A stretch of 64,000 nt of DNA, taken from Methylophaga nitratireducenticrescens (lineage in GTDB: Bacteria > Pseudomonadota > Gammaproteobacteria > Nitrosococcales > Methylophagaceae). The stretch is taken from positions 1,302,001 through 1,366,000 of the forward strand of contig NC_017857.3 in NCBI RefSeq assembly GCF_000260985.4, read 5' to 3'. Below are positions 1 through 64,000 of the stretch, in pieces; positions within the stretch are counted from its first letter, which is position 1; each line of letters starts with the position of its first letter. A program made the translations under genes and the position numbers. Below the pieces are notes generated by a model. The model was not told where the DNA came from. It saw nothing but the letters and a program-made list of their open reading frames with translations, and searched no databases.

Positions 1-1
1 A

Positions 2-445
2 CTTTTTTATACCATTACCGGCGATAATCTGGCTTTTTCATTTAGCGGGTTATGGTTTGCTTCGATAATTTACAGTTTACCGTTTGCAGTGCAACCGATG
101 CTTAGGGCATTGGAGAATATCTCCCCCGAGCTGCGAGAAGCGGCATGGTGCAGTGGTTTGTCCCGTTGGAAAACCTTTATCAAAATTGAATTGCCGTTGG
201 CTTGGCCCGGCATTTTAACAGGTTTGATCTTGAGCTTTTGTCATACGCTGGGCGAATTTGGCGTAGTACTGATGATAGGAGGCAATATAGCTGGTGAGAC
301 CAGAACATTGTCGATTGCTATTTATGACAGTGTGTTGGCATTTGATCAACAGCAGGCCATGCAAATGTCGCTTATCTTATTGGCAATTGCTGTCATAACG
401 GTCACAGCAATTTACCGGTTTAACCACCGATTGATGCGGGTGTAG
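2..445 (+). CDS. modB: Molybdate ABC transporter permease ModB, C-terminal part
   Basis: Inner-membrane permease that passes molybdate from the periplasmic binding protein to the cytoplasm. The reading frame is open from the left edge, so only the C-terminal 147 residues or so are present. The cytoplasmic coupling loop is visible (EAAWCSGLSRWKTFIKIELP, the EAA motif that docks on the ATPase). It is followed by the ModB-type stretch EFGVVLMIGGNIAGETRT and two hydrophobic segments. The stop codon is one base from the ATG of modC, so the two are translationally coupled. Assignment to molybdate rather than sulfate rests on the GETRT context and on the MOP-type C-terminus of the partner ATPase. 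The start lies outside the window. Confidence 0.9.
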   Translation, partial: LFYTITGDNLAFSFSGLWFASIIYSLPFAVQPMLRALENISPELREAAWCSGLSRWKTFIKIELPLAWPGILTGLILSFCHTLGEFGVVLMIGGNIAGETRTLSIAIYDSVLAFDQQQAMQMSLILLAIAVITVTAIYRFNHRLMRV

Positions 446-446
446 G

Positions 447-1514
447 ATGCTTGACGTTATTATTAAGCAGCTACTGCCTATCCCACTTGAAGTGCATCTA
501 CAATGTCATCCTGGGGAAATGTTGGCGTTGGTCGGTCCTTCCGGGTCAGGAAAAACCACGGTTTTGCGTTGTATCGCAGGATTACATCATCCTGAACAAG
601 GACTTATCCGCTCTCATAAAACAACATGGTTTGATACCAACCATATGATTAATTACTCGCCACAGCAGCGGCGAGTCGGCATGGTGTTTCAAAATTATGC
701 TCTGTTTCCACATTTGAACGTTATGCAGAATATTCTGCTGGCAATGCCAACCCCGCGGAAAAATATCGCCAGAACATTGCTGAATCAGGTGCATTTAAAT
801 GGTTTGGAAACTCGTTATCCTTCACAGCTATCTGGTGGGCAGCAACAACGTGTGGCACTGGCCAGGGCGTTGGCGCGTGAGCCTGAGGTGTTATTATTGG
901 ATGAGCCGTTTTCGGCAGTAGATAAAGTCACGCGCCGCAAACTCTATTTAGAGTTACATGCACTTCGCAGGCAATTATCCATGCCCATTATTCTGGTGAC
1001 ACACGATCTGGATGAAGCAGCGATGCTGGCTGATCAAATGTGTGTGATTCATCAGGGCAATACCTTACAACAGGGGCCTGTTGAAGAGGTATTTAATCGG
1101 CCACACAGTCTAAATGTTGCCAGGTTGACCGATGCCCGTAATGTGTTAGAAGGGCAAATTGTGATGGTAGATGGCCAAAAAAAACTGCAATGGTTTGAGC
1201 AACAGCTGGATATTGCTGATACAGACTTCGCCGTGGGCAGCCATGTTTATTGGATTATTTCACCGAGTAAAATTCTGTTACATCAACGTCGGCGTCCTTC
1301 CCGTGGTGAACATGAGAATCCGGTGCAGGCGATAATTATCGATATGATTACCTTACGTGGGATCACTACGGTGCTGATGAAAGTAACGGGAAATAATGAT
1401 CTGTTGCTACAAATGGATATTCCAGAACATGTGGTGCAGCGTAATCAACTTCAACGTGGTGAGCATATTGGTTTGTCCTTGCTGCAGAATGCTATCCATT
1501 TAATTGAACAGTAA
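447..1514 (+). CDS. modC: Molybdate ABC transporter ATP-binding protein ModC
   Basis: ATPase subunit that drives molybdate import with ModB. Visible motifs are the Walker A loop GPSGSGKTT (residues 30-38), a Q-loop (VFQNYALFPHL, about 78-88), the ABC signature LSGGQQQRVALARAL (about 128) and Walker B LLLDEP (about 149), followed by an H-loop in VTHDLDEA. The C-terminal 60 residues or so form the TOBE/MOP domain that binds molybdate for feedback. Length (355 aa) matches the family (about 350). It starts one base after the modB stop. A region of about 120 bp with a Fur-box-like site separates it from the TonB genes downstream, which look like a separate unit. Confidence 0.93.
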   Translation: MLDVIIKQLLPIPLEVHLQCHPGEMLALVGPSGSGKTTVLRCIAGLHHPEQGLIRSHKTTWFDTNHMINYSPQQRRVGMVFQNYALFPHLNVMQNILLAMPTPRKNIARTLLNQVHLNGLETRYPSQLSGGQQQRVALARALAREPEVLLLDEPFSAVDKVTRRKLYLELHALRRQLSMPIILVTHDLDEAAMLADQMCVIHQGNTLQQGPVEEVFNRPHSLNVARLTDARNVLEGQIVMVDGQKKLQWFEQQLDIADTDFAVGSHVYWIISPSKILLHQRRRPSRGEHENPVQAIIIDMITLRGITTVLMKVTGNNDLLLQMDIPEHVVQRNQLQRGEHIGLSLLQNAIHLIEQ

Positions 1515-1544
1515 ACAATACAGATTTGAAGATTCTTTGCAAAG

Positions 1545-1563
1545 CTTAATGATAACCATTACC
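1545..1563. promoter_or_regulatory. Fur-box-like operator upstream of the TonB unit
   Basis: A 19-base stretch matches the classical Fur consensus GATAATGATAATCATTATC at 15 of 19 positions (counted by hand). It is AT-rich and contains the hexamers AATGAT and CCATTA. It lies about 75 bases upstream of the likely exbB start, between modC and exbB. Repression of exbB-exbD-exbD-tonB by iron through Fur is the natural reading. Promoter hexamers were not resolved. Confidence 0.65.
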
Positions 1564-1636
1564 ATTAATGCTGTTTAATCAAGGGACTCTTTTTTCATGC
1601 AATTAACTGTCATCGTTTTTGACTGGGATCGCTTTC

Positions 1637-2332
1637 GTGATAAATGACGTTGAAATAACCTCTCTTTTAACACTCTTACAGGAACTACTACACATTGGTG
1701 GTCCGGTCGTTTGGATTTTGCTGGGATTTTCGGTCATTGCCGTTAGTATTGTATTAATTAAATGCTGGCAATTACTGTTGTTATCACCGGAATCTACGAC
1801 CACAGCACAAAAAGCCATTGCCCTATGGAAACAAAATGAGCCTGATCAAGCACTTTCGCAACTTAAAAAAACTAAGCCGCTGGATGAGCTACTGGCAATG
1901 GCCATGGAAGGACTAAGACGTGCCGAGATCACCGAGCAATTGTTAAAGGAAGAGTTGCAAAGAGTTGCCAATTTGCGACTAAATCAGCTGCGCAGTTATT
2001 TACGTCCGCTCGAAGTTATCGCTAGTTTAAGTCCACTATTAGGATTGCTTGGAACGGTTATTGGTATGATCCTGGCGTTTCAGCAGATGGAACTGGCAGG
2101 CAGTCAGGTTGATCCTTCGGTACTTTCTGGTGGGATATGGCAAGCATTGTTAACCACAGCAGTGGGGCTTGGCGTAGCGATTCCGGCTGTTCTGGCACAT
2201 AATTGGCTGGAGCGAAAAACTGAACGTGTTGCCGGTCTAATCAATGATGGTGTTACGCAGGTTTTCACTCATGCACCATTGACAAACAACTCGCCAACAA
2301 AATCTGCTGACAGTTTTAAAAATGTTGCTTGA
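1637..2332 (+). CDS. exbB: TonB-system proton channel subunit ExbB
   Basis: MotA/TolQ/ExbB-family inner-membrane protein. With ExbD it forms the proton channel that energises TonB for uptake through outer-membrane receptors. The family core is present: a first membrane segment after GGPVVW, then LEVIASLSPLLGLLGTVIGM and ALLTTAVGLGVAIPAVLAHN with its conserved Thr. The GTG start was chosen because GGGA lies 8 bases upstream. An in-frame TTG at 1619 has no ribosome-binding site but cannot be excluded. The protein is about 231 aa, normal for ExbB. Its stop overlaps the start of exbD1 by 11 bases. TolQ is less likely because two ExbD-type genes and tonB follow directly with no tolA or tolB. Confidence 0.88.
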   Translation: MINDVEITSLLTLLQELLHIGGPVVWILLGFSVIAVSIVLIKCWQLLLLSPESTTTAQKAIALWKQNEPDQALSQLKKTKPLDELLAMAMEGLRRAEITEQLLKEELQRVANLRLNQLRSYLRPLEVIASLSPLLGLLGTVIGMILAFQQMELAGSQVDPSVLSGGIWQALLTTAVGLGVAIPAVLAHNWLERKTERVAGLINDGVTQVFTHAPLTNNSPTKSADSFKNVA

Positions 2333-2720
2333 CCAAACCTTGGTCGCAAAACGACGAGTCATTTGCCTGACACCATTAATTGATGTGGTGTTCATCTTGT
2401 TATTGTTTTTCATGTTGTCTTCGGGGTTTACCCATTGGCGGCAGATGGATATTACTGCTGCAAGTGAATCTTACAACATTGATGAAATACAAATTCAGCA
2501 TTACCTATTATTACAATCTGCCGAGGAGTACCAGTTCGCTAATCAACGTTACCCTGTTTCAAAGCTCTCACCAATAAAACAAAAACTGACTGAAAATACT
2601 CCGGGAATTTTTGTGATTTCAGTTGCTGAAGGTGTAACGACACAACAGATGATCGACTTTCTCGATCAATTAAAATCCATTGGCGTAAAAAAGGTCAGTC
2701 TGGCAGGGTTAGCCTTATGA
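2322..2720 (+). CDS. exbD: ExbD-family protein 1 (canonical, with membrane Asp)
   Basis: Biopolymer transport protein with a short cytoplasmic N-terminus, one membrane helix and a periplasmic domain. The helix carries PLIDVVFILLLFFM, in which Asp21 corresponds to the proton-translocating aspartate of ExbD/TolR. Length (132 aa) is typical. It overlaps exbB upstream and exbD2 downstream (ATGA overlap), so all are co-translated. This is the copy expected to complete the proton path with ExbB. Confidence 0.88.
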   Translation: MLLDQTLVAKRRVICLTPLIDVVFILLLFFMLSSGFTHWRQMDITAASESYNIDEIQIQHYLLLQSAEEYQFANQRYPVSKLSPIKQKLTENTPGIFVISVAEGVTTQQMIDFLDQLKSIGVKKVSLAGLAL

Positions 2721-3148
2721 TCCTCATTCCCAGCCCTGTTTCAAGAAGCAATCAGCTTGATGACAATATGATTCCATTGATTAATATTGTGTTTTTGATG
2801 CTGATTTTTTTTATGATGGCTGGCCAATTAAATTCTAGTAACTTAATCAAAATTCAGCCACCAACGTCACAACAGCAGTCAGTCTTGGAAGAACATGATG
2901 CCATTTTGCTGATCTCTGCCGAAGGACAATTGGCAGTTAATGATGTGTTAATTGAAGCCAATAAACTGACCGAACACCTGAAACAGAAAATATCCGAGAG
3001 TAATGATGCTCAATCTTTTACACTGCTGGTGAAAACGGATGCAACCGTACCCGTTACCAAATTAACGACTTTACTCAAACAGGTCCGCGCTGCCGGAATA
3101 TTGAAAGTCTCGCTGGCTACTCAAGTCCATAGCGCTCGACATGATTAA
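2717..3148 (+). CDS. exbD: ExbD-family protein 2 (Asp replaced by Asn)
   Basis: Second tandem ExbD-like protein (143 aa) with one N-terminal membrane helix and a periplasmic domain. The helix motif reads PLINIVFLMLIFFMM: residue 23 is Asn where the canonical family and ExbD1 next door have the essential Asp. The fold and length are intact, so this looks like a specialised partner and not decay. The start overlaps the exbD1 stop by four bases, and the end overlaps tonB by eight. A role as structural or regulatory partner in a mixed ExbD1/ExbD2 dimer is an inference. Confidence 0.85.
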   Translation: MILIPSPVSRSNQLDDNMIPLINIVFLMLIFFMMAGQLNSSNLIKIQPPTSQQQSVLEEHDAILLISAEGQLAVNDVLIEANKLTEHLKQKISESNDAQSFTLLVKTDATVPVTKLTTLLKQVRAAGILKVSLATQVHSARHD

Positions 3149-3962
3149 ATTTCGCTACTGGTTTTTGGCTATTTTGAGCGCCATGTCGATCCATGTGTTT
3201 GCGTTTGGTATGTATTCCTTAAAACGCCCGTACCTACTTCAACCGGTTCCTCCAGTTGATGAAGCCGGTTTTGAAATTGATATCAGTATGCTGGATGCCA
3301 CCACCATAGAGAAACAAAAGGCTACTGCGGCAGCAGAACCGTTGACAAATATTGACAAAGAATCAGCGATTCCTGATATACAGGAACGCAATAATGACCC
3401 AGTTGCTATGCCGTCAAAAACGAATCGAATGGAAGCCGTAAAACCTTTACAGCAAACCGAAATAAAAAAAGCAGTTAATACTGCACCACCTGCAGATAAG
3501 TTAGAACCGAAACCTAATACTTCAGAAATACTTGCCGCCACCGCCGATCCAGCTCAAAAAAACACAGCAAGTTCTGAAAGAAAGCTGGAAAAAACGCAAA
3601 TTGCAGAACAAGGCGAAGCCAGAGAGAGCAGCTCAATATCCAGTCAGGCTGACACGGCCCTGCAACAGGCGGCTCAACAAACCTATTTTAATTTACTGGC
3701 CAGAACCCTGGCAGAAAAAAAACGTTATCCGGGCATTTCCAGACGACGAGGAGAACAAGGCGTCGTACAATTATTTTTTGTGATCACCCGTGATGGAAAA
3801 ATAAGAGAGTCACGCATTGATGCCAGTTCAGGCTATCAACGATTGGATCGGGCGGTGATGCAAATGCTGGAAAAAGCTCAGCCATTACCCGCTTTTCCAG
3901 AAGAAATGTTACAGCAGCAACTTGAAGTGAAGGTGCCTATCGCATTTGAATTAAGCCGTTGA
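3141..3962 (+). CDS. tonB: Energy transducer TonB
   Basis: Couples the ExbB/ExbD proton channel to outer-membrane TonB-dependent receptors. An N-terminal membrane anchor (about residues 7-28) contains a Ser/His pair near the motif important in E. coli TonB. A long Pro/Lys/Glu/Ala-rich, low-complexity periplasmic spacer follows (about 35-175). The C-terminal TonB domain contains YPGISRRRGEQGVVQL, the usual YP...GxV pattern, and an IDASSGYQRLDRAV segment. At 273 aa it is of ordinary length. It is the last gene of the Fur-box-headed exbB-exbD-exbD-tonB unit; no receptor gene is adjacent. Confidence 0.87.
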   Translation: MIKFRYWFLAILSAMSIHVFAFGMYSLKRPYLLQPVPPVDEAGFEIDISMLDATTIEKQKATAAAEPLTNIDKESAIPDIQERNNDPVAMPSKTNRMEAVKPLQQTEIKKAVNTAPPADKLEPKPNTSEILAATADPAQKNTASSERKLEKTQIAEQGEARESSSISSQADTALQQAAQQTYFNLLARTLAEKKRYPGISRRRGEQGVVQLFFVITRDGKIRESRIDASSGYQRLDRAVMQMLEKAQPLPAFPEEMLQQQLEVKVPIAFELSR

Positions 3963-4023
3963 CAAACCGCAAACTTGGCTACGATGATAATGGCTTTTTT
4001 CTGAACTCTTGGAGATACAGCAG

Positions 4024-4791
4024 ATGAATAATCTGGACTGGCATCAAATCAATGCTGCCGTTTGGCGAGCACATACTCAAAAACTCAAAGCCATCACCCG
4101 CTTGGATCCTATTCAGCTTGATCAACTGATCGGAATTGATGAGCAAAAACAGCAGCTGGTTGAAAATACCCGTCGATTTGTTGAGGGAGAGAGCAGCAAT
4201 CATGCGTTGTTATGGGGAGCGAGAGGAACCGGTAAATCGTCACTGGTTAAAGCGGTATTAAACCGTTTTGCTGGACAGGGATTACGTATTTTGCAGATTG
4301 ATAAAGCCGAACTTAGCTGGTTACCGGAAATACTGGATGATTTGGAAGACAGGCCCTTTCGGTTTGTGATTTTCTGTGATGATTTGACCTTTGAACAGAG
4401 TGATGAAGGCTTCAAACCACTTAAAAGTCTTTTGGAGGGTGGCTTGGAATTGCCACCGGAACATGTGCGTATCTATGCTACGTCCAATCGTCGACATCTG
4501 CTGCCAGAGCAGCAATCTGAAAATCAGGCGAGTCGAGTTGTTGATGGAGAGGTACATTATACTGACAGTCTTGAGGATAAACTGTCATTGTCCGATCGCT
4601 TCGGTCTGTGGCTGTCCTTTTACCCACCGAGTTGGGAGACTTATCTCGACATGGTCGACACTTTGTTTGTAGATATTGCCGTTGATCGAGATGAATTGCA
4701 CGAACAAGCCAAGCAATTTGCTATGCGCCGTGCCAGTCATAGCGGCCGTACGGCAGTACAATTTTATCGTCAGTTTATCAACAAGCCCTAG
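4024..4791 (+). CDS. DUF815-family AAA+-like ATPase
   Basis: Conserved cytoplasmic P-loop protein of the DUF815 family, whose cellular role is not established. Walker A is GARGTGKSS (residues 65-73) and the Walker B-like strand is FVIFCDDL (about 114-121). A sensor-like YATSNRRHLLP follows and the C-terminus is helical. The ATG was chosen because GGAG lies 9 bases upstream; an in-frame TTG 15 bases earlier would overlap this site. At 255 aa it is slightly short of the family norm. It ends 13 bases from the convergent histidine kinase gene with no obvious terminator between them. Confidence 0.8.
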   Translation: MNNLDWHQINAAVWRAHTQKLKAITRLDPIQLDQLIGIDEQKQQLVENTRRFVEGESSNHALLWGARGTGKSSLVKAVLNRFAGQGLRILQIDKAELSWLPEILDDLEDRPFRFVIFCDDLTFEQSDEGFKPLKSLLEGGLELPPEHVRIYATSNRRHLLPEQQSENQASRVVDGEVHYTDSLEDKLSLSDRFGLWLSFYPPSWETYLDMVDTLFVDIAVDRDELHEQAKQFAMRRASHSGRTAVQFYRQFINKP

Positions 4792-4804
4792 CTACAGCTA
4801 CCAG

Positions 4805-6103
4805 CTAGCCGTCATGATCGGGTGATATATCCAGGATCACATCATGACCATTATCACGAGTAATATTCTGGTATGACCAACCAAGTTTTTCGGTTAATTG
4901 TGCGGTGAGCTGTAATCCGAGACCGAACCCCAGTTCCTCCGGTGCCACTTCAATATCAACATCAAACTGATGATTTACAATGCTGATTCGGGAGTGTGAC
5001 TGGCTAATAATGATGCGTCCTTCCCAGGTATGTTGAAAGGCGTTGCGAATAAGGTTACCTAATACAATTTTTGCAGCTACGACGCTGCTCGAGCATTGAT
5101 AAGGATGGGTTTCAATAATCAGTTCAACCGTTTTATCACGTAGCAAATAGCGCATCTCTTCAGTGATTTCCTGCACTAGTTTGTCCACTTCAATCACTGA
5201 TTCTGGCAGTTTTTCGTTATCTTCACGGCTTAACCAGAGCAATGTTTCCGTTAGATGCTGCATGGTGAGACTTGCACGATTAATTCGATCAACTATATCT
5301 TTGTGCATTGGATTTAATGTTGAAGATGCCTGTTGTAATACTTTGTACTGCAATTCAATATTGTTACGAATAACACTGATGGGGGTACGTAATTCATGGC
5401 TGGTATAACGCAGGAAACGGTGTTCACGATCCAGACTGCGTTGTACCGATGACAAACTGTTTTGGATAAGTTTTGCCATTTCGTTCAGTTCGGGATACAT
5501 AAAATCAGGTGCTGGATATGATAGATTTTCCGGGGTTAAGGATTGAGTCCATTTATTCAGCCTTGCGACTGGAGCGGAGATAAATCGCATTAAAATCCAG
5601 GTGATCAACATTAATGAGATAGCAATCAATGCGCTGACAATCAATAATAAACGCATACTTTCAGCCAGATTGCGTTTCATCAGACTGGAGACATTTTCCC
5701 GGGAAAGTATTCTGCTGATATAGACGGACTGATCTGCCAAATCTACCTTCAGTGCGAAATATACTTTGTCAGGACGTTGTAACCAGTGCGAATCATCCCG
5801 TTTGACCAGTTCGCCACTATGTCGTGGTGGTTGGTTAAAAATATTCCGAATTTCTGGTGGTTGTGCTTGCCATTTTCTGGAAAGCTGACTGCCACGAAAA
5901 TTAACCAGCTCATCATCAGCTATAGATTTATGGTTGGCGAGATAAGTGAGGGCCGAATTTTCCATTCCACCGGTGACAATATTGTCCATACCACGAAAAA
6001 ACAGGTGTGCGCTCAGTATGGAATAACCGAGTACAATGGCACCACCAAATATCAAAAAGCTTAAAGTGATGAGACGTTTAAGGCTGATTTTAGCTTTCAT
6101 CAT
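4805..6103 (-). CDS. Sensor histidine kinase of the efflux operon
   Basis: Inner-membrane two-component sensor of about 432 residues. TM1 is about 11-30, a periplasmic domain of about 120 residues follows, then TM2 (about 151-174) and a HAMP segment. The HisKA motif TSHELRTPIS has the phospho-His near 236, and the HATPase has an N-box (LGNLIRNAFQH) and a G-box (GFGLGLQL). The ATG (or the next codon, also ATG) overlaps the last codons of the response regulator by about 14 bases. A longer in-frame extension inside that gene is unlikely. Being the last gene of the pump operon, it probably senses an envelope signal or pump substrate; the ligand is unknown. Confidence 0.87.
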   Translation of the reverse strand: MMKAKISLKRLITLSFLIFGGAIVLGYSILSAHLFFRGMDNIVTGGMENSALTYLANHKSIADDELVNFRGSQLSRKWQAQPPEIRNIFNQPPRHSGELVKRDDSHWLQRPDKVYFALKVDLADQSVYISRILSRENVSSLMKRNLAESMRLLLIVSALIAISLMLITWILMRFISAPVARLNKWTQSLTPENLSYPAPDFMYPELNEMAKLIQNSLSSVQRSLDREHRFLRYTSHELRTPISVIRNNIELQYKVLQQASSTLNPMHKDIVDRINRASLTMQHLTETLLWLSREDNEKLPESVIEVDKLVQEITEEMRYLLRDKTVELIIETHPYQCSSSVVAAKIVLGNLIRNAFQHTWEGRIIISQSHSRISIVNHQFDVDIEVAPEELGFGLGLQLTAQLTEKLGWSYQNITRDNGHDVILDISPDHDG

Positions 6104-6770
6104 CAGCTCTGATAGCAATGCCCACTCCCGGCAGGGTACGAAGTAGCGATTTTTCAAAACCCCCATCAATGGTTTTGCGTAAATGATGCAAATGTACTTT
6201 CAGACTATCACTGTCCGGCACTTCCTCTCCCCATATCGCGATCTCAAGACGCTGTCGGCTGACTACATTGGGCGTTTCGCGTAACAGCAATTCCAGAATC
6301 CGCCAGCTTATAGGGGACAAATGCAGATTGATACCAGCACGGTTTAATTGGCGTTGTTGTAAATTCATGTGAAGATCGCCACAGCTTAACAATTGCGTCT
6401 GGCCACTGCGTCTGCGCGATAATGCCTGAATACGCATGACCAGCTCTTTAAGCTCAAAGGGTTTGACCAGATAGTCATCGGTACCGGCAGTAAACCCCGC
6501 CTGTTTATCGGTAAGCTGATCCCTTGCAGTCAACATTAACACCGGAATGTCCGATCCTTCATGACGAAGCCGTTCACATACCGTCAAGCCATCAATGCGT
6601 GGCAGGTTCAGATCCAACAGCAACACATCATAATAGTTTTGTTGCAGTAAATTCAGACCGGCTGCACCATTACTGGCATGATCGCAGCTGATAGCTTCCA
6701 GTTGCAGATAATCCATCACGGTTTGTGCCAGATCGAGATCATCTTCGATAAGCAAAACACTAATCATCAC
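6090..6770 (-). CDS. OmpR/PhoB-family response regulator of the efflux operon
   Basis: DNA-binding regulator of 226 aa. The receiver domain has the acidic pair ED/DD near residues 9-12, phospho-acceptor Asp53 in LLLDLNLP and the conserved Lys in DYLVKPFEL. The C-terminal half is a winged helix (ILELLLRETPNVVSRQRLE...LKVHLHHLRKTID). It starts four bases inside the end of the RND pump gene and overlaps the kinase gene. This places pump and regulator on one transcript, suggesting autoregulated efflux. The two-component family resembles QseBC/PmrAB-type regulators only in overall architecture. Confidence 0.88.
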   Translation of the reverse strand: MMISVLLIEDDLDLAQTVMDYLQLEAISCDHASNGAAGLNLLQQNYYDVLLLDLNLPRIDGLTVCERLRHEGSDIPVLMLTARDQLTDKQAGFTAGTDDYLVKPFELKELVMRIQALSRRRSGQTQLLSCGDLHMNLQQRQLNRAGINLHLSPISWRILELLLRETPNVVSRQRLEIAIWGEEVPDSDSLKVHLHHLRKTIDGGFEKSLLRTLPGVGIAIRADDES

Positions 6771-9700
6771 GCGGGACCTTGTTCCGTAACAGGCAAAATC
6801 ACTTTACTGCCACGATGAAAATATTGCATCACATCGTGTTGAATCATCAATAACAACGGAATCAATATCAAGGTAATGAATGTTGCGAACATAATGCCGT
6901 AAGCCAATGATACCGCTGCCGGGATCAGAAATTGTGCCTGTCTTGAAGTTTCTCCTAACAAGGGCATCAAACCGGCAAAGGTAGTGAAAGAAGTCAGTAA
7001 TACCGCTCTCAAACGATCTCTTGCCGAGATCATAATCGCCTGACGTACATCAGTATGTTCCTCTTTCAAATCATTAAATCTGGACACCAGTAACAGGCTA
7101 TCATTCACCACCACACCACTGAGCGCGATAATGCCGTTAAGTGACAGGATCCCCAATGACAGATCATTCATCCAATGCCCTAATAATGCGCCGACAATAC
7201 CAAACGGTATGGCCGTCATGATTAACAGCGGTTGAATATAGGATTTCAACGGAATGGCCAGCAGCATATAAATGCCCAACATCGCTAGCAAAAATAGATT
7301 TAGCATAGAAGCTTGTGTTTCTTCCTGCTCGGCGGCTTCACCGGCAAAATAGATGGTCAGGCCTGGATATTTGGCCTCCAGCTTAGGTACAACATCACGC
7401 TGTAACTGGGCAACAAACTCAGTAACCGATAACGCATCCTTATCCACATCCGCAGAAAGATAAATAGCCCGTTTGGCATCAATCCGGGTAATGCTGTCAC
7501 GGGTAAAACCATAACTGATATCAGCCACACTGGATAAGGGTATAACCGTACCATCTTCTAATCGAATTCTGGATTTCAACACATCTCCCGGGTTTTGTCT
7601 GTCAGCTTCCGGGTAACGGACTTTGACTTCGATTTCATCACTGTTTCGTTGGTAACGTTGAACAACTTGTCCGCTAAAGCCCTGCAGGATCTGCTGGGCC
7701 AGCTGATCGGTACTGAGTCCAAGAGCTCGACCTTGTTGATTCAATTTCAGCTGTAATTGAGGCTGGCCGGGTTGGAGATTGTCCTGTAAACCGATAATAC
7801 CCGGCATCGGTTCAAGTACTTTATACAACTCAGCCCCAGCTAACGTCAGTACATCATCATCGTTGGAGCGTAATTCCACCCGCAAGGCATCATCTGACTG
7901 ATGGCCACTCTGAATCCGTATACTGCGAACAGCTTCGGGTGTACCAACACGTTTTTCCCATTCTCTGCGAAATTGTACTAAATCATAAGGTGAATCGTCG
8001 GCCAGCTCCACCGTCACGCCACCACTATGATCGGCCTGAGATAACAGTTGTAAATTAGCTATGCCGCTTTTCGTCAAATCAGCATTTGACCGCAAGGCTT
8101 TATCAGTTTCATAGGCTGCCCGCTCGAGGAGCATCAAGGTTTCATGGGTGTGGCCAAAGCTGACATCTTTATGCATGGCAATATTCGCCCGCACAGTATC
8201 ACCAATAATTGAAGGAAAAAAACTCATTTGTATACTGCCATTAAAGGGCATGGAAAAAACAATGATAAATATCATCATAAATACCATCACTATCCCATAG
8301 CGGAAACGCAAACCAAATTCGATCACAGGCTGATAGATTTTTTCAGCAAACCATTGCAATCCACCATCAGCTCCATGTTGAATTTTTCGCCATCCGCTGG
8401 CAAAAATATTCTGCGAAGGTTTTCTGTGGGTATTTAAGTGGGCCAGATGAGCGGGCAGAATTAATTTGGATTCTATCAACGACATCACCAAAGCGATGGC
8501 AACGACTGCTGCAAACTGTGAATAGAGTTCGCCAAGCCGGCCTTCAATTTGTGATAAAGCAAAAAATGCGACAACAGTTGTAAATACCCCAAATATGGTC
8601 GGCACCGCAACACGCATGGTGCCTTTAATGGTATTTCGTAAAGTATCGCCCTCGCGGGATCGAACGCTATAGATACTTTCACCGACCACAACGGCATCGT
8701 CGACAATGATCCCAAGTGCCATCAAAAAGCCAAAGGTCGTAAATGAATTGAGCGATAAACCGGCATAGGAATCACCCATAAAAAATAAGGTGCCAAGGAA
8801 CACAAACGGCAGGCCCATCGCTACCCAGAAGGCAACTGTCAGATTTAAAAATACAGCAAGTAAGACAAATACCAGCACAATGCCGGTCAGGGCATTTTTA
8901 ATCAATAAATTCAGTCGTTCCATAATGCTGGTACTTCGGTCATACCAGGTAGCCAGTTCAACTTGTGTGGGAAGTTTATGACTGTTCTGCCATATTTCCG
9001 CAACATCATAGGCATCAGCAACAGAGTCAGCGATATCATCCAGACCGGTGGTCACCACCTGAACACCAATACTTTCTTTGGCCTGAAACCTTGACAATAT
9101 GGAGGTGTCATCATCAAAACTGTCGAGAATATCCGCCACATCTCCCAGCAGGATTTGCTGTCCATTATCGCCCGTCATTAATGGAATACTGGCAAAATCT
9201 TCTTTTAGATACGCCTGTTCGGAAGCATTAAGCTGCAGATAAATATTTTCATTACGTAATACCGCCGTCAGTGGTGTGGAAGAGTTGGTGTTAATCGCAT
9301 TTTCAACATCCGTTAATGACAGGCCGTACGATTGCAAACGTCCATCATCAATTTCAATCATCATCATTGGATCCAGCCATCCTGAAATGGTTACCCGGTT
9401 GATGGTTGATTTGGTGAGCAAATCGGCTTTGAGAGACTCGGCAAGTTGTTGGAGCGTATGGCGATCAGTATCGCCGTAGAGTTGCAGCCAAAGAGCATGT
9501 TCCTCCCGTTCTGCTTTTTTGATAACCGGCTTTTTCGCCTCTGTTGGAAAGGTGGAGATGGCATCCACCTGGGCTTTCACATCACGCATCAATGTATCGA
9601 GATCATAACCTCTCTGCATTTCAACGGTCACAGTCACCCCACTGCGAGTTGATTCACTGGTAATGGTTTTAATGCCAATGATGCCTTCCAGTTGTTCTTC

Positions 9701-9922
9701 AATCTTGATTGCCAGCCCTTCTTCGGACAGTTTTGCCGAGCCGCTGTCATAAGAAACTGAAATGGTCAGGCTGTCCGGTTCTCTGCTGGGAAACGCCTCT
9801 TTGCGCAGATCACCCACCGACATTAAGCCGAGAATAATCACCACCAACATTAATAAATTGGCGGCGACCGGATTGGTGGCAAACCAGCCGATAATACCGC
9901 TACGGCCGATGAGCTTACTCAT
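6767..9922 (-). CDS. RND efflux pump inner-membrane transporter (AcrB-like)
   Basis: Large proton-driven efflux pump of the HAE/AcrB family (1051 aa, full length). The N-terminal helix NPVAANLLMLVVIILGL is followed by a large periplasmic loop. The TM4 proton-relay pair is in GIIVDDAVVVGESI, and a second loop and helix bundle include GVVVNDSLLLV. It is the third gene of the minus-strand operon (outer-membrane factor, adaptor, pump, regulator, kinase). Start and stop overlap the neighbours by 4-8 bases. Substrates cannot be read from the sequence; multidrug or biocide export is the family expectation. Confidence 0.92.
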   Translation of the reverse strand: MSKLIGRSGIIGWFATNPVAANLLMLVVIILGLMSVGDLRKEAFPSREPDSLTISVSYDSGSAKLSEEGLAIKIEEQLEGIIGIKTITSESTRSGVTVTVEMQRGYDLDTLMRDVKAQVDAISTFPTEAKKPVIKKAEREEHALWLQLYGDTDRHTLQQLAESLKADLLTKSTINRVTISGWLDPMMMIEIDDGRLQSYGLSLTDVENAINTNSSTPLTAVLRNENIYLQLNASEQAYLKEDFASIPLMTGDNGQQILLGDVADILDSFDDDTSILSRFQAKESIGVQVVTTGLDDIADSVADAYDVAEIWQNSHKLPTQVELATWYDRSTSIMERLNLLIKNALTGIVLVFVLLAVFLNLTVAFWVAMGLPFVFLGTLFFMGDSYAGLSLNSFTTFGFLMALGIIVDDAVVVGESIYSVRSREGDTLRNTIKGTMRVAVPTIFGVFTTVVAFFALSQIEGRLGELYSQFAAVVAIALVMSLIESKLILPAHLAHLNTHRKPSQNIFASGWRKIQHGADGGLQWFAEKIYQPVIEFGLRFRYGIVMVFMMIFIIVFSMPFNGSIQMSFFPSIIGDTVRANIAMHKDVSFGHTHETLMLLERAAYETDKALRSNADLTKSGIANLQLLSQADHSGGVTVELADDSPYDLVQFRREWEKRVGTPEAVRSIRIQSGHQSDDALRVELRSNDDDVLTLAGAELYKVLEPMPGIIGLQDNLQPGQPQLQLKLNQQGRALGLSTDQLAQQILQGFSGQVVQRYQRNSDEIEVKVRYPEADRQNPGDVLKSRIRLEDGTVIPLSSVADISYGFTRDSITRIDAKRAIYLSADVDKDALSVTEFVAQLQRDVVPKLEAKYPGLTIYFAGEAAEQEETQASMLNLFLLAMLGIYMLLAIPLKSYIQPLLIMTAIPFGIVGALLGHWMNDLSLGILSLNGIIALSGVVVNDSLLLVSRFNDLKEEHTDVRQAIMISARDRLRAVLLTSFTTFAGLMPLLGETSRQAQFLIPAAVSLAYGIMFATFITLILIPLLLMIQHDVMQYFHRGSKVILPVTEQGPA

Positions 9923-11084
9923 GATTTTCTATCTCAATCGGTGCCACGGCCATGCCTTCTACATAACTGCTGATAGGCTGTAACAAAATCTGTTGGGGAA
10001 AATCAGCCAGTTGTTGTGGTAGGCGGATATAAATGTAGTTTTCATCACTGAAAACCGGCGAGATGGGGAATTTTGCCAGAATATTTTCGGCTGTTACGTA
10101 CCATATCTCGCCGCGTTGGCTAAGGCTGGTAGTTGGGACCTGCCATAGGTTATCCATCTGACGCCCTGCCAGACTGACTTCAACAAACACACCCGGATAA
10201 ATGGCAGGTTGTTGATCCAGCGGTTTATCTACCCCGACAATCAATGAACGTTGTCGAGTGGTACCATCCAGATGTTGTTCAATCCGCAGGACTTTTCCCT
10301 GCCAGGTGGCAGAACCTTCAACCGCCTGCAAAGTTACCGGCCAATCACCTGTGGTTAAAATATTGGCGTCTGGCAAACTCTGCCATTCACGATCCGACAG
10401 TGAGACTTTAACTTCAACCCAGTCTGTGCTGTACAGGGTTGCCACCTGTGTTCCAGTTTGCAGATAACTGCCGGGTGAGACCTCGCGGCTGATCACCAAT
10501 GCATCAAAAGGCGCCTTGATCAGGCTTTGCTGTAAGTCATTTTCAGCACTGGTTAATAATGCTTCGGCGTTGGCAACACTTGCCTCTGCACTGGCTAATT
10601 GAGGAACACGCAATACCAACTCCGAATCAGGATCTCCTTCCAAACCGGAAGCCAGCCATTCTGCCTGTGCTTGCAAGCCTTGACGTTCTTCCTGCAGATA
10701 AGCAAGCCGAGCTTCTGCCAGTTGTTGTTTGGCTGCAGCCACCGCTGCACGGTAATCACTGTTTTCCAGACGCAGCATCTGTTCGCCTTTTTTCAGGCGG
10801 TAGCCAGTTTCAAATTGTGGCGATATCTGTTCGACTTGTCCGGCAACCTGGGTGGTCAGATTTATTGTGTAATGGGGTTCTGTGGCACCAAATGCACTGA
10901 TACGTGATTGATGTGTTGCCGGTTCGACCGTTTTCACCGAGACTTCAGGTCGTATTTCTGGGACTTCCCGCACAGGTAACGAACGATTGGCAAAACGATC
11001 AATCTGATATTGACTCAGAAAATAAACCCCAACTAATACAACCAGCGCACCCAGAAACACCAGCCATTGAACAAATTTAGTCAT
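9915..11084 (-). CDS. RND efflux periplasmic adaptor (membrane fusion protein)
   Basis: AcrA/MexA-like adaptor of 389 aa that bridges the inner-membrane pump and the outer-membrane channel. The N-terminal hydrophobic segment (about 6-25) has no lipobox Cys, so it is probably an uncleaved anchor. A lipoyl/barrel-sandwich half (LTTQVAGQVEQISPQFETGYRLKKGEQM), an alpha-helical hairpin rich in Ala, Glu and Gln (about 110-185) and the second lipoyl half (IKAPFDALVISREVSPGSYL) follow in order. The start overlaps the stop of the outer-membrane gene by four bases. Confidence 0.9.
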   Translation of the reverse strand: MTKFVQWLVFLGALVVLVGVYFLSQYQIDRFANRSLPVREVPEIRPEVSVKTVEPATHQSRISAFGATEPHYTINLTTQVAGQVEQISPQFETGYRLKKGEQMLRLENSDYRAAVAAAKQQLAEARLAYLQEERQGLQAQAEWLASGLEGDPDSELVLRVPQLASAEASVANAEALLTSAENDLQQSLIKAPFDALVISREVSPGSYLQTGTQVATLYSTDWVEVKVSLSDREWQSLPDANILTTGDWPVTLQAVEGSATWQGKVLRIEQHLDGTTRQRSLIVGVDKPLDQQPAIYPGVFVEVSLAGRQMDNLWQVPTTSLSQRGEIWYVTAENILAKFPISPVFSDENYIYIRLPQQLADFPQQILLQPISSYVEGMAVAPIEIENHE

Positions 11085-12451
11085 GCTCTAGCCTCCAACC
11101 CCAAAGCAAGTCCCAGGGAGATACGATTTAATAAACGCTGGTAAATCAGATCATCAAGTTGTGCTTGCAAGTCATAGGTTTGCTGCTGCACGGTTAATAG
11201 ATCCAGAATGGTAAATAAGCCACTACGATAATTAGCCTGATACTGGAGCAGATTATTTTCTGCACTGGCCAAAGCGGTTTCGATATGTTGCTGGCGTTTA
11301 ACCAAAGCTTGTTCCTGACTTAAAGCTTGCTCAATTTCTGTTACCGCATTCAGTAAGGTGTCACGATATTGCTGATAGGCAATTGCTGTATCCAATTCAC
11401 TTACTTCCGCCGCGGCACGTAATTGTCCACCCTGATACAAAGGTGCGGTTAACTGGCCCAGTAAACTCCATACCGGGGCAGTAAATAAACTGGCACGTGG
11501 AGAACTGCCGACATCTTCTAACACTGCCTGCAGATTCAGACTGGGTAATAAGTCTTTATAGGCAACCTCGGTCCGGGCACTGGCAGCTTGAATGGCAGCA
11601 TAGGCAGCTAACAGGTCCGGCCGACGATTCAATGATTGTTGGGGCAGGTCGATTTCAGGAATCACAACCTGCGGATAATCTTCGGGCAGCTCAAACTGAG
11701 GATTATCTACCTGCCCAATCAGGGTTTTGAGTTGAATAGATTGCTGGCGAAAGTCTTCAGTTAAGCTTTCCACCCTGGCTGAAGAAGTGGCGACCGCACT
11801 ACGAGCAAGGTCCAGCTCTTCAAGTGTGCCCAGCCCCTGGCGATAACGCTGCAAAATAAAACTTTCGGTTTGCTGCAGACTGTCATTGCGTTGCTGTTCA
11901 ATATCAATTGCACGTTGCTGGGCAATCAGTGTTAGCCAGACCTGCATGACTTCGGCTGCCAACGTGTCACGGGCAGACTGATAAAGCAGGTTTTGTTCGG
12001 TGATATCAAGCTCTGCAGCACGTTCATTATCGGCCAGCTTTCCCCATAAATCGGCTTGCCAGCTGACACTGAGATCAGCGCCAAAACTGGCATCACTATC
12101 ACTACTGTTGAGTGCTGAAAAGCCGCTGCTGATAACCGGACGCTTTTCGGCTGCAGCCTCGGTCAGTTGTGATTGACGGATCTGTAAGGTAAGCAAGGTT
12201 TGTTGCAGACTGGGATTGGATTGCATCGCTGTCTGCAATAATCCATCAAACATATCGCTATCAATCAAATCATTCAGATAAGCGACGTCAGTTTGTTGCG
12301 GAAAATTCTGCCATTGTTCAACGCGTTGCTGCTCTGCAGAGATTAACGCTGCATAATCCGGTTGCTTTGGTGTGATGCTGCATGCAGCCAGCATCAGTAA
12401 AGGCAGATAAACCAGTTTATTCAAATATATTTCCGGTTTGATAACGGTCAC
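11081..12451 (-). CDS. Outer-membrane efflux lipoprotein (TolC/OprM-like)
   Basis: Outer-membrane channel of the NodT/OprM type, 456 aa. The N-terminus has a hydrophobic signal ending in the lipobox LAAC, so Cys24 is probably lipidated. Two OEP repeats follow, with long Gln/Ala/Leu-rich coiled segments and the family stretch YRSGLFTILDLLTVQQQ near the C-terminus. The GTG start has a GGGAG about 11 bases upstream. It is the first gene of the pump operon; the 72 bases separating it from the upstream bcr-like gene should hold the promoter. Confidence 0.9.
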   Translation of the reverse strand: MTVIKPEIYLNKLVYLPLLMLAACSITPKQPDYAALISAEQQRVEQWQNFPQQTDVAYLNDLIDSDMFDGLLQTAMQSNPSLQQTLLTLQIRQSQLTEAAAEKRPVISSGFSALNSSDSDASFGADLSVSWQADLWGKLADNERAAELDITEQNLLYQSARDTLAAEVMQVWLTLIAQQRAIDIEQQRNDSLQQTESFILQRYRQGLGTLEELDLARSAVATSSARVESLTEDFRQQSIQLKTLIGQVDNPQFELPEDYPQVVIPEIDLPQQSLNRRPDLLAAYAAIQAASARTEVAYKDLLPSLNLQAVLEDVGSSPRASLFTAPVWSLLGQLTAPLYQGGQLRAAAEVSELDTAIAYQQYRDTLLNAVTEIEQALSQEQALVKRQQHIETALASAENNLLQYQANYRSGLFTILDLLTVQQQTYDLQAQLDDLIYQRLLNRISLGLALGLEARA

Positions 12452-12523
12452 CAGATATCGTGCTCCCTAGGAGATGAATGTCTATGTGCCAGACACAGTA
12501 AATGCTCTAGGGTTAATGGGAGG

Positions 12524-13774
12524 TTAACAGCCGGACGGAGTAGGATCCTTATGTCGACAGCTACGTAAAATCAAGGTTTTTAACGTGAGACCTGCAATGG
12601 CACAACCCGTCATAACGGTAATCATTGGCCAAAGACTGCCATCACCCAGGGAACTGACCAGCAAGCCACTGGCTGCACCCGACAAAAAACCAAACGAGCC
12701 CAGCACAGCAGTGGCGGTTGCACTGCTGCGGGGAAAGAATTCCACGGTGCTGGCGATGGCATTGGAGACGATAAGCGCCTGCGACCCAATAAATATCATG
12801 ATGCCAAAAACTATCATACTTAATGCCGGATCTGGACTGATCAGAATATACAACAGCATCAATACGCCGGTAATGACCTGGATAATTTGTCCAAGTCTTA
12901 ACAGGCAGGGCGGATCGTAAAAAAGTAATAATCTGACGTTAATGCGATTGACTACAATCATCATCAACACATTAATGCCAAACAAGAACGGATAGACCGA
13001 AGCTGAAACACCAAAGTAGACCATATATACCGATGGTGAGGCGGTAATAAAACTGAACAAACCTCCATAGGTAAAACTTTGTGCTGCAAGATAGGCCAAT
13101 GCTTTCCGATGCGACAATACTTCGATATAGCGCCGTAACGCTGATGTCTTCTGGGGGCTGATTTGCCGGGTTTCCGGCAACAGGCGATGCAATAGCAATC
13201 CGATAAGCAATGCATAGACAAATAACACAATAAAAATGGAATGCCAGCCAGCAATATACAGACAAAGAGTGCCGATTAGCGGGGCGATCAATGGTGCGAT
13301 CATCATGATAATAGCCATATGTGACAGATAGCGTGCACTGTCACGGCCACTGCTGATATCACGAATCACTGCCGATGAGTTCACGATTGCCATACCACCA
13401 CCAATGGCCTGAATGACTCGCCATATCCACAATCCATAAAGGGTATGGCTGAGCACGATGCCCATGCTGGCAATGCAGAATAATGTGAGACCAACAAAGA
13501 TGACACGACGCCGACCAAAGTGATCGGACAAAGGCCCGCCGGTCAACTGACCGATAGCAAAACCGGCCAGAAATAAACTCAGTGAAAGTTCAATATCGTG
13601 AATGCTGACAGCGAACTCAGAGGCCATTAATGGCATTGCTGGCAGATAGGCATCAATGGCCAATGGTGCAATAGCCGTTAACCCGGCCAAAAGCAGAATA
13701 AGCTGAGCTACATTATGAGTATCAGTGGAACGTGGTCTATCCATTAAGTCAATCAGCTTTCTCTGAAACTTCAA
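12524..13774 (-). CDS. Bcr/CflA-family MFS drug exporter
   Basis: Twelve-helix major facilitator (416 aa). It resembles the Bcr/CflA subfamily, with the TM1 motif AIDAYLPAMPLMA and the loop 2-3 signature GPLSDHFGRRRV. An unusually extended N-terminus of about 20 residues (Lys/Arg/Asp-rich) precedes TM1, so an internal start is possible. It is on the same strand as the RND operon and 72 bases upstream of it, so partial co-transcription is possible. A palindromic repeat begins 17 bases upstream of its start codon. The substrate is unknown. Confidence 0.85.
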   Translation of the reverse strand: MKFQRKLIDLMDRPRSTDTHNVAQLILLLAGLTAIAPLAIDAYLPAMPLMASEFAVSIHDIELSLSLFLAGFAIGQLTGGPLSDHFGRRRVIFVGLTLFCIASMGIVLSHTLYGLWIWRVIQAIGGGMAIVNSSAVIRDISSGRDSARYLSHMAIIMMIAPLIAPLIGTLCLYIAGWHSIFIVLFVYALLIGLLLHRLLPETRQISPQKTSALRRYIEVLSHRKALAYLAAQSFTYGGLFSFITASPSVYMVYFGVSASVYPFLFGINVLMMIVVNRINVRLLLFYDPPCLLRLGQIIQVITGVLMLLYILISPDPALSMIVFGIMIFIGSQALIVSNAIASTVEFFPRSSATATAVLGSFGFLSGAASGLLVSSLGDGSLWPMITVMTGCAIAGLTLKTLILRSCRHKDPTPSGC

Positions 13775-13790
13775 GCGGGTGAATCAAACT

Positions 13791-14278
13791 AGGGCTTGTT
13801 TATCTCTCATCTCCACCACTGCTGGAGGCTATTTGTGTGTCCGGCAAGGCGGAAAGCACGCCGTGTAGCCTTTCTACATAAGTGATTGACAAATGAGTCT
13901 GGAACTCATTTGAACAGCTTTGCTGGCCGTGCAGCGGTGAAATACAGGGAAGTATTTCATACAACGCAGACGGCCACAAAAATAGTCCCAGCCCTTCGGG
14001 TTGTGACTGAAAAAGCGCCACTTATGTCCACGGATGGACAGGCCGCTATCGCTATCCCTGCTACCACGGCATTCGGGCATCCTTGCCCATCATATGCCGG
14101 CGCGCCAGGGAGGCGCGCACCGGTCTGCGTGGCCTACATGGATGTAGGTCAGGGGCGTGAGCAGGATGCGGAAGCTTTGCTCGTCACTTATTTAGAATAA
14201 CTAAAAGGCGCTCCTCGTGCCTTGATTGTCGCTTTTTCAGCTCACAACAGAGGCGTAGATGAAAGATAAATAAGCCCT
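13791..14278 (+). repeat. Palindromic interspersed repeat, copy A (long form, 488 bp)
   Basis: Complete copy of the window's repeat family. It begins AGGGCTTGTTTATCTCTCAT and ends with the inverted form ATGAAAGATAAATAAGCCCT (18 of 20 paired). Inside are family blocks shared with the other copies: CCACCACTGCTGGAGGC, CTACATAAGTGATT, AGTCCCAGCCCTTCGGGTT, TTATTTAGAATAACTA, and GCTCCTCGTGCCTTGATTG. Five extra short hairpins are embedded, listed as a separate entry. It fills the gap between the bcr-like exporter and the mscS gene. A 104-codon frame across it is an accident of the repeat and is not called. Confidence 0.85.
13891..14148 (+). repeat. Five embedded hairpins with GGA in the loop (copy A)
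   Basis: Five perfect short palindromes sit within repeat copy A. At 13891-13911, arms AAATGAGT/ACTCATTT enclose CTGGA. At 13938-13959, TGAAATAC/GTATTTCA enclose AGGGAA. At 14025-14040, TGTCCA/TGGACA enclose CGGA. At 14100-14118, GCGCGCC/GGCGCGC enclose AGGGA. At 14133-14148, CCTACA/TGTAGG enclose TGGA. The stems are unrelated to one another while every loop contains GGA on the plus strand. The last one contains TACATGGATGT, very close to the CsrA/RsmA high-affinity RNA ligand. Confidence 0.75.
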
Positions 14279-14287
14279 AAGAATGAT

Positions 14288-15583
14288 TTAATCCTGTGTT
14301 TTCGGCGTGTCCCCCAAAGCTGGACTGACGGAAGGATCCTGCTGAGGCAATGGTTGCGGTCTGAGTTCACGCATATCAAAGCCATTAGGTTGCTGAAACA
14401 CCCGTAAACCAAATTCCGGCATAATCGCCAGCAGATGGTCAAAAATATCTGACGCAATGCCTTCGTATTCAATCCAGTTGGTGGTATTGGTAAAACAGTA
14501 AATCTCTAATGGCAGACCATTGGCTGTTGGTTCAAGTTGCCTGGACATCAAGGTATAGTTCTGATGGATGCTGGGATGATTCTTCAGATAGTTGGCTACA
14601 TAAGCACGGAAACTGCCAATATTGGTAATTCTTCGGGTGTTAACGGGTTCTTTTCCCCATTCCGCTAACTGCTGATTCCATTTATCAATATCTTTCTGTT
14701 TCTGCTTTAAATAGTCATTCATCAGGCTGAAACGGTGCAGTTTTTTGTGTTCATCGTCAGACAGAAAATGAATGCTCTGCTGATCAATCAAAAGACTGCG
14801 TTTAATCCTGCGCCCACCAGCTTCCTGCATGCCGCGCCAGTTTTTAAACGGATCGGTCAGAAAACGTTTGGTGGGGATGACGCTGATGGTTTTATCCCAG
14901 TTCTGCACTTTAACGGTATGCAGCGCAATATCAATAACATCACCGTCAGCATTGAGTGGGGCCATTTCAATCCAGTCACCGACCCGGATCAAATCATTTG
15001 AACTGATTTGCACACTGGCGACCAATGACAGCAACGTGTCCTGAAAGATCAACAGTAATACGGCGGCCATTGCACCCAAACCGGACAACAGTATTAAGGG
15101 TGAACGATCAATCAGGGAGGCAATCATCAGAATTGCCGCAATCGCATAAATAGCGATTTTGATTACCTGGATATAACCCTTAATCGGTTTCAAGTGCGCA
15201 TCAGGTCGTTTGTTATATGCCTCATTTACAATAGTCAGTAAACTGCCAATCCCAAGTGCAATGGTTAATACAATAAATGCTGTAGTGACATTCTGTACCA
15301 CTGCCACGGCGACGGGCGAAATATTCGGAATGATGACGATCCCGGCGGACAGGATAAGCGCCGGTACAATATTTGCCATGCGCCGGATAAAAGATGAATC
15401 TGCTAAAGATGAATAACGGCCTAATTGACTGTTTCTGAGAATGCGATAGACGCCGCGAACCAGAATACGTTTGACCAGCCAGTTTGCGATCCACGAGACC
15501 AGGAGCAATAAGCTCAGACCAATCAGCGTGTACAGATGAGGGTAGTTCTCCAGCCATTCAGTTATAAGATTGTAGCTTTCCAC
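14288..15583 (-). CDS. MscS-family mechanosensitive channel (YbdG-like)
   Basis: Small-conductance mechanosensitive channel of the longer YbdG/MscM type (431 aa). Several N-terminal membrane helices lie between about residues 15 and 190. The pore-lining helix and beta domain follow (GLGAMAAVLLLIFQDTLLSL then SNDLIRVGDWIEM), and a C-terminal cytoplasmic domain of about 170 residues ends in a Pro/Gln-rich tail. It protects the cell during osmotic downshock. Its 3' end lies ten bases from the end of repeat copy A. A 365-bp region separates its start from the divergent sulP gene. Confidence 0.88.
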   Translation of the reverse strand: MESYNLITEWLENYPHLYTLIGLSLLLLVSWIANWLVKRILVRGVYRILRNSQLGRYSSLADSSFIRRMANIVPALILSAGIVIIPNISPVAVAVVQNVTTAFIVLTIALGIGSLLTIVNEAYNKRPDAHLKPIKGYIQVIKIAIYAIAAILMIASLIDRSPLILLSGLGAMAAVLLLIFQDTLLSLVASVQISSNDLIRVGDWIEMAPLNADGDVIDIALHTVKVQNWDKTISVIPTKRFLTDPFKNWRGMQEAGGRRIKRSLLIDQQSIHFLSDDEHKKLHRFSLMNDYLKQKQKDIDKWNQQLAEWGKEPVNTRRITNIGSFRAYVANYLKNHPSIHQNYTLMSRQLEPTANGLPLEIYCFTNTTNWIEYEGIASDIFDHLLAIMPEFGLRVFQQPNGFDMRELRPQPLPQQDPSVSPALGDTPKTQD

Positions 15584-15948
15584 TTTGTGCTCCGCAGCGT
15601 TGCATCAGGGGGCAGATTGTAGCATTCAAACGGCTGAGAAATCTGGGTCATAATGCGGTGTTTAAGTCGGCAAGGTTTCCGTAAAGTTTTGAAGGCCAAG
15701 CAAATTACTGTATATTTGCGGGTTTTCCAAACAAGCCCGATTATCGACGTGAAGCTTAATCCACCCTAGCGTATTCCTTCCCCCGGGACCTTTCTGGTCC
15801 TTGATGTTTAACACATCGTCCCCGCCAACAATGCGGTTGTGCCGGTCATAACCACAGTTAAATGAATGCAGTCGACATCAAAATGTCACGCAGCTTGGCA
15901 ATACTTTTTTATCTGAAAAAAATCTTTTGAACACAGGAACCTGAATTA
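15584..15948 (+). other. Non-coding 365-bp region with a possible structured leader before sulP
   Basis: No gene is seen here. The distal half is rich in paired segments: GGACC/GGTCC around TTTCT, then GATGT/ACATC around TTAAC, enclosed by CGGGAC and GTCCCCG, then a GC-rich stretch with CAACAATGCGGTTG. Together these could fold as a multi-stem RNA about 70-190 bases upstream of the sulP ATG. It does not match a riboswitch family I can recall. Divergent promoters for mscS and sulP must also lie here; no convincing pair of hexamers was picked out. Confidence 0.4.
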
Positions 15949-17439
15949 ATGTTGCAAAACCTTAGACGAGATTGGTTTTCCAATATCCGTGCCGATTTGA
16001 TCGCCGGTATTGTTGTTGCTTTGGCGCTTATCCCTGAAGCCATCGCCTTTTCTATTATTGCTGGTGTTGATCCCAAAGTGGGTTTGTACGCCTCCTTTTG
16101 TATTGCAGTCATTATTTCCATCGTGGGTGGACGTCCAGGAATGATCTCTGCAGCAACCGCGGCGATGGCAGTGTTAATGGTGACACTGGTTAAAGAGCAT
16201 GGTTTGGAATACCTGTTGGCAGCCACGTTGCTGACCGGGGTTATTCAGATAGTGATGGGCTTTTTAAAACTGGGAAATTTAATGCGGTTTGTTTCACGCT
16301 CAGTGGTGACAGGCTTTGTTAACGCGCTCGCTATTTTGATTTTTATGGCGCAATTACCAGAACTGACGAATGTTACCTGGCACGTGTATGCCATGACAGC
16401 TGTGGGCCTGGGCATTATCTATCTCTTTCCTTATGTTCCTACAATTGGTCGGTTATTACCTTCTCCATTAGTGACTATTATCGTGCTGACCGTTGTTGCA
16501 GTTGTGTTTAACATCGATATCCGCACGGTAGGTGATATGGGCGATTTACCCGATACTCTGCCTATTTTCCTATGGCCGGATGTACCGTTAACTTTTGAAA
16601 CGCTGGCTATTATTTTCCCTTATGCCATGGCGTTAGCTGTAGTTGGTTTGTTGGAATCAATGATGACGGCCACCATTGTTGATGATTTAACCGATACCAC
16701 CAGTGATAAAAACCGTGAATGTAAAGGTCAGGGTGTTGCGAATATCGGTTCAGGGCTTTTAGGCGGTATGGCGGGTTGTGCGATGATTGGTCAGTCAATT
16801 ATCAATATCAAGTCAGGTGGACGAGGACGCTTGTCAACGATGGCCGCAGGCTTGTTTTTACTGTTTATGGTTTTGGTACTGGACGATCTGCTGGTTCAGA
16901 TTCCCATGGCTGCTTTGGTGGCAGTGATGATCATGGTTTCGATTGGTACATTTTCATGGGCATCAATTCGTGATCTGAAAAAGCATCCGCTTTCAACCAA
17001 TATAGTCATGGTGGTCACGGTGATTGTTGTTGTTGCAACACATAACCTGGCCATTGGGGTGTTTGTTGGTGTGTTACTGGCTGCCTTGTTCTTTGCCAAT
17101 AAAGTTGCCCACTTTATGGTGGTCAAAAGTGATCTCAGTGAGCAGGATACCAAGCGTCGCTATGAAATCCGAGGGCAGATCTTCTTTGCTTCATCGGATA
17201 AATTTGCTGCGGCATTTGATTTTAAAGAAGCTCTGGATACAGTCGAGATTGATTTGACCCATGCCCACTTTTGGGATATCACCTCTGTTTCTGCCCTGGA
17301 CAAGGTCGTGATCAAATTCCGTCGTGAAGGTACTGAAGTGGAGCTGGTTGGCATGAATGAAGCCACCGCGACTATTGTCGACAGATTTGGTGTGCACGAT
17401 AAGCCGGAAGAAGTCGAAAAAATACTCGCCGGTCACTGA
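15949..17439 (+). CDS. SulP-family anion transporter with STAS domain
   Basis: Inner-membrane anion transporter (496 aa) of the SLC26/SulP family; sulfate or bicarbonate are the likely substrates. The SulP signature region is [20 protein letters not shown] followed by GLYASF. There are about 10-12 hydrophobic segments up to residue 385, then a compact STAS domain. In that domain [13 protein letters not shown] holds the regulatory loop of antisigma-antagonist-like folds. The ATG has AGGA about 10 bases upstream. A universal stress protein begins 20 bases downstream, an arrangement that recurs with bicarbonate-type SulP transporters, so inorganic carbon uptake is a reasonable but unproved guess. 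Confidence 0.88.
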
Positions 17440-17459
17440 TAACTAGAGGATTGAGAGAG

Positions 17460-18320
17460 ATGACAAAAATAATTGCCTGTATTGATGGCTCGATAACTTC
17501 CCCCGCTGTCTGTAAGGCTTCGGCCTGGGTCAGTTATAAGTTACAAGCACCATTGGATTTATTACATGTTTTGGATAAGACCGAATATCCCAAACCTGAA
17601 AACAGTAAAAATCTGTCTGGCAATATTGGTTTAGGCAGTCGGGAACATCTGCTGGAAGAATTAGTGGAGCTTGACGAGAAGCGTAGTCGGCTGGCTTTGG
17701 AGCATGGCAAAAACATTTTGCAGGATGCCAGAGCATTAGCTCAGCAGCATGGTGCGGTTGAAGTGACCACCCATCAACGCCATGGTGGATTGATGGAAAC
17801 CTTGTCTGATTTGCAAGATGATACACGGGTGCTGGTGTTAGGTCGTCAGGGCCAGGCGCATGAAAATGAAACGCATAGTCTGGGCAGTCATCTGGAAAAT
17901 GTTATCCGTGCATTGAATAAACCTATTCTGATTACCTTGCCAGAATTCAACGCTCCACAACGTTTTATGATTGCTTATGATGGCAGTGAAACGGCTACCA
18001 AAGCACTGGAAAAAGTTGCTGAAAGTGATTTGCTAAAAGGAATGCCAGCACACATTGTCATGGTAGCTGAAGATGATAACAACCATCAGGCTCAGTTAAA
18101 TTCTGCCGAACAACGCCTTATATCCGCTGGTTTCGACGCTACTGCAGCATTAATTCAAGGCGCGGTAGAATCGGCTTTGCATCAGTATCAACGTGATAAC
18201 GATATTGATTTGATGGTTATGGGGGCTTATGGTCATTCACGTATTCGCCAGTTTCTGGTCGGCAGCAACACCGCCAAGATGGTCAGGATGAGTGATATCC
18301 CAATCCTGTTGCTTCGTTAA
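17460..18320 (+). CDS. Tandem-domain universal stress protein
   Basis: Cytoplasmic UspA-fold protein of 286 aa with two Usp domains. The N-terminal domain begins KIIACIDGS and the C-terminal domain begins RFMIAYDGSETA (about residue 165). The second ends with the ATP-binding glycine motif GAYGHSRIRQFLVGSNTAKM; the first has a weaker counterpart (VLGRQGQAHENE...). The ATG was chosen because AGAGGA lies 9 bases upstream; an in-frame TTG three codons earlier overlaps that site. It is 20 bases from sulP and its stop overlaps the next gene (TAATG), so all three are one transcription unit. Confidence 0.87.
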   Translation: MTKIIACIDGSITSPAVCKASAWVSYKLQAPLDLLHVLDKTEYPKPENSKNLSGNIGLGSREHLLEELVELDEKRSRLALEHGKNILQDARALAQQHGAVEVTTHQRHGGLMETLSDLQDDTRVLVLGRQGQAHENETHSLGSHLENVIRALNKPILITLPEFNAPQRFMIAYDGSETATKALEKVAESDLLKGMPAHIVMVAEDDNNHQAQLNSAEQRLISAGFDATAALIQGAVESALHQYQRDNDIDLMVMGAYGHSRIRQFLVGSNTAKMVRMSDIPILLLR

Positions 18321-18685
18321 TGGAAATGCTTTTCATTAATCAAATGAATATTGTGCAGTTGGAAAATTATCGACAACGATTATTTTTGCTCAAACAGGAA
18401 GTTGAACAATCCCTTACTGAAGATTCACATCATGTGGTGGAGCTTGATCAGTCGCGAATGGGGCGTTTGTCACGCATGGATGCGTTGCAGGATCAACAGC
18501 TTGCCATTGAAGTACAGCGCAGGCTTAAACGAAAACTGCAAGCCATAGAAGGCGCTTTAAACCGCATCAATGATGATGATTTTGGTTTTTGTTATCTTTG
18601 TGATGAAGCCATTACAGAGGCTAGATTAACTTTTGATCCGACTGTCACCCGCTGTCTGCAATGCGCAGATAAAATCTCCGATTAA
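18320..18685 (+). CDS. DksA/TraR-family zinc-finger protein
   Basis: Small (121 aa) DksA-like regulator expected to enter the RNA polymerase secondary channel and modulate transcription with ppGpp. An N-terminal coiled-coil (about 10-80) precedes the C4 zinc finger Cys91, Cys94, Cys112, Cys115. The coiled-coil tip lacks a clear copy of the DxxDxA acidic motif of DksA proper, so activity may differ. It overlaps the stop of the universal stress gene by one base, so translation is coupled. It is not the housekeeping DksA, which is longer; it looks like a stress-linked paralogue. Confidence 0.85.
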   Translation: MEMLFINQMNIVQLENYRQRLFLLKQEVEQSLTEDSHHVVELDQSRMGRLSRMDALQDQQLAIEVQRRLKRKLQAIEGALNRINDDDFGFCYLCDEAITEARLTFDPTVTRCLQCADKISD

Positions 18686-18763
18686 TATTCTGATTTTTAA
18701 TTGTTTTGAGCCTACAATTCTTTTAGCAGTACAGGGCTTCAATCTTTAGTTGGAGAATATTCT

Positions 18764-20821
18764 GTGGAAAGCACTTTTGAAGAACAACATCATCCAGCGA
18801 TTATGATTGAAGGTATCCAGCCCTTCGGTTGTTTAATCCGTTTTGATGCTGATTTACAGAAAGTTTTCCAGGTCAGTGCCAATTTGCAGAATATATTGGG
18901 TGTTTCAATAGATACAGCCCTGGTGTCGTCACCAAGAGATATTCTGGGTGGCAAATTACAACACCGCTTGCAGCAGGCGCTCACTAAAAACACACGTCTT
19001 TCCGCGGCATTTACTATTAATCGTCAGGTCAACGGATCATATCAGCGGTTTCATGTGATGGCTTACCGCTATGATGATTCCATCATAGTTGAATTTGAAC
19101 CGCTTTCCCGTTCCGGAGAACAGCATTTATTGCCTATCGTTAATGAATGGCTGAGTCGTTTGGCACAGGTTCAGCAAATTGGTCAGTTGCAACAAATGCT
19201 GGTGCAAAGTGTACAGGCCGTGACGGGCTATGATCGCGTGTTGTTATGCCAGTTTGATTCGCACTGGCAACGCACAGCAATTGCGGAAGAGTGTCGTGAG
19301 CCTGCCAGAAGTTTATTGAATTACCGGTTTCCTGCCAGTGATATCCCCGCCATAGTAAGAGATCGGTATGCGGTTAATCCATTGCGTCACGTACCCGATG
19401 TCAACGCCAAGGTCGTGCCATTGGTGCCGACTTCAGACTCAATCAATTTGCCAACACCGGATTTAACAGCCGGTGTACTCAGAACATTATCTCCATTTCA
19501 CTACCAGTATCTTTGCGAGATAAATGTCGGCGCTTCATTATCCATCGCGATAACAGATGAACAACGGCTATGGGGCATTCTGACCTGTCATCATTTCGCT
19601 GCGAGTGATATCTCGGCAGCGGAACGCGATGCTGCCTTTAATCTTGTGCAAATGGCATCTCAACGATTATTTTTATTGCAAGCCCGACAACAGGCCCAGT
19701 TTCTGGAGCAGGTATTAAATAGCCGTGAACTGCTCTCAGCGGAACGTGACAAAGTTGTCCAGCCCACAACACTGCTCGATAAATATGGCAAAAACTGGAT
19801 GGAGTTGTTTAATTGCTGTGGCATCGCTTTGTTATATCAGGAGCAAGTGCGATGCGCCGGGGAAACCCTGGATAACTATGAATTGGATATTGTGGGTAAG
19901 TGGCTTACAGAAAATGTCGGCCATAAGGCCTGCTGGGCTTGTGACCATCTGTCAAAAAGCCCCTTGGATAACCTGGTTAACCTACGAAAACGAGCAGGTC
20001 TATTGGCTGTGCCTTTACCAATAGAGCACAACCAATCCGGATGGCTTTTGTTGTTTCGTGACACTGAGAAAATGCAATGCAGTTGGGTGGGAAAAAAACA
20101 GATAATAGAAGCTGAGACCTCGAATCCACTGCATCGTGTTGAAGAGCGTGGCCATGAAGTTTGGGTAGAAACCATAGAGAGTGAAGCTCAACGCTGGTCA
20201 GTAAATGAACAGCATGCGGCTCAGGATCTGGCTGAAGATTTGGCAGTAGCGATTACGGTGCATCAAATCAACCGACTCAACAAAGAATTACAACGTGCTA
20301 ATAAACAGCTTAAAGAGATTGCGCATACGGATACTCTGACCCGAATCTGGAATCGCTATCGAATGGAATTGGCCATCGATGCCGAATTGGCCGCAGCCGA
20401 ACGTTATGGACATCCATGCTCGGTATTACTGTTTGATGTAGACCACTTTAAATCGGTCAATGATACCTATGGTCATGATATGGGCGATCAGGTTTTAACC
20501 CGGCTTGCAGAGGAAGTGCAATCAAAACTGCGGGTCAGTGACCATTTAGGCCGCTGGGGTGGTGAAGAATTTATTGTACTGGCATCGCATAATACGCTGG
20601 ATGAAGCCATGGCGCTGGCAGAACGTTTGCGTCACCATGTTGAAATGGTTGAATTCGAAACCGTTGGGGAAATTACCGTTAGTATCGGTGTCGCCCAAGC
20701 AATAACAGGCTCTGAGAGTCGCAGGCGTTTGTTAGAAAGAGCGGATCAGGCGATGTATCGTGCCAAGCAATCTGGCCGCAATCGTGTTGAAGCCGCAAGT
20801 ACCGAATTGTCTACGTTCTGA
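18764..20821 (+). CDS. Phytochrome-like diguanylate cyclase lacking both chromophore cysteines
   Basis: Cytoplasmic 685-aa protein with PAS, GAF and PHY domains like bacteriophytochromes, then a coiled linker and a GGDEF domain. Phytochrome hallmarks are IQPFG (18-22), FPASDIP (about 188) and LSPFH followed by YQYL (about 242). The BphP biliverdin Cys before IQPxG is absent, and Ser replaces the Cph1-type GAF Cys. A Cys at 23, just after IQPFG, is out of register. The cyclase has an intact GGEEF motif (about 600) and an RVSD inhibitory site exactly five residues before it, so it should make c-di-GMP with product inhibition. The GTG start has GGAG 8 bases upstream. No heme oxygenase (bphO) gene is nearby. 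Confidence 0.88.
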   Translation: MESTFEEQHHPAIMIEGIQPFGCLIRFDADLQKVFQVSANLQNILGVSIDTALVSSPRDILGGKLQHRLQQALTKNTRLSAAFTINRQVNGSYQRFHVMAYRYDDSIIVEFEPLSRSGEQHLLPIVNEWLSRLAQVQQIGQLQQMLVQSVQAVTGYDRVLLCQFDSHWQRTAIAEECREPARSLLNYRFPASDIPAIVRDRYAVNPLRHVPDVNAKVVPLVPTSDSINLPTPDLTAGVLRTLSPFHYQYLCEINVGASLSIAITDEQRLWGILTCHHFAASDISAAERDAAFNLVQMASQRLFLLQARQQAQFLEQVLNSRELLSAERDKVVQPTTLLDKYGKNWMELFNCCGIALLYQEQVRCAGETLDNYELDIVGKWLTENVGHKACWACDHLSKSPLDNLVNLRKRAGLLAVPLPIEHNQSGWLLLFRDTEKMQCSWVGKKQIIEAETSNPLHRVEERGHEVWVETIESEAQRWSVNEQHAAQDLAEDLAVAITVHQINRLNKELQRANKQLKEIAHTDTLTRIWNRYRMELAIDAELAAAERYGHPCSVLLFDVDHFKSVNDTYGHDMGDQVLTRLAEEVQSKLRVSDHLGRWGGEEFIVLASHNTLDEAMALAERLRHHVEMVEFETVGEITVSIGVAQAITGSESRRRLLERADQAMYRAKQSGRNRVEAASTELSTF

Positions 20822-21325
20822 CTTTTATCCAAAATACACGGTTTATAACGCGTGCTGCCAAGCTAGCTTGGCCTATCACACTTTCAAGTCAGTCTGCGTC
20901 ACCCTCAGTCAGAAGAAATTGTACAAACAGCCCTGAAATGCGGGCTAAGGACTGAAAGGTGGCTGTTATGCCTCACTGGTGGGTTATGCCGAAGAGCTGA
21001 TCGAGGAAACCACACAGATCCCTGATTTTATATTGACTATGAAAAGAAGGGGCGTGATATGGAGATTGGCGGCGATGTATTCACCATCGAAACGAGATAT
21101 CGGGAAGTACCTATTTTCTGGAATCATTAAGCCAAAGCTTGAGCCCTTGCCGAAAGGCGGGCGCTTAAATTCTGGTGCGCTTTTGGGGCTTAGCGGCCTT
21201 GCGGCCTAAATCACTCATGCTTCGCTTGTCTTGTATCCGCTGTGTCAAGCTTAGCCCCAAAAGTTTAATTAATACCGATAGCGCTTTTGTTTTAAACCAT
21301 TCTGGTTTATTTTTTATTTGATTTA
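20822..21325 (+). other. Accessory intergenic region with a large stem-loop
   Basis: About 500 bases between the phytochrome-like gene and the AbiE module. Besides the decayed frame noted separately, it holds an inverted repeat: CTTTTGGGGCTTAG at 21180-21193 and CTTAGCCCCAAAAG at 21250-21263 (13 of 14 paired) around a 56-base loop that itself contains GCGGCC repeats. A terminator, an end of a lost element or a recombination site are all possible. No intact gene was found. Confidence 0.45.
20949..21129 (+). pseudogene. Possible frameshifted gene remnant, unrecognised
   Basis: Two protein-like stretches lie in adjacent frames. The first reads YASLVGYAEELIEETTQIPD. After a shift near 21035 the other frame reads DYEKKGRDMEIGGDVFTIET and continues to a stop after PIFWNH. 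Each alone is too short to be a gene, but joined they look like the C-terminal 55-60 residues of a protein broken by one indel. I do not recognise the family. Its position beside a toxin-antitoxin module fits debris of a mobile region. Confidence 0.35.
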
Positions 21326-21336
21326 CGGCGCTAGGC

Positions 21337-21438
21337 GCCGTGAAAGTTAATGGTAGTAAACTAATTCAGTTTATGTTAGTTTACGAATATTGTGTTTCAC
21401 GGCGTTAATCGCCGCAAAAAAAGCTGACAGTAAACTAA
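21337..21438. promoter_or_regulatory. Nested symmetric operator upstream of abiEi
   Basis: Two perfect inverted pairs share the same centre (21370). The outer pair is GCCGTGAAA (21337-21345) and TTTCACGGC (21395-21403). The inner pair is GTAAACTAA (21356-21364) and TTAGTTTAC (21376-21384). A third GTAAACTAA half-site lies at 21430-21438, just before the start codon. A strong hairpin (ACGGCGC/GCGCCGT, 21325-21341) abuts the left side. AbiEi antitoxins are known to repress their own promoters through inverted repeats, so this is the likely autoregulatory operator. Confidence 0.6.
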
Positions 21439-21454
21439 AAAAAGGTATGTACGC

Positions 21455-22294
21455 TTGGTTAACAGCACTACTTCACATGATGATGTAGCAAAAGGGGTTT
21501 ATAAACAGTCACTTAAGGCGCTTCTGCCTTATGGCATGTTGGCCACTAAAAAGTGGCTGGCCGAACAAGGCTTAAGCGCCCATGCCATCGATAATGCAGT
21601 AAAAACAGACACCTTGCTATTGCTGGCGACAGGCGTTTATAGCCAGTATTCTCGTTCGCTGAGCTGGGAAGGGGTGGTTGCTTCTCTGCAGCATATGGAG
21701 GTGAACGGCTCGGATAGCCTGCCTTCTGTTATCGTTGGCGGTTTGTCGGCATTGTCATTGTCGGGATTGTCGCAGTATCTATCGTTAGGCAATAGGCCAC
21801 ATATTCATTTATATACACAAGGTAAGTTGCCATCATGGCTGGGGCGTTTGTCACTACCCGTTGAATGTGAGGGACATAGCACAAATACGTTATGGCCTGA
21901 ATGGCTGTTAAAAGATAAAACCTTTATCAGACAGCATGAATGGGAGGCAGAGCTTCCCCCTGTGTATTTTTCATGCCCTGAAAAAGCGCTATTGGAATTA
22001 CTGGTCGATTTGCCCAATGCCGTTAGCTTTGAACATGCCGACGAATTGATGCAAGGTTTGGTGAATTTATCCCCCAGAAAGCTCGATGCACTTTTAAAAG
22101 CCTGTAAAAGTGTGAAGGTAAAACGATTGTTTTTCTGGTTGGCAAAGCGCCAAGCCTATCCTTGGTTTAGCAAGCTAAACGTCAAAGACTATGACTTAGG
22201 TTCGGGTAAGCGTGTCGTGGCGAAAGGCGGCAAATTGGATACGGATTATTTAATCACTGTTCCGTCACATATGGTGATGGAAAGCGAAAGCTAG
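21455..22294 (+). CDS. abiEi: AbiEi-type antitoxin of a type IV toxin-antitoxin system
   Basis: Protein of 279 aa with the layout of AbiEi antitoxins. An N-terminal winged-helix-like segment (about 15-90) is followed by a C-terminal domain of about 180 residues with the PSVIVGGLSALSLSGLSQYL region seen in this family. The TTG start is forced: an in-frame stop precedes it and AAAGG lies about 9 bases upstream. The toxin gene starts two bases after its stop. By family knowledge it represses its own promoter and counteracts the toxin without direct binding. The operator upstream supports this. Confidence 0.82.
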   Translation: MVNSTTSHDDVAKGVYKQSLKALLPYGMLATKKWLAEQGLSAHAIDNAVKTDTLLLLATGVYSQYSRSLSWEGVVASLQHMEVNGSDSLPSVIVGGLSALSLSGLSQYLSLGNRPHIHLYTQGKLPSWLGRLSLPVECEGHSTNTLWPEWLLKDKTFIRQHEWEAELPPVYFSCPEKALLELLVDLPNAVSFEHADELMQGLVNLSPRKLDALLKACKSVKVKRLFFWLAKRQAYPWFSKLNVKDYDLGSGKRVVAKGGKLDTDYLITVPSHMVMESES

Positions 22295-22296
22295 AA

Positions 22297-23211
22297 ATGG
22301 ATAGAAACAGTATTTATTACAAACAAGTGCAACTGTTGATGCAGGTTTTGCCCTTTGTCGCTAAACAGGAATGTTTTGCGCTTAAAGGCGGCACAGCAAT
22401 CAATCTCTTTGTCAGAGAGTTTCCGCGCTTGTCGGTTGATATTGATCTGGTCTATCTGCCCATGAAAAGCCGTGATGAGGCTTTGCAGGAAATCAGCGAA
22501 GCACTTGATGCCATTAGCGCAGACTTAAAAGCGGCGTTTAAAGATATAGAGCTGACGGAAGCCTATAAGTCAAAGCGCGATGCGCTAAGGCTGATTGTCG
22601 CCCGTAATGGGGTGCAGATTAAAGTCGAGTTATCGCCCGTATTACGTGGCACGGTTTACGAGCCACAGTTGATGGAAGTCTGCGCAGCGGTAGAAGACGA
22701 ATTTGGTTATGTTGAAGTGCCTGTGGTGGCCTTTGCCGATCTCTATGCTAGCAAAATTTGCGCAGCATTAGACAGGCAGCATCCAAGAGACTTATTTGAT
22801 GTGAAGTGGCTCTTGGAAAATGAAGGCCTGACTGATGAGATACGCAAAGCTTTGCTTGTGTATCTCTCAAGCCACAATCGGCCAATAGCTGAATTGCTCA
22901 GGCCGCAATTTAAAGATATATCGGCCATTTATGCAGGTGAATTTGCAAACATGGTCGAAACGGACATACCGCTTGAAGAGCTGGTGGCCGTTAGAGAGCG
23001 TTTGGTAGAGCTTATTCACCAAGGGCTGACCGATAGTGAGAAAGGCTTTTTACTGTCGTTTAAAAACCGTGAGCCGGATTGGGCGCTACTGAACTTAGGT
23101 GATGTTAGTGAGCTTCCGGCCATCAAATGGAAACAGATTAATCTGGCAAAAATGCCAGATGACAAACATAAGCAAGCGCTAGAAAAGCTAAAAGAAGTAC
23201 TGGGTGTTTGA
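22297..23211 (+). CDS. abiEii: AbiEii/AbiGii-type nucleotidyltransferase toxin
   Basis: Toxin of the type IV AbiE system, 304 aa, DNA polymerase beta-like nucleotidyltransferase fold. The first motif KGGTA (residues 30-34) is followed by the catalytic pair Asp48 and Asp50 in SVDIDL. A conserved HPRDLFDVKWLL lies in the helical half. All catalytic residues are present, so it should be active. It gives phage-abortive infection in characterised systems. Coupled to the antitoxin gene, it ends about 160 bases before prfC and forms the right side of the accessory island. Confidence 0.85.
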   Translation: MDRNSIYYKQVQLLMQVLPFVAKQECFALKGGTAINLFVREFPRLSVDIDLVYLPMKSRDEALQEISEALDAISADLKAAFKDIELTEAYKSKRDALRLIVARNGVQIKVELSPVLRGTVYEPQLMEVCAAVEDEFGYVEVPVVAFADLYASKICAALDRQHPRDLFDVKWLLENEGLTDEIRKALLVYLSSHNRPIAELLRPQFKDISAIYAGEFANMVETDIPLEELVAVRERLVELIHQGLTDSEKGFLLSFKNREPDWALLNLGDVSELPAIKWKQINLAKMPDDKHKQALEKLKEVLGV

Positions 23212-23337
23212 TTTATAACGCTTAGTCATTTTGCTAGAATAACGCTCAAATTTTTCAATGCTTTGATGGGAGGTTTTGCTGGCTCTAGTCCTTGGCAAAC
23301 TGCTTGAAGATCAGGGCTTAAAGTTAACTTTATTTTT

Positions 23338-23358
23338 TTGTACAAATAGTTGTACAAA
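23338..23358. repeat. Tandem TTGTACAAA palindromes before prfC
   Basis: Two copies of TTGTACAAA stand 12 bases apart, immediately upstream of the prfC ribosome-binding site. A third copy occurs at 20919-20927 on the far side of the AbiE island. Each contains the palindrome TTGTACAA. They may be operator half-sites for prfC or a trace of the island's insertion; the size is too small to decide. Confidence 0.3.
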
Positions 23359-23374
23359 TCGGGAATTTAGATAC

Positions 23375-24961
23375 ATGGCAAACGCCGATTTTCTTAATGA
23401 AATCAATAAGCGAAGGACTTTCGCTATCATCTCGCATCCTGATGCCGGTAAAACCACCCTGACTGAAAAACTGTTGTTATTTGGGGGTGCTATTCAGATG
23501 GCTGGTAGCGTGAAATCACGCAAAACCGATAAGCATGCCACCTCTGACTGGATGGAAATGGAGAAGGAGCGGGGTATCTCCGTGACCTCTTCAGTGATGC
23601 AGTTTCCCTATAAAGACCGCATCGTAAATCTGTTGGACACACCAGGCCATGCTGATTTTTCTGAGGATACCTATCGCACACTGACAGCAGTGGATTCCGC
23701 ATTAATGGTCATCGATAGTGCCAAAGGTGTCGAAGAACGTACCATTAAATTAATGGAAGTTTGCCGTCTACGCGATACGCCAATCCTGACTTTTATCAAT
23801 AAACTAGATCGGGAAGGCCGAGACCCTTTGGATTTGCTTAGCGAAGTTGAAAATATACTGAATATCCGCTGTGCACCAATTACCTGGCCAATTGGTATGG
23901 GAAAAGGCTTTAAGGGAATTTTTCATCTTTACAATGACAATATTCGCTTGTTCGAAGCGCATGGCAAAGATGCCGATGCAGGGGAAGTAATTCAAGGTTT
24001 GAATAACCCGCGTCTGGATGAACTATTCGGATCAATGGCCGAAGAATTGCGTGAAGAAATTGAACTGGTTCGTGGTGCCAGTGATCAATTTGATTTGGAT
24101 GCCTTTTTGTCTGGACAAATGACACCAGTGTTTTTTGGATCGGCAATGAATAACTTTGGGGTCACAGAGTTAATGGACGCCTATGTGGAGTATGCACCGG
24201 CTCCTCAGCCTCGTGAAACCAAAACTCGTACTGTAGTGGCCGAAGAAGACAATTTCAGCGGGTTTGTATTTAAAATCCAGGCCAATATGGATCCTAAGCA
24301 CCGTGATCGCATTGCCTTTATGCGTGTCTGTAGCGGTCATTACACCAAAGGCATGAAACTGCGTCAGACCCGAATTGGCAAAGATGTGACGATTGCTAAT
24401 GCTGTCACCTTTATGGCGGCTGAGCGTGAACAGGCGGAAGAAGCCTGGCCGGGCGATATTCTCGGTTTGCATAATCATGGCACCATCCAGATTGGCGATA
24501 CCTTTACACAGGGAGAAGATTTACAGTTCACCGGTATTCCGTACTTTGCACCGGAGTTGTTCCGTCGAGTTCGTTTAAAGGATCCATTAAAAAACAAAGC
24601 CTTATTAAAAGGCTTGCAACAGCTTAGTGAAGAAGGCGCTACCCAGTTGTTCCGTCCATTGGATAACAACGATCTGATACTCGGTGCTGTGGGTGTGTTG
24701 CAGTTTGACGTGGTCGTTCATCGGTTAAAAGGCGAGTATGGCGTTGAATGCGCATATGAACCAGTTCAGGTACATACGGCGCGGTGGGTGTATTGTGATG
24801 ATGTGAAAAAGCTGGAGGAGTTCAAGCGTAAAGCGTCAATGAACCTGGCACTGGATGGGGCAGATAACCTGACTTACATTGCTCCGACACGGGTCAATCT
24901 GGAACTGACAATGGAACGCTGGCCGGAAATTGAGTTCCGTTCGACTCGTGAACATCTTTAA
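23375..24961 (+). CDS. prfC: Peptide chain release factor 3 (RF3)
   Basis: Translational GTPase that recycles RF1/RF2 from the ribosome after termination. G1 is SHPDAGKTT (20-28). The switch region reads [14 protein letters not shown]3 is DTPGHADF and G4 is NKLDREGRD. The ATG at MANADF gives 528 aa, the family length, with GGGA about 10 bases upstream. A longer in-frame reading from 23276 would add 33 residues unlike RF3. It stands alone between the AbiE module and a CBS-domain gene. Confidence 0.95.
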
Positions 24962-25025
24962 AGTGCTTGCCAGCGGACTGGCTTCTCAAGCAGAATGAAT
25001 TATCTATTCGTTGCCGGAGAAACAG

Positions 25026-25475
25026 ATGAAAGTCAGACTCATTACCAAAAACAAAGGTAAGCCGGTTATCGGCCTGACACCAACAGATTCCCTGGACAAA
25101 GCTGTCCGTTTAATGATGGAGCATCGTATAGGTTCTCTGGTTGTGACGGACAATGGGGCTTTGGTAGGTATTCTGTCGGAACGCGACTTGCTAAATGTTT
25201 TGCACCAGAAGCATGCCATGTGGGAGCCGAAAACTGCTGCAGATGCAATGACTCCTAATCCTTATACCTGCGATCCTGATAATACGCTGGAAGAGGTAAT
25301 GAATATGATGGTTGAGCATAATATTCGCCATTTACCAGTGGTCTATAAAGGTCGTCTTGAAGGCATGTTATCGATTACTGATATTGTGGAAGAGTTGCTG
25401 AAAAAAGCGAAGTTTGAAAATAAATTATTGAAGAATTATATACAGAACTGGCCAGATGCTGAACATGATGATTAG
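25026..25475 (+). CDS. CBS-domain pair protein
   Basis: Cytoplasmic 149-aa protein made of two CBS motifs (Bateman module). The first has HRIGSLVVTDNGALVGILSE and the second HNIRHLPVVYKGRLEGMLS. Such modules bind adenosine nucleotides and regulate partners; no catalytic domain is attached and the partner is unknown. GGAGA lies 5 bases before the ATG. Its TAG stop is formed by the first bases of a palindromic repeat remnant (copy C). Confidence 0.85.
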   Translation: MKVRLITKNKGKPVIGLTPTDSLDKAVRLMMEHRIGSLVVTDNGALVGILSERDLLNVLHQKHAMWEPKTAADAMTPNPYTCDPDNTLEEVMNMMVEHNIRHLPVVYKGRLEGMLSITDIVEELLKKAKFENKLLKNYIQNWPDAEHDD

Positions 25476-25554
25476 GGTCGGTTTGTTTTTCGTTGAGTCA
25501 TCTGTAGACGTTTTTTATTCACAACACAGGCGGCTATGAAAGATAAACCGTCTT
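25474..25554. repeat. Palindromic repeat, copy C (internally deleted, 81 bp)
   Basis: Short derivative of the family. The left end AGGGTCGGTTTGTTTTTCGT is degenerate. The right end has ACAACACAGGCGGCTATGAA and AGATAAACCGTC, the family signature. It lies between convergent genes and overlaps both stop codons: the CBS gene ends in its left TAGGG, and the DUF3579 gene ends in its right end. Confidence 0.7.
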
Positions 25555-25841
25555 TAGGATTCGGGTAACTCAGCCACTTTTTCAACTTGTAATTGATTAT
25601 CGTCGGCAAATTCGAGAAGAAACTCGAATAACATGGGATCATCTTCTTCAAGCTGAGCATCAATTACCACACACCTTGTTGCTTCCAGTGAGGCAAGTTT
25701 AACCTGTGGATGAAAAATGATTCTTCTCCCCGGGCCATAACTGGCTACTGCGCCACACAGTCGTTCTGCCCAGTCACTGGGGCGAAATTTATCGCCGTCT
25801 TTGGTGAAGCCTTTAATGATCACTTTTTCCGTTGCAGTCAT
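25554..25841 (-). CDS. DUF3579-family conserved protein
   Basis: Small soluble protein (95 aa) matching the DUF3579 family: the family core FRPSDWAERLCGAVASYGPG, then CVVIDAQLEEDDPM, and FLLEFADDNQLQVE near the C-terminus. Function is not established. Length is typical. It is convergent with the CBS gene, with the two stops 79 bases apart across a repeat remnant. Confidence 0.85.
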   Translation of the reverse strand: MTATEKVIIKGFTKDGDKFRPSDWAERLCGAVASYGPGRRIIFHPQVKLASLEATRCVVIDAQLEEDDPMLFEFLLEFADDNQLQVEKVAELPES

Positions 25842-25909
25842 CGAATGTGTTGCTCTTAATTTAACAAAAGGGACAGTGTCTGGACATTTTACTGTAAATT
25901 ACGCCATTA

Positions 25910-26036
25910 AGGCCTGCTGAAGTTTCATTGCCCATTCTGCTTGAAGGTTAGTTCTGTCCAAAAAGAATGAAAATTTGCGATGTAGTTATTCTACATAAGT
26001 CATTTCCAACACAGTAGGGTGGAAAATTTTAATTTC
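25910..26036 (+). repeat. Palindromic repeat, copy E (decayed)
   Basis: Diverged relic of the family. The blocks GATGTAGTTATTCTACATAA and GTCATTTCCAACACAGTAGG align with the same blocks of copy D, and both ends are degraded. It sits upstream of the DUF3579 gene (minus strand), in the long gap before ileS. Confidence 0.55.
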
Positions 26037-26184
26037 TCGGATTGATATTGAAAATTTACCGCTTTGCGAGGCCAATAGGTAAACAAGTCGGCGGTTTGAG
26101 TCAGATGTGAAAGCTTTGCAAGTCGTTTACATTAAATAATGGCCTTAACGTCACTAAAGTAACTTTCCCGACATTGGTTGGGCT

Positions 26185-26290
26185 CAGACATCTCTTCTTG
26201 AAGATAATTGTTTTAGAGCGTCCCCTCACGGGATACACGCATATCGTTCAAAAATTGTGCTTCTCGTGTCTGAGAGGGGCATTTTTATTC
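26185..26290 (+). ncRNA. Candidate small RNA or strong terminator hairpin before ileS
   Basis: A long imperfect stem has outer arms CCCCTC (26222-26227) and GAGGGG (26274-26279). The inner arms are ACACG (26235-26239) and CGTGT (26265-26269), and the stem is followed by CATTTTTATT. No gene ends just upstream on this strand, so a terminator here would need its own transcript, which suggests a small RNA starting somewhere in 26100-26200. The loop holds AT-rich sequence and the left arm an ACGGGA. No known family was recognised. Confidence 0.4.
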
Positions 26291-26385
26291 TCAACAGAGG
26301 CTATGATGAGAATTCAACAGATCCTGACACCAATCAATCCAAAATAAAACCGGTTTCAGTGATTTAGGTCAGCGCGAAAAACCCG

Positions 26386-26391
26386 TATAAT
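26386..26391 (+). promoter_or_regulatory. Probable -10 element for ileS
   Basis: A perfect TATAAT stands 36 bases upstream of the ileS GTG. The -35 region at the proper distance (TTTAGG) is weak, so activation or an UP element may be needed. It would drive the ileS-lspA-hisC-tyrA-aroA-cmk series. Confidence 0.4.
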
Positions 26392-26427
26392 CGAGCGCTT
26401 TATTATTTGACGACAACGAGACGTTTT

Positions 26428-29229
26428 GTGGCCGACTACAAACAGACTTTAAATCTTCCTGCGACTGACTTTCCGATGAAAGCCGGCTTGCCCAATCGTG
26501 AGCCAGTAATGTTAAAGCGTTGGCAGGAGCAAGACCTTTATCAGCAGTTGCGGCAAAAAAATCAAAATAAACCCAAATTCATTCTGCATGATGGACCTCC
26601 ATATGCCAATGGTGAAATCCATATCGGCCATGCCGTCAATAAAATCCTCAAGGATATTATTCTTAAATCCAAAACCCTTAGTGGCTTTGATACACCTTAT
26701 GTTCCCGGCTGGGATTGTCATGGTCTGCCGATTGAATTAAATGTCGAGAAAAAAGTCGGCAAACCCGGCGTTAAAGTCAGCCCGGCAGAGTTTCGTCAGG
26801 CTTGTCGTGAATATGCAGCCAAACAGGTTGATGGGCAACGAGAAGATTTCAAACGTCTGGGTGTATTGGCTGATTGGGATAATCCGTATCTGACCATGGA
26901 TTTTCAGTTTGAGGCTGACATTATTCGCACACTGGGCGAAATCATTGAAAACGGTCATCTGCATAAAGGTGTTAAACCGGTGCATTGGTGTGTGGATTGT
27001 GGTTCCGCTTTGGCTGAAGCCGAAGTCGAATATGAGGATAAAACGTCACCGGCCATTGATGTTCGTTTTCCTTTGGTCGATGTCGCTGCATTTGATAAAG
27101 CCTGTCCAAACAATGGCTCTGGTGCTGTCAGTATTGCCATCTGGACCACTACGCCTTGGACACTGCCTGCCAATCAGGCCGTTTGTTTACATCCTGAGTT
27201 AGATTATGTTGTGGTGCAATGTGATAACGAGCGTTTGGTGCTTGCTGAAGCGCTCTATGAAAAAGCACTGGAACGTTATCAATTGACCGGTGAAGTGATT
27301 GCCCGCTGTAAAGGCGCAATGCTGGAAGGTTTACAGTTGCAACATCCGTTTTATGATCGCAAGGTACCGGTTATTCTGGGTGATCATGTCACCACTGATG
27401 CCGGTACCGGCGCGGTGCATACGGCGCCTGGACATGGTCAGGATGATTATATTGTCGGTTTGAAATATAAACTGGAAGTGGATAACCCGGTAGGGGGCAA
27501 TGGTGTGTTTTTACCTGATACCCCAGTGTTTGCCGGTGAGTCGGTGTTTAAGGCCAATCCACAGGTCATTGATTTATTAAAAGAAAAATCGGCATTACTC
27601 TGCCATATCGATATCCGTCACAGCTACCCGCATTGCTGGCGGCATAAAACGCCGATTATTTTCCGTGCTACACCTCAGTGGTTTGTCAGCATGAATCAAA
27701 ATGGTCTGCGTGATCAGGCCATGCAGGCGATTGCTACAACCAAATGGATGCCGGACTGGGGGCAGAAACGAATTGAAAATATGGTGTCAGGTCGTCCGGA
27801 TTGGTGTATTTCCCGCCAACGGACCTGGGGTGTACCGATTCCGTTATTTGTTCATCAGCAGAGTGGTGAATTGCATCCTGATTCACTGGCTTTAATCGAA
27901 AAAGTTGCCTTGGCTGTTGAACAGCAGGGTATTGATGCCTGGTTTGATATGGATGCCAGCGATCTGATTGGTGCAGATGCAGAAAATTATTTCAAAGTCA
28001 CCGATACGCTGGATGTCTGGTTTGATTCCGGGGTGTCACATGCCTGCGTATTAACCCGGCGCGATGATTTGCAACGTCCTGCAGATTTGTATCTTGAAGG
28101 CAGTGATCAGCACCGTGGCTGGTTCCAGTCATCATTACTGACCTCAGTTGCCACTACCGGTAAAGCACCTTACAAAGCGGTGCTGACTCACGGGTTTACC
28201 GTGGATGCCGAAGGCAAGAAAATGTCCAAATCCAAGGGCAATACAGTATCACCGCAAAAAGTGGTCAATAATCTGGGTGCCGATATTATCCGTCTCTGGG
28301 TAGCGGCTACTGATTACAGTGCTGAAATGACGGTATCGGATGAAATTCTGAAACGCACAGCGGACTCATATCGCCGTATTCGTAATACCGCACGGTATTT
28401 ATTATCGAACCTGAATGATTTTGATCCTGCCTCCAATCTGGTCGTAACCGAAAAGTTATTACCACTGGATCGCTGGGTACTGGATCGTGCCTATCATCTG
28501 CAGCTGGAAATCCTGGCGGCCTATGAAAGTTATCAGTTCCATCTGATTTATCAGAAAGTACATAACTTCTGTGCCAATGAGCTGGGCAGTGCCTATCTGG
28601 ATATCACCAAAGACCGGCAGTACACGATGCCAGCTGACAGCCTTGGACGCCGTTCATCGCAAACAGCGATGTACCATATCCTTGAAGCATTAAGCCGTTG
28701 GATTGCTCCAATACTGAGTTTCACTGCTGATGAGCTTTGGGAATTTATTCCGGGTCAGCGTAATGCGTCGGTGTTATTGAATGACTGGTATCAATCTCTG
28801 GAACCCTTATCTCAGGACAGTGCTTTGTCGATGGCTGATTGGCAGCAGTTGTTTTCTGTACGTGAAGCTGTAGCAAAAGAGTTGGAAAACAAACGTAATC
28901 AGGGTGAAGTTAAAGGTGGTTTAACTGCTGAGGTTAATCTGTATGCAGAAGATAAGTTGCTGGAAGTATTAAATAAAGTTGGCGATGAGTTGAAGTTCGT
29001 ATTGATTACATCTTCGGCCAAGCGCTTTGTAATGGCAGATAAACCGGAAAGGGCTATTCATACCAGTTTGACGGACCTGGCGGTCGATATTCAAGCTTCT
29101 GCAAATGCCCGTTGCGAACGTTGCTGGCACCAGACGGAAGATGTAGGCAGCCATACCGACCACCCCGAGTTATGTGGTCGTTGTGTTGAAAACGTAGATG
29201 GCGATGGCGAAACTCGCCGTTTTGCCTGA
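26428..29229 (+). CDS. ileS: Isoleucyl-tRNA synthetase
   Basis: Class I aminoacyl-tRNA synthetase charging tRNA-Ile, cytoplasmic. The HIGH motif is in [11 protein letters not shown] (about 65-68) and KMSKS in [10 protein letters not shown] (about 600). The CP1 editing domain is in the N-terminal half, and the C-terminal zinc site is CERCW...CGRC (about 893-913). The GTG giving (M)[10 protein letters not shown] fits the bacterial N-terminus (about 933 aa); an in-frame TTG seven codons earlier is less likely. The lspA reading frame follows closely. ribF, often upstream of ileS, is absent. Confidence 0.96.
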
Positions 29230-29239
29230 GGCTAAGATT

Positions 29240-29707
29240 ATGTTGAAGTGGTTATGGGTTAGCGCTCTGGTTATCGTGCTGGATCAGCTGACCAAAGTTG
29301 TCATGGCAAACTGGCTGGAGCTTTATCAAACCGTCGCCGTGATGCCGTATTTCAATTTCACTTTGGCACATAATAGTGGAGCGGCATTCAGTTTTCTGGC
29401 GGGTGCCGGTGGCTGGCAACGTTGGTTCTTTATTGGTCTGGCGCTCTCCGTTTCAATAGTGTTAACCATTTGGCTGTCACGTTTGAAAGCGCAGGCAAAA
29501 GTCGAAGCGATAGCGATTGCATTGATTATTGGCGGCGCCATCGGCAATGTTATTGATCGATTTATCTATGGCTATGTTATTGATTTTGTAGACATCTATG
29601 TTGGAAGTTACCACTGGCCAGCCTTTAATATAGCCGATGCGGCAATCTGTATCGGCGCCGTATTATTGATAGTGGATAGTTTCAGAAAACCAGCGGAGCA
29701 AAAATGA
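29240..29707 (+). CDS. lspA: Lipoprotein signal peptidase II
   Basis: Inner-membrane aspartic protease that cleaves prolipoproteins after lipidation. It has four hydrophobic segments, LDQLTK near the N-terminus and HNSGAAFSFL. The two catalytic aspartates are in GNVIDR and FNIADA. The ATG at MLKWLW gives 155 aa, normal for LspA; an upstream in-frame ATG at 29198 lies inside ileS. AGG lies just upstream. Its TGA overlaps the hisC ATG (ATGA), an unusual coupling since fkpB/ispH often follow. The BamD, OprM-like and alanine-zipper lipoproteins in this window would be substrates. Confidence 0.94.
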   Translation: MLKWLWVSALVIVLDQLTKVVMANWLELYQTVAVMPYFNFTLAHNSGAAFSFLAGAGGWQRWFFIGLALSVSIVLTIWLSRLKAQAKVEAIAIALIIGGAIGNVIDRFIYGYVIDFVDIYVGSYHWPAFNIADAAICIGAVLLIVDSFRKPAEQK

Positions 29708-30801
29708 ATCTGTGTGATTTAGCGGTAGAAAGCATTGCCGGTTTGCAGCCTTATGTCCCGGGAAAACCAATTGAGGAATTGCAACGTCAATATGGCGTAA
29801 GAGATGTCATCAAACTGGCCTCAAATGAGAGTCCGATTGGTCCATCACAAGCTGCACAAGCTGCAATTGCGTTGGCAACTCGCGATTTAACCCGTTATCC
29901 GGATGGTAATGGCTATGCATTAAAACTGGCTTTATCTGAAAAGTTTCAGGTTGATGCCAACCAGATTACCCTGGGGAATGGTTCTAATGATGTGCTGGAG
30001 CTTATCGCTCGCTGTTTTGCTTCACCTGCTGATGAAGTCATATTCTCGCAGCATGCGTTTGCAGTGTATCCATTGGTGACGCAGGCAATAGGCGCCACCT
30101 TGGTGGAAGTGCCAGCCAAACAGTATGGACATGATTTAACAGCCATGCTGCAAGCCATTACAGAAAAAACCAAGTTGATTTTTATTGCCAATCCTAACAA
30201 TCCCACCGGAACGCATATTCCGGCAGCGGAAGTTCATAATTTTCTGCAGTCCGTTGCTGATAACGTGATAGTCGTATTGGATGAAGCCTATATTGAATAT
30301 GGCGATGAAGATGTAAACAGCATTGATTGGCTCAAACAATTTCCTAATTTAATCATTTGCCGTACCTTTTCCAAGGCCTATGGTCTGGCGGGGTTGCGGG
30401 TTGGGTTTGCGCTATCAAGTCCAGAGATTGCTGATTTATTAAATCGTCTGCGCCAGCCGTTTAATGTCAATCATCTGGCGATGAGTGCTGCGATTGCGGC
30501 GTTGGGCGATGAAGATTATCTGCAACGTGCCAAGCAGGTTAATACCGAGGGGATGCAGCAATACATTGATGGCTTTGAGGCGATGGGATTGAATTACATT
30601 CCTTCAAAAGCCAATTTTATTTGTGTTGATGTAAACACCAATGCTGCTGATATTTATGAAAAGCTGTTGCAACAGGGCGTTATTGTCAGACCGGTTGCAG
30701 GGTATGGTCTGCCAAACCATTTACGCATCAGCATCGGTCTGGAACATGAAAACCAGCGTTGTCTGGAAGCATTAGCAAACAGTTTGTCAGAGGCCAAATG
30801 A
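29704..30801 (+). CDS. hisC: Histidinol-phosphate / aromatic aminotransferase HisC
   Basis: PLP-dependent class II aminotransferase, 365 aa. It has SNESPIGPS near the N-terminus, NPNNPTGT, DEAYIEYG and the PLP lysine (about Lys224) in RTFSKAYGLAGLRVGF. It makes histidinol phosphate. Its position directly before tyrA and aroA, as in pseudomonads (hisC2), suggests it also transaminates aromatic precursors. Overlaps of four bases with lspA and tyrA show tight operon coupling. Confidence 0.92.
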   Translation: MNLCDLAVESIAGLQPYVPGKPIEELQRQYGVRDVIKLASNESPIGPSQAAQAAIALATRDLTRYPDGNGYALKLALSEKFQVDANQITLGNGSNDVLELIARCFASPADEVIFSQHAFAVYPLVTQAIGATLVEVPAKQYGHDLTAMLQAITEKTKLIFIANPNNPTGTHIPAAEVHNFLQSVADNVIVVLDEAYIEYGDEDVNSIDWLKQFPNLIICRTFSKAYGLAGLRVGFALSSPEIADLLNRLRQPFNVNHLAMSAAIAALGDEDYLQRAKQVNTEGMQQYIDGFEAMGLNYIPSKANFICVDVNTNAADIYEKLLQQGVIVRPVAGYGLPNHLRISIGLEHENQRCLEALANSLSEAK

Positions 30802-31685
30802 TTAAGCATCTGGCTATCATCGGCGTTGGACTGATTGGCGGTTCACTGGCTTTGGCATTAAAAAAAGCCGGATTGGTTGAACAGGTGACAGGTTACTCTC
30901 GCTCTCAGGCCGCGCGTGAAGAAGCTTTGGCGTTAGGCATTATTGATAACACAGCAGAGTCGCTGGCGGAGGCCGTTTCGGATGCCGATATGGTATTTGT
31001 GGCAGTGCCAATGGGGGCGATGCAGACAGTATTTGAACAAATAGCGCCACATCTCAAACCGCAGACGATTGTGACTGATGGCGGCAGTGCTAAACAACAG
31101 GTTATTGATGCGGCTCGTCAGGCATTGGGGAATAAGTTTGATCAATTTGTGCCAGGCCATCCGATTGCCGGTACCGAAAAAAGTGGTCCATCAGCTGCGT
31201 TTTCTGAGCTTTATCAACAGCATCGGGTAGTCTTAACGCCAGTGGCTGAAACCAATAAATCAGCTCTGGTACGAGTGCGTCAAATGTGGCAGCAGGCCGG
31301 TGCAGATGTATTTGAAATGGAGGTTGAGCATCATGATGTGGTGCTGGCTGCCACCAGTCATTTACCGCATGTATTAGCCTTTAATCTGGTGGGAATGCTG
31401 GCTCAGCGTGAAGATTGCGATGAAGTATTGCGATATGCCGCTGGTGGCTTTCGAGATTTTTCCCGGATTGCTTCAAGTGATGCAGTGATGTGGCGGGATA
31501 TCTGCCTTGGCAACCGCAGTGCGATTCTGGAATTATTACAACAATATCGCAGTGGTCTGGATAAGATTGAACAGGCAATTCGGCAAGATGATGGCGATTA
31601 TCTTATCGATATTTTCGGACGAGCAAAACGGGCCAGAGATACCCGTTTTGCCGATCCTGATCTGAAAGATAACAGCGAAGTGTAA
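30798..31685 (+). CDS. tyrA: Prephenate/arogenate dehydrogenase
   Basis: NAD(P)-dependent dehydrogenase of tyrosine synthesis, about 295 aa. The Rossmann motif is GVGLIGGSLAL (about residues 8-18). PGHPIAGTEKSG holds the substrate-binding His, and ATSHLPHVLAF lies in the helical dimer domain. The ATG overlaps the hisC stop (ATGA). In some gammaproteobacteria this gene is fused to aroA; here the two are separate, with a single base between the TAA and the aroA GTG. Confidence 0.92.
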   Translation: MIKHLAIIGVGLIGGSLALALKKAGLVEQVTGYSRSQAAREEALALGIIDNTAESLAEAVSDADMVFVAVPMGAMQTVFEQIAPHLKPQTIVTDGGSAKQQVIDAARQALGNKFDQFVPGHPIAGTEKSGPSAAFSELYQQHRVVLTPVAETNKSALVRVRQMWQQAGADVFEMEVEHHDVVLAATSHLPHVLAFNLVGMLAQREDCDEVLRYAAGGFRDFSRIASSDAVMWRDICLGNRSAILELLQQYRSGLDKIEQAIRQDDGDYLIDIFGRAKRARDTRFADPDLKDNSEV

Positions 31686-31686
31686 A

Positions 31687-33024
31687 GTGGGAGTGAACAG
31701 TAGCGTGAGCGGGCAGCAGGATCGTAAATTTATAGTACAGGCTGGTGGTCAATTAACAGGCAGCTTCCGTGTACCCGGAGATAAATCCATCTCACATCGT
31801 TCTATTATGCTGGGATCGCTGGCAGAAGGTGTGACTGAAATCAGCGGTTTTCTGGAAGGTGAAGATGCATTGGCGACATTGGCAGCTTTTCGTGCCATGG
31901 GCGTCAAAATTGATGGTCCGACGGATGGTAAAGTCACCGTGCATGGTGTTGGTATGCATGGACTGAAAGCCCCGGAAAATGATGTGTATGTGGGTAACTC
32001 GGGTACCTCGATTCGTTTATTAAGTGGTTTACTGACGGGGCAAACTTTTGATGTAACGATGAGTGGTGATAAATCATTATCCGTTCGCCCCATGCGTCGG
32101 GTAACCGATCCGTTAGCCCTGATGGGGGCAAATATCGACAGTGCTGATGGCAAACCGCCTCTGACTATTCATGGTGGCCATACATTAAAGGCTATTGAAT
32201 ATGACTTGCCAATGGCCAGTGCTCAGGTGAAATCCTGTCTATTACTGGCAGGGATGTATGCCGAGGGAACCACTAGCGTGACGGAACCTGCCCCAACTCG
32301 CGATCATACTGAACGCATGCTGCAAGGCATGGGATATCCAATCGACGTTCAGGGTAACCGCATCAGTATTCAGGGCGGCGGAAAATTAACCGCAACCAAT
32401 ATTGATGTGCCCGGCGATATTTCCTCGGCCACGTTCTTTATGGTGGGGGCTGCGATTGCACCGGGTTCAGATATTACTCTGCAACATGTAGGTATTAACC
32501 CAACGCGGATTGGTGTTATCAATATTTTGAAGCAAATGGGCGCGGATATAAGCTTGAGCAACGAAGCAGTGACCGGCGGAGAACCGGTGGCAGATATCCG
32601 GGTTCGCTATGCACCGTTAACCGGAATTGACATTCCACAGGATCAGGTGCCATTGGCGATTGATGAATTTCCGGCAATATTTATTGCCGCTGCTTGCGCA
32701 GAAGGCCGCACAGTATTGACGGGTGCTGAAGAATTACGGGTTAAAGAAAGTGATCGAATTCAGGTCATGGCTGATGGATTACAGGCACTCGGTATTGACG
32801 CTAAACCAACGTCTGATGGCATGATTATCGAAGGTGGAATTATTGGCAGTGGTGAAGTGGATGGACATGGTGATCACCGTATTGCGATGTCATTTGCCAT
32901 GGCGGCATTACAGGCAGGCGGTGCCATACAGATTAATGACTGTGCCAATGTTGCCACTTCATTCCCGAACTTTGTCGAATTAGCGACTCACTGTGGTTTG
33001 CAGATTGATGCCTTCGATGTCTGA
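31687..33024 (+). CDS. aroA: 3-phosphoshikimate 1-carboxyvinyltransferase (EPSP synthase)
   Basis: Sixth shikimate-pathway enzyme, the glyphosate target; 445 aa. The PEP-binding motifs are GDKSISHRS and [10 protein letters not shown], with PLTIHGG and [11 protein letters not shown] further on; the C-terminus has [12 protein letters not shown]. The residue pattern GNSGTSIRL resembles class II enzymes. The GTG follows the tyrA stop by one base. A second GTG six codons later, with GGAG upstream, is possible. The stop overlaps cmk. Confidence 0.94.
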
Positions 33025-33679
33025 TATACCTGTATTAACAATTGATGGTCCAAGCGGCTCCGGAAAGGGCACTTTGGCCCAGCAGATGGCAGAAAAGCTG
33101 GGTTGGCACTATCTGGATAGTGGTGCCATTTACCGTGTCCTGGCTCAGGCAGCGTTAAAGCATCAAATTGATTTAACCGATGAAACCGCGCTGGCAGTCA
33201 TAGCGGGTCAGCTGGATGTGCAATTTGTGTTAAAGGATGGACAGCTGCAGGTTGTTCTGGAAGGTGAAGATGTTTCGTTACTGATTCGTTCTGAACAGGC
33301 GGGTAATGCTGCGTCGAAAGTTGCCGCATTTCCGGCTGTTCGCTCAGCTTTATTACAAAGACAGCGTGATTTTTGCCAATCGCCAGGGTTAGTCACAGAT
33401 GGCCGCGATATGGGCACCGTGGTGTTTCCAGATGCGCCATACAAAGTCTTTCTCACAGCCAGTGCCGAGGTTCGGGCGGAGAGACGATATAAGCAGTTGA
33501 AAGAGAAAGGAATTGATAGTAACCTTTCCGATCTCGTAGCCGAAATATCAGAACGTGATGAACGGGATACGCAACGTGAAGTAGCGCCACTACGGCCTGC
33601 CGATGATGCTGTTATTCTGGATTCAACACAACTCGGTATCAAAGCAGTTTTAGAAAAAGTCAGTGCATTAATCGGCTGA
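33017..33679 (+). CDS. cmk: Cytidylate kinase
   Basis: Phosphorylates CMP and dCMP to the diphosphates. The P-loop GPSGSGKGT is at about 11-19, followed by [21 protein letters not shown] and RDERDTQRE. At 220 aa it is close to family length. The ATG overlaps the end of aroA; an earlier in-frame ATG nine bases upstream is possible. A terminator-like hairpin follows before rpsA, as is common at this locus. Confidence 0.94.
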
Positions 33680-33691
33680 TTTATTAGGGTA

Positions 33692-33720
33692 CTTGTCTGG
33701 GTGTTCCAGGCAGGTTTTTT
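33692..33720 (+). terminator. Terminator/attenuator between cmk and rpsA
   Basis: Nine-pair stem (CTTGTCTGG with CCAGGCAGG, including G-T wobbles) around GTGTT, followed by six T. It should cut transcription of the ileS-to-cmk series before rpsA, leaving rpsA with its own promoter in the following 65 bases. Confidence 0.75.
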
Positions 33721-33788
33721 GTTAATTTCCTGCAATCGCAGGACTAACGGGCGATTCTGTTATCTGAACAGGATCAAGGATATTTATA

Positions 33789-35462
33789 ATGAGCGAAAGC
33801 TTTGCTGATCTCTTTGAAGAGAGTCTAAACGCAACCCCAATGCAACCAGGCAAAATTGTTACCGGTACGGTAGTCAATGTTGGTCCTGATGTTGTTATGG
33901 TTAACGCAGGTCTGAAATCTGAAGGCGCTATCCCAGTTGCCGAATTCATGAACGAAAAAGGTGAAATCACCGTTTCTGTTGGTGATTTGGTCGATGTTTC
34001 TCTGGAAACACTGGAAGATGGATTTGGTGCAACACAATTATCACGTGAAAAAGCCAAAGCCGCTGAAGCATGGACCAGATTGGAGCATGCATTTGAAGCC
34101 AATGAAACCGTAATCGGTATTATTTCCGGTAAGGTCAAGGGTGGTTTCACTGTCGATTTGGAAAACATCCGAGCGTTCCTGCCGGGATCACTTGTTGATG
34201 TACGTCCTATCCGTGATACTTCACATCTCGAAGGCAAAGAGCTTGAGTTCAAACTGATTAAGCTGGATCGCCCACGTAACAATATCGTTGTTTCTCGTCG
34301 CGCCATTATGGAAGCTGAGAACAGTGTTGAACGCGAAGCCCTTCTGGAAACATTGGAAGAAGGCAAAGTTGTTAAAGGTATTGTTAAGAACCTGACCGAT
34401 TACGGCGCGTTTGTTGACCTTGGTGGTATTGATGGTCTGTTGCATATCACGGATATGGCATGGAAACGTGTTAAACATCCTTCAGAAGTTGTCGCTATCG
34501 GTGACGAAATCGATGTACAGGTTCTGAAATTTGATAAAGAACGTGAACGTGTATCGCTAGGCCTGAAACAACTGGGTGACGATCCATGGAAAGATATCGC
34601 ACGTCGTTATCCAAACAGCACCCGCATCCAGGGTAAAGTCACTAACATTGCCGACTACGGTTGCTTTGTTGAAATCGAAGATGGCGTTGAAGGTTTGGTT
34701 CACATGTCTGAAATGGACTGGACCAACAAAAACGTTCACCCTTCTAAACTGGTTACTTTGGGTGATGAAGTTGAAGTGATGGTTCTGGATATTGATGCTG
34801 AACGTCGTCGTATCTCACTGGGTATCAAACAGTGCCAGACTAACCCTTGGGAAGAGTTCTCAATGACTCATAACAAAGGTGATAAAGTCAGCGGCGCTAT
34901 CAAATCAATCACTGATTTCGGTATCTTCATTGGCCTGGATGGTGGCATTGACGGCCTGATCCACTTGTCAGATATCTCTTGGGAAGAAGAAAACGAAGAA
35001 TTAATTCGTGACTTCAAAAAAGGCGATGAAGTAGAAGCGGTTGTATTGGCGATTGACCCTGAACGTGAACGCATTTCACTGGGTATCAAACAATTGCAGG
35101 ACGATCCGTTTTCAGCGTATCTGTCTGAACACCCACGTGGCACTGTTGTAAACGGTAAAGTTATTGCAGTTGATGCTAAAGGTGCAACGATTGAATTGGC
35201 TGAAGGTGTTGAAGGTTACGTTCGCGTAGCGGATATCGCACGTGAGCGTATCGAAGATGCCAGCAAAGTGCTGAATATCGGTGATGATGTTGAAGCTAAA
35301 TTTACAGGAATGTCTCGCAAGGATCGCACGCTGACTCTGTCAATCAAAGCTAAGGATGATCAAGAAGAATCTGAAGCAGTGAAAGAGTACAGTAATGTTA
35401 GTTCCGGCAATACCACTTTAGGTGATTTGCTGAAAGAACAGATGAATCAGAAAGACAGCTAA
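33789..35462 (+). CDS. rpsA: 30S ribosomal protein S1
   Basis: RNA-binding ribosomal protein that helps mRNA docking; 557 aa with six S1 repeats, like E. coli. Repeats 3, 4 and 5 are easiest to see: [40 protein letters not shown] and [25 protein letters not shown] lies upstream of the ATG. It stands between two hairpin terminators, so it is largely its own unit. Codon choice is visibly enriched for preferred codons, as expected for high expression. Confidence 0.97.
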
Positions 35463-35475
35463 TCTGATCATTGGG

Positions 35476-35506
35476 TGAGCATCCGGTCAGCCCGGATGCT
35501 CATTTT
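35476..35506 (+). terminator. rpsA terminator
   Basis: Perfect 11-pair stem (TGAGCATCCGG with CCGGATGCTCA) around TCAGC, followed by TTTTCTT. Confidence 0.9.
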
Positions 35507-35574
35507 CTTGTTATACAGCTGCCTTTTTATTTAAGGCATAACCCAAAAGTCTACTGCCGGGAATCTAGGAAATT

Positions 35575-35865
35575 ATGACCAAGTCTGATTTGATAGAAAT
35601 ACTATCCGAAAAACAATCTCTATTGAATTACCGAGACGTTGAACTAGCGGTGAAGCTAATTCTGGAACAGATGAGTGATAGCCTGTCACGTGGCGATCGA
35701 ATTGAGATCAGAGGGTTTGGCAGTTTTACCTTACATCATCGTCCACCCAGAGTGGGACGTAATCCAAAAAGCGGTGAAGCTGTTAAGCTTGAAGAAAAAT
35801 ATGTGCCACATTTTAAACCCGGTAAAGAATTACGAGATCGCGTGAATAATGCCGCTGGTTTTTAA
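35575..35865 (+). CDS. ihfB: Integration host factor subunit beta
   Basis: DNA-bending nucleoid protein, 96 aa, acting as heterodimer with IhfA. It has the HU/IHF fold signature [20 protein letters not shown] and [17 protein letters not shown] at the C-terminus. AGGA lies just 4 bases before the ATG. Its place after rpsA is the conserved gammaproteobacterial order. The gene ends 6 bases before the Mth938-like gene, so the two are probably co-transcribed. Confidence 0.95.
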
Positions 35866-35871
35866 CAGAAA

Positions 35872-36258
35872 ATGAAAATTAGTCAGGAAGCCATTACAGA
35901 CGCTTTTGTAATTAAAAGTTATGGCGATGGCTTTCTACTGATTCAATCAAACGATCAGACCTTACAACGTATCACCAATAATTGTATCCTTTCACCTGAT
36001 GGCTTGTTTGATCCGCTGGAGTTGCCACCCTCAGCAGATTATCTAAGCGACTCTCTAATTGAAAATGTAAAAGGCTTCAATGCTGATGTTGTCATTATGG
36101 TGACAGCCGAAGGCATTACACCTCATGTGTTACAAATAATTAGCCTATTCTCCCAGAGGGGCATTTCATTAGAAACTATGTCACTTGGTGCCGCTTGTCG
36201 AACCTATAATTTGCTATTAAATGAAGGCAGAAAGCCGTTAGTTTTAATTTATTTTTAG
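35872..36258 (+). CDS. Mth938-like domain protein (DUF498 type)
   Basis: Small soluble protein, 128 aa, with the Mth938/NDUFAF3-like fold. Family landmarks are SYGDGFLLI, then a C-terminal core GISLETMSLGAACRTYNLLL and NEGRKPLVLIYF. Mitochondrial relatives act in complex I assembly; the bacterial function is not known. It follows ihfB closely. A weak hairpin (AAAGCGG...CTGCTTT) lies just after the stop. Confidence 0.75.
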   Translation: MKISQEAITDAFVIKSYGDGFLLIQSNDQTLQRITNNCILSPDGLFDPLELPPSADYLSDSLIENVKGFNADVVIMVTAEGITPHVLQIISLFSQRGISLETMSLGAACRTYNLLLNEGRKPLVLIYF

Positions 36259-36433
36259 TATTAAAGCGGATGATACCGATACTGCTTTATGTAAATCAGT
36301 AAATAACCTTATTATTGATACAGATTAAATCATTGTTTTTATGTTAATTATTAGTGGCTGCAAAAATTGTACGTATTGCTAATACTTGACCCCGTTAGAT
36401 GAAGACAGGAAAATTCTCTTGTTGGATAACACT
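36259..36433 (+). other. AT-rich spacer before repeat copy B
   Basis: About 175 bases with no gene. Besides the weak hairpin after the Mth938-like gene I see no clear feature. No FNR-type TTGAT-N4-ATCAA site was found here or in the cco leader, although cbb3 operons are often FNR-controlled. Confidence 0.4.
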
Positions 36434-36796
36434 AGGGCTTGTTGATCTTTCATCTCCGCCTCTGTTGTGAGCTGAAAAAGCGTCAATCAAGGCACGAGGA
36501 GCGCCTTTTGTGAGATACATCCATGTATCTCACCCCAAAGGGGGCTTGCGCTCAAAAACGTTTATCTCCATGGATGGAGTGTATGCAAAAGCAATGTCTG
36601 GAACATTGCTTGTCCTGACGTTTTTGTAGTCATTCTAAATAAGTGACTAACAACGCAGGCGGCCAGCAAAGCTGTTCAAATGCGTTCCAGATGCATTTGT
36701 CAATTACTTATGCAGGAAGGCCATACCGCCGCTTTCTGCCTAGTCGGGACAAAAATAGCCGCCAGCAGTGGTGGACATGAAAGATTAACAAGTCCT
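36434..36796 (-). repeat. Palindromic interspersed repeat, copy B (363 bp, inverted orientation)
   Basis: Complete copy in the opposite orientation to copy A. Plus-strand ends are AGGGCTTGTTGATCTTTCAT and ATGAAAGATTAACAAGTCCT, preceded by CT and followed by AG. The same internal blocks occur as reverse complements: GCACGAGGAGCGCC, TAGTCATTCTAAATAAGTGA and CAGCAGTGGTGG. Four embedded hairpins are listed separately. It separates the ihfB cluster from the cco operon, whose promoter must lie in the 180 bases to its right. Confidence 0.85.
36510..36699. repeat. Four embedded hairpins with TGGA/TCCA-type loops (copy B)
   Basis: At 36510-36533, arms GTGAGATACA/TGTATCTCAC surround TCCA. At 36566-36579, CTCCA/TGGAG surround TGGA. 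At 36589-36611, AAGCAATGT/ACATTGCTT surround CTGGA. At 36678-36698, AAATGCGT/ATGCATTT surround TCCAG. The last occupies the same place as the first hairpin of copy A, with the same loop (reverse complement CTGGA) but a different stem: two stem positions changed while pairing was kept apart from one wobble. That points to selection on the fold. Confidence 0.7.
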
Positions 36797-36917
36797 AGGC
36801 CAGTTGAAAATTGAAGAAATTCAGCAGAATTAATCTGTATAACTGTTTTGAATCATTCAGAATTGTTTTGCGGTAAAATTTATCCAGCTGGAATGTTATG
36901 CAGAATGAAACCGGGCT

Positions 36918-36940
36918 CTGTTTCTTCAACAAAGAAACAG
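36918..36940 (+). promoter_or_regulatory. Perfect hairpin in the ccoN leader
   Basis: Arms CTGTTTCTT and AAGAAACAG (nine pairs) enclose CAACA, 36 bases before the ccoN ATG. There is no T-run, so it is not a terminator; it may stabilise the mRNA or bind a regulator. Confidence 0.5.
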
Positions 36941-36976
36941 TACAAGAATTTTCATGAGAGAGAAGGTGTGATCGCT

Positions 36977-38398
36977 ATGCAGGCGAAACAACAGTACAAC
37001 TTTGAAGTAGTCAAATGGTTTGCCTATATGGCATGTGTCTATTTGGTAGTTGGAACAGGTCTCGGTGTCTTTATCGCATCGCAGTTAGCTTGGCCAGTAC
37101 TAAACTTTGATAATCCCTATATCAGTTTTGGACGACTGCGCCCGTTGCATACTAACGCGGTCATTTTCGCCTTTGCCGGATCAACGCTAATGGCAACCGC
37201 TTTTTATGTCGTACAACGCACTTCTGGCGTAAGGCTTTGGAGTGATAAATTGGCATGGTTTACCTTCTGGGGATGGAACCTGATTATTTTAGGTGCCATC
37301 ATCACCTTGCCTTTAGGGTTAACTCAGTCTAAAGAATATGCTGAATTGGAATGGCCATTAGATATTCTGATTGCAGTTGTTTGGATTAGTTACATGTTCA
37401 ACTTCATCATGACCTTATCGATACGTAAAGTTTCCCATATTTACGTTGCCAACTGGTTTTTCCTGGCAATGATGATCATGATTACCTACCTCCATGTGGT
37501 CAATAGTTTGTCTATTCCGGTCAGTATGTGGAAATCCTATTCGATATTCTCTGGTGTACAGGATGCGATGATCCAATGGTGGTGGGGACATAACGCTGTT
37601 GGTTTCTTCCTGACAGCTGGTTTCCTCGGCATCATGTATTACTTTGTACCTAAACAGGCAAACCGTCCGGTTTACTCCTATCGCTTGTCAGTTATTCATT
37701 TCTGGGCATTGGTTTTTGGCTATGTCTGGTTAGGTGCGCATCATCTGCAATATACAGCACTTCCAGATTGGACGGGTTCGTTGGGTGCTGCAATTTCACT
37801 TGCAATGATTATTCCATCCTGGGGTGGCGCACTAAACGGTATGTTCACACTGAGTGGTGCATGGGATAAGTTACGTACAGACTATATTTTACGCTTCCTG
37901 ATCGTTTCTCTTGCTTTCTATGCGATGTCAACCTTTGAAGGTCCGGTCATGGCTGCGAAAACAGTCAATGCATTATCCCATTACACCGACTGGACCATTG
38001 GCCATGTTCACTCCGGCGCTCTTGGCTGGGTTGCCATGGTATCTGTGGGGGCCTTGTATCATATGGTTGAACGGATGTGGGGCACAACGATGTATTCTGT
38101 GAAACTGGTTAACTTGCATTTCTGGATGGCTACCATAGGTACCGCAATTTACATCACAGCAATGTGGGTATCAGGCATCATGCAAGGTTTGATGTGGCGC
38201 GCCTATGATGAATACGGTAATTTGGCATACACATTTGTTGAATCAGTAGCTCAAATGCATCCTTATTATGCAATGCGAGCATTTGGTGGGCTGATCTTCT
38301 TCCTGGGTGCGGTCATCATGCTGTTTAATGTAACAGTGACTATTCGCCGCGCAATTGCAAAACCATCAGCCGAAATGGCTGCTGCAGCGAATATTTGA
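36977..38398 (+). CDS. ccoN: cbb3-type cytochrome c oxidase subunit I
   Basis: Catalytic subunit of the high-affinity terminal oxidase, about 473 aa with 12 membrane helices. Metal ligands are visible: LHTNAVIF (low-spin heme His), [11 protein letters not shown] (CuB His), HHLQYTALP (two more CuB His) and [10 protein letters not shown] (heme b3 and b ligands). The ATG at [10 protein letters not shown] was chosen because AAGG lies upstream and the length fits. A longer frame from 36848 would add 43 unrelated residues and run through the leader hairpin. First gene of ccoNOQP. Confidence 0.95.
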
Positions 38399-38408
38399 GG
38401 ACAACAGC

Positions 38409-39086
38409 ATGGCTAAAAAATCTAACAAACGCATTAGTTTTCAAGAGTGGGTAGAACAAAATGTGTGGGGTCTGGTACTTGCCACAGCACTTGTTGTGTC
38501 TGTGGGCGGTATTGTTGAGATTGTGCCTTTGTTTTATTTGGATACTACCTTTGAGGATGATGTTTTTCCGGAATATGAAGAGCTTGAAGGAGTACGTCCA
38601 TATACCGCCTTAGAGTTAGCTGGTCGTGATGTTTATCAACGTGAGGGCTGTTATTTATGCCATTCGCAGATGGTTCGGCCGTTTCGAAATGAACGTGATC
38701 GATATGGCCACTATTCTCTGGCTGTAGAGTCAAAGTATGATCATCCGTTTCAATGGGGATCCAAACGTACTGGTCCGGATTTGGCTCGGGTTGGTGGTAA
38801 ATACTCGGATGCATGGCATATTCAGCATTTACGTGATCCGCGCTCTGTTGTACCAGAATCAGTTATGCCTCGTTATCCATGGCTTGATCAAGCCACCATT
38901 GATGAAGAGGGTATTACTAAACGTCTTAAAGCGATGAAAGTATTGGGTGTACCTTATACTGATGAAGAAATTATTGGTGCTGCTGAAATGGTGTCGGGAA
39001 AAACCGAAATGGAAGCATTGGTTGCATACCTGCAGGTCCTTGGCACAATGATCCAGTTTGAACCAGGAAGAGACTATCGTGAGTGA
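38409..39086 (+). CDS. ccoO: cbb3-type cytochrome c oxidase subunit II (c-type cytochrome)
   Basis: Monoheme membrane-anchored cytochrome c, 225 aa. An N-terminal helix (about 18-43) is followed by the heme site CYLCH (81-85) and Met ligand candidates near SVMPRYPWL. It passes electrons from CcoP to CcoN. GAGGA formed at the end of ccoN lies just upstream of the ATG. Its TGA is overlapped by the ccoQ GTG. Confidence 0.95.
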
Positions 39087-39288
39087 CTTCCTGTCTTACT
39101 TTGAAACCAATTGGTCTGCCATGACCGTAAGTGATTGGGTCGGTACGATATTGACAGTCATTATTTTCATACTGATGTTCGGTATGTATTTCTGGGTTTT
39201 ACGTCCAAAAAATAAAGACAAAATTGAAGCCCACCGTGACCTGCCACTGAGAGAAGACGATAAAAATTCGGAGAGAAATGATGGCTGA
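39079..39288 (+). CDS. ccoQ: cbb3 oxidase small subunit CcoQ
   Basis: Small single-span protein (69 aa) that stabilises the oxidase. One helix (IILTV-type stretch, about 20-42) is followed by [20 protein letters not shown], typical of CcoQ/FixQ. The GTG overlaps the ccoO stop by 8 bases; a longer in-frame start lies inside ccoO. Its end overlaps ccoP by 11 bases. Confidence 0.9.
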
Positions 39289-40213
39289 TAACAATAAAAA
39301 CCCAAATGAGTGTCCTGATACAGGACATGAGTGGGATGGCATCAGAGAATTGACAAATCCACCACCACGCTGGTGGATCATCGCTTTGTATTTAAGCGGT
39401 TTAATGGTTTTTATTTATTTTATACTTTATCCATCAATACCTTTAGTCAATGACAGTACCGATGGGTTGCTAGGCTGGAGCCAAATCGACGAATACAAAG
39501 AAGGTTTGGCAGAAATTGAAGCCAAGCGGGCACCCTATGAAAATCGAATTGCTGAGATGTCGGCTGAAGAAATTCTTCAAGATGATGAATTATTGCGTTA
39601 TGCCGTAGGCTCTAGCAAGGTACTTTATGGTGATAATTGCGCTGCTTGCCATGGTGTAGGTGGTATTCCCCCAGAAGGTGCAGGTTATCCAATTCTTGCT
39701 GATGATGACTGGTTATATGGTGGTTCAGTCAATAAAATTATCGAAACCCTGGCGAAAGGGCGACAAGGAATGATGCCGGCACATGCTGATTTACTGACTA
39801 CGGAAGAAGTCGATGGTCTGGTTGGTTTTGTTATCAGCAATTCAATGGGTGAAGCCACTGACGCGCAATGGAAACTCTATAATGAAAAAGGCTGTGCAGC
39901 GTGTCATGGTGCAGATGCTAAAGGGGTGCAACAATTAGGCTCAGCAAATTTATCCGATAGAATTTGGCGTTTTTCAGGGGAACCGGACGAAATCCGTCAT
40001 ACTATTCTGCATGGGGTGAACGATGCTAATGATCCAAAAACACGTGTTGCTGTGATGCCCGCATGGAATGAAAAACTTGCTGTGCGGATAGAAGCTGAAG
40101 AATATGGTGACGATCCTGAAGAATATTACGAAGGTGATGAAATCGAACGTCTAACCGAAACCGAGATTAAGAAACTTGCGATTTATGTGCATCAGCTGGG
40201 TGGTGGTGAATAA
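39278..40213 (+). CDS. ccoP: cbb3-type cytochrome c oxidase subunit III (diheme cytochrome c)
   Basis: Electron entry subunit, 311 aa. A soluble N-terminal stretch and one helix (about 32-56) precede two cytochrome c domains with CAACH at 121-125 and 206-210. An acidic insertion (about 268-290, Glu/Asp-rich) lies near the C-terminus. Two ATGs stand in a row; the second (39281) has the better distance to GGAG. It overlaps ccoQ and is followed 39 bases later by a 39-residue membrane peptide. Confidence 0.94.
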   Translation: MMADNNKNPNECPDTGHEWDGIRELTNPPPRWWIIALYLSGLMVFIYFILYPSIPLVNDSTDGLLGWSQIDEYKEGLAEIEAKRAPYENRIAEMSAEEILQDDELLRYAVGSSKVLYGDNCAACHGVGGIPPEGAGYPILADDDWLYGGSVNKIIETLAKGRQGMMPAHADLLTTEEVDGLVGFVISNSMGEATDAQWKLYNEKGCAACHGADAKGVQQLGSANLSDRIWRFSGEPDEIRHTILHGVNDANDPKTRVAVMPAWNEKLAVRIEAEEYGDDPEEYYEGDEIERLTETEIKKLAIYVHQLGGGE

Positions 40214-40252
40214 TAAACGTTAAACTGAATCTTATCCGTTAAGGAGCATGTT

Positions 40253-40372
40253 ATGGGGTTAGATGCTGTTGTAATTGCCGCGATTGTCAGTGTGGTATTA
40301 ACAATTGTGGTGATTGGGGTAATTGCGTACAAGATTGTTAAAAATATGGAAGATAGTTCCGAAGACAAATGA
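40253..40372 (+). CDS. 39-residue single-span peptide, CcoM-like candidate
   Basis: Very short frame with AAGGAG 6 bases before the ATG and a terminator just after. The peptide starts MGLDAVVIAA, is hydrophobic over residues 5-25 (AIVSVVLTIVVIGVIAY) and ends with a charged KIVKNMEDSSEDK tail. Size, topology and position right after ccoP match CcoM, the extra small subunit of Pseudomonas stutzeri cbb3 oxidase, and the N-terminal half has a similar Asp-x-Val-Val pattern from memory. Not every CcoM relative is adjacent to ccoP, so homology should be considered probable, not shown. Confidence 0.65.
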   Translation: MGLDAVVIAAIVSVVLTIVVIGVIAYKIVKNMEDSSEDK

Positions 40373-40386
40373 AATTATCTGTGAGC

Positions 40387-40415
40387 AAAAAAAGCCGATA
40401 CCAGCGGCTTTTTTT
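40387..40415 (+). terminator. Terminator of ccoNOQP and the small peptide gene
   Basis: Eleven-pair stem (AAAAAAAGCCG with CGGCTTTTTTT) around ATACCAG; the right arm is itself the T-run. It works in both directions. Confidence 0.88.
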
Positions 40416-40772
40416 GTGTTTGAAAAACTAAATTAGTAAATGTTTATGTTTAAAATTGGCAGCAGTTCAACAAATTTTTGTTCGAATAATTGTGGGTTCA
40501 ATTCAGCTCGTTATTCATTGAGTAATGTTCAATACCATCGACAAAATGATTGTTGTTCACTCTATTTTATGTAGACAGCAATGCACTATTTTGCATGAAA
40601 TAACAGATGGCGTTACTATTGACACACTTAAAATTACAATACTGATGGTTTTTACTGTGTACCGAATGAAAGCTTAGTATCGACTTGTGGCGTCAGACAG
40701 GTAGAGCTAGATAATTTATACAATTCAGCAATATCAATACTATACAAAAGCATCTTTGATGGGCCCAAATTC
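40416..40772 (+). other. AT-rich 357-bp spacer before ccoH
   Basis: No gene seen. It contains a TTGACA at 40619-40624 with TACAAT only 10 bases further on, too close for a standard promoter. Palindromic bits such as GCAATGCACTATTTTGCAT occur. ccoH-ccoI-ccoS must have a promoter here, but I cannot place it. Confidence 0.4.
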
Positions 40773-41276
40773 ATGGCAATTTCTCAGGAAAACAAACAAG
40801 CACTCAAAAATCCCTGGGTATTGGGGTTTCTTGGGTTTATGTGCCTTTTTTTATCAGCAAATGCGGTTTTTATCTACCTGGCTTTTAGCTCGCCACCCAA
40901 TTTGGTAGTAGATAATTATTACGAGCGCGGCAAAGCCTACACTAATAAAGAAGTACAAATGGGGCAAGAAAATGAGCTTGGTTGGAGCGGAGTCATTATG
41001 GTTCCGGCCAATAACCGGGTTAACCAGCGTCAGGCTTATGAAGTGTTGATCCAAGGAAAAAATTCTAGAACTGTAGAATTGGATTCTGTCAGCTTATTCG
41101 CTTATCGCCCATCAGATCAGCGTAAAGATTTTTCGGTTGAAATGAATCCCATAGGACTGGGTCGATATGGAGCGGATATTGAGTTTGGTTTGCCAGGTAA
41201 CTGGGACATTATTGTTGAAGCCAAGCGCGGCGATGATAAATTTGTGGTTACTCGCAGAATCTATATCGACCCTTGA
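40773..41276 (+). CDS. ccoH: FixH/CcoH-family cbb3 assembly protein
   Basis: Membrane protein needed for cbb3 oxidase assembly, 167 aa. It has one helix near the N-terminus (about 15-38), the family stretch VVDNYYERGKAY, and a periplasmic domain ending RIYIDP. First of the maturation genes ccoH-ccoI-ccoS. The ferredoxin-like ccoG, usually present before ccoH, is missing at this place. Confidence 0.85.
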   Translation: MAISQENKQALKNPWVLGFLGFMCLFLSANAVFIYLAFSSPPNLVVDNYYERGKAYTNKEVQMGQENELGWSGVIMVPANNRVNQRQAYEVLIQGKNSRTVELDSVSLFAYRPSDQRKDFSVEMNPIGLGRYGADIEFGLPGNWDIIVEAKRGDDKFVVTRRIYIDP

Positions 41277-41301
41277 TCAATTTAATGTAAGTTGAATTTT
41301 T

Positions 41302-43764
41302 TTGTCCGAAGCAAAAGTCGTTGCCCACGCCGATATTGGCAAATGTTTTCATTGTGGATTAGCTGTTCAAAATCCAGGTGAATTTACTGCAAAAATAAAC
41401 ACAATTTCTCATGAGTTTTGTTGCCATGGTTGTCGTATGGCCTGCCAGACGATTTATTCGGCAGGATTGCAGGGTTTTTATAATAAAACACCTGACGGTG
41501 AATCGCTTGCCCCACCTCCAGAAACAGCTAATGATTTTCACGCCTATGATATAGATGAAATTCAGGTGGACTATGTCGATCAGCTGGACGATGAACGAAC
41601 AATTTACCTTTTGATTGAAGGCATTCACTGTGCCGCCTGCGTTTGGTTAATTGAACGAGCACTGTATAAATTACCCGGAGTGTTGTCTGCAGATGTTAGT
41701 TTGACTGCAAAACGTTGTCGAATTAAATGGGATAACCGAGAAACCTCTTTATCTGTGTTAATGCAGCATCTGGCTAAACTTGGCTATGCAGCCATCCCGT
41801 TTGATCCGGAAACAGCAGAAGGGGCGCTGGCAAAACGTCATCGTGGAATACTTTATCGTATGGCATTTGCTGGTTTTGCCATGATGAATCTGATGTGGGT
41901 TTCGATTGCTCTTTATTCCGGTGCAGCAGAGGATGAGTTTCGGAATCTGTTTCATTGGGTGGGGTTTTTTATTGCCACACCGACCTTGCTTTACTCAGGC
42001 TACCCATTTTTTCGCAATGCAATCAGTGGATTACGAAGTCTATATCTGACAATGGACTTACCGATTGCTATCGGTGCAACGGCCACGTATCTCTATTCTT
42101 CTTATATCACTTTCACGGGCTCAGTTGAAGGCGAGGTTTTCTTTGATACAGTTGTAAACTTTATATTTGTTATTTTGATTGGACGCTATCTGGAAGCGCT
42201 TTCCAAACGTAATGCGTTATCAGCAACCCGTCGTATGCTAGAGTTGCAACCAAAACTGGCTACGGTAATCGAAACGGGCGAGCAGAAAACGGTACCAATC
42301 CGTTCGGTTAAAGTAGGGGATTTAGTGCTGGTTCGTCCCGGAGAAAATGTTCCTGTTGATGGCATTGTGACAGAGGGGGAAAGTGCCGTTGACGAGTCAA
42401 TGCTGACAGGTGAATCGCAGCCTGTTCGCAAACAAGTGAATGATTCGGTGGTCGCAGGTAGTATCAATAATGAAGGTGCTTTTGTGGTGAAAGCACAACA
42501 GGTGTTACGCCATACTGCCTTGGCAAAGATCATTGCCCTGATGGACGAGGCGCAAACCTCCAAAGCCCCCATTCAGACGCTGGCTGATAAGGTCGTGCCT
42601 TGGTTTGTTGTTGTAACGTTAACTTTGGCGACATTAACTTTCATGTTCTGGGTGGGCACTGATTTTGAAACAGCATTACTGGCTTCAGCTTCGGTGTTAG
42701 TGGTGACTTGTCCCTGTGCTTTTGGCATGGCTACGCCAATGTCTATTGCTGTGGCCAGTGGCGTTGGTGCCAGCAATGGGATTCTGGTAAAACAAGGGAT
42801 TGCATTGGAGTCATTATCGCGAGTCACCCATTATGTGTTTGATAAAACCGGTACACTGACCGAAGGTAAATTATCGCTGGTTCAAAACATAACTGCCGAG
42901 AGTGTTTCACAACAAACAGTATTGCAGATTGCTGCATCGGCAGAACAAAAATCAGAGCATGGCATCGCCAAAACAATCGTATCCGCTGCGCGATCAGAGA
43001 ACTTGCCATTATTAGATATTTCCCGGTTTTATGCTTCGCCAGGAAGAGGTGTGAAGGCCGAGATTGAAGGAAAAAAAATTATCGTCGGTACGGCTGACTG
43101 GATGTTATCTCACAATGTAACGCTTGAAGGTGAATGGCGAGCAACAGTCGAACAACTGGAACAACAGGGCATCAGTTGTGTTTTTGTCGCCCGTGAACAA
43201 CAGCTTATCGGTATTCTGGGGTTGTTTGATACATTACGAGAAGATGCCAAGACCACAATTTCTGATTTGTTGGAGCAAGGGATGAAGGTCACTGTATTAA
43301 GCGGCGACCGCCAACAGGTAGTCAACTCTGTGACAGCAGTGTTAGGTAACGTGCAGCGCTTAGCAGAGGTTTTGCCTGGGGAGAAACGGCAGGTGATTCA
43401 ACAATTACAACAACAAGGTGAATGTGTTGCAATGGTTGGAGATGGCATTAATGATTCACCTGCATTGATCCAGTCTGATGTCGGTATTGCTTTGGCTTCG
43501 GGAACAGACGTATCCATTGAAAGTGCAGATATCGTTTTGTCGTATAACCAATTAAGCCAGCTTTCACTGACAAGACAGCTGGCTACCAGGACATTACGCA
43601 CCATCCGGCAGAATATTGTATTATCCATCAGTTATAACGTGATTATGGTTCCATTGGCAATGATGGCATTAGTCAGTCCCTTACTGGCTGCAATCACGAT
43701 GCCGATTAGTTCGTTACTTGTCATTGGCAATGCTGCCAGGATTAGTCGAATAGTAAAGAGGTAG
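41302..43764 (+). CDS. ccoI: CcoI/FixI-type copper-transporting P1B ATPase
   Basis: Copper exporter that supplies CuB for cbb3 assembly; 820 aa. A Cys-rich N-terminal domain (CFHC...CCHGC) is followed by a heavy-metal domain with CxxC at 110-113. The membrane motif CPC is in [11 protein letters not shown] (about 471-473), the phosphorylated Asp is in DKTGTLTEG (about 514), and [10 protein letters not shown] is the hinge. The TTG start is the first in frame after ccoH; the ribosome-binding site is weak. The CcoS gene follows by 3 bases. Confidence 0.92.
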
Positions 43765-43767
43765 GCT

Positions 43768-43977
43768 ATGGAAGTCATTTATGGACTATTGCCTGGTATG
43801 TTATTACTAGGTTTGGTAGGCGTTGTCGTATTTTTTTGGACGGTGCGCAGTGGCCAGTATGATGACATGGAAGGTGATGCTAATCGGATTTTAATGGATG
43901 ATGATATTACCGAAGAAACTCAAGCGGAATCAGATAACGAAACCAAAGAACAAAATGAAGATAGTAAGGTTGATTAG
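43768..43977 (+). CDS. ccoS: cbb3 oxidase maturation protein CcoS
   Basis: Small single-span protein, 69 aa, needed for cofactor insertion in the oxidase. The helix (about 5-28, PGMLLLGLVGVVVFFWTVRSG) is followed by the family motif SGQYDDMEGDANRILMDDD. The tail is long and acidic (Glu/Asp/Lys). The next gene starts 23 bases before its stop. Confidence 0.88.
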   Translation: MEVIYGLLPGMLLLGLVGVVVFFWTVRSGQYDDMEGDANRILMDDDITEETQAESDNETKEQNEDSKVD

Positions 43978-45133
43978 AGTTTTTGTTCTATGTTGTTTCA
44001 GCCTTATGCTGGTGAAAAATGTTCTGGCGGAAAATGTACGAGTTGGCATGAGTAGTGCTTTGAGTGGTCCACTATCCGAAATGGGACTGTCAATGCAAGC
44101 CGGAATAAACGCATATTTTTCCAAGATTAATTCTGTGGGAGGTATTAAAGGTAATCATCTTGAATTGTTGGCTCTGGATGATGCCTATGAGCCAGTACAG
44201 GCGGCAGCTAACATGCGCGAATTAATTAATAAGCATGAGGTGGTGGCAGTGCTTGGCAATGTTGGAACACCAACAGCGGTCGTTACTGTACCGATTGCCG
44301 AGCAGTTTAAGATTGCTTTGGTAGGAGCGTTTTCTGGTGGCGATGTATTAAGACCGGAACCACCGAGTCAGTACATCATCAATTTCCGGCCAGGATACCG
44401 GCAAGAAGTTGCCACGCTGATAAATGGTTTGTTGGATGCAGGGATTCAACCCGAGGATATTGCTTTTTTTACTCAACAAGATAGTTACGGCAATGCTGTA
44501 TTTCAGGCTGCAACCCTGGCATTGCAAGCCCGAGGGTTTATCCACGTCGATTTTCTGACCCATGCCTATTACTCTCGCAATACGTTGAATGTGGAAGGGG
44601 CTGTTGCGACGATTCTGAAAGCAGAAAAATTACCTAAAGTTATTCTCATGGGAGGAAGCTATGCTCCTTCGGCCAAGTTTATCAAGCTGTTACATGAATC
44701 AATATCTGATGTTTGGTTTGTTAATGTGTCGTTTGTCGGTAGTCATGTTCTGGAGCGATCCCTTAAAGGCGTCAATGCAAATGTGCTGGTCAGTCAGGTT
44801 GTACCGGAAATTGATGCTGAATTGCCAGTTGTTGATGAATATAGAAAGGCTTTAGCAGCGTATGATGAAAGCCTGCAGCCTAATACAGTCTCTTTGGAAG
44901 GTTATATTGTCGCAAAAGTCTTTTGCCAGGCCCTACAACGTATTGATGGTTCTATAACACGAGAGTCCGTGAGCAATGCTTTACATGATCTGGCTGATGT
45001 GGATATCGGTTTAGAAAGTCAGGTTGTTCCCATCCCCTCCTCATCACAAATAAGTAATAAAGTCTGGCTCAGCAAATTGGAGAACGGAACGTTTCAATCT
45101 TTCGAGTGGCGTGATTTTGAGTTATCACACTAG
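43955..45133 (+). CDS. Periplasmic ligand-binding protein (Leu/Ile/Val-type) without transporter
   Basis: Type 1 periplasmic binding protein, about 392 aa. The signal peptide (residues 1 to about 25) ends VLA-EN; the mature start VRVGMSSALSGPLSEMG is the usual first strand of the receptor family. LALDDAYEP, AVLGNVGTPTAV and FTQQDSYGNAVF are the ligand-cleft segments. There is no permease or ATPase in the area. Instead a membrane GGDEF-EAL protein starts 24 bases downstream, so it probably works as a ligand-sensing subunit. It overlaps ccoS by 23 bases, which puts it on the cbb3 maturation transcript. A ribosome-binding site is not obvious. Confidence 0.82.
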   Translation: MKIVRLIRVFVLCCFSLMLVKNVLAENVRVGMSSALSGPLSEMGLSMQAGINAYFSKINSVGGIKGNHLELLALDDAYEPVQAAANMRELINKHEVVAVLGNVGTPTAVVTVPIAEQFKIALVGAFSGGDVLRPEPPSQYIINFRPGYRQEVATLINGLLDAGIQPEDIAFFTQQDSYGNAVFQAATLALQARGFIHVDFLTHAYYSRNTLNVEGAVATILKAEKLPKVILMGGSYAPSAKFIKLLHESISDVWFVNVSFVGSHVLERSLKGVNANVLVSQVVPEIDAELPVVDEYRKALAAYDESLQPNTVSLEGYIVAKVFCQALQRIDGSITRESVSNALHDLADVDIGLESQVVPIPSSSQISNKVWLSKLENGTFQSFEWRDFELSH

Positions 45134-45157
45134 CTTCATCAATGAGATGTGAGCAAG

Positions 45158-48100
45158 ATGAACAGGGAAAATATGTTTAAAAATTGGAGCATCCGAACCC
45201 TGCTACACTTCTGGGCGGTCGTCACGGTATTAATGATATTGTTGATGGCAGCGATTGCTATGTTCAGTCATCAGCATTACACCAAAAATCAACAACAGCT
45301 TACCGAACAAGTTTTTCCGCTGGTGAATAATGCCAGAGAAATCAGTACGAATGTAGCGGCGTTTATTTCCAGACAGAAGCAGATTATCAGTGCACAACAT
45401 GCTGATCAGCTTCTGCATATTCCTCAACGAGAACCGCTTGAATCAGCATTTGAACAAAGTTGGCAAGATTTGTTGAGGCATATGCAACAGCTTGAAATTG
45501 AACCAGAATTAACCGGTGTGTTGGCTGAATATTATCAGCAATTCCTTGAAACTGACAGCCAGTTACTACAACAAATGCAGCTGCAGCATCAACTTTCCGA
45601 TCAACTTGAACAACGTGCAAACAATGTATCTGTGCTGACCAGAGAGATACAACGTCTGGCCGAATCAATTACCGGAAAAATTGATTTGGCCGTGACACTA
45701 AAATTGCAAACATTACGTGCTAATAAAGTGGTAGACGAGGAACCTGAAACGGCTGCATTAATCCAGAATTACACGACCGTTGAGCGAAGCAGTTATTCAC
45801 TCATGCTCAATGTGTTACGCATCAGTAACTTAAGTCAGCAACTCCGGGAGACACAAAATCCGGATTTATTGCTCAGCCTTCGGGAAAACGATATTCGTGA
45901 GCTGGTATCAATGTTACATAATGATATTTTGATCATTAAACAACATTTGCAAACTCACTCTGAGTTATTGGTGTTGGCAGACAAATTACAACAGCATATT
46001 GATAGCTTTATTCACCTCGTTATTGATGAGGATAATTCCATCTATCAGTTGCGGATCCGTCAAATGGAGGCCTATAAAACGTCTCAGGCAGTGCAGCAAC
46101 AGGGATTGAATATTCTGAAAATGCTGATGCTCAATCTAAATAATCTTTCCACCCGAGCCGGGGAGCAGGGATTAGCCAGAACCCAAGAATCAGCCGCGCT
46201 GGCCAAAACGGCCAGATGGTGGGTGATTATCAGCTGTTTTGTTCTTGCTCTGGGGATAACCTGGTTTGTGTTTACTATGACGGCACAGATCAATCAACCG
46301 ATGCAACGATTGCGTAAAGCGATGCATGCGTTGTCAGCACAAAAATTTGATACCCGCATGCCAACAAACAATGGTCAGAGTGAATTTAATTTACTGGCCA
46401 GTGATTTTAATGTGTTTGCAGCGCAAACGCAGAGTTTAATTGCGAAATTGGATGAAACAAAACATTCACTGGAAGTCAGGGAAACGCATATTCGTGCTAT
46501 TTTAAATGGCGTTCCTGAAGCCATTCTGGCATTACAGGCGGATGGAACTATCAGTTCGTGCAATCCTGCAGCAGAAAAAATTTTACAAGCCAGCGAATGC
46601 CAGCTGGCTGGTCAGAAAATACTGCGTTTTTTTGCACCATCTGAAAGAATCCAGTCGCTTACTGATATCAATCGGATACAGAAAGATAACCGCGAATTTG
46701 AAGGCGTTAACTGGCACGGCGATGTATTTTCTATGTGGGTTTCGCTTAGTCCTTTATCAGAGTTTGATGATGATATCTGGGTTTGCGTGATTTCGGATAT
46801 CAGTTCATGGAAACGAACCAAACTGGCGTTAGTGCAAACTAGTAATGAATTAAATGCCATTCTGGAAAATGCCATGGTCGGTATTGCCTTTATCAAGAAT
46901 CGCCATATTATTCGGGTGAATAATAAATTCGAACAATTGTTTTTGTTTGCCCGTGAGGATATTGAAGGACAAAGTACGTTATGTCTGCATCCAAGTGAGG
47001 AAGCCTTTGAACGCTTTGGCGAGCAGGCTTATAACACATTATCTGAAGCAGAGAACTTTGAAGCCCAGGTTGAAATGATTCGTGCCAATGGGGAAAAATT
47101 CTGGTGTGCGGTCGCTGGCCAGATAATTGATCCGGTAAATCCGGCTGCGGGATCAATCTGGCTGTATGAAGATGTCACACATCAACGACAAAATGAAGAA
47201 CGGCTGACCCGTTTAGCCAGCAGCGATATTTTGACGGGCTTGCCTAATCGTGGTGTCTTCAAAGATCGCCTCGAACATGCCATTCATAAAGCCAAACGTC
47301 AAAATGGTCGCCTGGCCGTATTTTTTCTTGATTTGGACCATTTCAAACATATAAATGATTCATTGGGCCATAAAGCTGGTGACATTCTCTTGTGCGAGGT
47401 GGCACGACGTATTCGTTCCTGTGTCAGAGACAGCGACACTGTCGCTAGATTGGGCGGGGATGAATTTACCGTGATTCTGGAAGACGTCAATTCTGCTCGA
47501 TATGTCGGCAAAGTGGCTGAAAAAATTCTAAACACCACAGCATTGCCTTATATGCTGGATAATATTGAAGTTAATATCAGTCCGAGTATCGGAATCAGCT
47601 TGTACCCTGCCGATGGGCGTGATGTAGATATGCTGGTACGTAACGCAGATGCGGCAATGTACTATGCCAAAAGTAGTGGACGTAATAATTTTCAGTTTTA
47701 CTCTTCAGAAATGAATGCCCAGGCATCACAGCGACTGGCGATGGAAACCAGTTTGCGTCGTGCAGTTGAATTGCAAGAGTTTTATCTGCAATTTCAACCG
47801 CAAATTGATCTGGAAACAGGCCGTGTTGCAGGTGCTGAGGTGTTATTACGTTGGCATACAGAGCAATGGGGAGATGTTTCACCAGCGATTTTTGTCCCAG
47901 TATTGGAAGATACTGGACTTATTAACACGGTAGGCGAGTGGGTTTTGAAAAAAACCTGTGAAGCATTTATGGCGAATCGAAATTATTTGCCGGATGACTT
48001 TTTAATAGCGGTAAACCTTTCCGGACGACAATTTAAGGGTAATTTACTGATCAATTTTGTTCGTAATTTGCTTGAACAGACCGGGATGCCTGCAAAAAAC

Positions 48101-48517
48101 CTGGAATTGGAAATCACTGAAAGTTTATTAATGGAGAACACTGAGCAAGCTGTTCAGACCTTACGAGAATTGAGTTTGCTTGGTATTACCCTGGCAATTG
48201 ATGATTTTGGTACCGGTTATTCTTCATTATCTTACTTGAAGCAGTTTCCGCTCAATGTATTGAAAATTGACCGGACGTTTGTTCGTGATGTAACAGAGGA
48301 CAGTGACGATGCGGCTATCGTAAATGCGATTTTAGCGATGTCCAAAAGCCTCGCATTAGAAGTGGTTGCGGAAGGTGTTGAGACTGCAGAACAGCTGGCA
48401 TTTTTACGTAAGAGTCAGTGCAAACGAGCCCAGGGGTTTTATTTCAGTAAAGCCATTAATTTGGACGAACTGATGGATTACATAAAAGCAACGGATCAGA
48501 ATGTCCGAGCGGTATAA
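45158..48517 (+). CDS. Membrane GGDEF-EAL protein with TorS-like helical sensor
   Basis: 1119-aa c-di-GMP enzyme. It has TM1 (about 12-36) and a long all-helical periplasmic sensor (about 40-345, Gln/Leu-rich heptads), like the TorS sensor bundle. TM2 (about 352-375), HAMP, two PAS domains (about 440-555 and 560-680), GGDEF and EAL follow. RLGGDEF (about 766) has RDSD five residues before it; EVLLRW, LELEITE, DDFGTGYSSL and AEGVET show a complete EAL site. Both activities are therefore plausible. GTG (45149) and ATG (45173, AGGG 5 bases upstream) are alternative starts. Pairing with the binding protein upstream suggests ligand-bound protein docks on the sensor. The 3' end overlaps the convergent gene by 22 bases. 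Confidence 0.87.
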   Translation: MNRENMFKNWSIRTLLHFWAVVTVLMILLMAAIAMFSHQHYTKNQQQLTEQVFPLVNNAREISTNVAAFISRQKQIISAQHADQLLHIPQREPLESAFEQSWQDLLRHMQQLEIEPELTGVLAEYYQQFLETDSQLLQQMQLQHQLSDQLEQRANNVSVLTREIQRLAESITGKIDLAVTLKLQTLRANKVVDEEPETAALIQNYTTVERSSYSLMLNVLRISNLSQQLRETQNPDLLLSLRENDIRELVSMLHNDILIIKQHLQTHSELLVLADKLQQHIDSFIHLVIDEDNSIYQLRIRQMEAYKTSQAVQQQGLNILKMLMLNLNNLSTRAGEQGLARTQESAALAKTARWWVIISCFVLALGITWFVFTMTAQINQPMQRLRKAMHALSAQKFDTRMPTNNGQSEFNLLASDFNVFAAQTQSLIAKLDETKHSLEVRETHIRAILNGVPEAILALQADGTISSCNPAAEKILQASECQLAGQKILRFFAPSERIQSLTDINRIQKDNREFEGVNWHGDVFSMWVSLSPLSEFDDDIWVCVISDISSWKRTKLALVQTSNELNAILENAMVGIAFIKNRHIIRVNNKFEQLFLFAREDIEGQSTLCLHPSEEAFERFGEQAYNTLSEAENFEAQVEMIRANGEKFWCAVAGQIIDPVNPAAGSIWLYEDVTHQRQNEERLTRLASSDILTGLPNRGVFKDRLEHAIHKAKRQNGRLAVFFLDLDHFKHINDSLGHKAGDILLCEVARRIRSCVRDSDTVARLGGDEFTVILEDVNSARYVGKVAEKILNTTALPYMLDNIEVNISPSIGISLYPADGRDVDMLVRNADAAMYYAKSSGRNNFQFYSSEMNAQASQRLAMETSLRRAVELQEFYLQFQPQIDLETGRVAGAEVLLRWHTEQWGDVSPAIFVPVLEDTGLINTVGEWVLKKTCEAFMANRNYLPDDFLIAVNLSGRQFKGNLLINFVRNLLEQTGMPAKNLELEITESLLMENTEQAVQTLRELSLLGITLAIDDFGTGYSSLSYLKQFPLNVLKIDRTFVRDVTEDSDDAAIVNAILAMSKSLALEVVAEGVETAEQLAFLRKSQCKRAQGFYFSKAINLDELMDYIKATDQNVRAV

Positions 48518-49122
48518 GTCAGCACCGATCGCTCATCAGGATGAAGCCTGATAGTAAGATCGTTGTTTGGATAATGCCAGGTTTGTGCTGGATTTTCTTC
48601 CGTTTCATAACTGATTTTTTCAGGCTCACCAAAGCGCGTGCGCACCATCTCCTCATCAAGACGTACCGATGGAATATAAGTAATGGCTATTGCTGGAGCA
48701 GACAATAAATACTGCTTATCATCAAATGCAGGATCATAACGTCTAGCCCCGCTGGGTTGGAGTTTGGCTGAAGCCGCTCTTGAAGCCATGGTTTGTAATT
48801 TATCCTCAGCGACTTGCAGATTAATCACCGCCCGCGCCGATAGCCCGCCAAGGTTAATTGATTCAAAAAATACTTCAGCAGAGATATTATCGTTTTCAGA
48901 AATAAACAGGGCCGCTTCCCCAGCTTCACGCCATAACTGCTGGATTTCTCCGTAAGTAGTGGTACCTAAGTGCACACCCATCACTTCAATTTCGTTATCA
49001 GGCATAACCGTAATTTCCCAAGGTTTCGGAGATGTCGGTTGTGGTGATGGAATCAGCATTAATGCACCGATACAAATGATTACTAAGGCTATGCCAAGTA
49101 AAAAATTGAGTAATATACGCAT
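48496..49122 (-). CDS. Hypothetical membrane-anchored protein
   Basis: 208 aa, not recognised. An N-terminal helix (about 3-24) is followed by a periplasmic domain with EVMGVHLGTTTYGEIQQLW, then RTRFGEPEKISYE and a closing YPNNDLTIRLHPDE. The threshold-like pattern GVxLGxTxxEI...FGEPxK resembles small outer-compartment folds of the SmpA/BLIP-like type, but that is only a guess. Start ATG. Its last codons overlap the convergent GGDEF-EAL gene by 22 bases. Next to dtd on the same strand, 14 bases apart, so likely co-transcribed with pip and dtd. Confidence 0.7.
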   Translation of the reverse strand: MRILLNFLLGIALVIICIGALMLIPSPQPTSPKPWEITVMPDNEIEVMGVHLGTTTYGEIQQLWREAGEAALFISENDNISAEVFFESINLGGLSARAVINLQVAEDKLQTMASRAASAKLQPSGARRYDPAFDDKQYLLSAPAIAITYIPSVRLDEEMVRTRFGEPEKISYETEENPAQTWHYPNNDLTIRLHPDERSVLTYTARTF

Positions 49123-49136
49123 AAAGATCCGTCGAA

Positions 49137-49580
49137 TTAATTAACCTGTAACCAGAAAGTGACTGGCCCATCGTTGGTCAGTGAAACCTGCATATCAGCA
49201 GCAAATTGTCCGGCTTCAACCGTGAGAGTTTGCAGTCGTGCCTGCGCCAGCAAATAATCAAATAATTGTTTGCCCTGATCGGGCGGTGCAGCAGGCGTGA
49301 AGCTGGGGCGATTGCCTTTACGGGTATCAGCGGGCAAGGTAAATTGCGGTACCAGCAATAAATCACCTTTTATATCCAGCAAACTTAAATTCATTTTGTC
49401 GTCTGCATCGCTGAATACCCGATAGTTTAAAATGCGTTTTAACAATCGACCAGCAACAGCCATCGTGTCGGTTTTTTCTATACCAATCAATACCAGCAAA
49501 CCTTGTCCGATTTGAGCAATGGTTTGATTTTCATTGATAGTCACATCCGCCTGACGGACACGTTGTAGCAATGCAATCAT
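49137..49580 (-). CDS. dtd: D-aminoacyl-tRNA deacylase
   Basis: Proof-reading enzyme that hydrolyses D-aminoacyl- and Gly-tRNA mischarging products; 147 aa, dimer. N-terminal [13 protein letters not shown] is typical. The two active-site motifs are [11 protein letters not shown] and NDGPVTFWL, the latter with the cross-subunit Gly-cisPro. The residue before QFTL is Pro (VPQFTL) where many homologues have Ser. Start codon overlaps the pip stop (ATGA). Confidence 0.93.
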
Positions 49581-50542
49581 TTCAGTTGTGATGCCAATTG
49601 ATCTGTCGTTCTCACCAGCGCATCAATAATCGCTGGCTCGCTTGCTGCGTGTCCAGCCAAAGGCAACACTTCAAACTGTGCATTCGGCCAGCGTTGATAG
49701 ACTTCCCACGATTGCTGCATTGGACACACCATATCGTAGCGGCCATGAATAATGGTTGCCGGGAGATGATTAATGGATTCAATGCTTTCCAACAAAGGCT
49801 GGTCTGCCAGAAAACAATTATTCAACGCGTAATGCAATTGGATTCTGGAGTGTGCCAGTGGCCCCGGCGATTGCTCAGCATCGGGTTGATAATGTCGATC
49901 GCGGAGCATCACGATGGTGGCTTCCCAGTTTTGTAATGTATTGGCAGCGATTACCTGTTGAGAGACATCCGGATGGGTTAATTTCTGATAAAAATACGCC
50001 AACGGTGTCTGTTGCTCTTTTTCCGGCAAATCTTTCACCAGTTCATGCCAGGCTTCAGCAAACACTTTGGATGCGCCTCCGGCAGCGTAAACCCAGTTAA
50101 TATCCTGTTGTCTGCCAAGAAAAGTGCCGCGTAACACCATGTTTGAGACATTTTGGGGATGCTGTCGGGCATAGGCTAATGCTAAGGTTGCTCCCCAGGA
50201 ACCACCAAATAACATCCACTTATCAATATCGAGTAATTTACGAATGGCTTCCATATCCGCTATCAGATAATCGGTGGTGTTATGTTCCAGTTCACCTGCT
50301 GGTAACGAACGTCCGCAACCACGCTGATCAAATAAAATAACGTGATATAACTCAGGATCAAAATAACAGCGGTGCTGTGGGCGACTACCTGAGCCAGGAC
50401 CACCATGTAAAAATATCACCGGGATTCCCTGAGGATTGCCGCACTGCTCGAAATAAACCTCATGATGTCGACCATCCAACATTTCTTCACAGGATAATAG
50501 CTGGCTGTGAAAAGGCTCGATATCAGGGTAGAGAGTACGCAT
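49577..50542 (-). CDS. pip: Proline iminopeptidase
   Basis: Alpha/beta hydrolase that removes N-terminal proline from peptides; about 321 aa, cytoplasmic. It has HGGPGSG (oxyanion), DQRGCGRS and the nucleophile elbow [10 protein letters not shown]; a late His in LAGHAASEP completes the triad. ATG with [11 protein letters not shown] fits homologues and has GGAA just upstream; an in-frame GTG nine codons earlier is possible. First gene of the pip-dtd-hypothetical unit, divergent from sucC. Confidence 0.9.
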
Positions 50543-50682
50543 ATGCTGTTCCGTATTGGTTTTCAGCACGCAACTATATCATGTCAGATGATGGTAATTA
50601 TTACCTTGATGGGCGAAAATATGACGTTTAACTGTTGGCACTGCTGTTCAGCAATAATAAAGACATACAAGGCGAACTCAAC

Positions 50683-51846
50683 ATGAACCTGCATGAGTAT
50701 CAGGCAAAACAATTGTTTAACCAATATGGCATCGCAACACCTAAAGGACAGATGATAGCTACTGCTGATGAAGTGGAATCTGCCATTACAGCAATTGGTG
50801 GTGAACGTTGGGTCGTAAAAGCCCAGGTGCATAGCGGCGGACGTGGTAAGGCGGGCGGGGTGCGCGTTGAAGATAACCTGGATGCGGTGAAGGATGCGGT
50901 AAATGCGATGCTGGGAAGTCAGCTGGTGACACACCAGACGACGGCAGAGGGCTTACCGGTAAATAAAATCTGGATTGAAACCCCATCATCAATTGCCCGT
51001 GAATTATATCTCGCCTTACTGGTCGACCGCGTCACGCAACGTGTTGTATTTATGATTTCAGCTGAAGGCGGAATGGATATTGAAGAAGTCGCCGAGAAAA
51101 CGCCGGAAGCTATTTTAAATCTCTACGTCGATCCAGCCGCCGGTCTGCAACCCTATCAATGTCGTCAGGCGGGTTTCTTTTTGCAGTTAACCGGTGCAGC
51201 CTTCAAGCAGTTACAGCAACTGATGCAAAACCTCTATCAGCTGTTTTGTGAAAAAGACATCAGCCTGTTGGAAATTAACCCGTTAGTGGTGACCGAATCC
51301 GGAGATTTACTGGCATTGGATGCCAAAATCAATGTCGATGATAACGCTTTATATCGTCACACGGATTTGGCTGAATTATTTGATCCAAGCCAGGAAAATC
51401 CAGCTGAAGTGATCGCGCGTGATTTTGGACTGAATTATATTGCTCTGGATGGCAATGTGGCCTGTATGGTCAATGGTGCCGGGTTGGCAATGGCCACCAT
51501 GGATTTGATACAGAAGCAGGGAGGTGAACCGGCCAATTTCCTTGATGTTGGTGGTGGTACGACTGCAGATCGCGTTGCTGAAGCGTTCAAGTTGATTTTA
51601 TCTGATAAAAAAGTGAAATCCATTCTGGTGAATATCTTTGGCGGAATCGTGCGCTGTGACCTAATTGCTCAAGGCATTATGCAGGCTGCCAAGGAAGTTG
51701 GTTTATCGTTGCCGGTGGTGGTTCGCCTGGAAGGTACCAATGCCGATTTGGGCCGCACATTACTGGAAAACAGTGGAATGAATTTACGCGTAGCACAGGA
51801 TTTAACTGAAGCAGCAGCCATGGCTGTCACTGCGGCAGGGGAGTAA
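50683..51846 (+). CDS. sucC: Succinate-CoA ligase subunit beta
   Basis: TCA-cycle enzyme subunit, about 387 aa. [12 protein letters not shown] is the standard N-terminus. An ATP-grasp domain follows, with [26 protein letters not shown], and the C-terminal half with [13 protein letters not shown] and [10 protein letters not shown]. An in-frame upstream extension (to 50635) lacks similarity. A malate-CoA ligase (MtkA) is a close relative, but no serine-cycle genes are near, so SucC is preferred. sucD follows 7 bases on. Confidence 0.94.
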
Positions 51847-51853
51847 TAAACAC

Positions 51854-52725
51854 GTGAGTATCTTGGTTAATAAAGACACCAAAGTTATCTGTCAGGGTTT
51901 TACCGGCAAACAGGGCACTTTCCATTCCGAGCAGGCTATTGCCTATGGCACACAGTTCGTTGGTGGGGTCACACCCGGTAAAGGGGGGCAAACGCATCTG
52001 AATATGCCGGTATTTAATACGGTGCATGAAGCCGTCAACGAAACCGGTGCTGATGCCAGCATGATCTATGTTCCGGCGGCATTCGCTGCTGATGCCATAC
52101 TTGAAGCAGCTGATGCTGGCATTAAAGTGATTGCCTGTATCACCGAAGGTATTCCGGTACTGGACATGTTGCGGGTAAAGCACGCGCTGAAATCCTATGA
52201 GGCCAGATTAATCGGGCCAAACTGTCCTGGTCTGATCACGCCGGGTGAATGCAAAATTGGCATTATGCCTGGCAGTATTCATTTGCCCGGCAAAATCGGT
52301 ATTGTCTCGCGATCCGGTACCCTGACTTATGAAGCGGTTTATCAAACCACTCAGAATGAGCTGGGTCAAAGCACCTGTGTCGGAATTGGTGGTGATCCGA
52401 TACATGGCATGAATTTTATTGATTGTCTGGCGTTGTTTGAAGCTGATCCCCTGACCGAAGGCATTGTTATGGTCGGAGAAATCGGCGGTCAGGCTGAAGA
52501 GGAAGCTGCGGAGTATATCAAGCAATATGTCACCAAACCTGTTGCAGCTTATATTGCCGGTTTAACCGCTCCAGCAGGAAAACGTATGGGGCATGCCGGG
52601 GCTATTATCAGCGGTGGACGGGGTACTGCCAAAGCCAAACTTGCAGCGCTGGAAGCAGCCGGCGTAGCGATTGCAGGTTCACCGGCAGAAATTGGTTCAA
52701 CCATGCTGCAACTGATGAAAAAGTA

Positions 52726-52726
<1 letters not shown>
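51854..52726 (+). CDS. sucD: Succinate-CoA ligase subunit alpha
   Basis: CoA-binding and phospho-histidine subunit, 290 aa. The CoA site is in [16 protein letters not shown], followed by GPNCPGLI. The active His (about 246) is in [14 protein letters not shown] start. Together with sucC it makes the ATP- or GTP-generating ligase. Its TAA overlaps the nadE ATG (TAATG). Confidence 0.95.
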
Positions 52727-54716
<1,990 letters not shown>

Positions 54717-54728
54717 TATCTACCAAAG

Positions 54729-54758
54729 ACGACGCTGTTAATCAAACAGCGTCGTTTT
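54729..54758. terminator. Bidirectional terminator shared by glnB and bamD
   Basis: Eleven perfect pairs (ACGACGCTGTT with AACAGCGTCGT) around AATCA; TTTT on the right for glnB. The right arm lies inside the end of bamD: read on the minus strand it encodes the last residues Thr-Thr-Leu-Phe-Asp and the stop. Confidence 0.85.
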
Positions 54759-55520
54759 ACGTACTTCCGCAACTCCTGGATGTCCCGGGTAGTTTGCTTC
54801 CAGAACGCGTACAGCATCTTCTGATAAATCATTTAGCTCCAGGATCTTATAGGCTTTTGCCATTATCACCAGAGCATCTGGCATGGCCGGAGTACGTGGA
54901 TAATTCTCAATAACATACTTAGCGCGATTGGCCGCTGCCAGATAGGAAGCTCGGCGCATGTAATAACTTGCAACGTGCAATTCATGCTGGGCCAGGCGAT
55001 TGCGTAGATACACTACACGTTGAGCTGCATCATCACTGTAACGGCTAGTGGGAAAGCGGTTGACCAACGTAGTGAAGTCACGCAGTGCCTGTAATGCTGA
55101 TCCAGGATCCCGTTGAGTCTCATCACGGGGAATGTATTTTTCCAGAATGCCCATATCACGGTTAAAGTTAATCAGACCACGCAGATACATTGCATAATCA
55201 ATGTTTTCGTTAAGCGGATACACTCGCATAAAGCGGTCCAGGGTGGCGATAGCCGTTTCAGGCTCGTCTGTTTTGTAATAAGCATAAGCAGAATCCAGCA
55301 AGGCTTGCTGCGCATACTCACCAAACGGGAAGCGTGCTTCAAGTTGTTCGTAATATTCGATTGCCGTGCGGTAATCATTAATATTCAGGGCGGCTTTAGC
55401 TTCGGCATAAACGCGCTCTACAGTCCAGCTTTCTTCAGCAACTACCGGGTCTCTACCTGAAAAGAAGGAGCACGCGCTAAGTGTGAGCAACAGGAACAAC
55501 GGCAGAATGTATTTCATCAT
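54738..55520 (-). CDS. bamD: Outer-membrane assembly lipoprotein BamD
   Basis: Essential component of the BAM complex; 260 aa. Signal peptide with lipobox LSAC (Cys17). Five TPR-like repeats follow, e.g. YEQLEARFPFGEYAQQALLDSAY and later RFPTSRYSDDAAQRVVYL. Family length is about 245-290. The 3' end is in the terminator stem shared with glnB. A palindromic repeat lies about 70 bases upstream of its start. Confidence 0.94.
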   Translation of the reverse strand: MMKYILPLFLLLTLSACSFFSGRDPVVAEESWTVERVYAEAKAALNINDYRTAIEYYEQLEARFPFGEYAQQALLDSAYAYYKTDEPETAIATLDRFMRVYPLNENIDYAMYLRGLINFNRDMGILEKYIPRDETQRDPGSALQALRDFTTLVNRFPTSRYSDDAAQRVVYLRNRLAQHELHVASYYMRRASYLAAANRAKYVIENYPRTPAMPDALVIMAKAYKILELNDLSEDAVRVLEANYPGHPGVAEVRKTTLFD

Positions 55521-55593
55521 GGGCTTCTATCTGTATAAAACAAAAAAATCACAGCCTGCGATTGTAGACTGTTTAAGCGGGCAAATCATCACT

Positions 55594-55859
55594 AGGGTCT
55601 GTTAATCTTTCATAACCACCACTGCTGGAGGCAATTTTTTTGTCCAACATGGCGGTAATGATGCGACGTAGTCATTCTACATAAGTCATTCCCAACGCCG
55701 TAGGGCGGAAAAATAGTCCCAGCCCTTCGGGTTGGGGCTGAAAATGCACCACTCCGTGTTGCTCGTCGTTTATTTAGAATGACTAAACTGCTCTCCTCGC
55801 GCCTTGATTGGTGCATTTTCAGTCACAACAGAGGCGATTATGAAAGATAAACAGACCCT
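55594..55859 (+). repeat. Palindromic interspersed repeat, copy D (short form, 266 bp)
   Basis: Complete copy with the cleanest ends: AGGGTCTGTTAATCTTTCAT and ATGAAAGATAAACAGACCCT (19 of 20 paired). Inside are CCACCACTGCTGGAGGCAAT, GTAGTCATTCTACATAAGTC and, in inverted form, TTATTTAGAATGACTAAA. AGCCC-TTCG-GGTTGGGGCT forms the centre. It lacks the small hairpins of copies A and B, which makes it a likely basic form. Terminal bases co-vary with copy A (GGGTCTG versus GGGCTTG, matched at the other end). Confidence 0.87.
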
Positions 55860-55860
55860 G

Positions 55861-55895
55861 AGCTTGTTAATTTTTCATAACCACCACTGCTGAAG
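55861..55895 (+). repeat. Truncated repeat end next to copy D (copy F)
   Basis: Starts AGCTTGTTAATTTTTCATAA then CCACCACTGCTG, the same as the left end of copies A and D, and stops after about 35 bases. It directly follows copy D in the same direction, like a tandem or nested remnant. The remaining 95 bases up to the L,D-transpeptidase gene hold its promoter; a TACAAT occurs at 55947-55952. Confidence 0.6.
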
Positions 55896-55990
55896 ACTTT
55901 TTATTCGCCCAGCAAGTCCAGTAGTAACAGTTTTTGCGGAACATTGTACAATAGCCGCTGTTTATTCACTCTTAACTCTATAGGTTTTTA

Positions 55991-57154
55991 ATGATTAGTC
56001 GTTTATTTATCGGTTTGGCGAGCGGTTTGTTGATGCTGCCAGTCGGTGCTACAACGTTTGAATTGGCTGATGAAGAAGCGCGTGTCATTGGACACAACCT
56101 TATTGTCTACAGCCGCCATGAAGATACGTTACTGGATATTGGTCGTAAATTTGATTTGGGCTATACCGATATGGTGGCAGCAAATCCAAATCTGGACCCG
56201 TGGTTACCCGGTGATAATCAACCGGTATTAATCCCCAACCGTTTTATAATTCCTGACGCGCCAAGAAAAGGTGTGGTCATTAATATCCCGGAAATGCGCT
56301 TATATTATTTCTTGCCAAAACAAGGTGATCAATTACAAAAAGTAGTGACGCATCCCATCGGTATTGGTCGTGAAGGTCGCGATACACCATTAGGTAAGTT
56401 ATCGATTATTCAAAAACGCGAGAACCCATCATGGACACCTCCGGAGTCCGTTCGCAAGGAACATGCAGCGGAAGGAGATATTCTGCCTGCAGTCGTTCCC
56501 CCCGGCCCAAATAACCCATTGGGCACGCGAGCAATGCGTTTGTCCAATCCAAGCTATTTGATTCATGGAACCTCCAAACCTTATGGCGTTGGCTTACGTG
56601 TCAGCAGTGGCTGTATACGTTTATATCCGGAAGACATAGAGCATTTATATAGTGTAGTGTCATTGAATACCCAAGTGAACATAATCCATCAACCGTATAA
56701 AGCTGCAGTGTCGAATGGAAAACTTTTCCTGGAAGCACAGAAGCCCATACCGGAAATGTATGATGGTGTGAGCGGTAATATGACACCGATGGTGATGGCC
56801 GTTTTGGGTGCTCAGGATTCTGTATTGTCAGAGCAGGACTGGCCGTTTGCTGAAGAGATTGTGATGACTTCAGATGGTGTGGTTAAACAACTCAATCAGC
56901 AGGAAGAAAAGATCGTTGATAATGTCTGGTTTGTCCACGGCGGCTTAAAGCTGGAAACCGGAGCGAAAATGCGTAAGGCATTAGAAGATTTGAATATGCA
57001 GGACAAATTCTGGCCGTTACAAAATAAGGCTGTAGATGAAGTGGTGGTCGGTCCATTTGATACGTTGGAAGCTGCGCGTGAAGCGGCAGATAAAATTTCC
57101 GCTACGGCAGGTATTACTGTTTGGCCAGCGCATTTATCGGAAGAAATGTTCTAA
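55991..57154 (+). CDS. L,D-transpeptidase (ErfK/YbiS family)
   Basis: Periplasmic enzyme that crosslinks peptidoglycan or attaches lipoproteins to it; 387 aa. Signal peptide (1 to about 21, cut after VGAT-type site). A LysM-like segment follows (about 35-80: DTLLDIGRKFDLGYTDMVAA). The YkuD catalytic domain contains HGTSKPYGVG and SSGCIRLYPED with the active Cys near 209. A further C-terminal domain (about 300-387) has an SPOR-like pattern VVVGPFDTLEAAREAADKIS. The alanine-zipper lipoprotein encoded convergently downstream could be a substrate. Confidence 0.9.
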   Translation: MISRLFIGLASGLLMLPVGATTFELADEEARVIGHNLIVYSRHEDTLLDIGRKFDLGYTDMVAANPNLDPWLPGDNQPVLIPNRFIIPDAPRKGVVINIPEMRLYYFLPKQGDQLQKVVTHPIGIGREGRDTPLGKLSIIQKRENPSWTPPESVRKEHAAEGDILPAVVPPGPNNPLGTRAMRLSNPSYLIHGTSKPYGVGLRVSSGCIRLYPEDIEHLYSVVSLNTQVNIIHQPYKAAVSNGKLFLEAQKPIPEMYDGVSGNMTPMVMAVLGAQDSVLSEQDWPFAEEIVMTSDGVVKQLNQQEEKIVDNVWFVHGGLKLETGAKMRKALEDLNMQDKFWPLQNKAVDEVVVGPFDTLEAAREAADKISATAGITVWPAHLSEEMF

Positions 57155-57177
57155 TCAGAACAGCAAATTTCACAACC

Positions 57178-57209
57178 AAAAAAGCCGGGATTAATATCCC
57201 GGCCTTTTT
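57178..57209. terminator. Bidirectional terminator between the transpeptidase and the lipoprotein gene
   Basis: Eight perfect pairs (GCCGGGAT with ATCCCGGC) around TAAT, AAAAAA on the left and TTTTT on the right; serves both convergent genes. Confidence 0.88.
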
Positions 57210-57241
57210 GTTTTTAAGCATGAACTAAATAAAAGGTTAGA

Positions 57242-57541
57242 TTATTTGCTCATGGCTTTTTCGAACATACGATCAATTTTGGCACAGCATGCATCAACTT
57301 GTGCTTGAGCATCTTCAGCAGCACTTAAAGCACTGACAGCAGCCATTTCAGCATCAGTTGCAGTACGTTGTGCAGTATCAGCAGTACTTTGCGCGTTGCG
57401 AGCTGCAACTAAAGCAGAATCAGCTGTTGATTGTGCGGATTCAACTGAACCTTTTAATGCTTCCATTTCAGCAGTATTTGCACATGCAGTCAGTAATGCC
57501 AAAGGCAGGATAACGGCGCCCAGTTTAGCTAATGATTTCAT
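57242..57541 (-). CDS. Alanine-zipper outer-membrane lipoprotein (Lpp/OprI-like)
   Basis: 99 aa. Signal peptide with lipobox LTAC (Cys20), then a heptad-patterned Ala/Ser/Thr-rich coiled-coil (about 25-80; AQSTADSALVAARNAQSTAD) forming a trimer. The Cys-Cys pair at AQVDACCAKID is unusual for this group. It ends in KAMSK: a C-terminal Lys, as needed for covalent linkage to peptidoglycan in Lpp. AAGGAGA precedes the ATG; an in-frame upstream start would add 14 residues before the signal peptide and is unlikely. Confidence 0.88.
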   Translation of the reverse strand: MKSLAKLGAVILPLALLTACANTAEMEALKGSVESAQSTADSALVAARNAQSTADTAQRTATDAEMAAVSALSAAEDAQAQVDACCAKIDRMFEKAMSK

Positions 57542-57676
57542 TTGTATCTCCTTAAAGTGTACTAGGGTTGGTAGCATTTCCATTTCGTTTGTAAATGCAA
57601 GCCTGATAAAAGGCTAGCAGGAAATATTTATGCTGTCTATTGCCACAAATTTAAACTGCGAATCGATGGCGATAGT

Positions 57677-57685
57677 TGGTATAAT
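57677..57685 (+). promoter_or_regulatory. Extended -10 promoter candidate for suhB
   Basis: TGGTATAAT (TGnTATAAT type) lies about 80 bases before the suhB ATG. No good -35 hexamer is seen at the right distance, which extended -10 promoters do not need. Confidence 0.45.
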
Positions 57686-57766
57686 TATGCTCTCTTTTTT
57701 TTGACGGGAATAGTATCTTGCTATTTCTGTCACATTCTTTATTTTTGCTCTGGAAAAATTTGTTCT

Positions 57767-58561
57767 ATGCATCCGATGCTTAATATAGCCGTTCGTGCGG
57801 CTCGTCAGGCTGGTAGCCTGATTATGCGTTCTTTACAACACGTCGATCATTTGGAAATCACCGCTAAAGGTTTGAATGATTTTGTCACCGATGTTGACCG
57901 CATGGCGGAACAGGAAATCATTAATACCATTAAAAAGTCCTATCCCGAACACGCAATCATGGCTGAAGAGTCGGGTGAAACAGGACAAAATGATGTTGTC
58001 TGGATCATCGATCCGCTGGATGGCACAACAAATTATCTGCATGGTTTTCCGCATTACTGCGTATCAATAGGTGTCATGGTCAAAGGCCGCATCGATCATG
58101 CAGTGGTATTTGATCCAATGCGCGATGAACTGTTTACTGCCAGTCGCGGCGAAGGTGCAAAATTGAATGATCGCCGACTGCGTGTTACCAAACGTAAAGA
58201 TCTCAACGGGGCATTGATTGCTACCGGCTTTCCTTTCAAATATCCGCAACATATTGATGCTTATATGCAAATGTTTGCCGCAGTTTTTCCAAAGGTGGCG
58301 GATATTCGCCGTGCCGGTTCGGCAGCGCTTGATCTGGCATATGTTGCAGCCGGAAGAGTCGATGGTTATTGGGAAATTGGTCTGGAAAACTGGGATTTGG
58401 CGGCCGGTAAATTGTTGGTTGAAGAAGCAGGTGGTTCGGTAACGAACTTTACCGGCGGTGACAAGGTTTTGGATAAAGGGCACGTTGTGGCGGGCAATTT
58501 ATCACTCCATGCTCATCTGCAAAAAAGTATTGCCCCGTTTGTGGTGGATAATCTGAAGTGA
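57767..58561 (+). CDS. suhB: Inositol-1-monophosphatase family protein SuhB
   Basis: Mg-dependent phosphatase of the IMPase family, also part of rRNA antitermination complexes in enterics; 264 aa. Metal-binding motifs are EESGE, WIIDPLDGTTNYLHG and WDLAAGKLLVEEAGG. The ATG at MHPMLNIAVRAAR matches the family N-terminus; an in-frame extension to 57701 would add an odd Cys-rich 22 residues. Monocistronic, 64 bases before typA. Confidence 0.92.
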   Translation: MHPMLNIAVRAARQAGSLIMRSLQHVDHLEITAKGLNDFVTDVDRMAEQEIINTIKKSYPEHAIMAEESGETGQNDVVWIIDPLDGTTNYLHGFPHYCVSIGVMVKGRIDHAVVFDPMRDELFTASRGEGAKLNDRRLRVTKRKDLNGALIATGFPFKYPQHIDAYMQMFAAVFPKVADIRRAGSAALDLAYVAAGRVDGYWEIGLENWDLAAGKLLVEEAGGSVTNFTGGDKVLDKGHVVAGNLSLHAHLQKSIAPFVVDNLK

Positions 58562-58625
58562 TTGTGGTCCCCAACGGGACATTTTTTAACAGCGCATGCC
58601 AGCCATGCCTTAATGAACTGATTTT

Positions 58626-60458
58626 ATGAGTAATAATTCTAGAGATATAAACAAACTACGTAACATAGCCATCATCGCGCACGTTGACCATGGTAAAACC
58701 ACCCTGGTCGATCAGTTGCTGCGTCAGTCCGGTACTTTCAGTGAACATGAAGAGTTACAGGAAAGGGTAATGGACTCCAATGATTTGGAACGTGAGCGTG
58801 GTATTACCATCCTTTCCAAAAATACAGCCATCCGCTGGAATGACTACCGCATCAATATTGTGGATACACCAGGCCATGCCGATTTTGGTGGTGAAGTTGA
58901 ACGTGTTCTGTCGATGGTTGATTCAGTATTGTTGCTGGTCGACTCTTCAGAAGGCCCTATGCCGCAAACGCGTTTCGTGACTCAAAAAGCGTTGGCATTA
59001 GGTCTTAAACCAATCGTCGTCATCAATAAGATTGATAAACCAAGTGCTCGTCCAGGTTGGGTTTTGGATCAAACATTTGATCTGTTCGCCAATCTGGATG
59101 CGACCGATGAACAATTGGATTTTGATGTAATTTACGCCTCTGGATTGAACGGTTTTGCCGGTATGGAAGATACGGTTCGTGATGGTGATATGACGCCTTT
59201 ATTCCAACTGGTTGTGGATAAAGTGAATCCTCCTGCGGTTGACCCTGATGGCCCATTCCGTATGCAGGTAACGTCACTGGATTACAATAGCTATGTGGGT
59301 GTTATCGGCATCGGCCGTATTGAGCGCGGTAAAGTGAAAACCAATATGCCGGTTACCGTAATTGATCCTCAAGGCAAAAAACGCAATGGCCGTGTAATGC
59401 AGGTTATGGGTTTTATGGGGCTGCGTCGTGAAGAAGTTGAAGAAGCGCATGCCGGCGATATCATTGCCTTTACCGGTCTGGATCCACTGAATATTTCTGA
59501 TACGTTATGTGATCCAAGTGCTGTTGAAGCATTACCACCACTAAGTGTGGATGAACCAACCGTCACCATGACCTTTCAGGTCAACAATTCCCCGTTTGCC
59601 GGTAAAGAAGGCAAGTTTGTTACTACCCGACAAATCCGCGAACGTCTGGATCGTGAGTTAATCCATAATGTGGCATTAAAAGTCGAACAACTGGTGGAAG
59701 ATCCGGATAAATTCCGTGTTTCCGGTCGTGGTGAATTACATCTTTCTGTATTGATTGAAAACATGCGTCGCGAAGGTTTCGAGATGGGGGTTTCACGTCC
59801 AGAAGTGATTATTCGTGAAGTGAATGGCAATAAAGAAGAGCCATACGAAGCGGTGACCATTGATGTTGAAGATACGCATCAGGGTACCGTGATGGAAAAA
59901 ATGGGTACTCGCGGCGGTGAATTGAAAGATATGGCACCCGATGGTAAAGGTCGTGTTCGTCTCGACTTTATTATTCCATCACGTGGTTTGATTGGCTTTC
60001 GTACTGAATTTTTGACTGCTACCCAGGGTACAGGGTTAATTTACAGCGTATTTGATCATTATGCGCCAGTGAAACCGGGAACCTTTGGTAAGCGCCAGAA
60101 TGGCGTGTTAATTGCCAATGGTGTTGGTAAAGCAGTCGCTTTTGCTATCTTTAACCTGCAGGAACGTGGCCGTATGTTTGTTGGTCATGGTGATGAAGTT
60201 TATGAAGGTATGGTTATCGGTATTCATTCACGCGATAACGATTTGGTGGTTAATGCCCTGAAAGGTAAACAACTAACCAACGTTCGTGCTTCTGGTACGG
60301 ATGAAGCAATTGCTCTGGTTCCGCCAATTCGTATGAGTTTGGAACAGGCGCTGGAATTTATCGGTGAAGATGAATTGCTGGAAGTTACACCTAAATCCAT
60401 CAGAGTACGGAAAAAACTCCTGCTGGAGCATGAGCGCAAGCGTGCTTCCCGTGGCTAG
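58626..60458 (+). CDS. typA: Ribosome-associated GTPase TypA/BipA
   Basis: Translational GTPase acting in ribosome assembly at low temperature and stress; 610 aa. G1 is [14 protein letters not shown]2 is [11 protein letters not shown]3 is [12 protein letters not shown] and G4 is [10 protein letters not shown]. The C-terminal part has the BipA-type end with [17 protein letters not shown]. Length is typical. A repeat scrap and a terminator follow. Confidence 0.96.
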
Positions 60459-60477
60459 CAATTGTTGATCTAGTATC

Positions 60478-60504
60478 AGGGGCGGTGAAAGATAAACAGC
60501 CCCT
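60478..60504. repeat. Minimal repeat remnant after typA
   Basis: Starts AGGGGC and ends GATAAACAGCCCCT; in between is GGTGAAA. It looks like a family copy reduced to its two termini, which still pair (AGGGGC with GCCCCT). Confidence 0.55.
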
Positions 60505-60530
60505 TGCTGTATCAACAACAGAACAAGAAA

Positions 60531-60559
60531 GGGTATCCTATATTGGATGCCCTTTTTTT
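60531..60559 (+). terminator. typA terminator
   Basis: Eight-pair stem (GGGTATCC with GGATGCCC, one G-T) followed by seven T. Confidence 0.88.
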
Positions 60560-60569
60560 GAGGTAAAAC

Positions 60570-60788
60570 ATGCGAATTTTGATCCTGCTGGCGATAGGCC
60601 TGCTGTTATATGTAATCTTCCGTAATTTGTATCGCAAGATAAAAAATGAAAGGCAAATCGAGCAAGCTGAAAAAATGGTGCGTTGTGAACAATGTGGTTT
60701 GCATTTACTGGAACAGGAAGCCATTCAAAAAAATCAGCATTATTTTTGTACTACAGAGCATCTTGAGGCTTATCAGCAACAAAAATAA
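60570..60788 (+). CDS. PP0621-family small membrane protein
   Basis: 72 aa: one N-terminal helix (about 2-20), a basic segment, then a Cys-rich tail MVRCEQCGLHL...HYFCTTEHLEAY that may bind zinc (CxxC with a later Cys/His). This matches the PP0621-type family often found directly before pilS. Function is unknown. Its last base overlaps the pilS ATG (TAATG). Confidence 0.82.
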   Translation: MRILILLAIGLLLYVIFRNLYRKIKNERQIEQAEKMVRCEQCGLHLLEQEAIQKNQHYFCTTEHLEAYQQQK

Positions 60789-62383
60789 TGGCTGGCGAAT
60801 ATTTCACCTCCAGTAAATCGGATCAGGATCAGGCTTCCTGGCGTGCTCTGACGCTATTTTCTGGTTATCGCCTGTTTCTGGCTGCCACCCTGTTTGTCGC
60901 CTTTTACCTGGAGTTAGCGCCAGAATTTATTGGTAATAAATACCCTTTATTACATCATTTCGTTAGCCTGAGTTACCTGATGGTTGCTGTACTGCTGATG
61001 ATCTTTTCCAGTCGGCACTGGGGAGTATTTGTCACGCAATGCAGTATTCAGCTGATTATCGATATTATCGCACTGGCGTTGATTATTCATGCTGCTGGTG
61101 GTTTGCAAAGTGGTCTGGGAGCCTTGCTGGTAGTCGTGGTGGTCGCCGGTGGTGCTTTAATTCCAGGCCGTTTGGCGGTATTTATTGCGGCCATAGCCAC
61201 ATTATCGGTTTTACTTGAAGCGGTTTATGCGGAATTGATTGGACTTGGCCAAAGCCACTTTGCCCAAGCCGGGATGTTGGGGGCAATCTTTTTTATTACG
61301 GCTGTTCTGGCGCAACTGTTGTCGCGAACCATGCAGCGCTCGCAATTGCTTGCTGAACAGCAGGCTCAGGATCTGAATAAGCTGGCCAATCTGAATCAAC
61401 ATATTATCAGCCGGATGCAGGTCGCTGTTTTGGTTCTGGATGAGCAGGGAAGGGTGTCTCTTTGTAATCAATCTGCATCTCAATTTATGGGAATAGAAAA
61501 CCTTCCGACACAGTTTTTACTCAAACAATATGTTCCGGAATTAGCGGAACAAATCTGGTGCTGGAAACAACATTTACCGGATCCCTTTAAACCCTTTCAG
61601 GCCCGAGCTGATTTGCCTGAGCTACTAGCCCGCGCAACAGAGTTGGATTCTGGTGAAGTACTGGTATTTATTGAAAACACTACTGCAATGGCGCAACAGG
61701 CTCAGCAATTAAAATTAGCCTCACTGGGTCGTTTAACCGCCAGTATTGCACATGAGATTCGCAACCCATTAAGCGCTATCAGTCATGCCAGTGAGTTGTT
61801 GGCTGAATCGTTGAATGGCGATGCTTCTGTGAGCAAGCTGACGGAGATTATTCAGCGACATAGTGTTCGGATGGATAACATTATTGAAACCATTCTGGAA
61901 ATGAGCCGACGCAAAAATATCGATCCTACCGTGGTGGTTTTAAGTCCCTGGCTGGAAAAGCTGGTGGACGAATATTGTGAAATTAAACATATTTTCCGGC
62001 GGCAAATAGTACTGACCTCGGCAGCACCTTTGGCTCGCATCTGCACCGATGAGGAACAATTACATCAGGTAATATGGAATTTGATAGATAATGCATGGCA
62101 CTATGCCGATAAAGCACAAGAACTGCCCATTGAAATCCGTATTACGTTACAGTCTGAAGATATCCATATTGATGTGATTGATAACGGAGCAGGTGTCAGT
62201 CCTCAAGCGATGCAGCATTTGTTTGAACCTTTTCATTCAGAACGCACTGGTGGCACAGGTTTGGGGTTATATCTGGCGCGTGAGTTATGCCAGGCAAATG
62301 GTGCCAGATTAAGTTACCTGCCGGAGTTTGGCAGTTGTTTCAGAATTAGTTATCCACTGCAAAGACAAGAGTTTATCCAATGA
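60788..62383 (+). CDS. pilS: Type IV pilus sensor kinase PilS
   Basis: Membrane histidine kinase controlling pilin expression; 531 aa. Six hydrophobic segments lie between about 22 and 185 (PilS-type, almost no periplasmic domain). A PAS-like region and a HisKA with SIAHEIRNPLSAI (phospho-His near 321) follow. The ATPase has WNLIDNAWHYAD and GTGLGLYLARELC. It overlaps the PP0621-type gene and pilR. PilS senses pilin in the membrane in pseudomonads. Confidence 0.92.
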   Translation: MAGEYFTSSKSDQDQASWRALTLFSGYRLFLAATLFVAFYLELAPEFIGNKYPLLHHFVSLSYLMVAVLLMIFSSRHWGVFVTQCSIQLIIDIIALALIIHAAGGLQSGLGALLVVVVVAGGALIPGRLAVFIAAIATLSVLLEAVYAELIGLGQSHFAQAGMLGAIFFITAVLAQLLSRTMQRSQLLAEQQAQDLNKLANLNQHIISRMQVAVLVLDEQGRVSLCNQSASQFMGIENLPTQFLLKQYVPELAEQIWCWKQHLPDPFKPFQARADLPELLARATELDSGEVLVFIENTTAMAQQAQQLKLASLGRLTASIAHEIRNPLSAISHASELLAESLNGDASVSKLTEIIQRHSVRMDNIIETILEMSRRKNIDPTVVVLSPWLEKLVDEYCEIKHIFRRQIVLTSAAPLARICTDEEQLHQVIWNLIDNAWHYADKAQELPIEIRITLQSEDIHIDVIDNGAGVSPQAMQHLFEPFHSERTGGTGLGLYLARELCQANGARLSYLPEFGSCFRISYPLQRQEFIQ

Positions 62384-63735
62384 ATCCACAAGCATTGATT
62401 GTCGATGATGAACCTGACATTCTTGATTTATTGTCGATGACGCTGTCAGGCATGTCGATAGATTGTGTTACCGCTGAGAGTATCGCTGAAGCTGAAAGAC
62501 TTCTGGCACAACAATCCTTTGATTTATGTTTTACCGATATGCGATTGCCGGATGGCGACGGACTGGAACTGGTAAAAAAAATTCAAACCAGTTATCCGGA
62601 GCTTCCCATTGCCGTGGTGACTGCTTATGGCAATATGGATTTAGCAATCACAGCATTAAAATCCGGTGCGTTTGATTTTGTCTCCAAACCATTGAAATTA
62701 AGAGTATTACGCGAGCTTGTGGATGCCGCATTAAAACTCTCGCCCAAACGGTCTCATAAAAAGGAGCGTCGTTCACGTGACCGTTTATTAGGTGATACTG
62801 GATTGATGCGTGAGTTGCGGGGTAAAGTTGCCAAACTGGCACGCAGTCAAGCACCGGTTTATATCAGCGGTGAATCCGGGACGGGGAAGGAGTTGGTGGC
62901 AAGGTTAATTCATGATCTTGGTGCCCGCTCCGATAAGGCTTTTGTTCCGGTAAACTGTGGGGCGATACCCAACGAACTGATGGAAAGCGAATTTTTTGGC
63001 CACAAAAAAGGCGCGTTTACCGGCGCAGTTGCCGATAAACAGGGATTATTCCAACATGCTCATGGTGGCACACTATTTCTCGATGAAGTTGCCGATTTAC
63101 CGTTGATGATGCAGGTCAAACTGTTACGGGCGATTCAGGAAAAAGCTATTCGGCCGGTGGGATGCCACGAAGAGATCAATGTCGATGTCAGAATTTTATC
63201 CGCAACACATAAAAATCTTGCAGAATGCGTGGAAAAAGGAACCTTTCGTCAGGATTTATTTTATCGGCTTAATGTGATCGAATTACATGTACCACCATTG
63301 CGTGAACGCAAAGCTGATATCCCTATTCTGTCAGAGCATATTCTATTAAAACTGGCGGGTAAGACCCAATCAGCGGTTACGGCATTAACACCTGAAGCTC
63401 TTACTTCATTAGAGCAATATCCTTTCCCTGGGAATGTACGTGAGCTGGAAAACACGCTTGAGCGTGCGTTGACCTGGGCAGAGGGGACACGAATAACAGC
63501 AGAAGATTTGATGTTGCCAGCCGCTCCCCTAATAAATCATGCTGCCTCCCAGACATCAGACGTATCAATGCCTGTTTTGGATCAGGATTTAGAGTCGCAT
63601 CTGGAAGAACAGGAGCGGGCCATTATTGAAAAAGCACTAAATGAAACTCGCTGGAATAAAACAGCTGCTGCCAAACGGCTTGGTATTACGTTTCGGGCTT
63701 TACGTTACAAGCTAAAAAAGCTGGACTTGGACTAA
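62380..63735 (+). CDS. pilR: Type IV pilus response regulator PilR (sigma-54 activator)
   Basis: NtrC-family activator, 451 aa. Receiver domain with Asp53 in CFTDMRLPDGDG; AAA+ domain with Walker A GESGTGKELVA and the sigma-54 contact loop GAFTGA (about 211). The arginine-finger region is in FRQDLFYRLNVIELHVPPLRERK. A Fis-type helix-turn-helix (ETRWNKTAAAKRLGITFRAL) is at the C-terminus. It would activate pilA; no pilin gene is in the window. Start overlaps pilS by four bases. Confidence 0.94.
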   Translation: MNPQALIVDDEPDILDLLSMTLSGMSIDCVTAESIAEAERLLAQQSFDLCFTDMRLPDGDGLELVKKIQTSYPELPIAVVTAYGNMDLAITALKSGAFDFVSKPLKLRVLRELVDAALKLSPKRSHKKERRSRDRLLGDTGLMRELRGKVAKLARSQAPVYISGESGTGKELVARLIHDLGARSDKAFVPVNCGAIPNELMESEFFGHKKGAFTGAVADKQGLFQHAHGGTLFLDEVADLPLMMQVKLLRAIQEKAIRPVGCHEEINVDVRILSATHKNLAECVEKGTFRQDLFYRLNVIELHVPPLRERKADIPILSEHILLKLAGKTQSAVTALTPEALTSLEQYPFPGNVRELENTLERALTWAEGTRITAEDLMLPAAPLINHAASQTSDVSMPVLDQDLESHLEEQERAIIEKALNETRWNKTAAAKRLGITFRALRYKLKKLDLD

Positions 63736-63749
63736 AAGAGCAACAAGCC

Positions 63750-64000
63750 CTAAACATACGCCTGCACCGATTCTATGGCGGTACCATCATTCAAATACAA
63801 ATCCTGATTGGCTCCATCCAGCTTTAAACTGAGCTGCAGAAATAGCTGGTTTTCATCGCCGTGGATAGCATTAACAACATGGCCAATCACTGCTTTTTCG
63901 TTATCAACAATGGTCTCACCAGTTTCAGGCACAGTATCTGTTTTGGCTATAGCCTGAAACAAACGACGTTTGGGTTCCCCAAGATAATGCAAACGCGCGA
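63750..64000 (-). CDS. ygfZ: YgfZ/GcvT-family folate-binding protein, C-terminal part
   Basis: Only the last 83 residues or so are in the window; the frame is open to the right edge. HYLGEPKRRLFQA followed by a small beta-barrel (VIGHVVNAIHGDENQLFLQL) matches the C-terminal domain of YgfZ, which helps Fe-S and tRNA thiolation enzymes using folate. The stop codon lies in CAAGCCCTA, the end motif of the repeat family. Convergent with pilR, 14 bases apart. Confidence 0.72.
   Translation of the reverse strand, partial: ARLHYLGEPKRRLFQAIAKTDTVPETGETIVDNEKAVIGHVVNAIHGDENQLFLQLSLKLDGANQDLYLNDGTAIESVQAYV

Follow-up and report, generated by a model that had tools for sequence, protein, structure and literature searches.

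The closest described counterparts of the gene reported here are small single-span proteins of cbb3-type cytochrome c oxidases. In the excerpted literature, CcoM is a single-span subunit of the Pseudomonas cbb3 oxidase that is needed for the stability and not for the activity of the enzyme (PMC8267372) and is important under oxygen limitation (PMC10433244); further background on CcoM is given in an excerpt of PMC9264385. Two small proteins encoded behind ccoP in Campylobacter, CcoX and CcoY, are required for normal oxidase activity according to the excerpted text of PMC8267372, in which C. jejuni ccoY is described as a gene downstream of ccoP encoding 33 residues with a central helix. Apart from this Campylobacter paper, searches of an open-access library showed no earlier report of a small gene behind ccoP.

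The window, i.e. the whole analysed stretch of 64,000 nucleotides from Methylophaga nitratireducenticrescens (NC_017857.3, positions 1,302,001 to 1,366,000), contains a cco operon in which a small reading frame follows ccoP. The features of this region are:

36977 to 38398, plus strand: ccoN (TIGR00780, 670 bits, above cut-off)
38409 to 39086, plus strand: ccoO (TIGR00781, 287 bits, above cut-off)
39079 to 39288, plus strand: ccoQ with a GTG start (PF05545 FixQ, 30.9 bits, above cut-off)
39278 to 40213, plus strand: ccoP (TIGR00782, 252 bits, above cut-off)
40240 to 40246, plus strand: ribosome-binding site TAAGGAG, 6 nt before the ATG of the small gene
40253 to 40372, plus strand: ccoM-like gene, 39 codons from ATG to TGA, encoding 39 amino acids, MGLDAVVIAAIVSVVLTIVVIGVIAYKIVKNMEDSSEDK
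40385 to 40417, plus strand: intrinsic terminator hairpin with a 13-bp stem and a U-run, starting 12 nt past the stop of the ccoM-like gene
40773 to 41276, plus strand: ccoH, past the terminator (PF05751 FixH, 88 bits)
41302 to 43764, plus strand: ccoI-like P-type ATPase, past the terminator (assigned by eye from its DKTGT and CPC motifs)
43768 to 43977, plus strand: ccoS, past the terminator (TIGR00847, 65.8 bits)

The encoded peptide resembles CcoX (DUF4006) and CcoY (Cj1485) in being small, one-span and encoded behind ccoP. The likeness to CcoY is one of description, and DUF4006, the family of CcoX, is absent among the Pfam matches of the peptide at E ≤ 10, a search in which the HMMER filters hide most weak matches.

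The small gene behind ccoP and its conservation

The ATG of the ccoM-like gene lies 39 nt behind the ccoP stop codon. Its product has one hydrophobic stretch, corresponding to a single transmembrane helix at about residues 5 to 27, together with Asp4, Lys30 and an acidic C-terminal tail. The hairpin behind the gene has a folding energy of -16.5 kcal/mol (z -4.5), and none of 200 shuffled sequences was equally stable. It was not listed by a separate terminator scan, probably because the rule of that scan counts A/T pairs into the stem. The terminator divides the ccoM-like gene from ccoH and leaves it on the side of the structural genes. On the minus strand, a 58-residue antisense ORF with a TTG start (40192 to 40368) overlaps the gene and is apparently a shadow of the sense coding sequence.

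A search of 58 relatives gave matches at E ≤ 7e-4 in 28 genomes (29 places), all within the host's own family, while the remaining places up to E 1 were weak and mostly inside long frames. From 30 loci, 27 complete genes of this family, including that of the window, were retained as set A1; one locus cut at a contig end (L009) and two non-homologous loci (L029, L030) were excluded. All 27 genes lie 27 to 76 nt behind an ORF with a CcoP C-terminus and have a Shine-Dalgarno-like motif, 24 are followed by a terminator hairpin, and Asp4, Val6 and Tyr26 are invariant. Substitutions between the window's gene and those at L002 to L005 are mostly synonymous (dN 0.085-0.112, dS 1.05-1.73); among all 351 pairs, dS is saturated or undefined in 224. 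The occurrence of homologues at the same place in relatives, together with these signals and the synonymous bias, indicates more than a chance ORF. Judged from sequence, the ORF at 40253 to 40372 is a real gene, and there is strong support for its being a microprotein gene that belongs to the oxidase operon.

With a wider profile, the gene was found in two further genomes of the family (L056, L060). No ccoP match was obtained in two of the 35 family genomes (G004, G033). The other 33 have ccoP, and 30 of them carry the small gene, two lack it (G026, G028) and one is interrupted by a contig end about 120 bases past ccoP (G003). In both genomes without the gene, a ccoG-like ORF adjoins ccoP in its place.

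The original prediction had described this 39-residue frame exactly as it is found, with a good ribosome-binding site, a terminator directly after it and a single-span hydrophobic product with an acidic tail, and had called it a convincing microprotein gene. These features are borne out by the sequence, and the frame, the signals and the position behind ccoP are conserved. A reading frame without conservation in relatives had been named as evidence against the gene; the frame is conserved in the 27 family genes.

Distribution among Gammaproteobacteria

Methylophaga has the gene, as do many further members of the Gammaproteobacteria. Against 370 class genomes, the A1 profile, which was built from the host's own family only and is blind to position, gave matches at 38 places, spread over 37 genomes, at E ≤ 0.01. 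Two of these places were already known, 28 were new loci and eight had no locus. At 26 of the 28 new loci, the small gene lies behind a CcoP ORF on the same strand. The other two (L082 in G340, L085 in G149) lie away from ccoP and are second copies, as both genomes also carry a copy behind ccoP (L159 and L158, respectively). These second copies begin with MLDATAI or MDATAI and end with RLMKTCNS.., and no neighbouring oxidase genes were recognised. Of the eight places lacking a locus, six lie in frames of 160 to 1117 amino acids, one is a second place on a different contig of G161, and one, in G348 (L184), is a short frame that resembles a chance ORF and lies far from ccoP.

A census was taken of the 47 genomes of the class set with a CcoP matching that of the window at E ≤ 1e-60. 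The gene lies behind ccoP in 38 of them, belonging to 19 family codes. It is missing from this position in the other nine (G026, G028, G113, G134, G245, G246, G375, G391, G400), which indicates that it is dispensable in some lineages. At 40 further ccoP places (L160 and L162 to L201 without L184), which were picked from the best-scoring rows and not at random, the gene was found behind ccoP in none. A tree of CcoP sequences with 56 rows, 55 of them labelled since L057 ends with its contig, requires two changes of the gene label, compared to a mean of 9.4 for shuffled labels. One strongly supported half of the tree contains the 45 gene-bearing rows together with G026 and G028, which lack the gene, and the other half consists of eight rows without it. 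The tree thus ties the gene to one CcoP clade. Since many rows of the tree were chosen for carrying the gene, the census is the fairer count. Among plasmid records, 269 contain a CcoP relative with less than 60% identity, and a search with a consensus peptide of the family gave no match.

The original prediction had assumed that few lineages have such a gene annotated, and this undersold its broad occurrence behind ccoP. None of the members tested scored above the cut-off of a Pfam or NCBIfam model (NCBIfam for the 27 A1 genes and nine wider members, Pfam for the window peptide and the nine), so the gene is easy to miss. Pfam gave chance-like transmembrane matches alone for the window peptide and these nine members.

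Resemblance to CcoM

When the window peptide was compared with 18,950 NCBIfam models, the model of the cytochrome c oxidase subunit CcoM, NF041600, matched best (E 1.8e-4), with peptide residues 3-32 aligned to positions 3-32 of the 34 in the model. The scores of 21.9 bits for the protein and 20.4 bits in the genome search fall short of the curated cut-off of 40 bits, and the product is outside the curated CcoM membership. At E ≤ 1, the model matched 16 of the 27 members from the host's family; among the nine wider members one matched, at 16.3 bits. At E ≤ 10, the ccoM-like gene was the sole match in its own 3.1-Mb genome; this threshold is loose, and the model also hit 11 of 14 control genomes with it. 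The peptide and its relatives have 39 residues and one hydrophobic stretch, close to the approximately 36-residue, single-helix size of CcoM, and cbb3 oxidase genes are present in the genome.

Over the 370 class genomes, the CcoM cut-off was passed in two (L182, L183), and in neither is ccoP followed by a gene like the present one. One of the two belongs to a family in which 30 of 39 genomes pass (the CcoM-passing family). The CcoM peptide of that genome (L032) has 36 residues and matches chain N of PDB entry 5djq, which is labelled 'putative uncharacterized protein' and which we take to be CcoM of P. stutzeri. PDB sequence searches with the window peptide and the A1 profile gave no match to this CcoM and nothing relevant. 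Neither of the Pseudomonas-type CcoM genes, at L032 and L033, adjoins ccoP, in contrast to the window's gene, which lies directly behind it.

For a comparison at the level of profiles, A2 was built from 66 family genes, nearly all beside ccoP. CcoM loci were excluded from it, as were the chance-like L184, three sequences that duplicate L010 (L011, L012) or L090 (L161), and L087, whose start is uncertain. Aligned by hhalign to 29 CcoM sequences, A2 reached a probability of 93 and a score of 33.0 over 39 columns without gaps. None of 100 CcoM alignments with permuted transmembrane columns reached this score (best 25.1), and the maximum for 20 decoy transmembrane families was 21.8, with the best decoy resembling CcoQ. 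Asp4 is present in all 66 A2 sequences and in 27 of 27 CcoM sequences, and position 30 is Lys or Arg in 26 of these 27. By HMM score, 27 of the 29 CcoM peptides exceeded 95% of 982 transmembrane windows, compared to 63 of 580 shuffled versions; this test is conservative because the decoy set still held about five family members.

The reciprocal direction was weaker. An A2 search of 40 genomes (the 39 of the CcoM-passing family and G356) recovered the CcoM gene in three of the 32 with a CcoM-model match, at E 0.05-0.2. CcoM was outscored in three genomes (G439, G418, G409) by other small membrane peptides that are not beside cco genes, and these peptides, which were picked for their score, reached 89% with hhalign. 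In view of the weak reciprocal search and this value for other peptides, the sequence link to CcoM is good, though not decisive at such a short length. Distant homology with CcoM is favoured by the profile comparison. The designation as CcoM-like in the original prediction is partly supported: by the best NCBIfam match, the sole match in the genome, the profile alignment, the length and the residues at positions 4 and 30, but not by the curated cut-off, the reciprocal search or the tails, which are basic in Pseudomonas-type CcoM peptides and acidic in the window's peptide. The alignment with CcoM that had been proposed as a check favoured homology between profiles and recovered CcoM poorly in the reciprocal search.

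Small membrane peptides with the pattern ELLVYAV...GYxVAxxLDKK were also observed in genomes of the CcoM-passing family (L202, L203, L204). The one that was scanned had no Pfam match, and that at L203 adjoins an ORF that we read as resolvase-like.

Proposed role and alternative explanations

The product is very probably an accessory protein of the cbb3 oxidase, and it is probably CcoM-like. We consider it likely that the ORF is translated as the final member of the ccoNOQP transcription unit and that its product is a CcoM-like subunit, probably a distant homologue of CcoM, that stabilises the oxidase or aids its assembly. The peptide would be made together with the other subunits and inserted into the inner membrane. 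From the charge distribution, its N-terminus would face outside and the Lys-bearing end with the acidic tail inside. It could then join the oxidase, pack on the core as a small additional subunit and stabilise or help to assemble the catalytic complex, as CcoM does in Pseudomonas.

Alternatively, the gene may encode a small subunit of cbb3 that originated independently, occupies the same or a neighbouring site and is an analogue of CcoM, as Campylobacter CcoX and CcoY may be. The position and importance of ccoY in C. jejuni, as excerpted above, provide a precedent, and other lineages have a different small one-helix protein after ccoP. The one at L194 belongs to DUF3149 (42 bits, cut-off 23.2) and has the same position and size as the present protein, but it is of another family, with an hhalign probability of 2-3% against A2. 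The poor reciprocal search and the opposite charge of the tails are also in line with an independent origin. However, the ungapped profile alignment that no permutation equalled, the matching length and the shared residues at positions 4 and 30 argue against it, and we regard an analogue as possible but rather doubtful. ORFs similar to that at L194 were also seen at L164 and L178, that at L164 below any cut-off.

Less probable still is that the product acts transiently in the assembly or regulation of the oxidase instead of being a stable subunit. Assembly factors are common behind ccoP, as illustrated here by ccoH, ccoI and ccoS and at other loci by ccoG-like ORFs, and the gene is missing behind ccoP in nine of the 47 genomes with related oxidases. 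Against this, the gene is separated from ccoH by the terminator, and its product resembles a structural subunit. We regard this explanation as unlikely. A second CcoQ is highly improbable: CcoQ (FixQ) is likewise a small one-span subunit from the same operon, and a locally built CcoM profile scores CcoQ-like peptides at about 9 bits, but a genuine ccoQ is present upstream, PF05545 gave no match for the peptide at E ≤ 10, and the profile link of A2 to CcoQ is near background (24%; 5% for CcoH). Although short ORFs are common, with 107 of at least 30 amino acids overlapping 34000 to 44000, a chance open frame without a product is refuted at the sequence level by the frame, start, ribosome-binding site and synonymous bias conserved across many genera.

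The new aspect of the CcoM-like subunit proposed here is its wide distribution behind ccoP while no Pfam or NCBIfam model detects the members tested at cut-off. A broader reading, which we offer tentatively, is that in a whole clade of gammaproteobacterial cbb3 oxidases the gene behind ccoP regularly supplies an extra subunit for which there is no curated model. It would be an old subunit of this branch, mostly kept in the operon and lost in a few lineages, and CcoM would be its displaced descendant in Pseudomonadaceae. If this is true, descriptions of the cbb3 oxidases from much of the Gammaproteobacteria lack one subunit. CcoM, known as a Pseudomonas subunit, would then mark one extreme of a broad family, open to comparison between lineages that have the gene and lineages that do not.

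An FNR-type box was looked for upstream of ccoN. With two mismatches, the count for the whole window was 72 compared to 58.9 expected (sd 6.6), and as this is near chance, no claim is made. A 367-bp element (36432 to 36798) with 36-nt terminal inverted repeats that are 83% complementary also lies upstream of ccoN. Portions of this element recur at 98 places in the host's own genome, itself included, and for this reason it looks like a member of a MITE-type repeat family.

Follow-up and report, generated by a model that had tools for sequence, protein, structure and literature searches.

A Liv-type binding protein and a TorS-fold GGDEF-EAL enzyme as a likely two-part c-di-GMP receptor in Methylophaga nitratireducenticrescens

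Organization of the locus

The gene pair described here lies in a 64,000-nucleotide stretch (positions 1,302,001 to 1,366,000, hereafter the window, from whose first nucleotide coordinates are counted) of the Methylophaga nitratireducenticrescens genome, a closed single contig of 3.1 Mb that is 99.99% complete (NC_017857.3). The genes follow one another on the plus strand in the order ccoN-ccoO-ccoP, ccoH-ccoI-ccoS, a gene for a type I solute-binding protein (SBP) and a gene for a c-di-GMP enzyme. The 3′ end of ccoS (43768-43977; 69 residues, cbb3 oxidase maturation), whose synteny with ccoH and ccoI is kept in relatives, overlaps the start of the SBP gene (43955-45133; 392 residues) by 23 nt, and a gap of 24 nt separates the SBP gene from the enzyme gene downstream (45158-48517; 1119 residues).

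The SBP carries a predicted signal peptide (about 43955-44029) and matches Peripla_BP_6 with an E-value of 5.4e-42, in agreement with the original prediction of a secreted Leu/Ile/Val-type binding protein. Its Pfam matches are confined to Peripla_BP_6 (PF13458), ANF_receptor and Peripla_BP_5. The closest solved structure is 4KV7, an orphan 'leucine/isoleucine/valine-binding' structure from Rhodopirellula baltica, to which the SBP is similar along its full length (41% identity over 368 columns; phmmer E 5.7e-90; Foldseek E 1.2e-36, TM 0.85/0.90), placing both in the same subfamily. Residues at the position of the LivJ amino-acid pocket, as judged by eye, are not conserved in the SBP. Our search of the literature, which covered few subscription papers, found neither a function or partner for 4KV7 nor a paper on the SBP subfamily.

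The SBP was predicted to have no matching permease, and a profile search of the whole closed genome bears this out: no LivH/LivM-type permease (PF02653) was detected, the same search having found one in 12 of 14 control genomes. The protein thus stands apart from a Liv-type ABC uptake system by the lack of its permease. Apart from the SBP, the PF13458 profile matches the genome once, at half length within a 622-residue frame elsewhere. Among the 25 SBP-bearing genomes of the family (Methylophagaceae), 16 lack a PF02653 permease (M. nitratireducenticrescens included; 10 of the 16 are at least 90% complete), whereas the other nine encode one somewhere.

The downstream neighbor is, as anticipated, a membrane c-di-GMP enzyme. 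From its N-terminus it comprises a first transmembrane helix (TM1), a periplasmic domain of ~315 residues, a second transmembrane helix (TM2), a HAMP domain (residues 375-424, 46280-46429; PF00672), two PAS domains (residues 444-548, 46487-46801, PF00989; and residues 575-674, 46880-47179, PF13426), a GGDEF domain (47219-47689; Pfam E 3.6e-51) and an EAL domain (47750-48451; Pfam E 1.1e-72). On inspection of the sequence the GGDEF motif (RLGGDEF) and the RxxD inhibitory-site motif are intact. In the EAL domain the signature reads EVL in place of EAL, and the remaining catalytic residues (N, E, DD, K, E and Q) are present in the motifs VNLS, LEITE, IDDFGTGYSS, LKID, VAEGVE and QG. Judged by these motifs, the protein has the residues expected of a bifunctional diguanylate cyclase/phosphodiesterase; because of the EVL replacement, its phosphodiesterase activity is probable rather than certain.

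Fold of the periplasmic sensor and comparison with known systems

The periplasmic domain (about residues 37-352, 45266-46213) was predicted to be all-helical and of about 300 residues, and an AlphaFold2 model built with 35 related sensors has this character (pLDDT 84, pTM 0.64). In a Foldseek search of the PDB with this model, ranks 1-5 and 7 are occupied by the TorS sensor or the TorS-TorT complex (top matches 3o1i, 3o1j, 3o1h and 3i9y; E 4e-7 to 4e-4; TM-scores to the target of 0.57-0.71). By sequence, single and profile searches of the PDB with the sensor did not find TorS and returned only HAMP-type and weak coiled-coil matches, so that the predicted likeness to TorS stands for the fold and does not extend to sequence. 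When the helices of the model are read in order, residues 153-288 (45614-46021) form the membrane-distal four-helix bundle, which bears G173 and N244 and which we propose as the SBP docking site.

The architecture resembles that of TorT-TorS, the trimethylamine N-oxide (TMAO) receptor of E. coli and Vibrio, in joining a type I periplasmic binding protein to an all-helical two-bundle sensor. The pair differs from it in both partners: TorT is of the Peripla_BP_4 type whereas the SBP is of the Peripla_BP_6 type, and the output of TorS is a hybrid histidine kinase rather than GGDEF-EAL. The Peripla_BP_4 profile (PF13407) has no match in the whole genome, and identity with TorTS was rejected on these grounds. 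Of the envisaged union of a TorT-like receptor with a c-di-GMP output, the pairing of an SBP with a GGDEF-EAL enzyme is therefore retained, but the binding protein is not TorT.

NspS-MbaA of Vibrio cholerae, which responds to polyamines, and ScrB-ScrC of V. parahaemolyticus likewise place a binding protein beside a membrane GGDEF-EAL enzyme, a likeness known here from architecture and linkage. NspS and ScrB belong to SBP families other than the Liv type, and in neither system is a Liv-type SBP joined to a sensor of TorS fold. Identity with NspS-MbaA was rejected since the Pfam matches of the SBP do not include a polyamine type. The gating of membrane GGDEF-EAL enzymes by periplasmic binding proteins is itself an accepted mechanism (PMC8967002, PMC9602780, PMC11113362).

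Two further groups of receptors bear comparison. The sensor of LuxQ is a double PDC domain of α/β fold and its output is a histidine kinase, both unlike the enzyme described here. Its partner LuxP is, as here, a type I SBP. In LuxP-LuxQ the periplasmic binding protein controls the membrane receptor (PMC8534201). The HBM and PilJ sensors (McpS, PilJ) share the two-bundle helical architecture but are weaker structural matches to the model (Foldseek ranks 6, 8 and 14; E 3e-4 to 0.06, compared with 4e-7 for TorS), and McpS was crystallized with malate or succinate bound directly. Assignment to the HBM family was rejected, as the sensor has no Pfam HBM match and its best fold match is TorS rather than McpS. 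SBP-gated c-di-GMP enzymes and TorT-TorS are thus known separately, and their combination with a Liv-type SBP appears to be new: in the literature searched, which left most subscription papers outside, we found no account of a system that unites a Liv-type SBP, a sensor of TorS fold and GGDEF-EAL, nor of the range of outputs that share this SBP and sensor.

Linkage, loss and reuse of the pair

Within the family the SBP gene lies directly upstream of the enzyme gene in every SBP-bearing genome (25/25), and the ccoH-ccoI-ccoS-SBP-enzyme synteny recurs. In about half of the family the enzyme occurs with no SBP; the enzyme is retained in all 21 SBP-less genomes inspected, and where cco genes lie upstream in such genomes it directly follows ccoS in nearly all. 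Survival of the enzyme in these lineages indicates that part of its function is independent of the SBP and may be exerted through the PAS domains. On a tree of the cytoplasmic part of the enzyme, SBP presence requires four changes, at least three of them forced by well-supported branches. In Methylophaga muralis Bur 1 (L056/L076) both the SBP and the enzyme are split into several frames, either as pseudogenes or through sequencing errors.

Loss of the SBP is accompanied by changes in the sensor. G173, I175/L177, D236, S240 and N244 are fixed in the SBP-bearing genomes of the family and, as a set, only there; sensors from genomes without the SBP never retain G173 and very seldom N244. The proximal-bundle residues R72, E95 and D133 are kept with or without it. 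In two SBP-less genomes (G034, G047) exactly residues 153-288 are missing from the sensor, and in two others (G040, G051) residues 32-342 are missing while the enzyme, HAMP and PAS domains persist. The distal bundle and its conserved residues therefore behave as the SBP-dependent part of the receptor, although this conservation could reflect folding as well as docking.

We also surveyed 368 further gammaproteobacterial genomes, drawn evenly, with cut-offs of E at most 1e-123 for the SBP and at most 1e-12 for the sensor. A close SBP was found in nine, the sensor in six and both in five (hypergeometric p about 1e-8); the pair is adjacent in four of these five and on separate contigs in the other. 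Such co-occurrence is far beyond chance, so that the association of SBP and sensor is not random, as the original prediction supposed.

A scan of named genomes yielded 80 loci in several phyla. Of these, 59 lie outside the family; contig ends truncate three of them, which leaves 56 that can be assessed. At 53 of the 56 a receptor is encoded by a neighboring gene, no more than two genes away, or in one fusion with the SBP-subfamily protein; L131, L146 and L151 are the exceptions. By manual count the receptors comprise 27 chemoreceptors, 9 histidine kinases, 7 GGDEF or GGDEF-EAL proteins, 6 truncated receptors that bear a homologous sensor, 3 Ser/Thr kinases (in two of which kinase and SBP form a single protein) and 1 dCache protein. 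All 35 SBP-linked sensors compared, whose outputs include MCP, GGDEF and GGDEF-EAL, possess both G173 and N244. The output class changes at least seven times on the SBP tree (parsimony, four classes), and SBP and sensor distances outside the family are correlated (Mantel rho 0.59; 0 of 2000 permutations). Among 104 neighboring proteins scanned, no ABC permease or ATPase family has two or more members. We consider it likely that the pair represents an unnamed, widespread co-receptor family, in which a 4KV7-like SBP and a TorS-fold sensor with a distal docking bundle serve interchangeable chemoreceptor, diguanylate cyclase/phosphodiesterase and hybrid histidine kinase outputs, and in which the SBP is also fused to Ser/Thr kinases.

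Several individual loci have unusual arrangements. In Aliikangiella marina and a Lentisphaeria MAG (L150:5525-8119 and L149:1491-4106) an N-terminal Ser/Thr kinase and a C-terminal SBP-subfamily domain are joined in one protein. A verrucomicrobial locus (L137:1574-7033) encodes, in this order, a histidine kinase whose sensor is homologous, a response-regulator/nucleotide-cyclase protein and the SBP. At a further locus (L082:6944-12187) the genes for the SBP, for another SBP of NMT1 type and for a GGDEF protein succeed one another; the receptor encoded there may have two binding proteins.

A proposed receptor mechanism and its alternatives

The SBP and the enzyme very probably form a two-part transmembrane receptor that serves no transporter, in which the SBP would dock on the distal bundle and its ligand would shift the c-di-GMP balance. 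We infer docking and switching from the analogy to TorT-TorS and from the pattern of co-loss. The secreted SBP, with or without a small-molecule ligand, would bind the membrane-distal four-helix bundle of the sensor, and ligand-induced closure of the SBP would alter the packing of the sensor dimer. The signal may then pass through the proximal bundle, TM2 and HAMP to the PAS-GGDEF-EAL portion, where the predicted activities would be rebalanced between c-di-GMP synthesis and breakdown.

Annotation customarily treats binding proteins as transporter parts, and it would label the SBP a leucine transporter component. An ordinary uptake role, in which the SBP works with a transporter that is remote or not its cognate one and stands beside the enzyme through incidental operon packing, would fit the founding members of Peripla_BP_6 (the transport proteins LivJ and LivK) and the PF02653 permeases of the nine SBP-bearing relatives. 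It is very hard to reconcile, however, with the closed M. nitratireducenticrescens genome, which has no such permease, with the return of the subfamily beside receptors in other phyla, with no ABC permease or ATPase family recurring among the 104 neighbors scanned, and with the fusion of the SBP to a Ser/Thr kinase in two genomes; we regard it as highly improbable. That the receptor is a former one, its enzyme now driven mainly by cytoplasmic or membrane signals through the PAS domains and proximal bundle and its SBP a mere modulator or in the course of being lost, has somewhat more in its favor, as the enzyme, HAMP and PAS domains are still present where the SBP, and in two genomes the whole sensor, is gone, and SBP presence has changed repeatedly within the family. 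The strict joint conservation of the SBP and the distal-bundle motifs nevertheless argues for a maintained function in SBP-bearing lineages, M. nitratireducenticrescens included, and makes this second account unlikely. The SBP is more probably the ligand-sensing partner in a c-di-GMP receptor than a part of a leucine transporter, and its relatives probably serve chemotaxis and phosphorelays likewise.

In a 2022 census of c-di-GMP sensing, the periplasmic-binding-protein clan comprised 27 Pfam families, one of which had been studied within c-di-GMP proteins (PMC8846402). How an SBP communicates with its receptor is a long-standing question; close relatives, in which the proposed docking bundle has been lost naturally while the rest of the sensor remains, make it testable with short constructs.

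A further proposal, compatible with the receptor reading, ties expression of the pair to cbb3 oxidase maturation, making it a low-oxygen or redox c-di-GMP switch in which the SBP would sense a respiratory compound as TorT senses TMAO. The overlap with ccoS on which the original prediction built is real, as is the conserved ccoH-ccoI-ccoS-SBP-enzyme order, and 15 relatives have an FNR-type box 143-164 nt upstream of ccoN, with 0-1 mismatches in 14 and two in the other. In M. nitratireducenticrescens, however, the FNR/Anr-type box has decayed to three mismatches (36830-36843), a terminator-like hairpin recognized by eye separates ccoP from ccoH (about 40388-40416), and SBP pairs outside the family have no cco genes nearby. 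We therefore hold the switch to be a doubtful extension: co-expression with the oxidase is plausible for the lineage, and for M. nitratireducenticrescens itself the case is circumstantial.

The cco cluster of the window has two other features. A predicted membrane protein of 39 residues (40253-40372) is encoded after ccoP and before the hairpin. The ccoG gene, found between ccoP and ccoH in relatives, is absent at this place (40213-40773), and a 70% identical copy is present elsewhere in the genome (C1:2617661-2619043).
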